Below, piece by piece: positions 1-42,255 of a stretch of DNA of 42,255 nucleotides. The stretch covers positions 1 through 42,255 of the forward strand of contig PFOR01000016.1 in the NCBI GenBank assembly GCA_002792635.1, read 5' to 3'. Source of the stretch: Candidatus Pacearchaeota archaeon CG_4_10_14_0_2_um_filter_35_33 (GTDB lineage: Archaea > Nanobdellota > Nanobdellia > Pacearchaeales > GW2011-AR1). A program made the translations under genes and the position numbers. The notes beneath the pieces are model-generated. The model did not search any database, was not told where the DNA came from, and saw only the letters and a list, made by a program, of their open reading frames with translations. Position 1 is the first letter of the stretch. Each line of letters begins with the position of its first letter.

Positions 1-97
1 AAATTGTAAATCTGTTTATTAGACTAAACCAGCCAGAAAGAAGAAATAAATTTTTTTGAATCTAATAACTCCCACTTACGTTGCAATGTAGGTTTAG

Positions 98-114
98 GGC
101 TTTGTAAAATAAGT
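98..114. repeat. Left copy of a 17-bp inverted repeat flanking the accessory region
   Basis: GGCTTTGTAAAATAAGT here is the exact reverse complement of positions 12344-12360. A 12-mer ACTTTTTTTACA follows at 129-140 and also occurs, in direct orientation, at 12326-12337. The repeat lies outside genes on both sides, just before the first glycosyltransferase and just after the transposase and ribbon-helix-helix genes. It may mark the edges of an inserted block; function is not known. Confidence 0.55.
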
Positions 115-187
115 CAACAAATCAACTTACTTTTTTTACAGAAAGTTCTTTTGTTCTTCTTAGGATATAGTAACTTTAAAGGGGTAA

Positions 188-197
188 ATTTATAAAT
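188..197 (+). promoter_or_regulatory. TATA box of the glycosyltransferase operon
   Basis: TTTATAAATT lies 21-30 nt before the ATG at 218, the spacing expected for a leaderless archaeal transcript. No Shine-Dalgarno sequence precedes this ATG, whereas downstream genes of the operon overlap and some have AGGAGG. Apart from this box and the inverted repeat at 98-114, positions 1-217 show no gene. Confidence 0.55.
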
Positions 198-217
198 TAG
201 ATCCAATTAAAATAAAC

Positions 218-1141
218 ATGGTAAAAACACCAAAATTAAGTGTTGTTGTGCCTGTATATGGTCACTTTGATTTAGCGAGGGTATGCATATCTGTTCAGTC
301 AATTTTATCCCAAAGAGGAGTAGACTATGAAGTAATTGTATCTGAACAAGGCGAATATCCGAGATTTACAGAAACTCAAGGGGTGAAGCATATCTTCAGA
401 TATCATAAGCCAAAACCTGATTTGAGTGATTTTAATCCGGGAAATGTGCGTAATAAAGCGGTGGCATTTGCAGCAGGAGAATTTGTGTACACAAATGATG
501 CCGATGTTGTATTTCTTGAGCCACATTATCTTGCTAAATCTGTTGAAGCAATAAAAAATAACCCAGATAGAATTTTGTATAGACCTTTTATGAGGAGACT
601 TCCTTTAGACGAGTTTAGCGAATTTGAGAGAAGGGTTCAAGAGGAAGGAGTTAGTAAAGCCGTCAGCACTCTTAATTTGTTCCAAGAGTATATTGCTACT
701 TTAAATGGAAAACCAAGAAAGATTAGAGTATTCAAAAAAGACAGTATTTATCCTAAAACCTTCACAGCATTTGAAGAAGATTTCCAAAATTACGTTGGTG
801 ATGAGAAAAATAAGGGAAGTGAACCCAAGTTTTGGAATGAAAATAGACATTGCGGAGGAAATTTATTTAGGATGGAGCAGTTTAGAAATGTTGGTGGATA
901 CTCTGAAGAATTCATTAATTGGGGTTGCGAAGACTCTGATTTACAATGGAAGTTTCGTGAAGTTTATGATTTGCAGTTTTTTCCAGAAGGATTAGAAGTG
1001 ATGCATCTTGACCATCCAAAGGGATATTTCTCACCTGATATGTGGGCTCGCAACGAAGAAGTATGTTCACGAAGAATGAAAGAAGGTTTAGAAAAATCAA
1101 TAGAAAATGACAGGAGGAATAGACTGTGGCAGCCTCAGTAA
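218..1141 (+). CDS. GT2-family glycosyltransferase, paralog A
   Basis: Predicted to transfer a sugar from a nucleotide-sugar donor to a growing glycan at the cytoplasmic face. Seen: a GT-A start VVVPVY (residues 9-14), a DxD-type metal/nucleotide site NDAD (93-96), a conserved RPFMRRLP block (122-129), and a C-terminal GGY...WGCEDSDL segment (226-242) like the galactosyltransferase C-terminal domain, followed by HLDH (263-266). The 307-aa length fits one GT-A domain with no membrane segment. It is first in an operon and a clear paralog of the genes at 1126 and 2937, so the three may add successive residues of one glycan. Donor and acceptor cannot be told from sequence. Confidence 0.85.
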   Translation: MVKTPKLSVVVPVYGHFDLARVCISVQSILSQRGVDYEVIVSEQGEYPRFTETQGVKHIFRYHKPKPDLSDFNPGNVRNKAVAFAAGEFVYTNDADVVFLEPHYLAKSVEAIKNNPDRILYRPFMRRLPLDEFSEFERRVQEEGVSKAVSTLNLFQEYIATLNGKPRKIRVFKKDSIYPKTFTAFEEDFQNYVGDEKNKGSEPKFWNENRHCGGNLFRMEQFRNVGGYSEEFINWGCEDSDLQWKFREVYDLQFFPEGLEVMHLDHPKGYFSPDMWARNEEVCSRRMKEGLEKSIENDRRNRLWQPQ

Positions 1142-2043
1142 GTGTTATTGTGCCTTTTTATGGAACATCACAAATTCAAAGGTTAGAATTAGTAGCAAAA
1201 TCAATTTTATCCCAAGAAGGAGTTAATGTGGATTTTGTTGTTGCCGGATTGGACAATACCCCAAGAATTAGTCACATATCAGATTTGTTAAAACATCCAA
1301 GGGAGAGTATACCAAATATTGTTAGAACTGGAGGAATTATAAACAATAGATTGCGATTAGCTAAAGGAGAATTTATTTACGTTACTGATGCAGATGTTCT
1401 TTTGCCAAACCAACATTACTTAGAAAGATTAGTTCAAGAATCAGTTGCTAATGAAGTTTCCTTAAAGAGACCTCCAATGAGAAGATTACTAATTCAGGAT
1501 TTTGATTGGTTTTATTCTGAAGTTTCTTTAAAAGGTTTAGAGAATTCTGTTGCATCACTTGATAATTCACAAGAATATATTGTTAAACCGAGAGAAACAG
1601 AAAAACCTACGAGGATTTTTCCAAAATTTGAAAGTGGGCGACAAAAAGTTTTCATTGCTTCAGAATCTGATTTTCAAAAATATGTCTCAGATGAAAGAAA
1701 TAGGGGGTTGGAACCTCAATATTTCAATCAAGATAGACATTGTGGTGCTGTTTTTGCTACTAAAGATTCTATTGAAAGGATTGGAGGATATCATGAAAGA
1801 TTTATTAGTTGGGGCGTGTGGGATGCAGATATCCAATGGAAATTAGAGAACCAAACAGGGATGAAATTAATCCCAAACAGAGAAGAATTTACGGTTATTC
1901 ATTTAGACCATGAAAAAGGATATTTTTCTAAACCAAAATGGGAACATGATAAAAAACTGCAAGAAAAAAGAAGAGCTTTGGGCTTTGAAAAATGTGTTGA
2001 AAAAGATAAGAGAGCTTATTTAGGAGAAGAAAATGACAAATGA
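1126..2043 (+). CDS. GT2-family glycosyltransferase, paralog B
   Basis: Same architecture as the preceding gene: SVIVPFY at the N-terminus, DAD (residues 88-90) as the metal/nucleotide-sugar site, RPPMRRLL, then GGYHERFISWG and HLDHEKGYF near the C-terminus. It starts with GTG at 1126, supported by AGGAGG at 1112-1117, and overlaps the previous gene by 16 nt, implying coupled translation. It lacks the extra Cys-Glu-Asp of paralog A (WGVWDAD instead of WGCEDSD), so specificity may differ. Role in surface glycan synthesis is inferred from context. Confidence 0.84.
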   Translation: MAASVSVIVPFYGTSQIQRLELVAKSILSQEGVNVDFVVAGLDNTPRISHISDLLKHPRESIPNIVRTGGIINNRLRLAKGEFIYVTDADVLLPNQHYLERLVQESVANEVSLKRPPMRRLLIQDFDWFYSEVSLKGLENSVASLDNSQEYIVKPRETEKPTRIFPKFESGRQKVFIASESDFQKYVSDERNRGLEPQYFNQDRHCGAVFATKDSIERIGGYHERFISWGVWDADIQWKLENQTGMKLIPNREEFTVIHLDHEKGYFSKPKWEHDKKLQEKRRALGFEKCVEKDKRAYLGEENDK

Positions 2044-2956
2044 ACTTAAAAGAATAAATATAGAATTGACAAGCAGATGCAACTATGCATGCGTGGGCTG
2101 TCCTACTCACGAACTTTTAAGAGGAAAAGGTGTGATAGATTCTGAATTGTATAAATCTATATTCGATGAAACTGGAAATAATCTCGATAGAATATTTTTA
2201 TGGGGATATGGAGAACCTTTACTCCATCCACAAGCGACAGAGCTTATAAGATATGCAGGGAGTTTTTCTACAAAGAAAATTATGAGTACAACAGGGTGGA
2301 GATTTGAAAACTTATCAGATATTAAGGCATTAACTAATCTTGATGAACTTATTGTATCTATCAATGGAATTACTCCAGAAGTATATAAACAACATCAGGT
2401 AAATGGAGATTTGGAGAAAGTGATTCGTGGCTTAGAGAGAGTTGCTCCTGTGCTTGCTAACTCTGATACTCGATTTATAATGCAAACAGTCGCTCATAAA
2501 GGTAATATTGATGAGATTCCTCAAATTGAAGAATTTGCGAGAAAATATGGGTTTGACATGCTTGTAATCAAATCATTTAATGTAATGGACAGAAAACAAG
2601 AAACCTTTGAAAAATTTGTTCCGATTGGAACTCCTTATTCGAGATATCAAAATGGGCTTAACGACTCTCCTAAAAAACCACAAAATGGAGCCTATCCGTG
2701 TGAAGAGTGGATGGTTATTAATTGGGATGGTTCAGTCAATCCTTGTTGCTGGGATTACAAAGGAGAACACAATCTTGGAAACGTCAGAGATGCAGGAGTT
2801 TACGGAGTTTGGAATAACTTAAGAGCTTTAAAACACAGGAGCGAAATAAAAAAAGGAAATTTCTTGGAAATTTGTGTTGATTGTGCTAATAGTAAAACAG
2901 TAGATACCATATCTTTTACAAACAAAGGAGGAAAAGATGTCAAGAAAAGTATTTGA
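2033..2956 (+). CDS. Radical SAM enzyme with SPASM-type C-terminal cluster domain
   Basis: The N-terminus has the radical SAM motif CxxxCxxC (C16, C20, C23), which binds the 4Fe-4S cluster that cleaves S-adenosylmethionine, and a GYGEP segment (residues 58-62) like the SAM-binding GGE motif. The C-terminal third has C223, C238-C239, C281 and C284, the arrangement of a SPASM/twitch auxiliary cluster domain. Relatives modify peptides or sugars. It sits between two glycosyltransferase paralogs with overlaps on both sides (11 and 20 nt), so it most likely modifies a sugar or carrier in the same pathway. A peptide substrate is possible, but no precursor peptide gene was seen. Confidence 0.87.
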   Translation: MTNELKRINIELTSRCNYACVGCPTHELLRGKGVIDSELYKSIFDETGNNLDRIFLWGYGEPLLHPQATELIRYAGSFSTKKIMSTTGWRFENLSDIKALTNLDELIVSINGITPEVYKQHQVNGDLEKVIRGLERVAPVLANSDTRFIMQTVAHKGNIDEIPQIEEFARKYGFDMLVIKSFNVMDRKQETFEKFVPIGTPYSRYQNGLNDSPKKPQNGAYPCEEWMVINWDGSVNPCCWDYKGEHNLGNVRDAGVYGVWNNLRALKHRSEIKKGNFLEICVDCANSKTVDTISFTNKGGKDVKKSI

Positions 2957-3869
2957 TTATGAGATTGTAAAAAATAGAGTAAGTGTAATTGTCCCCTTGT
3001 TTGGAGATTTTGATAGAACAAGATTCTATTTGGCTTTGCAATCGTTAGGTAATCAAAAAGGAATAGATTTAGAAGTAGTCATTGCAGAACAATCTGGATC
3101 TCCGTCTATTGATGTGTCTCAATTAGAAATTAACGTTAAATATTTACACGTGCCATCAAACAATCTCGTAGATGGAAAATATTTTAGACCAGGTTTTGTA
3201 AGAAATCTTGCTGCTAAAAACTCAAATGGAGAATACTTATACAATACTGATGGAGATATAATTTTTACAAATCCTAATTTTTTGGTGAATTCGTTGAGAA
3301 TCTTTAAAACTGGATTATATCGACCACCAATGAGAAGATTACCCTTGGAAAATTTTCAAGAGTTCTTTGAAGAAAATATGAAAAATGGACTTGGGAATGC
3401 AATTGCTAACTTAAGTATCGAGCATCCATATTTAGCTACAAGTAAAAAAAATCCTATAAAGATGAAAGTATTTGAAAAGCATGAAGAAGAAAGAAAAAAG
3501 ATTTTTCTTTATACTGAAGGAGATCATAAAAAATATTTAAGTGACCCATCTAATAAAGGAAAAGAGCCAGTATTTTCTACACTACACACTCATGCTGGAG
3601 CAATATTAATGAAAAGAGAACATTTTGAGATAGTTGGGGGATACTGCGAGCAATTTGCTGGGTGGGGATGCCATGATGCAGATTTGCAGTGGAAGCTTAG
3701 AGAAATATTTAAAATTGAAGAGTTTCCAAATGATTCTAAATTTGAAGTATTACATTTAGATCATGAGAGGAGTTACTTCTCTAAAGAAAGATGGTCAAAA
3801 AATATAGAAATACAAAATAGAAGAAGAACGCAAGGGATCATTAAATCAATTGAGGAGGATTTGCAATAA
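2937..3869 (+). CDS. GT2-family glycosyltransferase, paralog C
   Basis: Third member of the local GT2 family. Seen: VSVIVPLFG, a DGD metal site in place of DAD, RPPMRRLP, and the C-terminal GGYCEQFAGWGCHDADLQW and HLDHERSYF blocks. The GGAGG at 2929-2933 precedes ATG 2937, which overlaps the radical SAM gene by 20 nt. Its N-terminus is about 10 residues longer than in paralogs A and B. The family resemblance across all three copies points to gene duplication within this locus. Confidence 0.84.
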   Translation: MSRKVFDYEIVKNRVSVIVPLFGDFDRTRFYLALQSLGNQKGIDLEVVIAEQSGSPSIDVSQLEINVKYLHVPSNNLVDGKYFRPGFVRNLAAKNSNGEYLYNTDGDIIFTNPNFLVNSLRIFKTGLYRPPMRRLPLENFQEFFEENMKNGLGNAIANLSIEHPYLATSKKNPIKMKVFEKHEEERKKIFLYTEGDHKKYLSDPSNKGKEPVFSTLHTHAGAILMKREHFEIVGGYCEQFAGWGCHDADLQWKLREIFKIEEFPNDSKFEVLHLDHERSYFSKERWSKNIEIQNRRRTQGIIKSIEEDLQ

Positions 3870-3870
3870 A

Positions 3871-4911
3871 ATGCCTACTAGAATTTATCCTTATCTTGGA
3901 GAAGCTAATATTGCTATAAGTGCTCCAGAGAATCTTCTAGAAAGACTAGAAAGAAATATTGAAGAACGTCCTATCAAAGGAGGTTATGAAGGGATAGTTA
4001 AAGTCGAAGAAGGAGAGTTTAGAGAAATAAAAAAAGACAAAACTTTCAAATATGCTTCCGCTAAATCAAATTGCGAATCATCTCTAAAAGGCTATGATTA
4101 TTTTAGATATAATACTTTAGTGCGGACAATTTGGAGAGAAAATGATAAAACATTTCATGTCAAAAACCATCTTCAAGATGATGAAACTGGAGCGCTTAAA
4201 TGTTTTAAAAATATATATTACTCTCTTCCACAGTCAAGAGAGAAATCATTAATTCATTCTTCAAGTATCGATTTAAATGGAAGGGGCATTCTTATAGTTG
4301 GGGGCTATAGATCTGGAAAAACTACTTTAACTTTTAAATTTCTAGAAGAATTAAGTGCAAAATTAGTTGAAGGAGGAAATACTTTAATTTCTTTTAAGAA
4401 TAATCTGAAAGCACATTATTTACCAAGAGTTCTTTATGCGAGACTTTCTACAATTTCTAGTTCTCCTTATTTATATCATTTAATTAAAGATATTAACTGT
4501 TGTGATGCGCAACAAACTATCGACAAAGATGCCTTGGAAAGAATTATTTTATCAAAAGCTTTTCATGTAAACGCAGAATTATGTTTTTCTAGGGAGAAAT
4601 TACATGAGTTATTTGGGAGAAATGTTACCTGTTCGGAAACACATATTAACAGAGTCATATTTCCAGAATATTCGGCAGATGGACCAATTCAAATTTTAGA
4701 TTTGCATTTGGACGAGGCATATAATAGAATTGTGGACAGGGAATTTCCGAAAGATACTTCAATTGGAAAACTCTTACATCAAACAGAAATGTCTCCGCCA
4801 CCTCATTCTTCTATGAAAAAAAAATGGTTTGAGAATTTAAAATTTAAGAAAGTCGTTTTTAGCAGTTGGAATGATTTAACAAGAAGTTTATTGGAGGACT
4901 TATTATCATGA
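3871..4911 (+). CDS. HPr kinase-like P-loop protein
   Basis: Contains a Walker A motif GGYRSGKTT (residues 144-152) just after SSIDLNGRGILIV, the layout of HPr kinase/PEP-carboxykinase-type folds, where a beta-strand leads into the P-loop. About 130 N-terminal residues have no recognised domain. HprK-like proteins are common in glycan and peptide clusters, where they phosphorylate small molecules or modify peptides; the substrate here is unknown. An earlier in-frame TTG at 3850 exists, but ATG 3871 with GAGGAGG at 3852-3858 is the better start. It overlaps the next gene by ATGA. Confidence 0.65.
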   Translation: MPTRIYPYLGEANIAISAPENLLERLERNIEERPIKGGYEGIVKVEEGEFREIKKDKTFKYASAKSNCESSLKGYDYFRYNTLVRTIWRENDKTFHVKNHLQDDETGALKCFKNIYYSLPQSREKSLIHSSSIDLNGRGILIVGGYRSGKTTLTFKFLEELSAKLVEGGNTLISFKNNLKAHYLPRVLYARLSTISSSPYLYHLIKDINCCDAQQTIDKDALERIILSKAFHVNAELCFSREKLHELFGRNVTCSETHINRVIFPEYSADGPIQILDLHLDEAYNRIVDREFPKDTSIGKLLHQTEMSPPPHSSMKKKWFENLKFKKVVFSSWNDLTRSLLEDLLS

Positions 4912-5891
4912 TTTCAGCAGCGATATTAAAAAAACCACAAAAAGAAGGTGGAGTGATACAAAAAGGGGCAGTAGTTATTTCTCAACCTGATGAAGTCTAT
5001 GGACTAATTCCTGAAATTAAAGATTATTTTTATCTGGTAGAGAGAAGAGGGTGGCGTGGAATGAACACCTCTAAAGAAGCAGATATCAAACTTGTTGAAG
5101 ATTACTCTACTTGGGAAGAAACCAGAAAAAATTTTCCAAATGCTATATTGCTGGATTTAGCCGGAGGAGATTTTGTAGATGTTACAAAATTTAAACCATT
5201 GGATATTGAAAAAAGATATCCAGGGATTCAAATATCTTGTTGGGAAAAATTCAAGCGACACGAACTGTTTGTGCAGGGAACCTCATTGTTGCCACAATAT
5301 AAATTTCTTAAATTTGGACATTTTATTAATAGGGGGACATTAGAGGAAAGATTATTTCGAGGGGAAATAATTAATATGTCTCGCGATTTAGGGGCAAATA
5401 TAGATTTTGCTTATGATAAATTGGAAACTAATGAAGGACTTCCAAATAAATCTAAAGAAATAAATTATCTGATTAATCAATGCTCTGTTGGAATTTTAAC
5501 TACCGAAATAGAGGGTGTTAACAGGTTTAAGATGGAATGCCTCTCTGCTGGAGTTCCGGTAATTGTTCCTTCAGATGTGAGTTTCCCAACAAAGAAACAC
5601 ATTAACGATCAAACTGGTTTATTATATGAACCTACTCCAAATGGTCTAGCCAAGGCTATTAAATACACTTTAAATAATTATCAAACCTTCAAATCGAGAG
5701 AATATGTATTAAATAGTACGGGACATATAAATTCATTAAATAAGTTGAAAAAATCCTTAAACAAATTATGTCGGCGAGATAATCAAATTTATAATTTTGA
5801 TGATATTTATTATGATGGAAGAAATCAAAGTCTTACATGGGATGATAATGTTATAAGCTCAATAAGAGAATCTATAGGGAATTTAAAATGA
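4908..5891 (+). CDS. GT4-like glycosyltransferase (C-terminal GT-B domain visible)
   Basis: The C-terminal half has the pattern of a GT-B nucleotide-sugar-binding domain: a hydrophobic strand VGILTTEIEG, then KMECLSAGVPVIVPSD, then TGLLYEP followed by helices. The second Glu of the usual E-x7-E pair is recognisable (ECLSAG). The N-terminal domain is divergent and short, and 327 aa is small for GT-B enzymes. It starts on the ATGA overlap with the kinase-like gene and ends on an ATGA overlap with the nucleotidyltransferase, so it is part of the same transcript. Substrate unknown. Confidence 0.68.
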   Translation: MISAAILKKPQKEGGVIQKGAVVISQPDEVYGLIPEIKDYFYLVERRGWRGMNTSKEADIKLVEDYSTWEETRKNFPNAILLDLAGGDFVDVTKFKPLDIEKRYPGIQISCWEKFKRHELFVQGTSLLPQYKFLKFGHFINRGTLEERLFRGEIINMSRDLGANIDFAYDKLETNEGLPNKSKEINYLINQCSVGILTTEIEGVNRFKMECLSAGVPVIVPSDVSFPTKKHINDQTGLLYEPTPNGLAKAIKYTLNNYQTFKSREYVLNSTGHINSLNKLKKSLNKLCRRDNQIYNFDDIYYDGRNQSLTWDDNVISSIRESIGNLK

Positions 5892-6280
5892 AACAAAAAC
5901 CAGAGAAAATAATTTACGATAATCAAAAATTAATTTTGAATAAAATTGTTGATTTTATCAGAACCATTTTGAATGAGAATGTTAAAGAAGCCTACCTTTT
6001 TGGGAGTGTAGTTAATGGAAAATTTGGTAAATATGCCGAGAATTATAAAAGTCATGAAGGCAGTGATATAGATTTAATAGTTTTTATTAAAAATAGAAAA
6101 GTCCCTAATAATTGGAAGTACTTGAATACAGAAAAAACGTTTTGGAAATTATATCGAGCTGGGAAAATAGAAATAAATGGAATAACACACAAGGTAGACG
6201 CTTTAGTTGTAAAAAATGGAGAAGAAGAAATAGCAAGAAAATCAGATATATTTAAAGGGAAGGTATTGAGATTAAAATGA
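5888..6280 (+). CDS. Minimal nucleotidyltransferase (pol-beta superfamily)
   Basis: Seen: LFGS (residues 37-40) followed, after an insert, by GSDIDLIVF with D60 and D62, the GS...DxD signature of MNT/pol-beta nucleotidyltransferases that move NMP to a protein, tRNA or small molecule. Length 130 aa is typical of minimal forms. MNT proteins are often antitoxins of HEPN toxins, but the following gene looks kinase-like rather than HEPN, so a role in activating or modifying a substrate of the glycan pathway is more consistent with context. ATGA overlaps on both sides. Confidence 0.74.
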   Translation: MKQKPEKIIYDNQKLILNKIVDFIRTILNENVKEAYLFGSVVNGKFGKYAENYKSHEGSDIDLIVFIKNRKVPNNWKYLNTEKTFWKLYRAGKIEINGITHKVDALVVKNGEEEIARKSDIFKGKVLRLK

Positions 6281-6903
6281 AATACAATAAAGAGGGGTGG
6301 CAATGCTTTGTTCAAATCGATGAAGATAAGGTAATTAAAAGAATAAAGACAAAAGAAGAAATGTTTTATAGTATAAGAAGACATTTAGAAGCAAATAATA
6401 AATTAGATAAATTGGAAGAAAGGGTTGATAAAATAAATTTAAGCACGATAAATTCGTTAAGAATTATTCAAGAATCAAAAATTCCGAGAAAATATATTGC
6501 AAATGCTAATATCCAAGATAATATCATTGAGCAAGACAAAGTAATCTTACTTGGAGAGAAGATAAATGAATTAATAAGATCTGGAAATGAAAAAGAAGCA
6601 AAGAGATTAATAGAATATCTGATTGATTTTATTATCACCCTTTGGAATTATAAAATTCATGAGAATACCTATAAGTTTTATTCTTGTTATGGCATAGATA
6701 AAAATAATAATATTGTTTTAATCGATTTCTTAGAAATAACTGACGATAGAGAAAAAGTAACAAAGCAGATTATGAACAAAAAATGGAATAAACCAGAAAG
6801 ATATTTTGGTAAAATTGATAAAAAAATATCCGATTACTTTATTGAACTTGCTAATAAAAAATTAACGTTAAAAACTTTTCAAGAAAATTGGAGATTAAAA
6901 TGA
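6277..6903 (+). CDS. Kinase-fold-like protein, function uncertain
   Basis: No confident family. The N-terminus (KEGWQCFVQIDEDKVIKRI) looks like the beta-sheet of a protein-kinase-like N-lobe with a lysine at the end of a strand. Further on, CYGIDKNNNIVLIDFLE (about residues 145-161) resembles the N...DF catalytic/metal segment of kinase-like phosphotransferases. A full HGD catalytic loop is not visible, so it may be inactive or divergent. It lies between the nucleotidyltransferase and a clear APH-type phosphotransferase with ATGA overlaps, suggesting a joint function. Translation is secure from codon use and overlaps; function is not. Confidence 0.5.
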   Translation: MKYNKEGWQCFVQIDEDKVIKRIKTKEEMFYSIRRHLEANNKLDKLEERVDKINLSTINSLRIIQESKIPRKYIANANIQDNIIEQDKVILLGEKINELIRSGNEKEAKRLIEYLIDFIITLWNYKIHENTYKFYSCYGIDKNNNIVLIDFLEITDDREKVTKQIMNKKWNKPERYFGKIDKKISDYFIELANKKLTLKTFQENWRLK

Positions 6904-7703
6904 CTTTATTCCAATTAAGATCAAGATTGGAATACATCCCTAAATTATTTTTAGACTTGGGTATTGGAGAAGTTATAGAGATAGAATCATTCAATCAACG
7001 GACTTTCTCTAAAACTTCAAAATTTTTGGTTGTAACTCAAATTGATAAATATTTAGTAAAATTTTATGAAAACATGGAAGTTCCCAAATTTTTAGATTTT
7101 ATAGGATTCTTAAATTCAGTAAATTTTCCTACTAATAGATTGATAACGAAAACCCCTCATAGGCCTTTAGATGTTCCTCCATGCATGGTTTATTCTTTTT
7201 TAGAAGGAGAAGTAAAATCTTTCTTAGATGATAGAGAATTAAGTGACTTTTCACAAATCATTGCTAGATTACATTCAGAAAGTGATAATTTTTACGGAAG
7301 AGATTACTCTTCAAATAATGGGTTAACTCACGGGGATGTCAATCTAACAAACATTATTTATAATGAAATTAATCAACCCTCCATTATTGATTTTGATAAA
7401 ATTAATATTAGAAATTACGTCTATGATGTTGCAAGTTTTTTGTTTTTTAACACATTATCTGATTTGTCTTATGGCAAGGTGAATATTGAGCAAGCGAAAG
7501 ATCGTGGACATGCATTTATCCAAGATTATGAAAATACGAGAGAAATGAAATTGGATGGCAGGCGGATTGCTCAAGCATTAAGATATCAATCAGAACAATT
7601 TCTCAAATATACTCGACAACAACTACGGGAAAAAAGAGTAGATGAGAAGATTATTCAAGGTAGGGTGAATTTAGTTGGAAGAATAAATAATCTATTCCAA
7701 TAG
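6900..7703 (+). CDS. APH-family phosphotransferase
   Basis: Aminoglycoside phosphotransferase/choline kinase-like fold. Seen: catalytic loop HGDVNLTN (H144, D146, N151), metal-binding DFD (164-166), and a later conserved YDVASFLFF helix. These enzymes phosphorylate sugars, amino alcohols or amino acids. In a glycan operon it probably phosphorylates a sugar or polar head group. The start chosen is ATG 6900, which forms an ATGA overlap with the previous stop; a TTG twelve bases earlier is less likely. Its 3' end overlaps the convergent GH26-like gene by 12 nt. Confidence 0.78.
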   Translation: MTLFQLRSRLEYIPKLFLDLGIGEVIEIESFNQRTFSKTSKFLVVTQIDKYLVKFYENMEVPKFLDFIGFLNSVNFPTNRLITKTPHRPLDVPPCMVYSFLEGEVKSFLDDRELSDFSQIIARLHSESDNFYGRDYSSNNGLTHGDVNLTNIIYNEINQPSIIDFDKINIRNYVYDVASFLFFNTLSDLSYGKVNIEQAKDRGHAFIQDYENTREMKLDGRRIAQALRYQSEQFLKYTRQQLREKRVDEKIIQGRVNLVGRINNLFQ

Positions 7704-8606
7704 TTTATCTATATCTTTCAAATGTAAGTATTTTTTATTTGATAATTCTTTTACATATCTTTTTTTAACTTCTTCATTTTCTTCAATTCTTCCATTTAAC
7801 CATTCTGGTTGTTTCCAATCCTTTTCCCAATCCCAATTTATATAGCAAAATGCTTTTACAGCTTGATGAGTTTCGATCCATTTAAAATATGGTTTAAACC
7901 ACTCATCCCAGCTTTCTTTTCCTTTATCAACTCCTATTTTTGCAGGAGAAGATTCGCCTATCATTAGGGGCTTTTTATGTTTTTCTGCTTCTCTTATAAA
8001 ATCCTCTGTAACAACATCCTCATTATCCCTAAAATGTTTAACTCCAAACAAGTCGTTTCCAAACCAATCGACGTATTCATCTCCAGGATAGTACTCCATA
8101 ATTTTTATTATAGATTTTAATCTAGAATCAAATGCTGTGCAAGCGCACCATACAAAAGCTACATTATTACATTTTTCTTCCCTAAATAAATCAACTATAT
8201 GTTTCCATGCAGAAACAAAATCATTTGGATAATAATTATGTGTTGGATTATTAAATTCATAACCTATCCTTAAAAAAACAGGGTTTTTATATTCTTTTAT
8301 CTCTTTTATTAATTCTAAAATCTCTTCGTTATATTTTCCATCAGCGACTTGTTTGCATTGGTCACCCAATTCCTTAATCTTCAAATTTAATCCAATTTGG
8401 AGTATTAATTCTGTTGAAATTTTTTTTGCTTCATTAATCTTTTTTGAAAGCTTCTCTTTAACATCATTTATTCTATTATAAACCATATAAATAGCAGGCT
8501 TATAATCTTCTACTGATTCCCAATATTTCTTAAATTGTTCTGAACTTTGTCCTGCCCCGTGAATAACCTTTCCTGAAGAAGGTTCAAATTTCTGACTGAA
8601 ATACAT
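7692..8606 (-). CDS. GH26-like glycoside hydrolase
   Basis: Resembles family 26 glycosidases (beta-mannanase type, TIM barrel). The acid/base glutamate is in RIGYEFN (E117) and the nucleophile in LMIGESSP (E218), about 100 residues apart as expected in clan GH-A. Tryptophan-rich C-terminal segments (YINWDWEKDW) fit the substrate cleft. No signal peptide is visible, so it would act in the cytoplasm or leave by another route. It is the only gene of the cluster on the minus strand, convergent with the phosphotransferase and divergent from the next glycosyltransferase gene. It may trim or recycle the glycan. Confidence 0.77.
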   Translation of the reverse strand: MYFSQKFEPSSGKVIHGAGQSSEQFKKYWESVEDYKPAIYMVYNRINDVKEKLSKKINEAKKISTELILQIGLNLKIKELGDQCKQVADGKYNEEILELIKEIKEYKNPVFLRIGYEFNNPTHNYYPNDFVSAWKHIVDLFREEKCNNVAFVWCACTAFDSRLKSIIKIMEYYPGDEYVDWFGNDLFGVKHFRDNEDVVTEDFIREAEKHKKPLMIGESSPAKIGVDKGKESWDEWFKPYFKWIETHQAVKAFCYINWDWEKDWKQPEWLNGRIEENEEVKKRYVKELSNKKYLHLKDIDKLLE

Positions 8607-8645
8607 ATTAATATTAAAAAAGCCATATTTTTAATACTATCTAAT

Positions 8646-9721
8646 ATGAATACACAAAATGTGGAAAAAAAGACAAGCAGAAAAGTTAAAATGAAGAATA
8701 TCATGATTATCTCCTTAAATTCAGGAGGTACGATGGGACATGGAAAGATAATTACTTCTCTAGCTAATTTTCTATCACAAAAAAAGAAACATGTAACAAT
8801 TTTATCAGACATGCATTTTTCAAAGAACTTTAATATAAATAATAAAGTAAAGATAAAAAATCTTAAAAAAATACCTCACATAAATTATACTATTGGGGTA
8901 TGTGCCAATGCAACCAAAAAGACAAAATTTATGAATTTGCTAAAGAGAACAACATTGAATGTGTTATCTTTTCTACATTTTTTGATTTGAATCTTGTTAG
9001 GAAATTCAGAGAGGATAAGATTAAAACTATTCTTATTAGTTATCCGATTAGAGATACTTACAGATTAGCTCTTAAACAAAATAGAGCATATGCTACATTT
9101 GACAGAGTTATCACTCTTTATGAACCTTTATTCAAAGATAAGGAGATGTCGAATGAAATATTGGTAAATCCTCTTAAGATTACAAGTAAAGAAATAGCAA
9201 GTATTGATAAAAAGGACATTTTAGTCACATGTGGTGGTGGAGGTAGACCCTCTTCAAAATTATTTCTGAAAAAAACTTTTTCAGCACTAAAAAAAGTAAT
9301 TAGTAAGGACAAAAATATTAAAATTACAATAATAAAGGGCAACTTAAAATCAAATATTGCTCATGAAAATATTAACTCAATTATATGGACAAAGGATTTT
9401 GGTAGTGTCCTCTCTTCTTCTAAAATTATAATCTCAGAGGCAGGATATTTTACAATGTTAGACTTAATCAATTACAAAAAGAAAGCTATTTTAATTCCAG
9501 GAGAAAGAGTTATAGATAATCAAGAAATCCGAGCATTAAAATTAGAAGGATTAGGAATTGGAAAAGTATTTTTTCCTTTTGAAAAAGCATCAAAACTTTC
9601 TGATTTAATCACTGAGAATTTAAAAGATGAGGATTTGGATGAGGATAAATTCGAAGGAATATTAAGCAAGTTCAATAATTATCCTGACTTAAGTCAAGTA
9701 TTGTTGGAGGAAGTATTATGA
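8646..9721 (+). pseudogene. GT-B (MurG/UDP-glycosyltransferase-like) gene with one frameshift
   Basis: Two overlapping frames give one protein. The first frame (from 8646, or ATG 8691) encodes MIISLNSGGTMGHGKIITSLA, a GT-B N-terminal glycine-rich start, and runs to 8990. The second frame continues from before 8900 to 9721 and encodes the rest of the N-terminal domain (CVIFSTFFDL), LVTCGGGGRPS and a donor-site segment ISEAGYFTMLDLINYKK. The second frame has a stop at 8864-8866, so the shift (-1, or a one-base deletion) lies between 8867 and 8990; the GGGG at 8895-8898 and A-runs are candidates. It may be a real lesion, an assembly error or programmed frameshifting. ATGA overlap with the next gene. 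Confidence 0.66.
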
Positions 9722-10833
9722 GATTGATGTATATTTGTGGGATGTATGTTCCATCTCATGGGGGCGCGGAAATTAGCGTTTATTCACTCTTAAAGAAATT
9801 GCAAGAAAAATTTGAATGGGAAATTCTTGCAGTTACTGATGAAAGATATGAAAAAACTAAGGATCTTGAAGAGTTTAACAAAGTACCGTTATATACAACA
9901 TCTCATAATAATCGGGAAAAAGAAATTGAAAAAATGATTCTTAAATTTAAACCAGACGCAATCCTTACTCAATTAATGTGGAGTGATGTTGCGCTAAAAC
10001 TTGCCAACAATCATTCTGTTCCTTCAATTATGAGAGTATGTAAAGTACCCCTTGAGTTAAACCTTGCTGAAGGTTCTGAATACGCTCCAACCGCTATTAT
10101 TTCAACTTCTAACTCAGTTAAAAAATATGTTTTAGAGCATTGGAATAGAAAATCAGAAATAATTGAACCCCTTGTTGAAATTGAGAATTACATTATTAAA
10201 AAAGAGAATTTTGACCCATCTAAAAACAATCTTATTTTTATGTTCAATCCTTTACAAAGAAAAGGTGGATCAATTTTTAAAGAAATTGCAAAAAAATTAT
10301 CCTATGAAAGATTTGGGACGGTTCTTGGTTGGTCTTCACTTAAGGACGAGAATATTTCAAATAATTTTTCAAGCAAATACATTAGAAGAATAACTGAATC
10401 TGAAGGTTCCACTTTTGATGGTTCATTGCTAGAATATGTAGAATTTGATGATTGTGACAATGTCGAGATACTTCCTTCAGAAGATGACCCGAGAATCTTT
10501 TATGAACAAATTAAAGTTCTTCTAATTCCCTCCCAGTGGGAAGAAGCATTTGGCAGGGTTGCAATAGAAGCAATGGTAAATGGCATTCCAGTTATTGCAA
10601 GTAATGTTGCAGGACTAAAAGATCCTGTAGGAAATGGAGGGATACTTATTGAGAAGGACAATGTTGATGAATGGATTAATGAAATCTTAAGGTTTGATGA
10701 TAAAAAATATTATAAGAAAATCTCAGATAAGGCTAAAAACTGGGTTAGAGATAATTACTCTGAAAATAACATAGTTAAGGAGACTGAAAGTTTAATTAAA
10801 GATATTGTTAAAGGCTTTACTTCTCAACGATAA
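9718..10833 (+). CDS. GT4-family glycosyltransferase
   Basis: GT-B retaining glycosyltransferase. Seen: N-terminal MYVPSHGGAEISVYSLLK (glycine-rich acceptor-side loop, residues 9-26) and the C-terminal E-x7-E motif EAFGRVAIE (E276, E284) followed by AMVNGIPVIASNVAG. Length 371 aa is normal. It follows the frameshifted glycosyltransferase by an ATGA overlap. Its last 17 nt (10817-10833) overlap the end of the convergent transposase gene, so its natural C-terminus may have been altered by insertion. Confidence 0.86.
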   Translation: MRLMYICGMYVPSHGGAEISVYSLLKKLQEKFEWEILAVTDERYEKTKDLEEFNKVPLYTTSHNNREKEIEKMILKFKPDAILTQLMWSDVALKLANNHSVPSIMRVCKVPLELNLAEGSEYAPTAIISTSNSVKKYVLEHWNRKSEIIEPLVEIENYIIKKENFDPSKNNLIFMFNPLQRKGGSIFKEIAKKLSYERFGTVLGWSSLKDENISNNFSSKYIRRITESEGSTFDGSLLEYVEFDDCDNVEILPSEDDPRIFYEQIKVLLIPSQWEEAFGRVAIEAMVNGIPVIASNVAGLKDPVGNGGILIEKDNVDEWINEILRFDDKKYYKKISDKAKNWVRDNYSENNIVKETESLIKDIVKGFTSQR

Positions 10834-12040
10834 ACTCGCCTTTAATTCCCAATTCTAAAATCTCTTGAATTACAACACAAATATTATGACATAGGATTTT
10901 TAACAATAATTCATTAATTTGAGCAGTTTTAGTTTTGCTTCTCAAATTATCCTTAAATTTTGTTTTAATCATATGGAAACAAGTCTCGGCATTGCTTCTC
11001 TTGTGATAATGCTCAAGAAATTCGTCGTGCTTGTAAAGGAAATAATGATACATCTTTTTTCAGACAGCACAACCGCCTCTTTTTCCTGTAACATTCTTTT
11101 TGAATGGAATAAAAGGTATTGCTCCGACTTCTTCAATAACCTTAAAGTTTTCTCGTCCGTTGTATGCTTTATCTCCGCTTACTTCATTCATATTAAACAC
11201 TTCAGCAGTTTTCCTAACTAATTCTGCAAGTTGTGGGCTATCGTTTTCTTGTCCTTCTGTTATTTTAACTCCTGTAATAATATTAGTTTTTACTCCAGAG
11301 CATAAATGAGCTTTAAGCCAAATCCTATGTTTTCTTTCTTTACCCCATTTGTAATCAAACCACCTTGCAAATCTGCAAGTTGAAAATCCAGAGCTATCAA
11401 TAGTAAAATCGTTTTCAATTTCTCTTAATGGAGTTGAACTTACAGAGATTAACCCTTTTAGAATTGGTGTTAATTCTTCTTTGTTCATATAATTGCTTAC
11501 GCTCATATAGGTAGGCACGTTCTCAATTAATCCAAACTCTCTCGCTATCTTAACATCAGACATAAAACGCCTTAAACTAAAAGTAGAATATACTTTAAGA
11601 GCAGATGTAAAAATTATTTCTGAAATAGGCAAGTTTGGTCTTCCAAATTTATACTCTGGCTGTTTTACGCCATTGCACAAATCTCTTAACAACTTCATAA
11701 AGATTAATTTTTCGTTGGTTTGTGCTGTGTCGTATGCTTTCCAATCTTGTTTATATGTAACTCTTACGCCTTTTGTAGTTGTAATTTTACCTTCTTCATC
11801 TATTTGTTTCTTAACATAATATTCAACTGCATAGATATGTTTACATTTCTTCTTTCTTAACTCGCAATCGGGACAAGAGCAAACAGGATTTTCTTTATTT
11901 AATCTTACCTTATATGCTTTAAAAGAAGTTTGAGAGCCAATTACCCAAAAATCATTTTTCTTTGCTATTCTTCCTCTTTCAAAGATTAACTTTCCTCGTT
12001 CTTCTCGGCTTAATTTTCTTATATTCATTTCTTGCTTCAT
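10817..12040 (-). mobile_element. IS-type transposase (SWIM zinc finger + DDE domain) with in-frame TGA
   Basis: One continuous 408-codon frame interrupted only by TGA at 11060-11062. Before it: a SWIM zinc finger (C54, C56, C66, H68), then DDE residues D215 (FTIDSSGFS) and D290 (VSGDKAYNG). After it: MYHYFLYKHDEFLEHYHKRS with the third acidic residue in SNAETCF (E352), so the 326-aa truncated product would lack a catalytic residue. From memory of IS4-like transposases, the position before KKMYHYF is usually tryptophan, so TGA may be a TGG-to-TGA nonsense change or may be read through. No terminal inverted repeats or target duplication were found by eye. Confidence 0.8.
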
Positions 12041-12055
12041 TTTATCTTATTACCT

Positions 12056-12127
12056 TACTACTTTAGTACATTACTACTATATAAACATTATGATACTGCA
12101 TTATATATATCTTTAAATACTACTTTA
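12056..12127. promoter_or_regulatory. Divergent promoter region with repeated TACTACTTTA
   Basis: The gap between the transposase (minus strand) and the ribbon-helix-helix microgene (plus strand) has TACTACTTTA at 12056-12065 and again at 12118-12127, plus TACTACT-like sequence near 12072. CTTTAAATAC at 12111-12120 is a TATA box about 22-30 nt before ATG 12141. The repeats are the right size for binding sites of the small ribbon-helix-helix protein, which would then control itself and perhaps the transposase (inference). Confidence 0.4.
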
Positions 12128-12140
12128 CTATCTTAATACT

Positions 12141-12281
12141 ATGGCTGGAAAAATAACTAAAAGTTTCAGAGTAGACCCTAAACTCTGGACAGAGGTGAAA
12201 GTCTATTGTGCACAACATAATATTGATTTATCTTCTTTTTTGGAAGACGCACTAAAAGAGAAACTGAAGAAAGCGAAATGA
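12141..12281 (+). CDS. 46-aa ribbon-helix-helix protein
   Basis: The frame from ATG 12141 to TGA 12279-12281 encodes 46 residues. The protein has a basic start (MAGKITKSFRVDPKLW), a strand KSFRVD and two helices (PKLWTEVKVYCAQHN and LSSFLEDALKEKLKKA), the pattern of a CopG/Arc DNA-binding domain. It is divergent from the transposase and could be a transposition regulator or an orphan antitoxin. No toxin gene follows. Confidence 0.62.
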   Translation: MAGKITKSFRVDPKLWTEVKVYCAQHNIDLSSFLEDALKEKLKKAK

Positions 12282-12343
12282 ATTATTGTGATAGAGTATA
12301 TAGTTTATCACTTTAATCAAAAATGACTTTTTTTACAAAAGCT

Positions 12344-12360
12344 ACTTATTTTACAAAGCC
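12344..12360. repeat. Right copy of the 17-bp inverted repeat
   Basis: ACTTATTTTACAAAGCC is the exact reverse complement of 98-114 and is preceded by ACTTTTTTTACA (12326-12337), which is also present at 129-140. It lies between the accessory block and the ribosomal-protein operon. Confidence 0.55.
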
Positions 12361-12404
12361 TAGGTTTGGTAAAAATTTATAAACAAACATTCTCTAAGGA
12401 AATA

Positions 12405-12578
12405 ATGATAAAGAGATGTGTGTATTGTAGGACAGAAATTTTGGCTGAAAGTGTTGTAGATGTGTGTGATGAATGTGGTTTGGGTGTTTGGGGTGAGAAA
12501 ATGTTTAGCACTATAAAGGAGAATATGCAGGGTGCCAGGGATCGTGGAGACTTGCATCAGGGAAGCGTTACAGGGTAG
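12405..12578 (+). CDS. 57-aa zinc-ribbon protein
   Basis: Two Cys pairs, CVYC and CDEC, about 19 residues apart, form a plausible zinc ribbon; the rest is a short polar tail. ATG 12405 is preferred over an in-frame TTG at 12366 because a TATA-like AATTTATAAAC lies at 12374-12384 and AAGGA just before the ATG. It precedes the eL21 gene by 40 nt but has its own promoter-like box. Function unknown; small zinc ribbons of this kind often bind RNA or ribosomes. Confidence 0.6.
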   Translation: MIKRCVYCRTEILAESVVDVCDECGLGVWGEKMFSTIKENMQGARDRGDLHQGSVTG

Positions 12579-12587
12579 GCTGGAAAG

Positions 12588-12599
12588 CTTTTTAAAGTA
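12588..12599 (+). promoter_or_regulatory. TATA box of the eL21-RpoF-uS13 operon
   Basis: CTTTTTAAAGTA is 19-30 nt before ATG 12618, consistent with a near-leaderless start. Downstream genes through uS11 overlap or are separated by one to three bases, so this is the likely main promoter of that run. Confidence 0.5.
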
Positions 12600-12617
12600 C
12601 TATTTTTAGGTAATTGT

Positions 12618-12878
12618 ATGAAAGGCAAGAGAATCAGAGAGAAAGGAAAGATTTCTTTTACGAAATTCTTCCAGAAATTTAATGAAGGGGATTTTGTAGC
12701 AGTAGCTAGAGATTTTGGACAAACAGCAAGCTTTCCAAAGAGAATCCAAGGCAGAACAGGAAAAGTGATAGGAAAGAGAGGAAGGTCCTACATAGTGGAA
12801 ATCAAAGATATAAAAATGCCAAAGCAATACATTATTAAGCCCATTCACCTTAAGAAAATCAAGGTAACTGCAAAATGA
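12618..12878 (+). CDS. rpl21e: Ribosomal protein eL21
   Basis: Large-subunit protein of archaeal/eukaryotic type. The segment NEGDFVAVARDF followed by FPKRIQGRTGKVIGKRGRSY is characteristic, and the C-terminal IIKPIHLKKIK matches eL21. Length 86 aa is close to the family norm. The stop overlaps the RpoF start by ATGA (12875-12878). Confidence 0.95.
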   Translation: MKGKRIREKGKISFTKFFQKFNEGDFVAVARDFGQTASFPKRIQGRTGKVIGKRGRSYIVEIKDIKMPKQYIIKPIHLKKIKVTAK

Positions 12879-13177
12879 GAGTTTTGGACTTAAGACCGTT
12901 GCATATGGCAGAAGCGAAAGATTTAGCTGGAGATTTGGAAGAGAAAACTGAACTGAAAGGATATATGAAAAGATTTGGAAAACTTACTAGAAAGAAGGCT
13001 GATGAACTGGCTGATGAAATAAGGAAACTTGATAATCTGAAAATTAAGGAAGAAGATATAGTCAAGATAGTTGATTTCTTGCCTAAGGATGTTGAGGAAT
13101 TAAACAAGATATTCAAAGACATTTCTTTGGATGAAAAGGAGGCAAATGACGTACTTAAGATTGTCGGGAAGTATTGA
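12875..13177 (+). CDS. rpoF: RNA polymerase subunit RpoF (Rpb4)
   Basis: About 100 aa, all helical, with KADELADEIRKLDNL and VDFLPKDVEELNKIF typical of archaeal Rpb4, which pairs with RpoE to form the polymerase stalk that binds the exiting transcript. It directly follows eL21 by an ATGA overlap, a conserved archaeal gene order. Divergence is typical of this small subunit. Confidence 0.88.
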   Translation: MRVLDLRPLHMAEAKDLAGDLEEKTELKGYMKRFGKLTRKKADELADEIRKLDNLKIKEEDIVKIVDFLPKDVEELNKIFKDISLDEKEANDVLKIVGKY

Positions 13178-13179
13178 AA

Positions 13180-13719
13180 ATGAACAAGAAAGACGATTAT
13201 GCAGTTGTATTAGATTACCTGCCTTACGGTTATCCGTTGGATGGAAAAATGAATCCGATAGTGCAAGCTATTGGAGAAACTCATCTTTCTCTACTTCAGC
13301 TGGTTCCTAGTAGGGGGCAAACATTTACCTTAGATGAAAAGGTTTATATAGGTCCGGAGAAGAGAGATAAGATATACTACATACAGGGTAGGCTTCCAAA
13401 AGAGAAGCTTACTGAGACTGCGAAGATCCAACTACAAAAGTTCGTTGAGAAAGTGGTTGCGGAGCAGGAAGAGAAATTTGTTGATTTCTTTAATTCTGCT
13501 CAGGCGATAAATACCAGACTGCATCAACTTGAACTTTTGCCAGGTTTTGGAAGAAAGCATACAAAGGAAGTTGTAGAAGCAAGAGAGCAAAAAACTTTCG
13601 AAAGCTTCGATGACATAAAAACCCGAGTCAAGGGCATCCCAGATCCAAGGAAGGCGATTGAGAAAAGAATTTGGGAGGAAATAATGGATAGGCCTAGACA
13701 AGTGATTTTCATTAAATAA
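13180..13719 (+). CDS. DUF655 family protein, predicted RNA/DNA-binding
   Basis: Conserved archaeal protein of this operon. The start DDYAVVLDYLPYGYP and helix-hairpin-helix-like LELLPGFGRKH (about residues 116-126) are diagnostic of DUF655. Role is not established; linkage to eL21 and RpoF suggests translation or transcription. ATG 13180 is chosen over a TTG six bases upstream; it lies 2 nt after the RpoF stop. Confidence 0.86.
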   Translation: MNKKDDYAVVLDYLPYGYPLDGKMNPIVQAIGETHLSLLQLVPSRGQTFTLDEKVYIGPEKRDKIYYIQGRLPKEKLTETAKIQLQKFVEKVVAEQEEKFVDFFNSAQAINTRLHQLELLPGFGRKHTKEVVEAREQKTFESFDDIKTRVKGIPDPRKAIEKRIWEEIMDRPRQVIFIK

Positions 13720-13720
13720 A

Positions 13721-14200
13721 ATGGCAGAAGAAAAGAAAGGAAGACCTGAGGAAAGAGACGAAGTTTTAGTTAGAATTCTTGGCAAGGACATTCCTGCAGA
13801 GAAAAATGTTTTAACGGGTTTAACAAGAATAAAAGGGTGTTCTTGGAGCATGGCAAATGCTACATGCATTAATCTTGGAATAAATAAAAGAAAAAAAATT
13901 AGTGAATTGGAAAAATCAGAGATTGAGAAAATTGAAAAATTCTTAAAGAATCCGGATGTGAAAAATTTTTTAAAAAATAGAAGAAGAGATTTTGATAGTG
14001 GAGAAGACAAACACCTTATGACTAATGATTTGGACTTAAGGAAAGACTTTGATATCAAACGATTAAAGAAAATAAAAAGTTATAGGGGATTAAGACATTC
14101 TTTGAAGTTGCCTGTCAGAGGTCAAAGAACTAGGAGTAATTTCAGGAAGAGTGGGATTGCAGTTGGTGTAAAGAAACCAAAAATGGGTAAGAAGAGTTAA
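13721..14200 (+). CDS. rps13: Ribosomal protein uS13
   Basis: Small-subunit head protein contacting 16S rRNA and the P-site tRNA. Seen: VRILGKDIPAEKNVLTGLTR, helix-two-turn-helix residues, and the basic C-terminal YRGLRHSLKLPVRGQRTRSN tail. Length 159 aa is normal for archaea. It starts 1 nt after the DUF655 stop and is followed 1 nt later by uS4. Confidence 0.96.
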   Translation: MAEEKKGRPEERDEVLVRILGKDIPAEKNVLTGLTRIKGCSWSMANATCINLGINKRKKISELEKSEIEKIEKFLKNPDVKNFLKNRRRDFDSGEDKHLMTNDLDLRKDFDIKRLKKIKSYRGLRHSLKLPVRGQRTRSNFRKSGIAVGVKKPKMGKKS

Positions 14201-14201
14201 A

Positions 14202-14717
14202 ATGAAAAAGCAACAGAAAAGATTTGAGAGACCTAAGAAACCATTTGATAGCGAGAGAATTAAAGAAGAAAATAAATTAAAAACGAAATATGGATTAAAA
14301 AATAAGAAAGAGATTTGGAAGTCTGGAGCGAAAGTTAAGTATTATAGAACAAGGGCAAAAAGTCTCATTACTGCTGAGAGAGAAACACAACAAAAATTTT
14401 TTGATAAATTAAATGAAATTGGATTGGGAGTTGAATCTGTTGCTGATGTTTTGGCCTTAACTGTCGAGGATATTTTAAAGAGAAGATTGTCAACGGTTGT
14501 TGCAGGTAAGGGACTTGCGGATACTGCAAAACAAGCTAGGCAAATGATAACCCATAAGAGAATTCTTGTTAAGGGAAAAGTGGTTAATGTTCCTAGCTAT
14601 TTAGTTAAAGTTGAAGAAGAAGACAAAATTAATCTGAAGAAGAAGGTTAAGAAACCTAAGCTGATTGCAGAGATGAAGGAAGAATCTGCTGATAAACAGG
14701 AGGAAAAGAATGAGTAA
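14202..14717 (+). CDS. rps4: Ribosomal protein uS4
   Basis: Primary 16S rRNA-binding protein with an S4 domain: ILKRRLSTVVAGKGLADTAK and ARQMITHKRILVKGKVVNVP are the conserved RNA-binding surface. The 171-aa length fits archaeal uS4. The C-terminus is a charged, low-complexity tail. It overlaps the following small gene by 8 nt. Confidence 0.96.
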   Translation: MKKQQKRFERPKKPFDSERIKEENKLKTKYGLKNKKEIWKSGAKVKYYRTRAKSLITAERETQQKFFDKLNEIGLGVESVADVLALTVEDILKRRLSTVVAGKGLADTAKQARQMITHKRILVKGKVVNVPSYLVKVEEEDKINLKKKVKKPKLIAEMKEESADKQEEKNE

Positions 14718-14916
14718 ATTGAGAGAAGCCTTTGAAGGAGTGCGTGAAAAATATGGGGTTGTAGCTGAAACTGCTACCGGAATTATGGAAAGTTTGGGTG
14801 ATAGTACAGAGGATTCTGAATTAAGAGAGTTTCTGGGCAGGGTTAGATCAGACGCCAGAAGAACTATAAGCTGGGTGGGAGAAGTCACAAAAGTATATAG
14901 GAGGCAATATGAGTAA
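14710..14916 (+). CDS. 68-aa protein of unknown function inserted between uS4 and uS11
   Basis: Mostly helical and charged, for example LREAFEGVREKYGVVAETA and LREFLGRVRSDARRTISWVG. No Cys, no membrane segment and no family recognised. It has a good ribosome-binding site (AGGAGG at 14699-14704) and overlaps uS4 by 8 nt and uS11 by 8 nt, so it is translated with them. In most archaea uS11 follows uS4 directly, so this is a lineage-specific insertion, perhaps a ribosome or polymerase accessory protein. Confidence 0.7.
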   Translation: MSKLREAFEGVREKYGVVAETATGIMESLGDSTEDSELREFLGRVRSDARRTISWVGEVTKVYRRQYE

Positions 14917-15406
14917 AGAAGAAAAAGAAACAAAAGAAAAAAAGATGAAGGGAGAATCTGAACAAACTGAAGAAGGGGAATCTGAGGAAGTGAAGGAAGA
15001 GAGAAAGGAAGTTAAAAAAGAAAAGAAGAAAGATGAAATCGCAGGTATTGCACATATTTATGCTTCTTATAACAATACAATTGTACATGTTACTGATTTG
15101 GCGGGAAACACATTATCGAGGGTTTCTGGTGGGATGGTCACAAAACATTCAAGACTGAAAGCAAATCCTACTACTGCAATGTTCGTTGCAAAAAGAGCTG
15201 GTGAGAGGGCGAAAGATTTAGGGATTACAACATTATATGTTAGATTAAAAGCTAAAACAAATGCCCCTGGAATGGGCCCTGGAGGACATGAGGCTGTTAA
15301 AACATTAGGAAAAGAGGGATTTAGGATAATTGCCATAACTGACACAACTAAATTTCCGAGAGGCGGACCTAAGAAGAAGGGAGGTAAAAGAGGAAGGAGA
15401 GTTTAA
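14909..15406 (+). CDS. rps11: Ribosomal protein uS11 with a charged N-terminal extension
   Basis: The core from about residue 45 (GIAHIYASYNNTIVHVTDLA through NAPGMGPGGHEAVKTLGK and the basic RGGPKKKGGKRGRRV end) is canonical uS11 of the small-subunit platform. The first about 43 residues are a Glu/Lys-rich low-complexity extension. GGAGG at 14900-14904 supports the ATG at 14909. Last gene before a new promoter for rpoD. Confidence 0.95.
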   Translation: MSKEEKETKEKKMKGESEQTEEGESEEVKEERKEVKKEKKKDEIAGIAHIYASYNNTIVHVTDLAGNTLSRVSGGMVTKHSRLKANPTTAMFVAKRAGERAKDLGITTLYVRLKAKTNAPGMGPGGHEAVKTLGKEGFRIIAITDTTKFPRGGPKKKGGKRGRRV

Positions 15407-15418
15407 GGGTCCAAAAAC

Positions 15419-15427
15419 CTTTAAAAG
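15419..15427 (+). promoter_or_regulatory. TATA box of rpoD
   Basis: CTTTAAAAG lies 22-30 nt before ATG 15449, in the 42-nt gap after uS11. It would drive rpoD, the tRNA-Leu and the eL18-uL13-uS9 genes as one transcript, since no other promoter-like box is evident before the tRNA. Confidence 0.5.
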
Positions 15428-15448
15428 GGAACCTTTCATAAAATTAGC

Positions 15449-16147
15449 ATGGAAGTCATTGAAGAATCTCCTGAGAAATTAATTTTTAGAATGAGTGCAA
15501 ACTATAGCCTTGCTAATGCAATAAGAAGAAGCCTTGATGAAGTTCCTGTCCTTGCTTTTGATGAGGTTGAAATTTTCAAAAATGACTCTGCTCTTTATGA
15601 TGAAGTTCTAGCACATAGAATTGGGCTTGTCCCGTTGGAGACAAATAAGAAAATGAGTGCCAGCACAAAAGTTGACTTAAAACTTAGCAAGAAAGGGCCG
15701 TGCTGGGTTTACTCTGGAGATTTGAAAGGCGGGGCAAAAGTCGTTTATGATAAAATGCCTCTAACATTATTGGAGGAGGGTCAGGAGTTGGAGTTTGTTG
15801 GAACAGCAGTTCTTGGAAAAGGAATGAAGCATGCTAAATATTCACCAGGGTTAATGTATTATAGAGATTTATGGGAAGTTAAATCCTCTAAAAAAGAAGT
15901 GGAAAAGATTATTCAGGATTCTAAAGGTGTTATAAAACCTGAGAAAAAGGGAGGCGGATGGATTTGTGATTTAAATGAAACTGAATTGAATGATATTATT
16001 TCATTAGATAAAGAGGCAGCAGTAGAATCGGGAGAGATGGTTGTGTTTATTGAATCTTGGGGCCAATTGAATGCAAAAGATATTTTGAAGGAAACCATTA
16101 GTGCGTTAGAAAGTAATTTGGCTGAATTTGAAAAATCAGTCAAGTAA
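15449..16147 (+). CDS. rpoD: RNA polymerase subunit RpoD (Rpb3/alpha-like)
   Basis: Assembly-platform subunit of archaeal RNA polymerase. Seen: YSLANAIRRSLDEVPVLAFD near the N-terminus, the alpha-motif AHRIGLVPL, and the C-terminal dimerisation helix (ESWGQLNAKDILKETISALE). The middle D3 region is short and lacks the cysteine set of Fe-S-containing homologs; only two Cys occur in the whole protein. The 232-aa length fits a cluster-less form. Located before tRNA-Leu and eL18 as expected. Confidence 0.95.
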   Translation: MEVIEESPEKLIFRMSANYSLANAIRRSLDEVPVLAFDEVEIFKNDSALYDEVLAHRIGLVPLETNKKMSASTKVDLKLSKKGPCWVYSGDLKGGAKVVYDKMPLTLLEEGQELEFVGTAVLGKGMKHAKYSPGLMYYRDLWEVKSSKKEVEKIIQDSKGVIKPEKKGGGWICDLNETELNDIISLDKEAAVESGEMVVFIESWGQLNAKDILKETISALESNLAEFEKSVK

Positions 16148-16152
16148 ATCTA

Positions 16153-16236
16153 GCGGGGATGCCGGAGCGGTCAAACGGACTGCGTTAAGGCCGCAGTGGC
16201 TTAGTGCCTGCGAAGGTTCGAATCCTTCTCCCCGCA
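16153..16236 (+). tRNA. tRNA-Leu, anticodon AAG
   Basis: 84 nt, type II. Acceptor stem GCGGGGA/TCCCCGC with discriminator A at 16236; D-arm CCG/CGG; anticodon stem CTGCG/CGCAG with loop TTAAGGC (U33 in place, positions 34-36 AAG); a long variable arm; T-arm GAAGG/CCTTC with loop TTCGAAT. CCA is not encoded and no intron is present. The usual archaeal tRNA for CUU/CUC has anticodon GAG, so A34 is unexpected. Co-transcription of a tRNA-Leu with these ribosomal-protein genes is known in Haloarcula. Confidence 0.95.
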
Positions 16237-16244
16237 TGAAAAAA

Positions 16245-16619
16245 ATGGAAAATACGAGCAAAACAAAAATCAAGAAAAGGCTGAAAAAGAAAAAGAACCC
16301 TGAAATAGTTGAAACCATTGTTGCTGCAAATAAAAGCAAGACATGGGGCAAGGTTGCTGGATTACTTGCAAAAAGTAGAAAAAATTATTCTGTTGTTAAC
16401 CTTGACAAAATAGATGAAGTTTCCAAAGAAGGAGATACAATAATAATTGTTGGAAAGGTTCTCGGTTCAGGGGATATTAAGAAAAAAGTAAGGGTGTGTG
16501 CTGTAGGATTTTCTAAGGGTGCTGTTGAAAAAATCAAAAAAGCGAAAGGAGAAGCAGTATCTTTATTGGATGAAATAAATAAGAATGTGAAGGCAGAGGG
16601 GATTAAGATTATAAAATGA
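16245..16619 (+). CDS. rpl18e: Ribosomal protein eL18
   Basis: Large-subunit protein; SKTWGKVAGLLAKSRKNYSVVN and VGKVLGSGDIKKKVRVCAVG are family hallmarks, and 124 aa is normal. Two ATGs are possible: 16236, whose A is the last base of the tRNA, and 16245, which leaves an 8-nt leader after tRNA 3'-end cleavage. The second is chosen because tRNA processing would destroy the first. It ends on an ATGA overlap with uL13. Confidence 0.93.
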   Translation: MENTSKTKIKKRLKKKKNPEIVETIVAANKSKTWGKVAGLLAKSRKNYSVVNLDKIDEVSKEGDTIIIVGKVLGSGDIKKKVRVCAVGFSKGAVEKIKKAKGEAVSLLDEINKNVKAEGIKIIK

Positions 16620-17029
16620 AACCGGAAAAAGTGGATTTGGTTATAGACGCTAAAAATGCAACGCTTGGCAGATTGGCTAGTTATTCTGCAAAACGGGCGT
16701 TGATGGGAAAGACGATTGCGATAGTCAATTGTAACGAGGCCCTTGTTGTCGGAAAGCCTAAAATGATTATTAATGAATATAAAGAAACACGGCAGAGAGG
16801 GGGTGCAAGTCTTCATGGTCCTTTCTTTCCGAAATCTCCTGAAAGAATAGTCAAAAGAACTATAAGGGGCATGTTATCTTATAAACAAGCGAGGGGAAAA
16901 GAAGCTTTCAGGAGAATTAAGTGTTACAATGAGATTCCTGATGAATATAAGGATGCGAAAAGGCTTGCTGCTGGAAAAGAAAAGTCTGGAAAAACAATTA
17001 AATTGGCTAATTTAAGCAAGGAAATTTAA
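16616..17029 (+). CDS. rpl13: Ribosomal protein uL13
   Basis: Seen: IDAKNATLGRLASYSAKRAL at the N-terminus, VVGKPK, then RTIRGMLSYKQARGKEAFRR, the usual uL13 landmarks. Length 137 aa is typical of archaea. Starts on the ATGA overlap with eL18 and ends by sharing one base with uS9 (TAATG). Confidence 0.96.
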   Translation: MKPEKVDLVIDAKNATLGRLASYSAKRALMGKTIAIVNCNEALVVGKPKMIINEYKETRQRGGASLHGPFFPKSPERIVKRTIRGMLSYKQARGKEAFRRIKCYNEIPDEYKDAKRLAAGKEKSGKTIKLANLSKEI

Positions 17030-17433
17030 TGGATAAGGTAATGGTTGTTTCGGGAAAAAGAAAAACATCAGTTGCTAAAGCAAAGATAAAAGAGGGAACA
17101 GGAAAAGTTTTGTATAAGGGAAAACCATATTCAAGTCTCAGGATGTTACATAGACTTTCTCTGGCTGAACCTATTGAAATTACGAGGCAGGTTTTGGGAA
17201 AATTTAATTTTGATATTGAAGTAACTGTTAAGGGCGGGGGCACAGAATCTCAAATACAAGCAGCCAGATTGGCAATTGCAAACGCCCTTGTTAAGTTTAC
17301 GGGAAATCAAAATCTGAAGGAAGCTATTGTGGATTATGATAGAAATATGCTTATTGCGGATACCAGAAGAAAAGAAGCTTATAAGCCTGGAGACTCAAAG
17401 GCGAGAGCAATGAGACAAAGTTCTAAGAGGTAA
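17029..17433 (+). CDS. rps9: Ribosomal protein uS9
   Basis: Seen: SGKRKTSVAKAKIKEGTG at the start, VKGGGTESQIQAARLAIANAL, and the basic C-terminal tail (DSKARAMRQSSKR) that reaches the P-site tRNA. Length 134 aa is normal. In many archaea RpoN, RpoK and uS2 follow; here the operon stops and convergent accessory genes follow. A short CCCCCTTTTGGG element at about 17443-17454 may aid termination. Confidence 0.96.
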   Translation: MDKVMVVSGKRKTSVAKAKIKEGTGKVLYKGKPYSSLRMLHRLSLAEPIEITRQVLGKFNFDIEVTVKGGGTESQIQAARLAIANALVKFTGNQNLKEAIVDYDRNMLIADTRRKEAYKPGDSKARAMRQSSKR

Positions 17434-17463
17434 ATTTAGAAACCCCCTTTTGGGAAATTCTGT

Positions 17464-17702
17464 CTAGATTAGATAAGTTACTAATGTTATTACTATTGAA
17501 AAAGTGAGGGATGTCCAACTTTTAGATTTTTCATGTATTTGCGTGTGGTCTAAAATTCCATAAATTATTAGCATTAGTCCTAAAAAAAGTAAAAAAAGAA
17601 AAATATTGCAAAGATTGTGCCTGTCAGAAAATATAATTCGGCAGATATTGTCAAGAGTATTATCTCTAAAATTAATTTTCCTGTTGTTCCATGTCTGTCC
17701 AT
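17464..17702 (-). pseudogene. Small two-TM membrane protein with a probable frameshift
   Basis: From ATG 17702, two bases after the recombinase stop, one frame reads MDRHGTTGKLILEIILLTIS and a hydrophobic stretch, then stops in a T-rich run. A second frame continues LFLGLMLIIYGILDHTQ and a further hydrophobic helix LTFSIVITLVTYLI to a stop at 17464. Joined at the T-runs around 17580-17600 they form one protein of about 79 aa with three or fewer membrane helices. A single-base slip in the homopolymer explains the break, whether real or a sequencing error. No family recognised. Confidence 0.5.
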
Positions 17703-17704
17703 TT

Positions 17705-18511
17705 TTAGAGTCCGTCAAAAGGATTTTTGACTTTCTTTATCTGTTCTGTGGAGATATGGGTGTAAATCTGAGTTGTGTTTAATGACGAATGTCCTAGCAA
17801 TGTTTGAATCATCCTTATGTCTGTGCCAGATTCTAATAAATGGGTGGCGAAAGAATGTCTGAGTGTGTGCGGAGTTACTCTTTTGTTGATGCCTGTTTTT
17901 TCTTTTAGATTCTTTATTATTTTTTGGATGTTTCTTGTTGTTAAGGGTTTATCTTTCGAAAATAAATATTTATTTTCGTCGTGCTTTTTCAAATAATCTT
18001 GGATTTGTTTGGATAATTTTATAGAGATTGTAAATGTTCTGTCCTTGTTACCCTTTCCTTTTCTTACTTTCCCTACATTTTCGTTAAAGTCTATATCTTC
18101 AGGCCTAAGACCTACAACTTCTGAAACTCTAAGTCCTGATGAATATAATACGGAAATTATTAATTTTGATTTTTTTGTTTCAGCATTCTCGATTAATAAT
18201 CTAACTTCGTCTTTTGTTAATACGTCGGGGAGATATTTGTCTTTTTTTGGAATTTTGACATTACTCATGTCTTTTTTTAGAATCTCCTGGAAAAAGAATT
18301 TTATGGATGCAGCGGCAAGCATTATTGTGTTCTTAGATTTATCTTCAAACAAAGTTGATAAGTAATTTTTAACATCTGCCTCCGTTAATTCTGGGGATGA
18401 TTTATCAGCGTGTTTGAGAAATTTGTCTACGAAAAAAGAATAGTTGCGCACCGTTAATGGTGAGAATCCTCTCAACTTCAACTCAGTTTGTAGCTTTTGT
18501 AAATCAGACAT
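17705..18511 (-). CDS. xerA: Tyrosine recombinase, XerA/XerC-type
   Basis: Site-specific recombinase, probably resolving chromosome dimers. N-terminal SAM-like core-binding domain (residues 1-90) and catalytic domain with R128 (SSGLRVSE), K154 (KGKGNKD), H215-R218 (HTLRH), H241 (LLGHSS) and nucleophile Y250 (TTQIYTH), all present. 268 aa matches archaeal XerA. A minus-strand TATA-like CTTTAAATAG lies near 18548-18557. It could instead belong to an integrated element, but no attachment site was found. Confidence 0.9.
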   Translation of the reverse strand: MSDLQKLQTELKLRGFSPLTVRNYSFFVDKFLKHADKSSPELTEADVKNYLSTLFEDKSKNTIMLAAASIKFFFQEILKKDMSNVKIPKKDKYLPDVLTKDEVRLLIENAETKKSKLIISVLYSSGLRVSEVVGLRPEDIDFNENVGKVRKGKGNKDRTFTISIKLSKQIQDYLKKHDENKYLFSKDKPLTTRNIQKIIKNLKEKTGINKRVTPHTLRHSFATHLLESGTDIRMIQTLLGHSSLNTTQIYTHISTEQIKKVKNPFDGL

Positions 18512-18559
18512 TTGGCCTCTTTTATGAATTAATTAAAGCGAACGTCTATTTAAAGTTTG

Positions 18560-19015
18560 TTACGCACAAGATTCTACTGGCTTGGCGTCTAGGGGGCATC
18601 CATCTATTGTAATCGAGATAGATGTATAATCATCCAATTGAGCATCATTTAAGAAATACGTTTTGGTTTGTCCTGAAGAGATTACCTTGCAAAAGTTGCA
18701 TGTATAAGCAGAGCCACAACCCCATGATTCACTGTCTTGTTCATTTGTTGCTGTAAACTTGATTTGAGTAATCTCTACATTTTGAAGCTTCCTGATTAAT
18801 TGGACTTCTATTTCTTCAGTTGTTGGATTGTAACAAGCCTTTTCTACTGTTACCGCTGAGGAGAATGCCTTGGTCGCACAATCTACTGCTGGAGAAAGTT
18901 GATTTACTGGATTCATAAATGATGCGTAGAATATAGCAACAGCTGCTAATGTTATAGTTATAATTAAAACAACTGTTATTACTTCTGCAAGGCCTTTTTT
19001 ATTTACAGATGGCAT
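18560..19015 (-). CDS. Type IV pilin-like protein
   Basis: The N-terminus NKKGLAEVITVVLIITITLA has the class III signal motif (basic residues and Gly before a long hydrophobic helix, probable cleavage after G8) of archaeal pilins. The remaining about 115 residues form a Cys-rich exposed domain (CGSAYTCNFC among others), likely disulfide-bonded. It overlaps the upstream peptidase gene by 13 nt, suggesting a shared cell-surface function. Could be an adhesin subunit rather than a motility pilin. Confidence 0.75.
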   Translation of the reverse strand: MPSVNKKGLAEVITVVLIITITLAAVAIFYASFMNPVNQLSPAVDCATKAFSSAVTVEKACYNPTTEEIEVQLIRKLQNVEITQIKFTATNEQDSESWGCGSAYTCNFCKVISSGQTKTYFLNDAQLDDYTSISITIDGCPLDAKPVESCA

Positions 19016-20151
19016 GGGTTGTTGTCTCCTAAATTTTCTAAATTGACTGTTGTGGAATCATTATTATCTGATATTGTTAGTTCTGATTCTTGGCCTGTGG
19101 CTGGAGTTGTAATGAAAAAAGAATCTTCGTTTTGATAAATTTTCCCTTTGATTGTTTCACTCCCTTGGACATCGGTTTGTCCATCTGTAAATATATTGAA
19201 AGAAAATCGATTTGATAATGTGTTCTGAGAATTTATATCATAAACATCATATTTAACATCTCCTAGAGTATTTGCACCCGATGAGCAACCTGTTCTTAAT
19301 TCTGTGCTTATTATTTGGAATTTTCCATCGACTTTCTTTCCTTCAATGAAATAATTTCTTTGATCCTTGCAATCATCCTTTTTGAAATCGAAAAGAGCAT
19401 TTCCGGTTATTGCCCCTTTTTCGATAATTGATTCGCTGATTCTTTCAGATAAAAGTTTTTCATTGAATTGGCCAAATGTTAAAGAACGGAGGGTTCTCAT
19501 TATGCTTGCTTCGTGAGATCTTTTATAATCTCCCCTGGAACACCCATTATAGCAGCCGTCGACATCGCTCTCGAATTTATCACATGAAGATTGGCAATTT
19601 TTGGAGCCGAACGGAATTGAAGCAGGGACATATTCTTCTGCCAAATTGGCAAAGACATGACCAAACTCGTGTGCAAAAACTACAATTGGACTGGCTGAAT
19701 TTATGCTCATTACATCCTTATATGCTGAGCTCCTTATACCTGCAGAATAACTATCTACAACTGCAATATAATCATGTGGGCATGAAGATGCTACCTTGAT
19801 TATTTCTTTTTGATAACAAAGCACCGCCACCCCTTGATAGATTTCACAATATTGGGTCGCATCAAAAACACTAGGGGTGATATAATAAAAATTGAAAGAC
19901 TTTTCATTTTCTGAGAAAGGCGATAGACTTAATAGGAGGTCTGAATATTGCTCTGCTTCTTGTTTATTTGAAAAAAACAAAACATTGACTCCTGTTTCTT
20001 CGTTGAATTTTAGAGTGTTACAATCTTTTAGATTAGAGATTGTAGGTTGTGACTGTACTGATAAGCCTCTTGTGAAATAAAAAACGAGTGCTGCTATCAG
20101 TAAAAGTATTGCTATGATTAATACAATATAAATCCCTCTTCTTCCTTCCAT
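19003..20151 (-). CDS. Membrane-anchored zinc metallopeptidase, M64-like
   Basis: An N-terminal signal anchor (IYIVLIIAILLLIAALVFYF, residues 7-26) is followed by an extracellular domain with HEFGHVFANLAEEY (161-174), the HExxH zinc site plus a downstream acidic ligand as in IgA-peptidase-like M64 enzymes. Several Cys pairs follow (KNCQSSCDKF, GCYNGC). The C-terminal about 120 residues look like a beta-rich domain. It is co-oriented with and overlaps the pilin-like gene; it may process or anchor surface proteins. Confidence 0.78.
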   Translation of the reverse strand: MEGRRGIYIVLIIAILLLIAALVFYFTRGLSVQSQPTISNLKDCNTLKFNEETGVNVLFFSNKQEAEQYSDLLLSLSPFSENEKSFNFYYITPSVFDATQYCEIYQGVAVLCYQKEIIKVASSCPHDYIAVVDSYSAGIRSSAYKDVMSINSASPIVVFAHEFGHVFANLAEEYVPASIPFGSKNCQSSCDKFESDVDGCYNGCSRGDYKRSHEASIMRTLRSLTFGQFNEKLLSERISESIIEKGAITGNALFDFKKDDCKDQRNYFIEGKKVDGKFQIISTELRTGCSSGANTLGDVKYDVYDINSQNTLSNRFSFNIFTDGQTDVQGSETIKGKIYQNEDSFFITTPATGQESELTISDNNDSTTVNLENLGDNNPCHL

Positions 20152-20184
20152 ATAATTAGATATTTTTTATCCTTAAATAAGTTC

Positions 20185-20454
20185 TTAATTAATGGTATAG
20201 GAGAGTCCGTAGGCTACTCCTGAAAGAAGTGTTAAATCCCATAAATCTTGTACAATTTCTAAGGAAAAAAGAGCCACTGTATAAAATATTGCATCGCTTC
20301 TACTCTCAAGCCTTCCTTCTTTTCGCAAGTCATTCCACCCTTTTATATAAAAACCGGGAGTAATGGCCTTTAATAGAGTGTCTGTCCTTAGCCCTTCTTC
20401 TGGAAGGGAGTAGTCTTCTCTTGATAAGGTATTTTCTCTTGTGGTATAATCCAT
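20185..20454 (-). CDS. 89-aa protein with a hydrophobic C-terminus, function unknown
   Basis: The first half is polar (RENTLSREDYSLPEEGLRTD). The second half has AIFYTVALFSLEIVQDLWDLTLLSGVAYGL in shortened hydrophobic blocks that may form one or two membrane helices. A TATA-like GTATAAAAAGAT lies on the minus strand about 30 nt before the ATG at 20454. No family recognised. Confidence 0.55.
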   Translation of the reverse strand: MDYTTRENTLSREDYSLPEEGLRTDTLLKAITPGFYIKGWNDLRKEGRLESRSDAIFYTVALFSLEIVQDLWDLTLLSGVAYGLSYTIN

Positions 20455-20574
20455 CTGTGTTTTTTGAAAGAAGGGTATCTTTTTATACCTTCTGGAATGA
20501 AAACACTTAAAAAGGGTGGTTTTTTGAGTGTTAGATAAAGGATGGGTCTTGCTTGTTCTTTAGGGAAATAATAT

Positions 20575-21036
20575 ATGAAAATTAAGAAAGGCGACAAGGT
20601 AAAAGTTGAATATGAGGGCAAGTTTGAGTCGGGGGAAGTGTTTGATAGTTCCAAGGCTCATGGGAATCCATTAGAGTTTGTAGTCGAATCTGGACAGGTT
20701 GTACCTGGATTTGATAAGGCTATTGATGGAATGGAAAAAGGAGAAGAAAAGGAATTTAAGATTGAGCCAAAAGAAGGTTATGGTGAGCACAAGGACGAAT
20801 TGAAGAAAGAGATTCCAAGAGATATGCTTCCAAAAGATCAAGAGCCAAAAGAAGGCATGATTTTGATGATGCAAGCAGCTAATGGCCAGCAATTTCCTGC
20901 TAAAATAGCTAAGGTGGAAAAGGATAAAATTACCATTGACTTGAATCACCCGTTAGCAGGAAAGAAATTGATATTCAAGGTTAAAGTACTTGAGATAGAA
21001 CATGATAAAGGAGAAGGAATAGAATCAAAAATTTAA
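20575..21036 (+). CDS. FKBP-type peptidyl-prolyl isomerase (SlyD-like)
   Basis: Folding helper catalysing proline isomerisation. Seen: KIKKGDKVKVEYEGKF with GEVFDSS, VVPGFDKAIDGMEKGEEK, then an IF-type chaperone insert (GEHKDELKKEIPRDMLP, FPAKIAKV) and the closing NHPLAGKKLIFKVKVLEI, the order seen in archaeal short FKBPs. Length 153 aa is typical. It is 25 nt upstream of the RRM gene on the same strand. Confidence 0.94.
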   Translation: MKIKKGDKVKVEYEGKFESGEVFDSSKAHGNPLEFVVESGQVVPGFDKAIDGMEKGEEKEFKIEPKEGYGEHKDELKKEIPRDMLPKDQEPKEGMILMMQAANGQQFPAKIAKVEKDKITIDLNHPLAGKKLIFKVKVLEIEHDKGEGIESKI

Positions 21037-21061
21037 TTCTAATAAATGTAAGGAGGATAAG

Positions 21062-21418
21062 ATGAAAGTTTATGTTGGTAATTTGCCCTTTAGTATAAGA
21101 AATGACAAACTGAAAGAGATTTTCTCTGAGTTTGGCGAAGTAACTGAGGCTGTTGTCATAACTGACAGGTATTCAGGTAGATCTAAAGGATTTGGTTTTG
21201 TTACATTTGCTAACGACGATGATGCCAAGAAAGCCATTGATGGTATGGATGGCAAAGAAGTTGAAGGTAGATCTTTGAAAGTAAACGAAGCAAAACCAAG
21301 AGAAGACAGTGGCTTTAGAAGAGATGATGGGCCTGTTAAGCAGGCAGATGAGCCTAAAGAAGAACCTGAGGCAGAAGAATCTAAAAAGCCTGCTGAGGAT
21401 TTGAAGAAAGCTGCTTAA
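21062..21418 (+). CDS. RRM-domain RNA-binding protein
   Basis: One RNA recognition motif with both consensus sub-motifs: RNP2 VYVGNL (residues 3-8) and RNP1 KGFGFVTF (42-49) with the aromatic residues needed to stack on RNA. After about residue 80 comes an acidic, Lys/Pro-rich disordered tail. The strong ribosome site AGGAGG (21051-21056) decides the start. The architecture resembles small bacterial RRM proteins, which bind RNA and respond to cold; RRMs are uncommon in archaea, so transfer is plausible. Confidence 0.93.
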   Translation: MKVYVGNLPFSIRNDKLKEIFSEFGEVTEAVVITDRYSGRSKGFGFVTFANDDDAKKAIDGMDGKEVEGRSLKVNEAKPREDSGFRRDDGPVKQADEPKEEPEAEESKKPAEDLKKAA

Positions 21419-21427
21419 GTAAAAAAG

Positions 21428-21454
21428 TTTTTATTTTTTTATTTTATTAATTTT
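21428..21454 (+). terminator. T-rich terminator after the RRM gene
   Basis: Runs of T (TTTTTATTTTTTTATTTTAT) directly after the RRM stop resemble archaeal oligo-T terminators; no hairpin is needed. The next gene starts at 21458, so its transcript may begin within or before this tract. Confidence 0.45.
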
Positions 21455-21457
21455 AAG

Positions 21458-23083
21458 ATGAAAAAGAAGAAAAGAAATAATAGAGGTAATAGAAGGAATC
21501 CTAACAAGATTAAGAAGAAAGTTGTTATGGACAGAGAAGTGTTCAAAATTGAGTTGGGAAAAGTTAGTGGTAACCATATTGGAAAAACTATTCTTGTTCA
21601 GGGACTCTTAGAAAGAATTATACAGACTCCTGGACCCACATTATTTGCGTTAAATGATGGAACGGGAAGTTTAATGTTAAAGGGTTTTATCTCTCCAGGG
21701 GAAAGAGCATTTCCCGATATTAATGACGGGGATTGTATTGAAGCTAAAGTTAAACTGAAGGAATATAATGAAGCGTTTGAGGGTGAAATAATGAAGATTG
21801 AAAGTCTTACTGGAGCAAGAAAGGCAAAAGTTAGGCAAAAGATCGATGATGTTTTAAGAGAAAGAAGCAAGGCTAGAAATCCAGGGTTTATGGTTGAATC
21901 CAAGATTTTAGAAAAATTAGAAGATAGGTTTGTTAAGATTGCAACAGAAATAAAGATGGCTGTTTTGCAAAATAGACCTATAATTGTTAGACATCACAAT
22001 GATGCGGATGGTTATGCTTCAGGATATGCATTAGAAAAAGCAATTGTTCCGTTAATAGATAAACACCATGGCGGGGGAAAGAGTGCGTGGGAATTTTTCA
22101 CAAGGGCCCCGTGTTCGGCTCCGTTTTATGAAATAGATGATTCTATCAGAGATACTGCTAATTCGTTGAGAAATGTCGCAAAGTTTTCAAACAAAATGCC
22201 TTTAGTTGTTATTGCTGATAATGGTTCTAACGATCAAGATTTATTTGCGATACAACAAGGAAAGGTTCATGGCATGGATTTCATTGTCATTGATCACCAT
22301 TACTTTGAAAAAGATGTTATTTCTGAAGAGGTCTTGGTTCATATAAATCCTTTTTTAGTCGGAGAGGATGGGCAGAAATTTTCTGCAGGAATGCTTTGCT
22401 CGGAGTTAGCAAGATTTATTTCGGATGTTGAAAATGTTGAACAGATTGCGGCCATGTCTGGAATGGCTGATAGGATTGATATAATGAACCCTGGTGCTGT
22501 TAATCAATATGTTGAGCTGGCTGGAAAACAAGGATATGATAAAAAACTTTTAGCGGATATTGCTACAGTTATAGATTTTGTTTCCGCTAAATTGAGATTC
22601 ATGGAAGCTAGGGAATATATTGAAGTTTTATTTGGAGAACCGAGGGAGAAACAGAAAAAACTTGTCGGATTAATGGCACCTTATATTAAGGATTTGGAAA
22701 GAAAGGGGTTGGAAATGGCAAAGCAAGGGGCAACAACAGAAAAGAAGGGTTCTGTTGTATTACAACTATTGGATATTGAGAATAGCTTGCCTGGATTTGG
22801 TTTTTATCCTAAACCTGGAAAGACTGTTGGAATGTTGCATGATTGGATTCAGAAATCTGGAAAAGATTCCGTTGTTACAATGGGTGTTATGCCCTCAGCG
22901 ATAACAATAAGAGCGACAGATAAAGCTAATTTTTCAGTTCATGAGTTGATTAAGGAAATAGAAAAGAAGCTTCCGGGGGCGTTTGTTAATGGTGGGGGGC
23001 ATAAGAATGCTGGCTCAATTAATTTTGTTCCTGGAAAAAAAGATGATGTTATGAAAGTGGTTAGGGGTTTTGTCGGGAAGTGA
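21458..23083 (+). CDS. DHH-family phosphoesterase with N-terminal OB fold (archaeal RecJ-like)
   Basis: A basic tail (1-22), an OB-fold nucleic-acid-binding domain (about 30-115), then the DHH domain: HHNDADG (179-185), DNGS (254-257), IDHH (278-281), and the DHHA1 motif GGGHKNAGS near the C-terminus. These bind two Mn ions for single-strand nuclease or nucleotide phosphodiesterase activity. The 541-aa OB-DHH arrangement resembles archaeal RecJ/GAN relatives linked to replication and repair. ATG 21458 is used; an internal ATG at 21527 is an alternative start. Confidence 0.87.
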   Translation: MKKKKRNNRGNRRNPNKIKKKVVMDREVFKIELGKVSGNHIGKTILVQGLLERIIQTPGPTLFALNDGTGSLMLKGFISPGERAFPDINDGDCIEAKVKLKEYNEAFEGEIMKIESLTGARKAKVRQKIDDVLRERSKARNPGFMVESKILEKLEDRFVKIATEIKMAVLQNRPIIVRHHNDADGYASGYALEKAIVPLIDKHHGGGKSAWEFFTRAPCSAPFYEIDDSIRDTANSLRNVAKFSNKMPLVVIADNGSNDQDLFAIQQGKVHGMDFIVIDHHYFEKDVISEEVLVHINPFLVGEDGQKFSAGMLCSELARFISDVENVEQIAAMSGMADRIDIMNPGAVNQYVELAGKQGYDKKLLADIATVIDFVSAKLRFMEAREYIEVLFGEPREKQKKLVGLMAPYIKDLERKGLEMAKQGATTEKKGSVVLQLLDIENSLPGFGFYPKPGKTVGMLHDWIQKSGKDSVVTMGVMPSAITIRATDKANFSVHELIKEIEKKLPGAFVNGGGHKNAGSINFVPGKKDDVMKVVRGFVGK

Positions 23084-23674
23084 TTAGGCTGTTCTAAGCG
23101 ATTTATTCTGGGCTTGAACATAATTATCGGAAACGAACCATCTGTGATTGCTTGGAAGAATATCTGGACCAAACTCTACCGAGGTTTCTCGGTTTCTTCT
23201 TCTCGATTCTTCTTTTCTTTTCCTTTTCTCTACATTGGATTTCATATAATTAAGTCCTCTTTGACAGAACTTCTGAGTTTGAGAGTCAAGACTGCCAAAA
23301 AAGTCCGATGAAATGACTCCTTGATAACCTTTCAATGCTTTGTTTGAACATTTAAAATCTATATAGTGAAATCCCGGGTCCATAATAGCTAAATTGTGTG
23401 CTGCACTTGCCGCATAATCATAGCATGCTGGCTCATCTACTCTCGCAAATATGTCCCTGGTTAAAGGGTATGCTCTTGCAGCAATAATTAAATGGTATGC
23501 TCTTGCAGCAATAATTTTTTGCCACAAGGCCTCTTCAAAATCTTTGGTTTGTTTGGCTTCTCTTCCAGCCATGTCGTGCTCTCTTGCTTCGTCAAAATCC
23601 ATTACTGGAAATTCATATGAGAGCAGAGAAAGAATATTTTCTGGCGTGATTTCTGCTGGAATATTAAGGCGCAT
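23084..23674 (-). CDS. 196-aa hypothetical protein with a 9-residue tandem duplication
   Basis: No family recognised. Mostly helical, cytoplasmic, ending in a very basic stretch (NVEKRKRKEESRRRNRE, about residues 148-164). IIAARAYHL is followed directly by IIAARAYPL (about residues 54-72), encoded by a 27-bp tandem repeat. It is convergent with the DHH gene, their stops meeting at 23083/23084. The alanine- and aromatic-rich repeat suggests a TPR/SEL1-like helical hairpin but this is weak. Confidence 0.6.
   Translation of the reverse strand: MRLNIPAEITPENILSLLSYEFPVMDFDEAREHDMAGREAKQTKDFEEALWQKIIAARAYHLIIAARAYPLTRDIFARVDEPACYDYAASAAHNLAIMDPGFHYIDFKCSNKALKGYQGVISSDFFGSLDSQTQKFCQRGLNYMKSNVEKRKRKEESRRRNRETSVEFGPDILPSNHRWFVSDNYVQAQNKSLRTA
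23467..23516. repeat. 27-bp tandem duplication
   Basis: GGTATGCTCTTGCAGCAATA at 23467-23486 recurs at 23494-23513, with 23 identical bases and a period of 27. The period is a multiple of three, so the host gene stays in frame. Near identity implies a recent event. Confidence 0.85.
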
Positions 23675-23785
23675 AGGTTATGTATGAGGAGACAATTATA
23701 AACTTTATTATATTCTTAGTCTTTTTAAGTTGGAGATGGGGGGTTTCGGCTCCTAAAACTATTTATACTAACATCTCATTCAAGC

Positions 23786-23941
23786 ATGAGGCTTCAAAAA
23801 AGGCCGAGTGGGATATATAATGGAAAGAAATACCATAAGTAGATAATTGCCCTTCCTGAAGTAGAGGTTAATTACGCGGGATTCAAGGAAGGTGGTGATT
23901 TAGAGGTTGATTCTGAAAAAGGGAAGATTTGGCTGAAGAAA
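23786..23941 (+). pseudogene. AbrB-like gene interrupted by in-frame TAG
   Basis: Reading from ATG 23786, 18 codons (MRLQKRPSGIYNGKKYHK) are followed by TAG at 23840-23842, then the same frame gives IIALPEVEVNYAG, FKEGGDLEV and KGKIWLKK. This matches the intact AbrB-like gene at 26081 (VNLPEM..., AGFKEGDELE, KGKIVLRKK). The upstream region also matches (TTTCGGCTCCTAAAA and a TATA-like ATTTATA). The natural stop is lost and the frame runs into the antisense of the toxin gene. Likely an inactivated AbrB/SpoVT-type transcription factor or antitoxin. Confidence 0.62.
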
Positions 23942-23947
23942 AGTCAA

Positions 23948-24286
23948 TTAAAATCCCCTTTCTCCGAACCTTTTCAAGATATCTTTTACCTCATCAATTG
24001 TTTTCTGCTGGTCTTTTTTATCTGACATTCTCACTACTTTTATCAGTAAATCTGTGAGCACAGATTCATCTAATACTTTCAATTTAAATCCATCTGTGAT
24101 AAAATAAAATCTAAAGACCTTGTATCTTAGCTCTTTTAATGCTATTTTGCCTATATTACCAAGAAATTTTCCTTTTTTTGGATTTTTTTCTAAAGAATAA
24201 AGAAGGTTGAAAACTCTGACTGATTCTTTTTTGAATTTCTTGTTTATCTCTGCTTCTAATTTTTCAGAGATAATTACTTTTGCCAT
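23948..24286 (-). CDS. RelE/ParE-type toxin
   Basis: 112 aa. ELRYKVFRFYFITDGFKLKV is the central sheet typical of RelE-superfamily ribonuclease toxins, and KVVRMSDKKDQQKTIDEV is the C-terminal segment common in archaeal members. It would cleave ribosome-bound mRNA when free of antitoxin. It follows its antitoxin with a 13-nt overlap (24274-24286), the standard operon order. Confidence 0.72.
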   Translation of the reverse strand: MAKVIISEKLEAEINKKFKKESVRVFNLLYSLEKNPKKGKFLGNIGKIALKELRYKVFRFYFITDGFKLKVLDESVLTDLLIKVVRMSDKKDQQKTIDEVKDILKRFGERGF

Positions 24287-24480
24287 TTAGCTTTTGCCCT
24301 CTCGAGAGCATCTTTCACGGGGACAAATCCTTTTTCATCCATTAGTAAATCCTGAATCTGTCTTTTCTTGGCACTTTCAAGGATTCTCTCTATTATGTCT
24401 GAATACGTTTCTCCCTTAAGGCCAAATTCTATTATCTTTTCCCTCAATTCTTTTTTGATTGCAATAGTTGTTGTTTCCAT
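24274..24480 (-). CDS. VapB-like antitoxin
   Basis: 68 aa. TTIAIKKELREKIIEFGLKG followed by ETYSDIIERILESAKK is the strand-helix-helix form of archaeal VapB/RHH-type antitoxins; the C-terminal part (VPVKDALERAKAKWQK) would bind the toxin. Two palindromes lie directly upstream at 24487-24531. Partner of the RelE-type toxin it overlaps. Confidence 0.7.
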   Translation of the reverse strand: METTTIAIKKELREKIIEFGLKGETYSDIIERILESAKKRQIQDLLMDEKGFVPVKDALERAKAKWQK

Positions 24481-24486
24481 GATTTT

Positions 24487-24531
24487 CTATAAGTTTTATA
24501 GTATTTAAACATTTTTATAAGGATTATAAAA
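24487..24531. promoter_or_regulatory. Two palindromic operators between divergent toxin-antitoxin loci
   Basis: CTATAAGTTTTATAG (24487-24501) has perfect 6-bp arms, and TTTTATAAGGATTATAAAA (24513-24531) has perfect 8-bp arms around GGA. They lie in the 95-bp gap between two antitoxin genes, overlapping promoter sequence on both strands (GTTTAAATAC on the minus strand, CTTTAAATATGC at about 24547-24558 on the plus strand). Antitoxins of this type usually repress their own operons through such sites. Confidence 0.55.
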
Positions 24532-24575
24532 TAAGTTAACGAAAGCTTTAAATATGCACTTGGGGTGTATTTGGC

Positions 24576-24848
24576 ATGCATAAACAAAAAACAATTGATG
24601 CAAGAGTAAAATTGGATGATTATACAAACAAAGTTTTAGCCATGCTTAAAGTGAAATATGGTTTAAAGGACAAATCAGAGGCGATAAATAAGTTTGCTGA
24701 AATTTATGGAGAAGAGATAATTGAAAGGGAAGCTAAAGAAGAGTATATGAAAGAGATGATAAAGGGAGTTAATGAGCATATCAAGAAGCACAGATATAAA
24801 GCAATGAAAGACGAAGAGCTTGATGGCTTGTTTGAAGTAAATGTTTAA
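24576..24848 (+). CDS. DUF2683-like antitoxin
   Basis: 90 aa. TIDARVKLDDYTNKVLAMLK and YGLKDKSEAINKFAEIYGEE match the ribbon-helix-helix-like archaeal DUF2683 family, followed by a charged toxin-binding C-terminus. It overlaps the toxin gene by 8 nt and has its own TATA box about 25 nt before the ATG. Second of two divergent toxin-antitoxin pairs. Confidence 0.72.
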   Translation: MHKQKTIDARVKLDDYTNKVLAMLKVKYGLKDKSEAINKFAEIYGEEIIEREAKEEYMKEMIKGVNEHIKKHRYKAMKDEELDGLFEVNV

Positions 24849-25113
24849 GTATGCTTTCTCAGATAAGTTAAAATTAAAAATTTCTAAAATTGTAAAGAAA
24901 GATAAAAAAATTGCTGAGACTATCTATAAGAAAATAAAGCAAATAGTGAATTCTGACGAGGAATCAATTAACCGTTATAAAAATTTAAGATATGACCTGA
25001 AAGATTATAAGAGAGCTCACATAGAAAAGTCATTTGTTTTAACATTTAAGGTTGATATTCCTAAAAATTTTATCCTCTTCTGGGACTTTGACCACCATGA
25101 CAATGTTTACTGA
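24841..25113 (+). CDS. RelE-type toxin
   Basis: 90 aa. KYAFSDKLKLKISKIVKKD helix start, NLRYDLKDYKRAHIEKSFVL central sheet and the closing FILFWDFDHHDNVY strand with His and Tyr at the end are the pattern of RelE/YafQ-like mRNA interferases. Overlaps its antitoxin by 8 nt. Only weakly similar to the toxin at 23948, so the two pairs are not recent duplicates. Confidence 0.74.
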   Translation: MFKYAFSDKLKLKISKIVKKDKKIAETIYKKIKQIVNSDEESINRYKNLRYDLKDYKRAHIEKSFVLTFKVDIPKNFILFWDFDHHDNVY

Positions 25114-25134
25114 GTTTCTGATAGTTATAAAGAG

Positions 25135-25158
25135 AAGATTGTGTTACGGAAGAAATGA
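25135..25158 (+). pseudogene. 3' remnant of an AbrB-like gene
   Basis: AAGATTGTGTTACGGAAGAA (part of a 21-nt exact match to 26219-26239) encodes KIVLRKK and a TGA stop, the very end of the intact AbrB-like gene at 26081. Nothing upstream of about 25120 matches. The stop overlaps the next ATG as ATGA, so the old operon junction is preserved. Confidence 0.55.
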
Positions 25159-25451
25159 TCCTGGTTTTTGGAAGGTTTAAAAAGAGACTATTTGTGGGTT
25201 TTATTGCGGCTTATGTAAATCTCGCTAGAACTTTAAAGGAGATAACAGAAAAAGAAAGAGGGTTAGAGGCAGGACCCTCCCCGATGGATTTAGCACTTAC
25301 AGTTAGGGAAGACTTAGAAAAGTATAGAGAGATACCAGGGGAGATTAGGCGAATGGTGTCGGAACGTGTTAGATCTTCTGATGATTACGATGTCGAGGTA
25401 GAGGGGGCTATTGAGAACTGGATTAATAGACCGACAAATCCGGAGAGGTAA
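25155..25451 (+). CDS. 98-aa protein of unknown function
   Basis: Short hydrophobic N-terminal helix (FVGFIAAYVNLARTL) followed by charged, probably helical sequence (LTVREDLEKYREIPGEIRRM). No family recognised. Its ATG overlaps the stop of an AbrB-like remnant, so it may once have been the second gene of an AbrB-led pair, the position of a toxin; this is inference only. Confidence 0.5.
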   Translation: MILVFGRFKKRLFVGFIAAYVNLARTLKEITEKERGLEAGPSPMDLALTVREDLEKYREIPGEIRRMVSERVRSSDDYDVEVEGAIENWINRPTNPER

Positions 25452-25456
25452 GATAG

Positions 25457-25503
25457 TAATTATCGCGAATCCGGGGAAAATCAGGGTTCTTAGGTTATTT
25501 TTT
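25457..25503. repeat. Intergenic repeat R1, copy 1
   Basis: TAATTATCGCGAATCCGGGG... resembles 26735-26782 over about 47 nt with roughly four in five bases alike (aligned by eye). Both copies lie at gene 3' ends, so they may act in termination or be remnants of a small mobile repeat. Confidence 0.5.
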
Positions 25504-26004
25504 AGCAAATCGGTGCTTATGTATCGTCGGTGAGATGTTGTTTTTATAATATCCATCTGGCTTGTAGGATTTGGGAACTTTGAATCCTTTTTGAACTAGT
25601 TTTTCAAATATTTCTTTTTGATAATCTCTGTGATGTAGCATTTTGTGGCAGTTTGGACAGAGGCCTGTTAAATTATCAAGAGAGTTATTTTTATGATTGT
25701 GGTCTAAATGATGAATTTCAACAATTTTGTTAAAACCACAAATAACACATTTATCGATGACTTTTCTATATATCTCCTCTGGAATGTGGTGGTATCTCTT
25801 AGCATTTGAAACCTTAATTTTATCTATGAAGAAAATGGAGGCATAACAACCATTGCAATATCCAAGGGCATGAATCTTTCTCACCTTTTTGCACCTTTTA
25901 CATTCCCTTAATTTTGGTTTCCAGATGAACCTCCTGTAACAATTATGACAAACTCCCTTGGTAACCCTCTTAGCTTCCTTTTTACATTGGGGGCAAATTG
26001 TCAT
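25495..26004 (-). CDS. HNH endonuclease-like protein with zinc ribbons
   Basis: 169 aa. Two Cys4 ribbons at the N-terminus (CPQC...CHNC, CKRC...CNGC) precede an HNH/beta-beta-alpha-metal domain: CVICGF, IHHLDHNHKNNSLDNLTGL, CPNCHKMLHH. The catalytic His pair and Asn are present. Such proteins occur in phages, introns and defence loci. The minus-strand promoter faces the AbrB-like gene at 26081; both share the GGGCTCTAAA element between them. Confidence 0.78.
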   Translation of the reverse strand: MTICPQCKKEAKRVTKGVCHNCYRRFIWKPKLRECKRCKKVRKIHALGYCNGCYASIFFIDKIKVSNAKRYHHIPEEIYRKVIDKCVICGFNKIVEIHHLDHNHKNNSLDNLTGLCPNCHKMLHHRDYQKEIFEKLVQKGFKVPKSYKPDGYYKNNISPTIHKHRFAKK

Positions 26005-26014
26005 GGGATATTTA

Positions 26015-26049
26015 GGGCTCTAAACTATATAAATGTTTCGGGCTCTAAA
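26015..26049. promoter_or_regulatory. Divergent promoter with GGGCTCTAAA repeats
   Basis: GGGCTCTAAA occurs at 26015-26024 and 26040-26049, between the HNH gene (minus) and the AbrB-like gene (plus). A variant, TTTCGGCTCCTAAAA, precedes the decayed AbrB-like gene at 23786. The repeat fits an AbrB-family operator. AATTTAAATAG at about 26050-26060 is the plus-strand TATA box. Confidence 0.45.
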
Positions 26050-26080
26050 AATTTAAATAGTATCCTTCACTTTTATTTGT

Positions 26081-26248
26081 ATGAAGATAATAAAAGAGAA
26101 ATCCAGGACATACAAGGATCAGGCGTACTATAAATTTAAAGTTAATCTTCCTGAAATGAAACTCGATGATGCTGGTTTCAAAGAAGGAGATGAATTGGAA
26201 TGTGTTGCTGAGAAAGGAAAGATTGTGTTACGGAAGAAAGAAAATTAA
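26081..26248 (+). CDS. AbrB/SpoVT-like DNA-binding protein
   Basis: 55 aa, ATG 26081 to TAA 26246-26248. KFKVNLPEMKLDDAGFKEGD and ELECVAEKGKIVLRKK give the swapped-hairpin AbrB pattern (LPE...AGFKEGD). A monopartite transcription factor or antitoxin that would act as a dimer. It is the only intact member of three local copies. Confidence 0.68.
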   Translation: MKIIKEKSRTYKDQAYYKFKVNLPEMKLDDAGFKEGDELECVAEKGKIVLRKKEN

Positions 26249-26309
26249 CCCGAACTTCTGGGTATGCAGGAATTTTCTGGCAAAAACAGAATGTTTTAGC
26301 ATGAATTGA
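26245..26309. repeat. Intergenic repeat R2, copy 1
   Basis: TTAACCCGAACTTCTGGGTATG at its start and GTTTTAGC...AATTGA at its end recur at 27445-27509 in the same order and spacing, with a less conserved middle. It follows the AbrB-like gene, whose stop lies in its first bases. It could be a small RNA or a terminator-like element. The rest of 26310-26357 shows no gene. Confidence 0.5.
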
Positions 26310-26357
26310 TGCGAACGAAAAGAGAAAAATTTATTGATTGGAGAAATAAAGAATATT

Positions 26358-26723
26358 ATGGTAAGAGGCCCGTTTGGAATTGGATTATCGCAAAAAGACG
26401 TCCTTTGAGGTGGAAGCTCTGGAAGTAGATATAAGAGGCAATCAATAACTAAGTCTCAAAAAAATACAGTATTTGATAAACAGAAAGGTAAATGCTATTT
26501 TTGTAAAAAAAGATTGGGGCTGAGCCATACTCATTACGATCATGTTAAGGAAGTTAGCAGGGGCGGAAAGAGCACAACCTCAAATCTTAGGGTTGTGTGT
26601 GCAAACTGCCACTATGAAAGACATAATAGAGATAAAGCAAAAAAGGCAGATAAAAGAAGTACAAAAGGAAGTACAAAAAAGAATGATATTTTTGGTATGA
26701 GGGGCATAGATTTTGGAATTTAA
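26358..26723 (+). pseudogene. HNH endonuclease gene with in-frame TGA at codon 17
   Basis: ATG 26358 begins MVRGPFGIGLSQKDVL, then TGA at 26406-26408, then GGSSGSRYKRQSITKSQ in the same frame, leading to CYFC, THYDHVKEVSRGGKSTTSNL and CANCHYERHN, a canonical HNH domain with its zinc knuckles. The frame is open to TAA at 26721-26723. As in the transposase, TGA may replace a tryptophan codon TGG. An internal start after the TGA could still give a shortened HNH protein. Confidence 0.65.
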
Positions 26724-26734
26724 GAAAAAGGCCA

Positions 26735-26782
26735 TAATTATCTCGCAAATCCGAGGAAAATAGGGGTTTATGGGTGATTTTT
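26735..26782. repeat. Intergenic repeat R1, copy 2
   Basis: TAATTATCTCGCAAATCCGA... aligns with 25457-25503. It lies between the HNH gene and the convergent gene at 26886. The remaining sequence to 26885 shows no gene. Confidence 0.5.
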
Positions 26783-26885
26783 GACTTATTTTAGCGTTTA
26801 GAGACCTCAAAACGGCGTATAAGAGATATTAAACGAAATCGGTATTTTCTTAGGAAAATTTGGTCTTTTTTGACGAATTCTCGCA

Positions 26886-27416
26886 CTAAGCTTGTTTCTT
26901 AGCCCAATCGGGAAGTGCATCAGGTTCGTATGTTTGAGTCTGTTTAATAAAGGCATCTTGGATTTCAGATGGAATTTCTACTAAACCTATAACTCTTTGT
27001 ACAATTGTTTCATCAGTGCAATATCCATAATCGCCTACAATAAGATTTTGCCTATTTGTAAAATAAAATGTTCTAACTGAATAGCCCATTTCTTGAAAAG
27101 TAGTTCCCTCTGTCTTAAAATGTGCTGGTGAGATTATGTCAAAGTGTGGCCTTCTACTCGCACCTATTTCAAAACCTAAATTGCTAAGCCTTTTAATCGC
27201 CAAAATATAGTCGTTTTTTGTGTTTTTTTGTTCAATGTCACTATTAGCTAAAAACCAATCTACCTGTTCCCAAGGCGTTAGTGGTCGTTCGGGTGTTATT
27301 CCTTTTGTTAATCTTCTCCATGTTCTACTATCCCAATCGCTTCTAAATATTGGCCCTCTACTCATAGGCATTTTATTATCAAGGCGGGCAAACAATATTT
27401 CTTCTTCCATGGTCAT
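26886..27416 (-). CDS. 176-aa hypothetical protein
   Basis: Not recognised. Soluble, with aromatic-rich segments (DWDSRTWRRLTKGI, PLTPWEQVDWFLANS) and a probable alpha/beta middle (RRPHFDIISPAHF, GYSVRTFYFTNRQ). The minus-strand ATTTAAATAT box about 20-28 nt before the start at 27416 supports expression; ATG 27410 is an alternative start. Its place in a toxin-antitoxin and HNH zone suggests an accessory or defence role, but nothing specific is visible. Confidence 0.5.
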   Translation of the reverse strand: MTMEEEILFARLDNKMPMSRGPIFRSDWDSRTWRRLTKGITPERPLTPWEQVDWFLANSDIEQKNTKNDYILAIKRLSNLGFEIGASRRPHFDIISPAHFKTEGTTFQEMGYSVRTFYFTNRQNLIVGDYGYCTDETIVQRVIGLVEIPSEIQDAFIKQTQTYEPDALPDWAKKQA

Positions 27417-27444
27417 ATAATAATTTGAGGATATTTAAATCTTT

Positions 27445-27509
27445 TTAACCCGAACTTCTTGGCATGTGATAAGTTTTTGTTTTTGCTAAAAGGTTTTAGC
27501 GTTAATTGA
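27445..27509. repeat. Intergenic repeat R2, copy 2
   Basis: TTAACCCGAACTTCTTGGCATG and GTTTTAGCGTTAATTGA match 26245-26309. Here it spans the gap between the divergently placed 176-aa gene and the 3' end of the DUF5654-like gene. Confidence 0.5.
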
Positions 27510-27789
27510 ACCTTTTTGGATTGAGGTATTTTGAAGTTAGCAAGATTATTAGGATGGCTATTAGGGTTATTGCTATTGATGTTAGTATGCTTAACGCAGA
27601 TAGGGATGAGGTTGTGAAAATTGATTTTATTATTGATTCTGTTATGTCGAAGACTGTTTGTCTCCAGGTGAATGCGATTGTGAATCCTAGTGTGACAATA
27701 ATTAAGAATTTTATCTGGGATGCTAGTTCTTTTTTGAATTGATTCCCACCTACCAAGTAGCTTTTTGTTTTGTGCTTGAAACGCCTCAT
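27502..27789 (-). CDS. DUF5654-like small membrane protein
   Basis: 95 aa. A basic N-terminus (MRRFKHKTKSYLVGGNQFKK) leads to a first membrane helix FLIIVTLGFTIAFTWRQ, then a short loop and a second helix SILTSIAITLIAILIILL. The FTIAFTWRQ segment parallels ALTWKDF in the protein at 28032, marking both as one archaeal family. It begins 3 nt after the stop of the DUF3096-like gene. Function unknown. Confidence 0.68.
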   Translation of the reverse strand: MRRFKHKTKSYLVGGNQFKKELASQIKFLIIVTLGFTIAFTWRQTVFDITESIIKSIFTTSSLSALSILTSIAITLIAILIILLTSKYLNPKRFN

Positions 27790-27792
27790 CTT

Positions 27793-27951
27793 TTAAGGGG
27801 AGAATAAGGCAAATCCACCTGCTAATTGTAGTAGTCCGAAGACTAATAGGTATAATCCAACAGCCCATCTAAGGATTTTTGGGAAAACTAGGATTGCAAT
27901 GCCTAAGATAATTGCTAAAACGGCGGAAATTGTTAAAGATATTGCAACCAT
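27793..27951 (-). CDS. DUF3096-like 52-aa membrane protein
   Basis: From ATG 27951 to TAA at 27793-27795. Two hydrophobic helices, LTISAVLAIILGIAILVF and VGLYLLVFGLLQLAGGFALF, joined by PKILRWA, the layout of DUF3096 proteins. Sits between two DUF5654-like genes on the same strand and is probably co-transcribed with the downstream one. Function unknown. Confidence 0.65.
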   Translation of the reverse strand: MVAISLTISAVLAIILGIAILVFPKILRWAVGLYLLVFGLLQLAGGFALFSP

Positions 27952-27985
27952 ATTGTATTAAAGAGGGTGGGGTTTAAATATTTAT

Positions 27986-28017
27986 GCCGGGCGCGTTCGG
28001 CGCTTCGCGCCTCACCC
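27986..28017. other. GC-rich palindromic patch in an AT-rich gap
   Basis: GCCGGGCGCGTTCGGCGCTT followed by CGCGCCTCACCC is very GC-rich in AT-rich surroundings. It contains the perfect hairpin GGCGC-TTC-GCGCC (27999-28011). It lies between two minus-strand membrane-protein genes and could be a terminator, a small RNA element or an inserted repeat. Confidence 0.55.
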
Positions 28018-28031
28018 TTATTGTGACTAAT

Positions 28032-28358
28032 TTATTTGGTTTCATCGGAATTCTGGGCCCATTTTGAGACTATTATTAGGCCTATTGCTCCAAAAATTGT
28101 AACAACAATTACTGTGTAAAGATCGGCAATATAGGGATATTTTTCTATATTTTCTACCTTGGTAAAATGAGTGATTGCTGCAAGAATGAAGTCTTTCCAT
28201 GTTAGTGCTATGACTAAACCAAGAGCAGTGATTAGTGCTGTAGATGTGTGTTTTTTGAATTCTGAGCCAAGCTTTTGGGTTTTTTTTAAGATCCTGATTT
28301 CTTTTTTTACCTGTTTTTCTACCTCTTTTTTCTGGGTCTTTGTCAATTGTTTCGACAT
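28032..28358 (-). CDS. DUF5654-like membrane protein
   Basis: 108 aa. A strongly basic, probably coiled-coil N-terminus (KTQKKEVEKQVKKEIRILKK) is followed by two membrane helices (ALITALGLVIALTWKDFI and YTVIVVTIFGAIGLIIV). Paralog of the protein at 27502. The start at 28358 has a T-rich AT upstream region facing the next, divergent locus. Confidence 0.7.
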   Translation of the reverse strand: MSKQLTKTQKKEVEKQVKKEIRILKKTQKLGSEFKKHTSTALITALGLVIALTWKDFILAAITHFTKVENIEKYPYIADLYTVIVVTIFGAIGLIIVSKWAQNSDETK

Positions 28359-28408
28359 ATCCTGTTAAATGTAAAGAGGTTTTTATATTTTTGCTATATT
28401 GGTTTTTT

Positions 28409-28650
28409 GGACAGGTGTTTGTTTTTTGGATTATTTGAGAAGTTTACCGACGATAAATGCTGTTTAAACAAGTGTTTAAATTTTTTTAATTTGATTAGAA
28501 GTTTTTGCATTATTTTTTGCTGTTTATTGGGTGTTTGTTTTTTATTTTTTTCAAAAAAGTGCTTGTTTTTTATTGTTTGGACAGGTGTTTGTTTGGTAAA
28601 AGGGGTGTTTAAGGATGTTTGTTTTGAAAAAAATAAGATAAACAGGTGTC
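28409..28650. promoter_or_regulatory. Repeat-rich upstream region with ACAGGTGTTTG motifs
   Basis: The gap 28359-28728 has no convincing gene. It carries GGACAGGTGTTTG at 28409-28421 and 28579-28591, AAACAGGTGTC at 28640-28650, a palindrome-like TTTAAACAAGTGTTTAAA at about 28463-28480, and several GGTGTTT fragments. The same motif recurs inside the next gene (AAACAGGTGTTTG at 28858-28870 and AAACAGGTGTCC at 28969-28980). This is the pattern of multiple binding sites for one DNA-binding protein, most likely the winged-helix protein encoded at 28729. Confidence 0.6.
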
Positions 28651-28693
28651 ATTTATGCTATAAAATATATTTGCCATTAGGGGCTTTGAAAAG

Positions 28694-28726
28694 GATATAT
28701 TTATATACTAGAGCTGTTTTAAACAG
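28694..28726 (+). promoter_or_regulatory. TATA box plus CTGTTTTAAACAG operator
   Basis: ATATATTTATATA (about 28694-28706) is a strong TATA box, and CTGTTTTAAACAG (28714-28726) is a near-perfect palindrome between it and ATG 28729, over the expected transcription start. Binding there would block transcription, consistent with autorepression. The related CTGTTCAAACAG occurs twice inside the gene (29033-29056). Confidence 0.6.
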
Positions 28727-28728
28727 GC

Positions 28729-29361
28729 ATGTTTTTTGGACTGTTTGGTAATAAAAGGGTGAAAAAGCTTGAAGATGAAACTAAAAAAAGTTTTCAGGCT
28801 GTAAAAGGTGATTTTGATAGGGTCGGAGTGTGGATTAAACACCTTGATGAGCAAGATAAACAGGTGTTTGATATTCTTGGACAGCTAAAAAGTGATATTT
28901 CGACGATAAAGGATGAACTTGAGGGGCTTAGGGATGCTGTTGAGATTATTGGATCAAGCAAGAAAATTAAACAGGTGTCCAAAAATGAGGCTGTTTATAT
29001 CAAACAACTGGGTGTTGATAGTGTCCAAAAACCTGTTCAAACAGCTGTTCAAACAGGCAATTTTCATCAAATATTGAATGGGTTGAGTTCTAATGAGAGG
29101 CTATTAGTGTTTACTTTAATGAATAGTGAGCTGAAGTTAAGTTATGAGGATTTAGCAAGATTGTTAGGAAAAGAGAGATCTACAATTAGGGGCCAAATAA
29201 ATAGCATAAAACAGAAAAGTGAGGGTCTTATTAGAGAGATTCGGGAGCCAAATGGGAAAAAGAGGGTGTTTGTAGAGGAAGAAATCAAGGAAAAACTGGT
29301 AAAATATGCAAAAGTGAGAGTTGGCAAAGGAAAGAAATTGGGAAAAAAGAAGAAAAAATAG
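28729..29361 (+). CDS. Coiled-coil plus winged-helix DNA-binding protein, copy 1
   Basis: 210 aa. Residues about 10-75 are a coiled coil (LEDETKKSFQAVKGDFDRVG, QLKSDISTIKDELEGLRDA). A repeat-coded linker (PVQTAVQT, about residues 102-109) follows, then a winged-helix domain (LSSNERLLVFTLMNSELKLS, YEDLARLLGKERSTIRGQIN, PNGKKRVFV) and a very basic tail. It resembles the protein at 29604 in architecture. The many repeats upstream and inside the gene suggest it binds its own locus, as a regulator or an iteron-binding initiator or partition protein. Confidence 0.62.
   Translation: MFFGLFGNKRVKKLEDETKKSFQAVKGDFDRVGVWIKHLDEQDKQVFDILGQLKSDISTIKDELEGLRDAVEIIGSSKKIKQVSKNEAVYIKQLGVDSVQKPVQTAVQTGNFHQILNGLSSNERLLVFTLMNSELKLSYEDLARLLGKERSTIRGQINSIKQKSEGLIREIREPNGKKRVFVEEEIKEKLVKYAKVRVGKGKKLGKKKKK
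29033..29056. repeat. Intragenic tandem 12-mer, two copies of CTGTTCAAACAG
   Basis: Two abutting identical 12-mers (29033-29044 and 29045-29056). Each resembles the promoter palindrome CTGTTTTAAACAG at 28714-28726. They encode PVQTAVQT in the linker between the coiled coil and the winged helix. Confidence 0.75.
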
Positions 29362-29502
29362 AGAAAAAAAGAGTAAAAGTGAGGGGAATTGGAAAAAGAT
29401 GAACAAAAAAGGAGAAATGAGGGGAAAAAGATCCATGGTTCAGGTAAAAGTGAGAGGGAATCGGAGCTAAGGATCAATTCTCTTGAGGGTGATTTGTAGT
29501 GC

Positions 29503-29566
29503 CTAAGAAAGAAATTTGGCTCTTTCCGAAGTCCTTGCAGCCAAATTTGGCCAAATTTCTTTTTAG
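29503..29566. terminator. Large hairpin between convergent genes
   Basis: CTAAGAAAGAAATTTGGC (29503-29520) pairs with GCCAAATTTCTTTTTAG (29550-29566) with one bulge, around a 29-nt loop. It lies between the 3' ends of the two coiled-coil winged-helix genes and may act as a two-way transcription stop or a small structured RNA. The rest of 29362-29603 holds only short AAAAGTGAG-type direct repeats. Confidence 0.5.
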
Positions 29567-29603
29567 TGTTAACTGAAGATAATTATTCGGTTACCCGGAT
29601 TAA

Positions 29604-30311
29604 TTAGATATCTCTTAGTTTTTGGATTGTTTCTAAAGACGCGAGTTCCTTAAGATTTTTTGATATTTTTAGGATAATCTTTTTGTTGTTTTCTTTTGTT
29701 TTCTCGACGGGAACTCCTTTCTTTATTATCTTACCTATGTGGTCTCTGATGGATGATTCTGTTATTTGGAGATATTGGGATAGGAGCTGGTAATCGACGA
29801 CAAGGCCTTGTTCTTCTAATTGGTATAATATTGCGAAAACTTTCATTTCTGTGCTCGTTAATGCTTGAAATTTAATACGAACTTCTTCCTTTATTTCATT
29901 AATTGTTTCTATAACTTTTGATGCTTGATTTAGCCTGTTGTCTGTCTGTCGATGTGTCTGTCTGTCTGTCGAAACCCCCTTATTTCTAGTGGAAATAACT
30001 GAATTTGAGCTTTTTACAGCTTCTAGAGGGTAATTAACTGTCGATGTGTCTGTCGATGTGTCGACAGGAAACGAAGGGGTGTCTATATTCGCCTGTCGAT
30101 GTGTCTGTCTGTCTAAGGTTCGTTTAAGCAAATTAAAGCTGACGTTATGTTCCTTTATATTTGCTTTAATTTCTTGTAATTCTTGATTCTGTTTCTCTAT
30201 TAAAGATTTAAGACCTGCTAGTTCAGTTTCTAGGTATTGGTAATTATAATATAAATTGTAAATGTCTTCCTTAGCTTTGTCGAAGGCTTGTCTTATCTTT
30301 TCTGGATTCAT
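29604..30311 (-). CDS. Coiled-coil plus winged-helix DNA-binding protein, copy 2
   Basis: 235 aa. A coiled coil (about residues 1-70: YQYLETELAGLKSLIEKQNQ and onward), a polar low-complexity linker (about 68-132) and a C-terminal winged helix (TSTEMKVFAILYQLEEQGLV, YQLLSQYLQITESSIRDHIG). The linker reads DRQTHRQ twice and VDTSTDTSTV once, yet all come from the same DNA repeat in two frames. Architecture mirrors the gene at 28729, which is convergent with it. Probably a locus-specific DNA-binding protein; a role in replication or partition is suggested by the embedded repeats and ORB-like sites. Confidence 0.62.
   Translation of the reverse strand: MNPEKIRQAFDKAKEDIYNLYYNYQYLETELAGLKSLIEKQNQELQEIKANIKEHNVSFNLLKRTLDRQTHRQANIDTPSFPVDTSTDTSTVNYPLEAVKSSNSVISTRNKGVSTDRQTHRQTDNRLNQASKVIETINEIKEEVRIKFQALTSTEMKVFAILYQLEEQGLVVDYQLLSQYLQITESSIRDHIGKIIKKGVPVEKTKENNKKIILKISKNLKELASLETIQKLRDI
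29947..30109. repeat. Iteron-like repeats inside the winged-helix gene
   Basis: TGTCGATGTGTCTGTC occurs exactly at 29947-29962, 30039-30054 and 30094-30109, and as TGTCGATGTGTCGACA at 30051-30066, with extra TGTC units beside them. On the coding (minus) strand the copies at 29947 and 30094 are read as DRQTHRQ and those at 30039-30066 as VDTSTDTST, a different reading frame. Conservation of DNA across frames points to a protein-binding or recombination function rather than to the peptide. Confidence 0.8.
29973..30080. other. Pair of ORB-like sites in opposite orientation
   Basis: Plus strand 30063-30080 reads GACAGGAAACGAAGGGGT, very close to Sulfolobus-type origin recognition boxes (a CAGGAAACG-A/G-AGGGGT core). 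The minus strand of 29973-29995 reads TTCCACTAGAAATAAGGGG, close to the TTCCA-S-TGGAAAC...GGGG form of euryarchaeal ORBs. The G-strings point outward, with about 70 bp including two iteron-like repeats between them. ORB consensus is from established knowledge; binding here is inference. Confidence 0.45.
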
Positions 30312-30335
30312 TGAATTTACCAGGTTTTTATAGAT

Positions 30336-30608
30336 TTAAGGATTATTGTTCTTGAAAACCGTGAATGCTTGATTGGATAGCCTCCATCTTTGCCTGCGTT
30401 TATAATCAAGCCCTTCCGGATTCTTATTGATTTCTGTTACTAGAAATTTTGATTTCAGGTCTTGGAGAAGAGCTTTGACAAACTCTTCGTCCCGGGCTAT
30501 CTCTTGGGCTATATGGGCTGTAAATGCTGATTGAGGAGATATAGAATATAAGTGGTGCAGAATTTGTTCTTGAATCTTGGCTTGCTTCTTGTTAGATATT
30601 TTTGGCAT
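30336..30608 (-). CDS. Small winged-helix protein
   Basis: 90 aa. NKKQAKIQEQILHHLYSISP, SAFTAHIAQEIARDEEFVKA and LLQDLKSKFLVTEI form a helix-turn-helix and wing, with a basic loop (DYKRRQRWRLSNQA). An ArsR/MarR-size DNA-binding domain without ligand-binding regions. It is upstream of, and on the same strand as, the gene at 29604 with a 24-nt gap, so the two may be co-transcribed. Confidence 0.62.
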   Translation of the reverse strand: MPKISNKKQAKIQEQILHHLYSISPQSAFTAHIAQEIARDEEFVKALLQDLKSKFLVTEINKNPEGLDYKRRQRWRLSNQAFTVFKNNNP

Positions 30609-30706
30609 GATATTGGTTGGAATTGAAGTTTATAGATATTCGGTTTTCTAAACGATAGTTTCTTAAATGCTGGCTTCCGGGGATGGCTAAGTGATTTCTA
30701 TTTAAG

Positions 30707-33295
30707 ATGGCTGGAAAAATTGAATATATTGAAGCGTTGGAAAAGAAGGAGGTATCTGGGATTTTGAATCCTTTGGTTAAAGAATGGTTTTTTTCCCGTT
30801 TTTCGGATTTTTCATTGACACAGTTGTATGGGGTTAAGAGGATTTATGATAGAAAGAATATACTTATCTCGGCTCCTACTGGTGGAACTAAGACTTTGAC
30901 TGCCTTTCTTGGCATTCTGAATTATCTTGTTGGTTTGGCATTAAAAGACGAGTTAGAAGATAAGATATATTGTGTTTATACATCTCCATTAAAAGCTTTG
31001 AGTAATGATATTTTTGTTAATCTTGAACAGCCGTTGAAGGAGATAGGAGAATTGGCTGAGAAGAAGGGATTAAAGATGCAGAAAATACGTGTTGGGCTTC
31101 GTACAGGAGATACCACCGCTAGTGAAAGAGCGAAGATGGTTAGAAAGGTTCCGCATATTTTGGTTACAACTCCTGAATCATTATCAATAATCTTAACGAC
31201 ACCTAAGTTTGTTGAGAATTTTAGGGCGGTGGAGTTTGTTGTTGAAGATGAAATTCATGCTATGGCTAATAAGCGTGGAGTCTACTTGTCATTATCTCTT
31301 GAAAGGTTGCATGAAAAGAGTTTGATTGAACCGGTTAGAATAGGCCTTAGTGCGACTATTGCTCCGATAGAGGAAATTGCCCGGTTTTTGGTTGGAAAAA
31401 ACAGGGATTGTTTGATTGCCAAAGTTGAGTTAGTTAGGGATATTGATATAAAGCTTATTAGTCCTGCTGAAGATGTCTTAGAAGCAGAGGACCCAGAGAA
31501 TAAAAAGAAGTTGTATAAGATTTTGGATGAATTAATTGATGAACATAAAACTACTTTGATATTTACTAATACAAGGGCAGCTACTGAAAGGGTTGTACAT
31601 CATCTTGATGATTATTTTCCTGGAAAGTATATTGGGTTGATAGGGGTGCACCATTCTTCAATGAGTAAGAATAAAAGATTTGAGATTGAGGAAAAGCTTC
31701 GGAACGGGAAGTTGAAAGTTGTTGTTTCTTCGACTTCGTTAGAGCTGGGAATTGACATTGGTAGTATTGATTTAGTTGTTTTACTTAGAAGCCCGAAGAG
31801 TGTTGCTCGTGCACTTCAGCGTATAGGTCGTGCGGGGCATCAATTACATGCAAATCCCAAGGGAAGGTTTGTTGTTTTGGATAGAGATGATTTGATTGAA
31901 TCCGGGATTTTGATGAAGAGCATGGTTGAGAAGAAGATTGATGAGGTGCAAATTCCTAAGAATTGTTTAGATGTTTTAGCACAGCAGATATATGGGATGG
32001 CTATTTCAAAGATTTGGAATGCTGAAGAGATGTTGAAAGCAATTAGGAGGAGTTATTGTTATTCTGATTTGAAAAAAGATGATTTTTATGATGTTATTTC
32101 GTATTTGGCAGGGGATTATGCGTTGGAACATAGGAATGTTTATGCTAAGATTTGGTATGATGAAGAAACCAAGGAAATTGGGAAGAGGGGAAAACTTGCC
32201 AGGGTTTTATACATGACTAATATTGGAACGATTCCTGAAGAAGGTTTTATTGAAGTTGTGATTCAGAGCCCCTCTGAAAGACGAGGACAAAGTGTTGGGA
32301 AAATTGATGAAGCTTTTTTAGAGAGGATAAAGAAAGGAGATGTGTTTGTTTTGGGAGGGGGCAAGTATCAATTTATGTTTTCAAGAGGCATGAAAGCTTA
32401 TGTTATTGCTGATGTTTCTAGGACTCCTACGGTGCCCTCATGGTTTTCGGAGCAGTTACCATTGAGTTTTGATGTTGCTAATGATATTGCTCGTTTTAGA
32501 GGATTGGTAAGAGAAAGAATAAAGAAACCTAAGGAGGCGATTGATTTTATTGAGGATTATTTATACATTAATAGGGCTGGGGCGAAGAATATTTACCAGT
32601 ATATTAGAGAACAATATAAGTTTTCTGAAATCCCGGATAACAGGACAATAGTTGTTGAAAAATTTAAAGAGGATAAGGAATATTTGTTATTTCATAGCAT
32701 GGTTGGACGTAGGGTAAATGATGCTTTGGCTAGGGCTTACGCATTTGCAGCTGCCAGATTTAGGATGAGGGATATTGAGATTGGGATTAATGATAATGGA
32801 TTTTTTATAGCTGGTGAGCAGTTGGATGAGAAGAAGATATTAAAAGCGGTTACGGCTGACAAGTTGGATGGAATTCTTAAGCAGGCAATTGAGAAGACTG
32901 ATGTTTTGAAAAGAAGGTTTAGGCATTGTGCGGCTAGGGGATTAATGATTCTTAGAAGTTATAAAGGAAGAACAAAGAGTGTTGGTAAACAGCAAGTACA
33001 TTCTCATTTTCTCTTGGCTGCTGTTAAGAAGATTTCAGATGAGTTTCCTATATTACGTGAGGCGCGGCGGGAGGTTTTAGAAGATTTGATGGATGTTGGT
33101 AATGCGAAGAAGGTTTTATTAAAGTTGGATTCTGGAAAAATGAAGTTTAAGGTTGTTAGAACCCCAATGGTAAGTCCGTTTGGATTGAATTTGATAATGC
33201 AAGGGCATGCTGATTTGATTAAGGTGGAAGATAAGATTAAGTTTTTGAAGAGGATACATCAGTTACATTTGAAAGTGATTGGAGAAGATATTTAG
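30707..33295 (+). CDS. lhr: Lhr-type superfamily 2 helicase
   Basis: 862 aa ATP-dependent 3'-5' helicase of the Lhr core type, probably acting in DNA repair. Motif I is APTGGTKT (residues 56-63), where the usual glycine before the lysine is threonine. Motif II is DEIH (181-184), with TTPESLS, LSATIAP, STSLELGIDIG and QRIGRAGHQ as later motifs, then the long C-terminal winged-helix/Lhr domain. Followed by a metallophosphoesterase, a common archaeal pairing. Confidence 0.92.
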   Translation: MAGKIEYIEALEKKEVSGILNPLVKEWFFSRFSDFSLTQLYGVKRIYDRKNILISAPTGGTKTLTAFLGILNYLVGLALKDELEDKIYCVYTSPLKALSNDIFVNLEQPLKEIGELAEKKGLKMQKIRVGLRTGDTTASERAKMVRKVPHILVTTPESLSIILTTPKFVENFRAVEFVVEDEIHAMANKRGVYLSLSLERLHEKSLIEPVRIGLSATIAPIEEIARFLVGKNRDCLIAKVELVRDIDIKLISPAEDVLEAEDPENKKKLYKILDELIDEHKTTLIFTNTRAATERVVHHLDDYFPGKYIGLIGVHHSSMSKNKRFEIEEKLRNGKLKVVVSSTSLELGIDIGSIDLVVLLRSPKSVARALQRIGRAGHQLHANPKGRFVVLDRDDLIESGILMKSMVEKKIDEVQIPKNCLDVLAQQIYGMAISKIWNAEEMLKAIRRSYCYSDLKKDDFYDVISYLAGDYALEHRNVYAKIWYDEETKEIGKRGKLARVLYMTNIGTIPEEGFIEVVIQSPSERRGQSVGKIDEAFLERIKKGDVFVLGGGKYQFMFSRGMKAYVIADVSRTPTVPSWFSEQLPLSFDVANDIARFRGLVRERIKKPKEAIDFIEDYLYINRAGAKNIYQYIREQYKFSEIPDNRTIVVEKFKEDKEYLLFHSMVGRRVNDALARAYAFAAARFRMRDIEIGINDNGFFIAGEQLDEKKILKAVTADKLDGILKQAIEKTDVLKRRFRHCAARGLMILRSYKGRTKSVGKQQVHSHFLLAAVKKISDEFPILREARREVLEDLMDVGNAKKVLLKLDSGKMKFKVVRTPMVSPFGLNLIMQGHADLIKVEDKIKFLKRIHQLHLKVIGEDI

Positions 33296-33330
33296 TATAG
33301 TTATGTTTGAATAAGATAATTGGTTGTATA

Positions 33331-33525
33331 AGTTGTGGCTGTTAGGTATTAAAGGGTTGAGGGATATAAGATACTGATGACTACTGAAAGAAACGGAGAA
33401 ATTTTTTAGTGGGGGTTGTTATGCCTTCCTGCAATGGGCCGAACCTGTAAGAGATACTGGAAGCCCTGTTAAAGAAAGTTATTAGAGGAGAATAATTCGT
33501 AAGGCTGTGTAGGGCCTCTTTAGTT
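33331..33525 (+). ncRNA. Possible structured non-coding RNA
   Basis: This gene-free stretch between lhr and the phosphoesterase gene is clearly richer in G+C than its flanks and shows possible pairings: AGCCCT (33471-33476) with AGGGC near 33511, and AGAGG (33484-33488) with CCTCT (33516-33520). No open frame of note crosses it. I compared it by memory with SRP RNA, RNase P RNA and 5S rRNA and found no clear match, so identity is open. Confidence 0.35.
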
Positions 33526-33557
33526 AAATTTAATTAGTCTTTTTCTGGGAAATTAAT

Positions 33558-34271
33558 ATGGAAGTTGAATATGTTGGGAAATGTTTGTTATTAAACATTG
33601 ATGGGAAGAAGATTTTAGTAATTGGAGACCTGCATCTTGGTTATTCTGAAAGTTTGAGGCGTTCTGGTGTTTTAATTCCTGGAGATTCTTTTAAGGAAGT
33701 TGTAAGAGAACTGGGTAAGATAATGGAAAAAACAGGAAATGTCAACGAGATTGTTCTTTTGGGAGATTTAAAACATGAGTTTGGAGGGATTTCAAATGCA
33801 GAATGGAGAGAGATAAAAGAGTTGTTAGATTATTTAAAGAAAAAAGGGAAAGTGATTATTGTTAAGGGAAATCATGATAAAATAACGGAAGTTATTACAA
33901 AACAGAAGGGATTAGGATTAGTTGATTATTATATTATTGATGGGGTCGCATTCGTACATGGCGATAGGAAGTTAGAAGAAAGTGAAATATATGATAAGAA
34001 AATAAAATATTGGGTTATTGGGCATGGGCATCCAGCTATTAAGATTACGGACAATGTTAAGGAGGAAAAGTATAAGTGTTTTTTAGTTGGAAAGTATAAG
34101 AAAAAAGATGTGATTATTGTTCCGAGTTTTTTTGATGTTAATCTTGGAAGTGATCCGAGGGATTTTGATTTGGGTTTGGCTTGGAAGTTTGATTTAATGA
34201 GGTTTGTGGTAAGAGTTATTGAAGGGTTGGATGTGTTGAACTTTGGAGAATTGGGAAAATTGAATTATTGA
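33558..34271 (+). CDS. Calcineurin-like metallophosphoesterase (Lhr-associated)
   Basis: 237 aa. Two-metal phosphoesterase motifs in order: GDLHLG (D24, H26), LLGDLKHEFGG, KGNHD, FVHGD and GHGHP. This is the small archaeal family often beside Lhr or DNA ligase and presumed to act on nucleic acid ends. All metal ligands are present. Its last 7 nt overlap the end of the convergent SecB-like gene. Confidence 0.88.
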   Translation: MEVEYVGKCLLLNIDGKKILVIGDLHLGYSESLRRSGVLIPGDSFKEVVRELGKIMEKTGNVNEIVLLGDLKHEFGGISNAEWREIKELLDYLKKKGKVIIVKGNHDKITEVITKQKGLGLVDYYIIDGVAFVHGDRKLEESEIYDKKIKYWVIGHGHPAIKITDNVKEEKYKCFLVGKYKKKDVIIVPSFFDVNLGSDPRDFDLGLAWKFDLMRFVVRVIEGLDVLNFGELGKLNY

Positions 34272-34693
34272 TTTGATTGACGAGTTAATGAAGGGATTCT
34301 TATATGGGATGGTAATCCAAGTTCATCTTGTAGTTGGAGTGCCTTTGGAGCACATTTTCTTAAAATAAAATTGTAAAGGAAGACCGTTGCATTTTTAGGG
34401 ATTTTTTTCTTTTTCCAGGATTTAATAATGTCTTTTGATTCTTCCTTAGATACATTTAGGGTTATTGCTCCCTCAAATAAGATTTGAGCCATAAAATCTT
34501 CTTTCTTTGTAGAAACATCTTTGTAATTTAAAATATGGGTAAATCTTAATTTGACTGCTTCGGTGTCCTTTAAAAGATCTAATTTTTCCTTTGAAATATC
34601 TTGAAATTCTATTTTTGCATCTACATTTATTTGTTTAGAATGTTTTTCTTTGTTCCCTTGTATTTTTGTAAAATTAAATCCGATGACTTGCAT
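34265..34693 (-). CDS. 142-aa protein, possibly SecB-like
   Basis: Alternating beta strands (INVDAKIEFQDI, AVKLRFTHILNY, AQILFEGAITLNVS) are followed by a helix (ATVFLYNFILRKCAPKALQL) and a final GLPSHIRIPSL. This order resembles SecB-fold chaperones, where strand, helix and a proline-rich end follow one another, but sequence identity is not evident. An export-chaperone or other binding role is a guess. Expression is supported by a TATA-like TTTATAAA just upstream on the minus strand. Confidence 0.45.
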   Translation of the reverse strand: MQVIGFNFTKIQGNKEKHSKQINVDAKIEFQDISKEKLDLLKDTEAVKLRFTHILNYKDVSTKKEDFMAQILFEGAITLNVSKEESKDIIKSWKKKKIPKNATVFLYNFILRKCAPKALQLQDELGLPSHIRIPSLTRQSNQ

Positions 34694-34727
34694 TAAGAGG
34701 TTTATAGTTTGGGGTTTATAAAGATTA

Positions 34728-34988
34728 TTACATTAAATCTTCTTCTGAAACTACTACGAAATCACCTATTGCAACAATAGAATTGTAGGGAATTATCATT
34801 TCTTTTTGGGGGGTTATTTCAAGATTAAGGTTTTTTACATAGGCTGTGTGATCTTTTAGAAGCATTTGAATTAGTTCCCCTGTTCTAGTTTCAAAAGTAA
34901 TGTCCTTTACGGTACCTAATCTTTTACCCTCTTTTGTTACAACGAGGCGACCAACGACTTCCCTTAAAGGCTTTTTATCTAAACCCAT
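34728..34988 (-). CDS. PRC-barrel domain protein
   Basis: 86 aa, a single PRC barrel: LREVVGRLVVTKEGKRLGTV, KDITFETRTGELIQMLLKD and MIIPYNSIVAIGDFVVVSE. Free-standing archaeal PRC-barrel proteins include partners of FtsZ and RNA-metabolism proteins, so the exact role is open. A minus-strand ATTTAAATAC lies about 22-31 nt before the start at 34988. It borders the candidate replication origin. Confidence 0.85.
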   Translation of the reverse strand: MGLDKKPLREVVGRLVVTKEGKRLGTVKDITFETRTGELIQMLLKDHTAYVKNLNLEITPQKEMIIPYNSIVAIGDFVVVSEEDLM

Positions 34989-35126
34989 GTTGTGAGTAAA
35001 GAGGCTTTGTATTTAAATATTATGATAATGAAAAGAATTGATTTAGGGCATTTGTTGGATAGTTAAAATAAATTTAAGGACCCTGACCCTTTGATTTCTT
35101 ATGGAAAATATGAAAGGGTTTAAATA

Positions 35127-35296
35127 CTGGAGGTAAACAGGTTTTTTTAATTTTCTTTTTTAAAGTTTATTATATTATATTATATATATTATATTAATTA
35201 TTAATTAATATATGTATTAAAACAAGAACGTTCGTTTAATTTTGTTATTTATATTTTTTAATGAAATGGTTTCCAGTGGAAATAATGGTGTAGGGT
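35127..35296. other. Candidate replication origin (oriC) upstream of orc1/cdc6
   Basis: The 425-bp gap 34989-35413 has no gene. It contains TTTCCAGTGGAAA (35270-35282), a palindrome matching the core of archaeal ORB elements, followed by ATAATGGTGTAGGG. A weaker match, CTGGAGGTAAACAGG, lies at 35127-35141. Between them is an almost pure A+T tract (about 35143-35220, TATATTATATTATATATATT and more) suited to unwinding. Position next to orc1/cdc6 is the standard archaeal arrangement. Confidence 0.65.
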
Positions 35297-35413
35297 ATTT
35301 AATGCAAAATTATGCTTTGTTCGACGAAAAAGTGGCATTTGGATAAGAAATAAGGGTTATAAAATAGATAAGTTTATAATGTGATTTGATTTTTCTAAGC
35401 TAGAAAAAAGAGG

Positions 35414-36622
35414 ATGGCACAGAAATTAGATAAAATATTTGATTCTTTTGTTGAAAATAATTTGTTTAAGGATAAGAGGGTTTTACAAACTAATTATACC
35501 CCCGATACTATTCCTCATAGGGATAATCAGATAGAAAATGTGGCTTCTATTCTTGCGCCCGCCCTTAGGGGAGACAGGGTGAGTAATTTGTTTATTTATG
35601 GGAAGACGGGGACTGGCAAGACATTAAGTGTTCAACATGTTACTAATGAATTAATGAAAAGGGTTAGCGATAGCAAAAGTGATAATCTAAAGGTGGTTTA
35701 TATTAATTGTAAGTTAAAAAAGATTGCAGATACAGAATATAGGATTCTTGCAGAAATAATAAATAGTTTAGGCGGCAGCGTTCCTATCACAGGCCTCCCT
35801 ACTGATGCAGTTTATAATAAGTTTGTGGATATGATTGATGATAAGAGGCAAAATGTTATTTTAATTTTGGATGAGGTTGATCAAGCGATTAAGAAAATAA
35901 GCGATAGCTTTCTTTATACATTAACAAGATTAAATAGTGACTTGAAGAATGCACAAATTGGAATAGTTGGCATTAGCAATAGTCTAACGTTTATGGATTG
36001 TTTAGACCCAAGGGTGAGGAGCAGTTTAGGCGAAGAAGAGTTGGTTTTTCCTCCTTATAATGCATTACAATTAATTGATATATTGAGAGAGCGATCTAAG
36101 ACTGCGTTTGTTGATGGTGTTTTAGGTGAGGAAGTTATTTCTAAGTGTGCTGCATATGCGGCCAGAGAACATGGAGATGCAAGAAGGGCTTTGGACTTAT
36201 TGAGGGTTGCAGGGGAACTGGCCGAGAGGACACAAAGCAAAAAAATAGAAGAAAAGCATATTGATGAGGCGAATAGTAAAATAGAAAAGGATAAAATGTT
36301 AGACATTATTGAAAATGAGCCAAGGCAGTTCCAGTTAGTTTTAATGGCTATAATGGATTTGACTGAAGATAAGAATTTTGATAAGATTTATACCGGAAAT
36401 ATTTATAATAAATATCAGGAAATTTGTGAAAAAACTAAGAATGAGATTTTAACACAGAGAAGGATTAGTGATATTATTGCTGAGTTTGACATGTTAGGCA
36501 TTATTAATGCAGACGTTGTGAGTAAAGGAAGGCAGGGCAGGACAAGAGTGATTAAGCTTATGTTATCTGAAAGTTTAAAGAAAAAAGCAAGAGAGATTTT
36601 ACTAGGCAATTTAAATATATGA
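35414..36622 (+). CDS. cdc6: Origin-binding initiator Orc1/Cdc6
   Basis: 402 aa AAA+ ATPase that recognises ORB elements and loads MCM. Seen: Walker A YGKTGTGKT (residues 62-70), Walker B VILILDEVDQ (about 150-159), sensor 1 GIVGISNSL, the arginine-containing RVRSSLGEEE, and a C-terminal winged helix (NEILTQRRISDIIAEFDMLG) for DNA binding. The TAA... AT-rich leader before it contains the candidate origin. It is 6 nt upstream of the DP1 gene and probably co-transcribed with it. Confidence 0.95.
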   Translation: MAQKLDKIFDSFVENNLFKDKRVLQTNYTPDTIPHRDNQIENVASILAPALRGDRVSNLFIYGKTGTGKTLSVQHVTNELMKRVSDSKSDNLKVVYINCKLKKIADTEYRILAEIINSLGGSVPITGLPTDAVYNKFVDMIDDKRQNVILILDEVDQAIKKISDSFLYTLTRLNSDLKNAQIGIVGISNSLTFMDCLDPRVRSSLGEEELVFPPYNALQLIDILRERSKTAFVDGVLGEEVISKCAAYAAREHGDARRALDLLRVAGELAERTQSKKIEEKHIDEANSKIEKDKMLDIIENEPRQFQLVLMAIMDLTEDKNFDKIYTGNIYNKYQEICEKTKNEILTQRRISDIIAEFDMLGIINADVVSKGRQGRTRVIKLMLSESLKKKAREILLGNLNI

Positions 36623-36628
36623 TGTTAA

Positions 36629-38179
36629 ATGAAGGATGAAATACTTAGTTTGGTTAGGGAGAAGGGTCTTTTATTAGAGAAAGCTTTGTTTGAAGTTTTA
36701 GATAGTTTTGACAGCCTTCAGGATGCTCGTGATTTTTTAGAGGGTTTGGAAAAAGCTTCTGGGAATAAGGTAATTACAGTTTCTAACCTATCTAAAAATT
36801 TTGAATATGTAAAAGAAGTAGTTAATCATTTACCCGGACAGGAGAGAGAAGTCGTGGAGAGATTTCTTGTTAAAGGAGGATTAAATTTAGAGATTACTAA
36901 AGAGAGAGAAGTCGTGGAGACGAAACCGACAAGGAAACTTGACTATAAGGTATTTTATGCTGATGGGAATAATGCTCGGAAGATAGAAGTGAGGGATTTT
37001 GTTTCCCATTTTAGAGTAAGATATCAAGCCTTACAAAGGATTTTAATGGCCCGGCCAGAGGTTCAACAGAATTTGATTTCACTAAATAAATTGGGAGTGA
37101 ATAGAGAAAGCTTTGTTTTTATTGGAATAGTCGCGGAGAAAAGAATTACAAAAAATAAAAATTTAATCATAAAGTTTGAGGACTTGACAGGTGAAATAAA
37201 TGCACTTGTTAAACCAGATAGTGATTGTTTTAAAGAGGTTAATGAATTGCAGATGGATGATGTGGTTGCTGTAAAAGCTTCTGGGAATAAGGAATTAGCA
37301 TTCATTTATAATATTTTTTGGCCTGAATCTATTTTGTTGGATAAAACTAGGTTTGATGAAGAGGTATGCGTTGCATTTTTGTCAGATATTCATGCAGGAA
37401 GTAAGAATCACCTTGGTAAGGAATTTCAGAAATTTATAAATTGGTTGAACGAGGATGAATTGGCTAAGAAAATAAAATATATGTTTCTTGTCGGGGATAA
37501 TATTGATGGCGTCGGTATTTTTCCAGGTCAAGAAAGACTTCTCGAAAGGACTAGTGCTAAGGAGCAGTATGAAATGCTTTCAGAATATTTAAAACAAGTT
37601 CCAAAAAACATAACTATGTTTATGTGTCCGGGACAACACGACGCGGTTAGGGTTCCTGAACCCCAACCAGTTATTGGAAGAGATTATGGGGAGGCTTTGT
37701 ATGATATTGATAATTTGGTTTTGGTTTCCAATCCTGCGATGGTTAAGTTGATGGAAAAGGATAAGGAGTTCAAGGTTTTGATGTACCATGGTGCGAGCAT
37801 TCATGTGTTCATTAATGAAATTGAAGAATTAAGATTGATGAAAGCTCATAAATGTCCGGCCAAGGCTATCAAACATATGTTAAAGAGAAGACATTTAGCG
37901 CCTATGCATGGGGTGGCTCATTCTATTGTTTATGTACCTCATTTGGAAAAAGACCCCTTGGTAATAGAGGAGGTTCCAGATGTTTTATGTATGGGAGAGG
38001 TGCACAGGTTGGATATCGATAGCTATAATGGTGTTAGGATAATTACTGGGAGTTGCTGGCAATCTCAGACAGAATATGAAGAAAAAATAGGGAATGTCCC
38101 AGAAGCATGCAAGGTCTCTATTTTAAATTTAAAGACAGGAGAAATAAAAATTTTAGACTTTAGCGAAGATGAAAACTAA
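36629..38179 (+). CDS. polB: DNA polymerase D small subunit (DP1), 3'-5' exonuclease
   Basis: 516 aa. An N-terminal helical region, an OB fold (FVFIGIVAEKRITKNKNLII) and a Mre11-like phosphoesterase domain with FLSDIHAGS, LVGDNIDGVG, CPGQHDAVR, MYHGASI, MHGVAHS and GEVHRLD, which supply the metal ligands for proofreading. Slightly shorter than the Pyrococcus subunit. The variable region contains ERVVE-type repeats coded by a duplicated 19-mer. It overlaps DP2 by 11 nt, giving coupled synthesis of both subunits. Confidence 0.95.
   Translation: MKDEILSLVREKGLLLEKALFEVLDSFDSLQDARDFLEGLEKASGNKVITVSNLSKNFEYVKEVVNHLPGQEREVVERFLVKGGLNLEITKEREVVETKPTRKLDYKVFYADGNNARKIEVRDFVSHFRVRYQALQRILMARPEVQQNLISLNKLGVNRESFVFIGIVAEKRITKNKNLIIKFEDLTGEINALVKPDSDCFKEVNELQMDDVVAVKASGNKELAFIYNIFWPESILLDKTRFDEEVCVAFLSDIHAGSKNHLGKEFQKFINWLNEDELAKKIKYMFLVGDNIDGVGIFPGQERLLERTSAKEQYEMLSEYLKQVPKNITMFMCPGQHDAVRVPEPQPVIGRDYGEALYDIDNLVLVSNPAMVKLMEKDKEFKVLMYHGASIHVFINEIEELRLMKAHKCPAKAIKHMLKRRHLAPMHGVAHSIVYVPHLEKDPLVIEEVPDVLCMGEVHRLDIDSYNGVRIITGSCWQSQTEYEEKIGNVPEACKVSILNLKTGEIKILDFSEDEN
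36842..36920. repeat. 19-bp direct repeat inside the DP1 gene
   Basis: GAGAGAGAAGTCGTGGAGA occurs at 36842-36860 and 36902-36920, exactly 60 bp apart and in the same frame, encoding EREVVE twice. It lies in the non-conserved linker before the OB fold, so it looks like a tolerated local duplication. Confidence 0.8.
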
Positions 38180-41100
38180 TTCCCATTTTGCACGTATAAA
38201 AAAGAAAGTTGATGAATATTATAATGTAGCAGAATCTGCACGTAGCAAGGGTTTGGATCCTGTTTCAAAAGTAGAGGTTCCTATCGCAAGCTCCTTGGCG
38301 GAAAAGGCCGTTGGGTTGATATCTGTTATGTATCCCCAATTACAGGATAAAAAGATTGTAAATCGGATATTGGAGCTGGAAAAAAAATATGGTCAATTAA
38401 GTATTTCTGTTTCAATGTTAATTGCCGAGGATATAGCAAAAGAAAAGTATTGTAAATTTAAAGATAAGATTGAGGCAATCGATGCAGGGGTAAGAGTTGG
38501 TTTTTCATATACTACTCTAGGTGTTGTTTCAAGCCCATTAGAGGGATTTACAGGTCTAAAATTAGGTAAGACAAGAGACGGGAGAGATTATTTCAAGGCT
38601 TATTTTTCTGGCCCTATTAGAAGCGCAGGAACCACCGCAGGGTGTGTTGTTTTGATGATTATCGATTATTTAAGAGAAATATTTGGTTATGCTAAATATG
38701 ATCCAAGTGAGGAAGAGGTTAAGAGATATATTACGGAAAATTATGATTATCATGAGAGAGTCACGAATTTACAGTATTTGCCTACGGAAGAAGAGATAAC
38801 TTTCCTTGCAAGGAGGCTCCCTATTCAAATTTCTGGTGAGCCTACTGAACAAAGAGAGGTTTCAAATTACAAGGATTTGGATAGAATTGAAACTAATTTT
38901 ATTAGGGGGGGAATGTGTTTGATTTTTTCTGAAGGTTTAGCACAGAAAGCTGCCAAAGGGTGGCGTTTGTTGAAGGGGGCAAAGGAGAAAGGCTTGCAAT
39001 CTTCGGGATGGAATTGGTTAGATGAATATATTGAATTACATTCTAAGAGGGAAAAGAAGGGGGATGATAGCAGTCCTACTTATATCAAAGATCTTGTTGC
39101 AGGAAGGCCCGTGTTTGGACATCCAGGTTCTTCAGGAAGTTTTAGGTTTAGATATGGAAGAGGAAGAACTTCTGGATTTTCTGCCACTTCGGTTCATCCA
39201 GCAACTATGGCTATTACAGACGGGTTCATTTCTTTTGGAACACAGTTAAAGATAGAAAAACCAACTAAGGGGTGTGCAGTTTCGTCTTGCGAAGGCATAG
39301 ATGGGCCAATTGTTAAATTGAGTGATGGAAGTGTTAGAAAACTCAAGGATTTTGATGAGGCTAAGAAAGTTTATTCTGATGTAGATGAAATAATTTATCT
39401 TGGGGATTTGTTGATGCCTTTTGGTGATGTTGCTAATAGAAACTATGATTTACTTAAATCAGGATATGTTGAGGAATGGTGGGCATTGGAAATGGAAAAA
39501 GCTGGAAAAAAAATAGATGATGAAAAGAATGTTAGTTTTGAAGACGCCTTAAATTATTCTGATAAATTTAACGTGCCCTTACATCCAAATTATATTTTTT
39601 ATTGGACCCAGATAACCTTGAAGGACTTTTATGGGTTGATTGATTGGATTGCTAGAGGTGTTGTCAAAGGAGATGATTTAATCTTACCATTTTCTTCAAA
39701 AAATATGGAACGCTTTGAAAAGGGGAAGAGAACTTTGGAGCTGATAGGTTGCGAGCATAGTATAGGAGTGGAAAATGTTATTGTTAAGGGAAGTGAGGCA
39801 AAATCGCTTTTAACAAATCTAGGATTGGAATTCAAGGAAGGAGATTTGGAAAAAAATGTTGATGAAATTATAAAGAAGATGGATAAAGAAAAAGGCGTTT
39901 TAGAAAATATTAATCTTTTTTCAAGATTTAAAATTAAAGATAAGGCTGGGTCTTTTATCGGGGCAAGAATGGGCAGACCTGAAAAGGCAAAATTAAGAAA
40001 ATTAACGGGAAGTCCACATGTATTGTTTCCCGTTGGTGTTGAAGGAGGGAGATTAAGAAGTGTTCAAGCTGCTTATGAGGTTGGGAGGGTTAAGGCAGAG
40101 TTTCCTAATTATTTTTGTAAAAAGTGTGAAGAAGAAAGCGTTTACCCCAAATGTGTGAAATGTGGCGAGAGTTGCAAGAAAATGCATTATTGTTTTGTTT
40201 GTGGAAGGAGTTCAGATGACAAATGTAAACAGCATGAAAGAGACTCGCAGTATAGGGAGAGGAGAATAGATATTAGACACTATTTTGATGTGGCTAAGAA
40301 GTCTACAGGAGTCCGGTTAGATGATCTGCCCGTCGCGGTTAAAGGCGTTAGGGGGACAAGCTCAGAAGAGCACGATTGTGAAAATCTTGCAAAAGGCTTG
40401 TTGAGGGCCAAATATGACTTGCATGTGAATAAGGATGGCACCATAAGATATGATGTTACTGAAATGCCTATAACTCACTTTAAGTCCGTGGAAATTGGTA
40501 CAAGTATAGAAAAACTAAAGGAGTTAGGATATACTGAAGATGTGAATGGGGCTGAATTGGTTTCTGGAGATCAGACAGTTGAATTATTCCCTCACGATAT
40601 TATTTTACCTTCTTGTCCTGTTACACAAGATGAAAGGGCTGATGATGTGTTTGTGAATGTGGCTAAATTTGTTGATGATGAATTAGAAAAAATTTACAGG
40701 TTACCCAGATTTTTCAATGTTGAAACAAGAGATGATTTAATCGGCACTTTATTTGCTTGCATCGCACCACATATCTGTACCGCAACAGTTGGAAGACTGA
40801 TTGGATTTTCTAAAACCCAAAGTTTGCTCGCAAGTCCCTACATGCATGCAGCCATGAGAAGGGATTGTGATGGAGATGAAGCAGCAGTTATCTTATTGAT
40901 GGATACTCTTGTTAATTTCTCCAGGAAATTTTTGCCCGCCCATAGAGGTGGTACACAGGATGCTCCGCTTGTTTTAAACTTTAAAATTAATGCAGGAGAG
41001 GTTGATGACCAGATACTGGATTTTGATTGTGGCAGTTATCCTTTAGAATTATACGAGTTTTCAGAACAAGGAAAACATTCTTCAGAGGTTAAGATTGAAA

Positions 41101-41603
41101 TGATAAGTGACAGGTTGAGAGATGGAAAAGACCCTTATACAGGAATAGGCTTTACTCATAAAACAGACAATTTTAATAATGGGTGTTTGAATTCATCTTA
41201 TAAGTTTTTACCCACAATGGAAGACAAAGTGAGCAAGATGATGGCGCTTTGTGAAAAAATTAGAGCTGTGGATACAACAGATGTTGCCCGATTGGTTATA
41301 GAAAGGCACTTTATTAGGGATACAAAAGGCAATTTTAGAAAATTTTCAATGCAATCTTTTAGGTGCGTAGGTTGTAATAGCAAGTTCAGGAGACCTCCCT
41401 TAACGGGAAGATGTACTAATTGTGGAGGAAAGATAATATTTACTATTTCCGAGGGCAGTATCATCAAGTATTTAGAAAAGGCCTTGAGATTGGCCAGGGA
41501 TTACCATGTAAGCGAATACCTATTAGAATGTCTTGAGCTGACAAAGAAGGATATCGAGAGCATGTTTGGAAAGGAGAAAGAGAAACAGACTACTTTGTTT
41601 TAA
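38169..41603 (+). CDS. polC: DNA polymerase D large subunit (DP2), catalytic
   Basis: 1144 aa, uninterrupted, with no intein. The double-psi beta-barrel active site is RRDCDGDEAAV with D901 and D903; many homologs have Asn where the first Asp (899) is. Zinc modules: CKKCEEES...CVKCGESC and CFVCGRSSDDKC around residues 645-680, and CVGCNSKF...CTNCGG near the C-terminus. The protein ends in KQTTLF, a PCNA-interacting (PIP) box. It is the processive replicase together with DP1. Confidence 0.96.
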   Translation: MKTNSHFARIKKKVDEYYNVAESARSKGLDPVSKVEVPIASSLAEKAVGLISVMYPQLQDKKIVNRILELEKKYGQLSISVSMLIAEDIAKEKYCKFKDKIEAIDAGVRVGFSYTTLGVVSSPLEGFTGLKLGKTRDGRDYFKAYFSGPIRSAGTTAGCVVLMIIDYLREIFGYAKYDPSEEEVKRYITENYDYHERVTNLQYLPTEEEITFLARRLPIQISGEPTEQREVSNYKDLDRIETNFIRGGMCLIFSEGLAQKAAKGWRLLKGAKEKGLQSSGWNWLDEYIELHSKREKKGDDSSPTYIKDLVAGRPVFGHPGSSGSFRFRYGRGRTSGFSATSVHPATMAITDGFISFGTQLKIEKPTKGCAVSSCEGIDGPIVKLSDGSVRKLKDFDEAKKVYSDVDEIIYLGDLLMPFGDVANRNYDLLKSGYVEEWWALEMEKAGKKIDDEKNVSFEDALNYSDKFNVPLHPNYIFYWTQITLKDFYGLIDWIARGVVKGDDLILPFSSKNMERFEKGKRTLELIGCEHSIGVENVIVKGSEAKSLLTNLGLEFKEGDLEKNVDEIIKKMDKEKGVLENINLFSRFKIKDKAGSFIGARMGRPEKAKLRKLTGSPHVLFPVGVEGGRLRSVQAAYEVGRVKAEFPNYFCKKCEEESVYPKCVKCGESCKKMHYCFVCGRSSDDKCKQHERDSQYRERRIDIRHYFDVAKKSTGVRLDDLPVAVKGVRGTSSEEHDCENLAKGLLRAKYDLHVNKDGTIRYDVTEMPITHFKSVEIGTSIEKLKELGYTEDVNGAELVSGDQTVELFPHDIILPSCPVTQDERADDVFVNVAKFVDDELEKIYRLPRFFNVETRDDLIGTLFACIAPHICTATVGRLIGFSKTQSLLASPYMHAAMRRDCDGDEAAVILLMDTLVNFSRKFLPAHRGGTQDAPLVLNFKINAGEVDDQILDFDCGSYPLELYEFSEQGKHSSEVKIEMISDRLRDGKDPYTGIGFTHKTDNFNNGCLNSSYKFLPTMEDKVSKMMALCEKIRAVDTTDVARLVIERHFIRDTKGNFRKFSMQSFRCVGCNSKFRRPPLTGRCTNCGGKIIFTISEGSIIKYLEKALRLARDYHVSEYLLECLELTKKDIESMFGKEKEKQTTLF

Positions 41604-41663
41604 TTATTATATATTAGAGGTAACCAGGAATTTGATACTGATACAAATTGAAGAATATAAAAA

Positions 41664-42191
41664 ATGAATAAATCTAAAGTTTTTTTAACTATCTTGATGG
41701 CTTTTGTTTTTGTAGCAAGTTTTGCGTTTGCGGTCAAGTCAGTTCATGTAGACTCTAATGGTGTTGAGACTGCTTTGGAACAGACATCTTGTACGAAGAT
41801 ACAGGGTGGTGAATTGTTAACAAGCGATAATGCTGTAATTGAAATAGGATTTGACATGCAGGGTTATAATTACCAATGATATATGTTCAATGGAAGTCAT
41901 TACGGATTTGACAGTTATATTGGAAGTGGCACATGGCTTACAAACCATCAGAAGGGAAGTTACATATAGGATAATGAAAATTGTAACTGGGATTACTTTA
42001 TGAAAATTGTTGCTGCATTCAATGTTACCTTAACATAAGGAGTTCGGTATGATGCAGATGGCATTGAGATTGACTCTGAAACTGGGCAATTCGTAATAAT
42101 TCAGCAAGTTGAAAATAACTCTTGTTCGGACGCTAATGGGGCTGCATATCTCGGAGACGCCCCAACTGGATTTGCTTTTTACAACACTTAA
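41664..42191 (+). pseudogene. Secreted-protein gene with three in-frame stops
   Basis: ATG 41664 opens a signal peptide (VFLTILMAFVFVASFAFAVK). The frame then meets TGA (41877-41879), TAG (41967-41969) and TAA (42036-42038) but stays in register to a final TAA at 42189-42191, 175 codons in all. The blocks between stops look like protein (MFNGSHYGFDSYIGSGTWLT, MKIVAAFNVTLT, GVRYDADGIEIDSETGQFVI, NGAAYLGDAPTGFAFY). Three nonsense changes without any indel indicate decay of a surface protein gene. Only a 71-aa product is made if stops are read normally. Confidence 0.6.
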
Positions 42192-42197
42192 ATAACC

Positions 42198-42228
42198 TTT
42201 ATTTTTTCTTATTTCTTATTTTCTTTTT
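42198..42228 (+). terminator. T-rich terminator-like tract
   Basis: TTTATTTTTTCTTATTTCTT and further T-rich sequence follow the last stop of the decayed gene, typical of archaeal oligo-T termination. Confidence 0.35.
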
Positions 42229-42255
42229 ATGTCAAGGTTGCCGATGCAGAAAACC
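42229..42255 (+). CDS. Possible start of a gene cut by the window edge
   Basis: ATG 42229 opens nine codons (MSRLPMQKT) before the sequence ends. No ribosome site and no clear TATA box precede it, so this is only a possibility. Confidence 0.2.

Follow-up and report, generated by a model that had tools for sequence, protein, structure and literature searches.

Two convergent paralogous genes, here called A and B, and the DNA sites within and around them probably make up the core of the chromosome's replication origin in Candidatus Pacearchaeota and, as regards B, in related families of the class; a probability of roughly 0.6 was assigned to this reading. It rests on the sequence conservation and position of an origin recognition box (ORB) and of repeat DNA inside the genes, on the homology of A and B, on conserved synteny, and on a switch in nucleotide skew in the complete chromosome CP061211. 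The window was one entire contig of 42,255 bp; the archaeal genome it belongs to is assembled in 27 contigs totalling 777 kb. Features of the window are listed in Table 1.

Table 1. Positions of genes, repeats and ORB-like sites in the window.
Feature	Position	Strand	Remarks
A-type sites RRACASSTGTYY, upstream of A	28409-28420, 28466-28477, 28579-28590, 28640-28651	+	non-coding
A-type sites within gene A	28858-28869, 28969-28980, 29027-29038, 29039-29050	+	linker-coding
Protein A ORF	28729..29361	+	210 aa; coiled coil, repeat-coded disordered linker, winged helix
Perfect inverted repeat (13 bp) between convergent A and B	29508-29520/29550-29562		terminator-like
Protein B ORF	29604..30311	-	235 aa; coiled coil, repeat-coded disordered linker, winged helix
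B-type repeat copy 1, CTGTCGATGTGTCTGTCTGTCTGTCGA	29946..29972		abuts ORB
ORB inside B, TTCCACTAGAAATAAGGGGGTT	29973..29994	-	1 mismatch to order consensus
B-type repeat copy 2	30038..30064		residues coded: STDTST
Degenerate ORB-like site inside B, GTCGACAGGAAACGAAGGGGTG	30060..30081	+	3 mismatches; oppositely oriented
B-type repeat copy 3	30093..30119		
Protein C, small winged-helix (wHTH) protein	30336..30608	-	90 aa; upstream of B, same strand; conserved neighbour
Two ORB-like sites in cdc6 upstream region	35087-35106, 35271-35290	-, +	
orc1/cdc6 initiator gene	35414..36622	+	TIGR02928, 430 bits
PolD small (DP1) and large (DP2) subunits	36629..41603	+	

The preliminary description of this DNA had placed the two genes about 5 kb from orc1/cdc6 and PolD, with a third, small winged-helix gene preceding the second protein. 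Both statements held: the third gene is C, and the cdc6 start and PolD DP1 lay 5.1 kb and 6.3 kb beyond B, a proximity that is conserved in relatives. A large hairpin shared by the two genes had also been proposed. An inverted repeat was present between the convergent genes, but its arms span just 13 bp and its fold significance was modest (z -1.77), so that in appearance it is an ordinary terminator-like element; a terminator hairpin was rejected as the key feature of the locus.

Structure prediction and profile search of both proteins bore out the proposed common order of coiled coil, repeat-coded linker and winged helix, and revealed homologous proteins of the same folds. Profile-profile comparison (hhalign) of A and B returned a probability of 97.3 (E 2.5e-11), with both the coiled coil at the N-terminus and the wHTH aligned. 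The AlphaFold model of A comprised a helix (residues 7-77), a disordered stretch (80-109) and a winged helix (112-181); that of B comprised a helix (3-66), a disordered stretch (69-122), and a further helix with a winged helix (126-234). In both models the disordered linker was the repeat-coded part. Fold matches of the winged helices were generic (MarR, AbfR2/Lrs14 and SmtB types), and sequence searches of solved structures returned only generic coiled-coil and HTH matches. Neither protein reached a cut-off in Pfam or NCBIfam; homology to RepA_N or lambda O was absent among these families, and no PHROG match was convincing. A and B are uncharacterised paralogues and likely origin factors.

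The element inside B is, by its sequence, an archaeal ORB and a putative Orc1/Cdc6 site. It matched the published common ORB motif TCCA[CG]T[TG]GAAA[TC][GA]AAGGGGT, including the G-string (PMC4164010); the archaeal consensus is quoted elsewhere as CTTCCAGTGGAAACGAAAGGGGT (PMC4153887), and the consensus of the B element in the order is TTTCCANWGGAAATNNNGGGGTT. All 85 B genes carried the ORB TTCCANNGGAAAYNNNGGGGTT at two or fewer mismatches, 66 of them perfectly, and its position was in the linker-coding part of the gene. Across the pair loci, 69 perfect 22-mers and 23 with one mismatch were found in B (92 at one mismatch or fewer). The degenerate ORB-like site of B occurred at an identical offset in the sister species. 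The preliminary description had missed the ORB inside B, which as a 20-nt box spans 29975-29994 on the minus strand and is the main feature of the locus.

Exact ORB matches were rare, mostly one or two per genome, with synteny to cdc6 conserved. The exact 20-mer typically had one match per genome of the order, located in B; in the two whole, single-contig genomes (CP061211 and G088) the sole other exact match was upstream of cdc6. Within 700 bp upstream of cdc6, sites with two to three mismatches were found in 42 of 43 pair loci and none with one or fewer. The B ORB is usually the only perfect ORB of its genome, and it is the main, strongest and most conserved one, the cdc6-upstream sites being weaker. 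Outside the order, 20 of 22 exact matches lay inside B and on B's strand, the 22 being a sample, drawn from the matches listed for genomes where a position of B was also listed. A reversed-pattern control returned zero matches in all 140 and 374 genomes searched.

At the ORB, B encodes the linker peptide STGNxGV with frozen codons: Ser was TCC in 85/85 cases, the two Gly codons were GGA in 82/82 and GGG in 83/85, and Val was GTT in 81/81. These peptides are themselves highly conserved, as would be expected if the linkers were kept as functional low-complexity peptides (STGNxGVPTDRQT..., VQTAVQTAVQT), with the repeats in the DNA and the likeness to an ORB as by-products. This explanation is very improbable given the frozen synonymous sites, the reading of one DNA motif in differing frames and strands, the occurrence of A-type motifs in non-coding DNA, the retention of the ORB in other families where the repeat peptides differ, and the disorder of the linkers in the AlphaFold models. 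Seven genomes contained a second ORB, 43 bp from the first and in another reading frame; one locus (L115) had two identical ORB 22-mers translated as VPQEIRG and STGNKG, and another (L063) had a perfect copy on the opposite strand. Second copies in different frames or strands could not arise from peptide constraint and argue for selection on the DNA.

The B-type repeats adjoin the G-rich end of the ORB. In total, 19 matches were found against 3.9 expected, and none of 100 shuffles had as many. Copies 1 and 3 code for DRQTHRQ, unlike copy 2. Across the order the repeat units were CAGACA, TCGACA or CCAACA. The unit at the ORB-adjacent position agreed with those at other positions in the same gene (18/2 vs 8/36, Fisher 6e-8), in a co-variation test of the TCGACA and CCAACA types at separate sites. 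The unit types required 19 parsimony changes and yielded five well-supported independent pairs, of which a mean of 3.8 changed in the same direction and none in the opposite one; the association of site types depends on few independent evolutionary events. Other families kept the ORB with different repeats: CAATCAAT (L145), ATGCAGAC (L146) and ATCAACA (L147). Because the repeats vary by lineage while the ORB is fixed, the locus may be a natural record of protein-DNA co-evolution.

The A-type repeats had ten matches against 3.05 expected, a count reached by one of 100 shuffles, and eight of the ten lay within 28409-29050. The repeat peptide of A (...KQTAV..VQTAVQTAVQT) was coded nearly exclusively by CAA, ACA, GCT and GTT/GTC. 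In relatives the linker codons were near-frozen, with Thr as ACA in 290/308 cases, Ala as GCT in 107/109 and Gln as CAA in 294/305, the last against 346/601 outside the repeats. The 8-mers of the A linker were enriched in non-coding DNA 100-250 bp upstream of A (75 of 85 loci, p 1e-14), with a coverage of up to 0.24 vs 0.017. TGTCC/TGTT variants were correlated between linker and upstream region (p 0.001); for CAGCTG/CAGGTG variants the correlation was not significant (p 0.19). In CP061211 the A-type linker motifs were mostly confined to the A-B locus. The sites near the start of A suggest that A is autoregulated.

Relatives of A were found at E<=0.001 in 91 of 140 genomes, the members of the order at E<1e-30. 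Within the order A was present in 89 of 104 genomes, many of those assemblies being incomplete, and B in a similar number; both frequencies are approximately what assembly completeness permits, and the genes were nearly always in single copy. A and B were convergent in all 85 loci of the order (eight families, window included) and in all 76 named loci, a set that overlaps the 85; the single tandem case, L144, came from outside the order. The recurrent arrangement was A> <B <C (Lhr> phosphoesterase>) <u34265 cdc6> DP1> DP2>, with Lhr and the phosphoesterase missing from many fetched A-B stretches. In nearly all loci of the order whose fetched stretch reached cdc6, this gene followed the pair in the same orientation, so the pair and its closeness to cdc6 are conserved in related archaea. 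Searched with A as query, GTDB genomes gave named relatives labelled mostly Candidatus Pacearchaeota or Nanoarchaeota. Profile search at E<=1e-5 detected B-like genes in 249 of the 374 genomes of the class, and many families outside the order gave strong matches over the full length.

The A-B pair belongs to the core chromosome of Candidatus Pacearchaeota, where it occurs in single copy; it is not a plasmid module. The preliminary description had seen in it a plasmid-style maintenance module with self-contained binding sites. A real module with its own DNA sites is supported by the repeats and ORB at the locus and by the convergence of the pair in every locus of the order; neither unrelated folds nor lone homologs without repeats in unrelated contexts were encountered within the order. 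The plasmid-style part was not sustained, given the single-copy syntenic setting, the lack of an adjoining partition ATPase, and zero matches to B among 72,556 plasmid records. Capture of a plasmid- or virus-style module by the chromosome would account for binding sites inside genes, a usual trait of certain plasmid and phage replicons, and for weak PHROG matches, some of them to families for replication initiation (phrog_428 in 5 of 27 members). Next to no credence was given to such a capture for a locus that is syntenic and near-universal in the order and has no match among plasmids. The ORB that accompanies the repeats points to chromosome replication initiation rather than to plasmid maintenance.

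Strand-corrected third-codon-position skew was used for CP061211, since its raw GC skew was dominated by drift. It placed the origin at 506-507 kb (permutation p <1/300): keto skew gave 506 kb (bootstrap 95% CI 489-517 kb) and GC skew 507 kb, the latter with an interval that reached far down on its lower side (377-515 kb). The B ORB of this chromosome is at 510,254 and the cdc6 ORB at 525,203, and 97-99% of bootstraps fell nearer the B ORB. In the second single-contig genome, G088, the skew measures disagreed among themselves. Skew pooled to the left and right of the pair switched at the pair for plus-strand genes only, a result confounded by gene identity. The skew case, coming from one good chromosome, is strong but not sufficient. 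No clear AT-rich unwinding element stood out, and no distinct AT peak was seen.

The working origin could instead lie upstream of cdc6, with the B ORB serving Orc1/Cdc6 control of B or titration, and with A and B acting as autoregulated regulators of replication or the cell cycle. The degenerate ORB-like sites before cdc6 occupy the textbook origin location, A-type sites precede A by 100-250 bp, and both proteins have MarR/Lrs14-like winged helices. There is also a precedent in Haloarcula hispanica, where a separate cluster of ORBs acts as a negative regulator of an origin, probably by titrating Cdc6 (PMC3936714). That cluster has 11 ORBs, however, and one high-affinity site is little for titration; moreover, the strongest and most conserved ORB is that of B, and the skew origin of CP061211 is nearer the pair than the cdc6 ORB. 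A regulatory or titration locus was considered unlikely, though it deserves weight.

An origin-proximal centromere was judged distinctly improbable, although it stays in contention. Under it, A and B would be segregation adaptors that spread or bridge on parS-like repeats, and the ORB would couple segregation to replication. Consistent with this are the combination of coiled coil and winged helix, the repeat arrays beside an origin, the presence of sites within the binder's own gene, and the ParA-like ATPases and SMC encoded in the genomes. In Bacillus subtilis, a parS site is located inside spo0J. TubR, a phage centromere-binding protein, was a weak fold match (E 0.02). Against a centromere, no partition NTPase partner of ParABS, SegAB or TubRZ type was found in the A-B neighbourhood, the ParA-like genes sitting elsewhere in the genomes; an invariant ORB would be unexpected, and the wHTH fold matches are generic.

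For an origin core at the A-B locus, the proposed mechanism places the origin inside coding sequence. Orc1/Cdc6 would bind the ORB in the linker-coding part of B, and multimers of B would occupy their own repeats, abutting the G-rich end of the ORB. A would bind its own repeats in the gene and upstream of it, in an array approximately 1-2 kb from the ORB, and when bound near its own promoter would regulate itself. The coiled coils may pair the paralogues as dimers or oligomers, and the resulting A/B nucleoprotein complex would help to place Orc1/Cdc6 and the loading of MCM, or would regulate them or their timing. We infer binding by Orc1, A and B, firing of the origin and a role in initiation from the features of the DNA. 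In this large group of tiny uncultured archaea the ORB, as the mark of where chromosome copying begins, appears to sit within a protein-coding gene, beside repeats to which the product of that gene probably binds, and with ORB and repeats in gene B the same stretch of DNA would serve as gene and landing site. The odds seem about even that this is a cellular origin embedded in two paralogous initiator-like genes, with the specificity of their proteins changing in step with the coded repeats across the class.

The locus provides a concrete origin candidate for Pacearchaeota and much of the class, and it singles out A and B, both uncharacterised, as proteins likely to act at the origin. The open-access PMC literature searched gave no account of a replication origin from Pacearchaeota or from DPANN archaea. 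The coding DNA of the locus would carry two messages at once, and the ORB together with B could be used to mark the origin in MAGs.

Among known systems, the O gene of phage lambda has binding sites in the initiator's own gene, where the DNA codes for an interdomain linker. The architecture of the A-B locus is alike, and A and B are not members of that family. In RepA_N plasmids such as pSK41, the Rep boxes are central in rep and code for a linker (PMC5703833). Sites central in their own gene, in DNA that specifies an interdomain linker, are shared with A-B; A-B differs in its location on a cellular chromosome, its two paralogous genes and its host Orc1/Cdc6 box, and sequence homology was not found.

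Archaeal comparisons include WhiP, a winged-helix protein encoded beside Sulfolobus oriC3 (PMC4010727), which resembles A and B in being encoded next to an archaeal origin, a candidate one in their case. WhiP is Cdt1-related and oriC3 is without an ORB; A and B appear to differ in having a coiled coil with one predicted winged helix, together with intragenic repeats and an ORB. At Sulfolobus origins (UBP/ucm), an essential element of the origin is bound by a protein other than Orc1 (PMC12141716); this nucleoid protein, UBP, has hundreds of sites, whereas A-type linker motifs concentrate at the A-B locus in CP061211. The Haloarcula hispanica oriC2D cluster (PMC3936714) likewise has ORBs apart from the cdc6-adjacent origin; its eleven ORBs are intergenic, and here there is usually one near-perfect ORB in a gene.

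The closest general counterpart is the ORB-type archaeal oriC (PMC4010727, PMC4164010), which has in common with the A-B locus an ORB with a G-string, orc1/cdc6 and PolD nearby, and, in CP061211, a skew extremum. The usual layout of known archaeal origins is intergenic, with several ORBs on either side of an AT-rich element; that layout was not seen here. The scan of Ori-Finder 2 is limited to intergenic DNA (PMC4164010); an intragenic ORB would escape it, and the location of the B ORB in a gene explains how origin finders of this kind would miss it. Here the strongest ORB is located in a conserved protein-coding gene, in most cases with no second strong copy, and adjoins repeats that differ between lineages.

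Directly left of A, the first of the two convergent coiled-coil winged-helix genes, two DUF5654 genes were transcribed away from it, and this pair beside A recurred in relatives. A further near-consensus origin recognition box (ORB) was found 100-250 bp 5' of A in some genomes (loci L111, L123, L125, and L076). The position of u34265 between B and the orc1/cdc6 gene was conserved, and u34265 also adjoined B in other families (L144, L145, L146); comparison of this protein with protein families gave none above the cut-off. The window ORF with the transposase-like region was, from its reading by eye, apparently a mobile-element remnant.

Coordinates of window genes, a distant A/B-like gene and ORB clusters
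Feature	Location	Strand	Remark
SWIM-like zinc-finger N-terminus and transposase-like region	window 11060-12040	-	ORF, read by eye
DUF5654	window 27502-27789	-	small membrane protein
DUF5654	window 28032-28358	-	small membrane protein
u34265	window 34265-34693	-	uncharacterised protein, 142 aa
A/B-like coiled-coil winged-helix protein	L148 (G111) 8206-8769		lone, distant
Exact ORB cluster	G106:C2:7247-7387		class genome, B gene not detected
Exact ORB cluster	G109:C25:19887-20033		class genome, B gene not detected
Exact ORB cluster	G119:C12:52177-52252		class genome, B gene not detected

In L144 (8460-10130; G118, same class), A-like and B-like genes were arranged in tandem on one strand, not convergently, and B contained an ORB with two mismatches. 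The L148 gene contained neither an ORB nor repeats; its protein is possibly an outlying member.

The clusters in G106, G109, and G119 each comprised two or three exact ORBs within ~150 bp. Ordinary archaeal origins likewise contain clustered ORBs.
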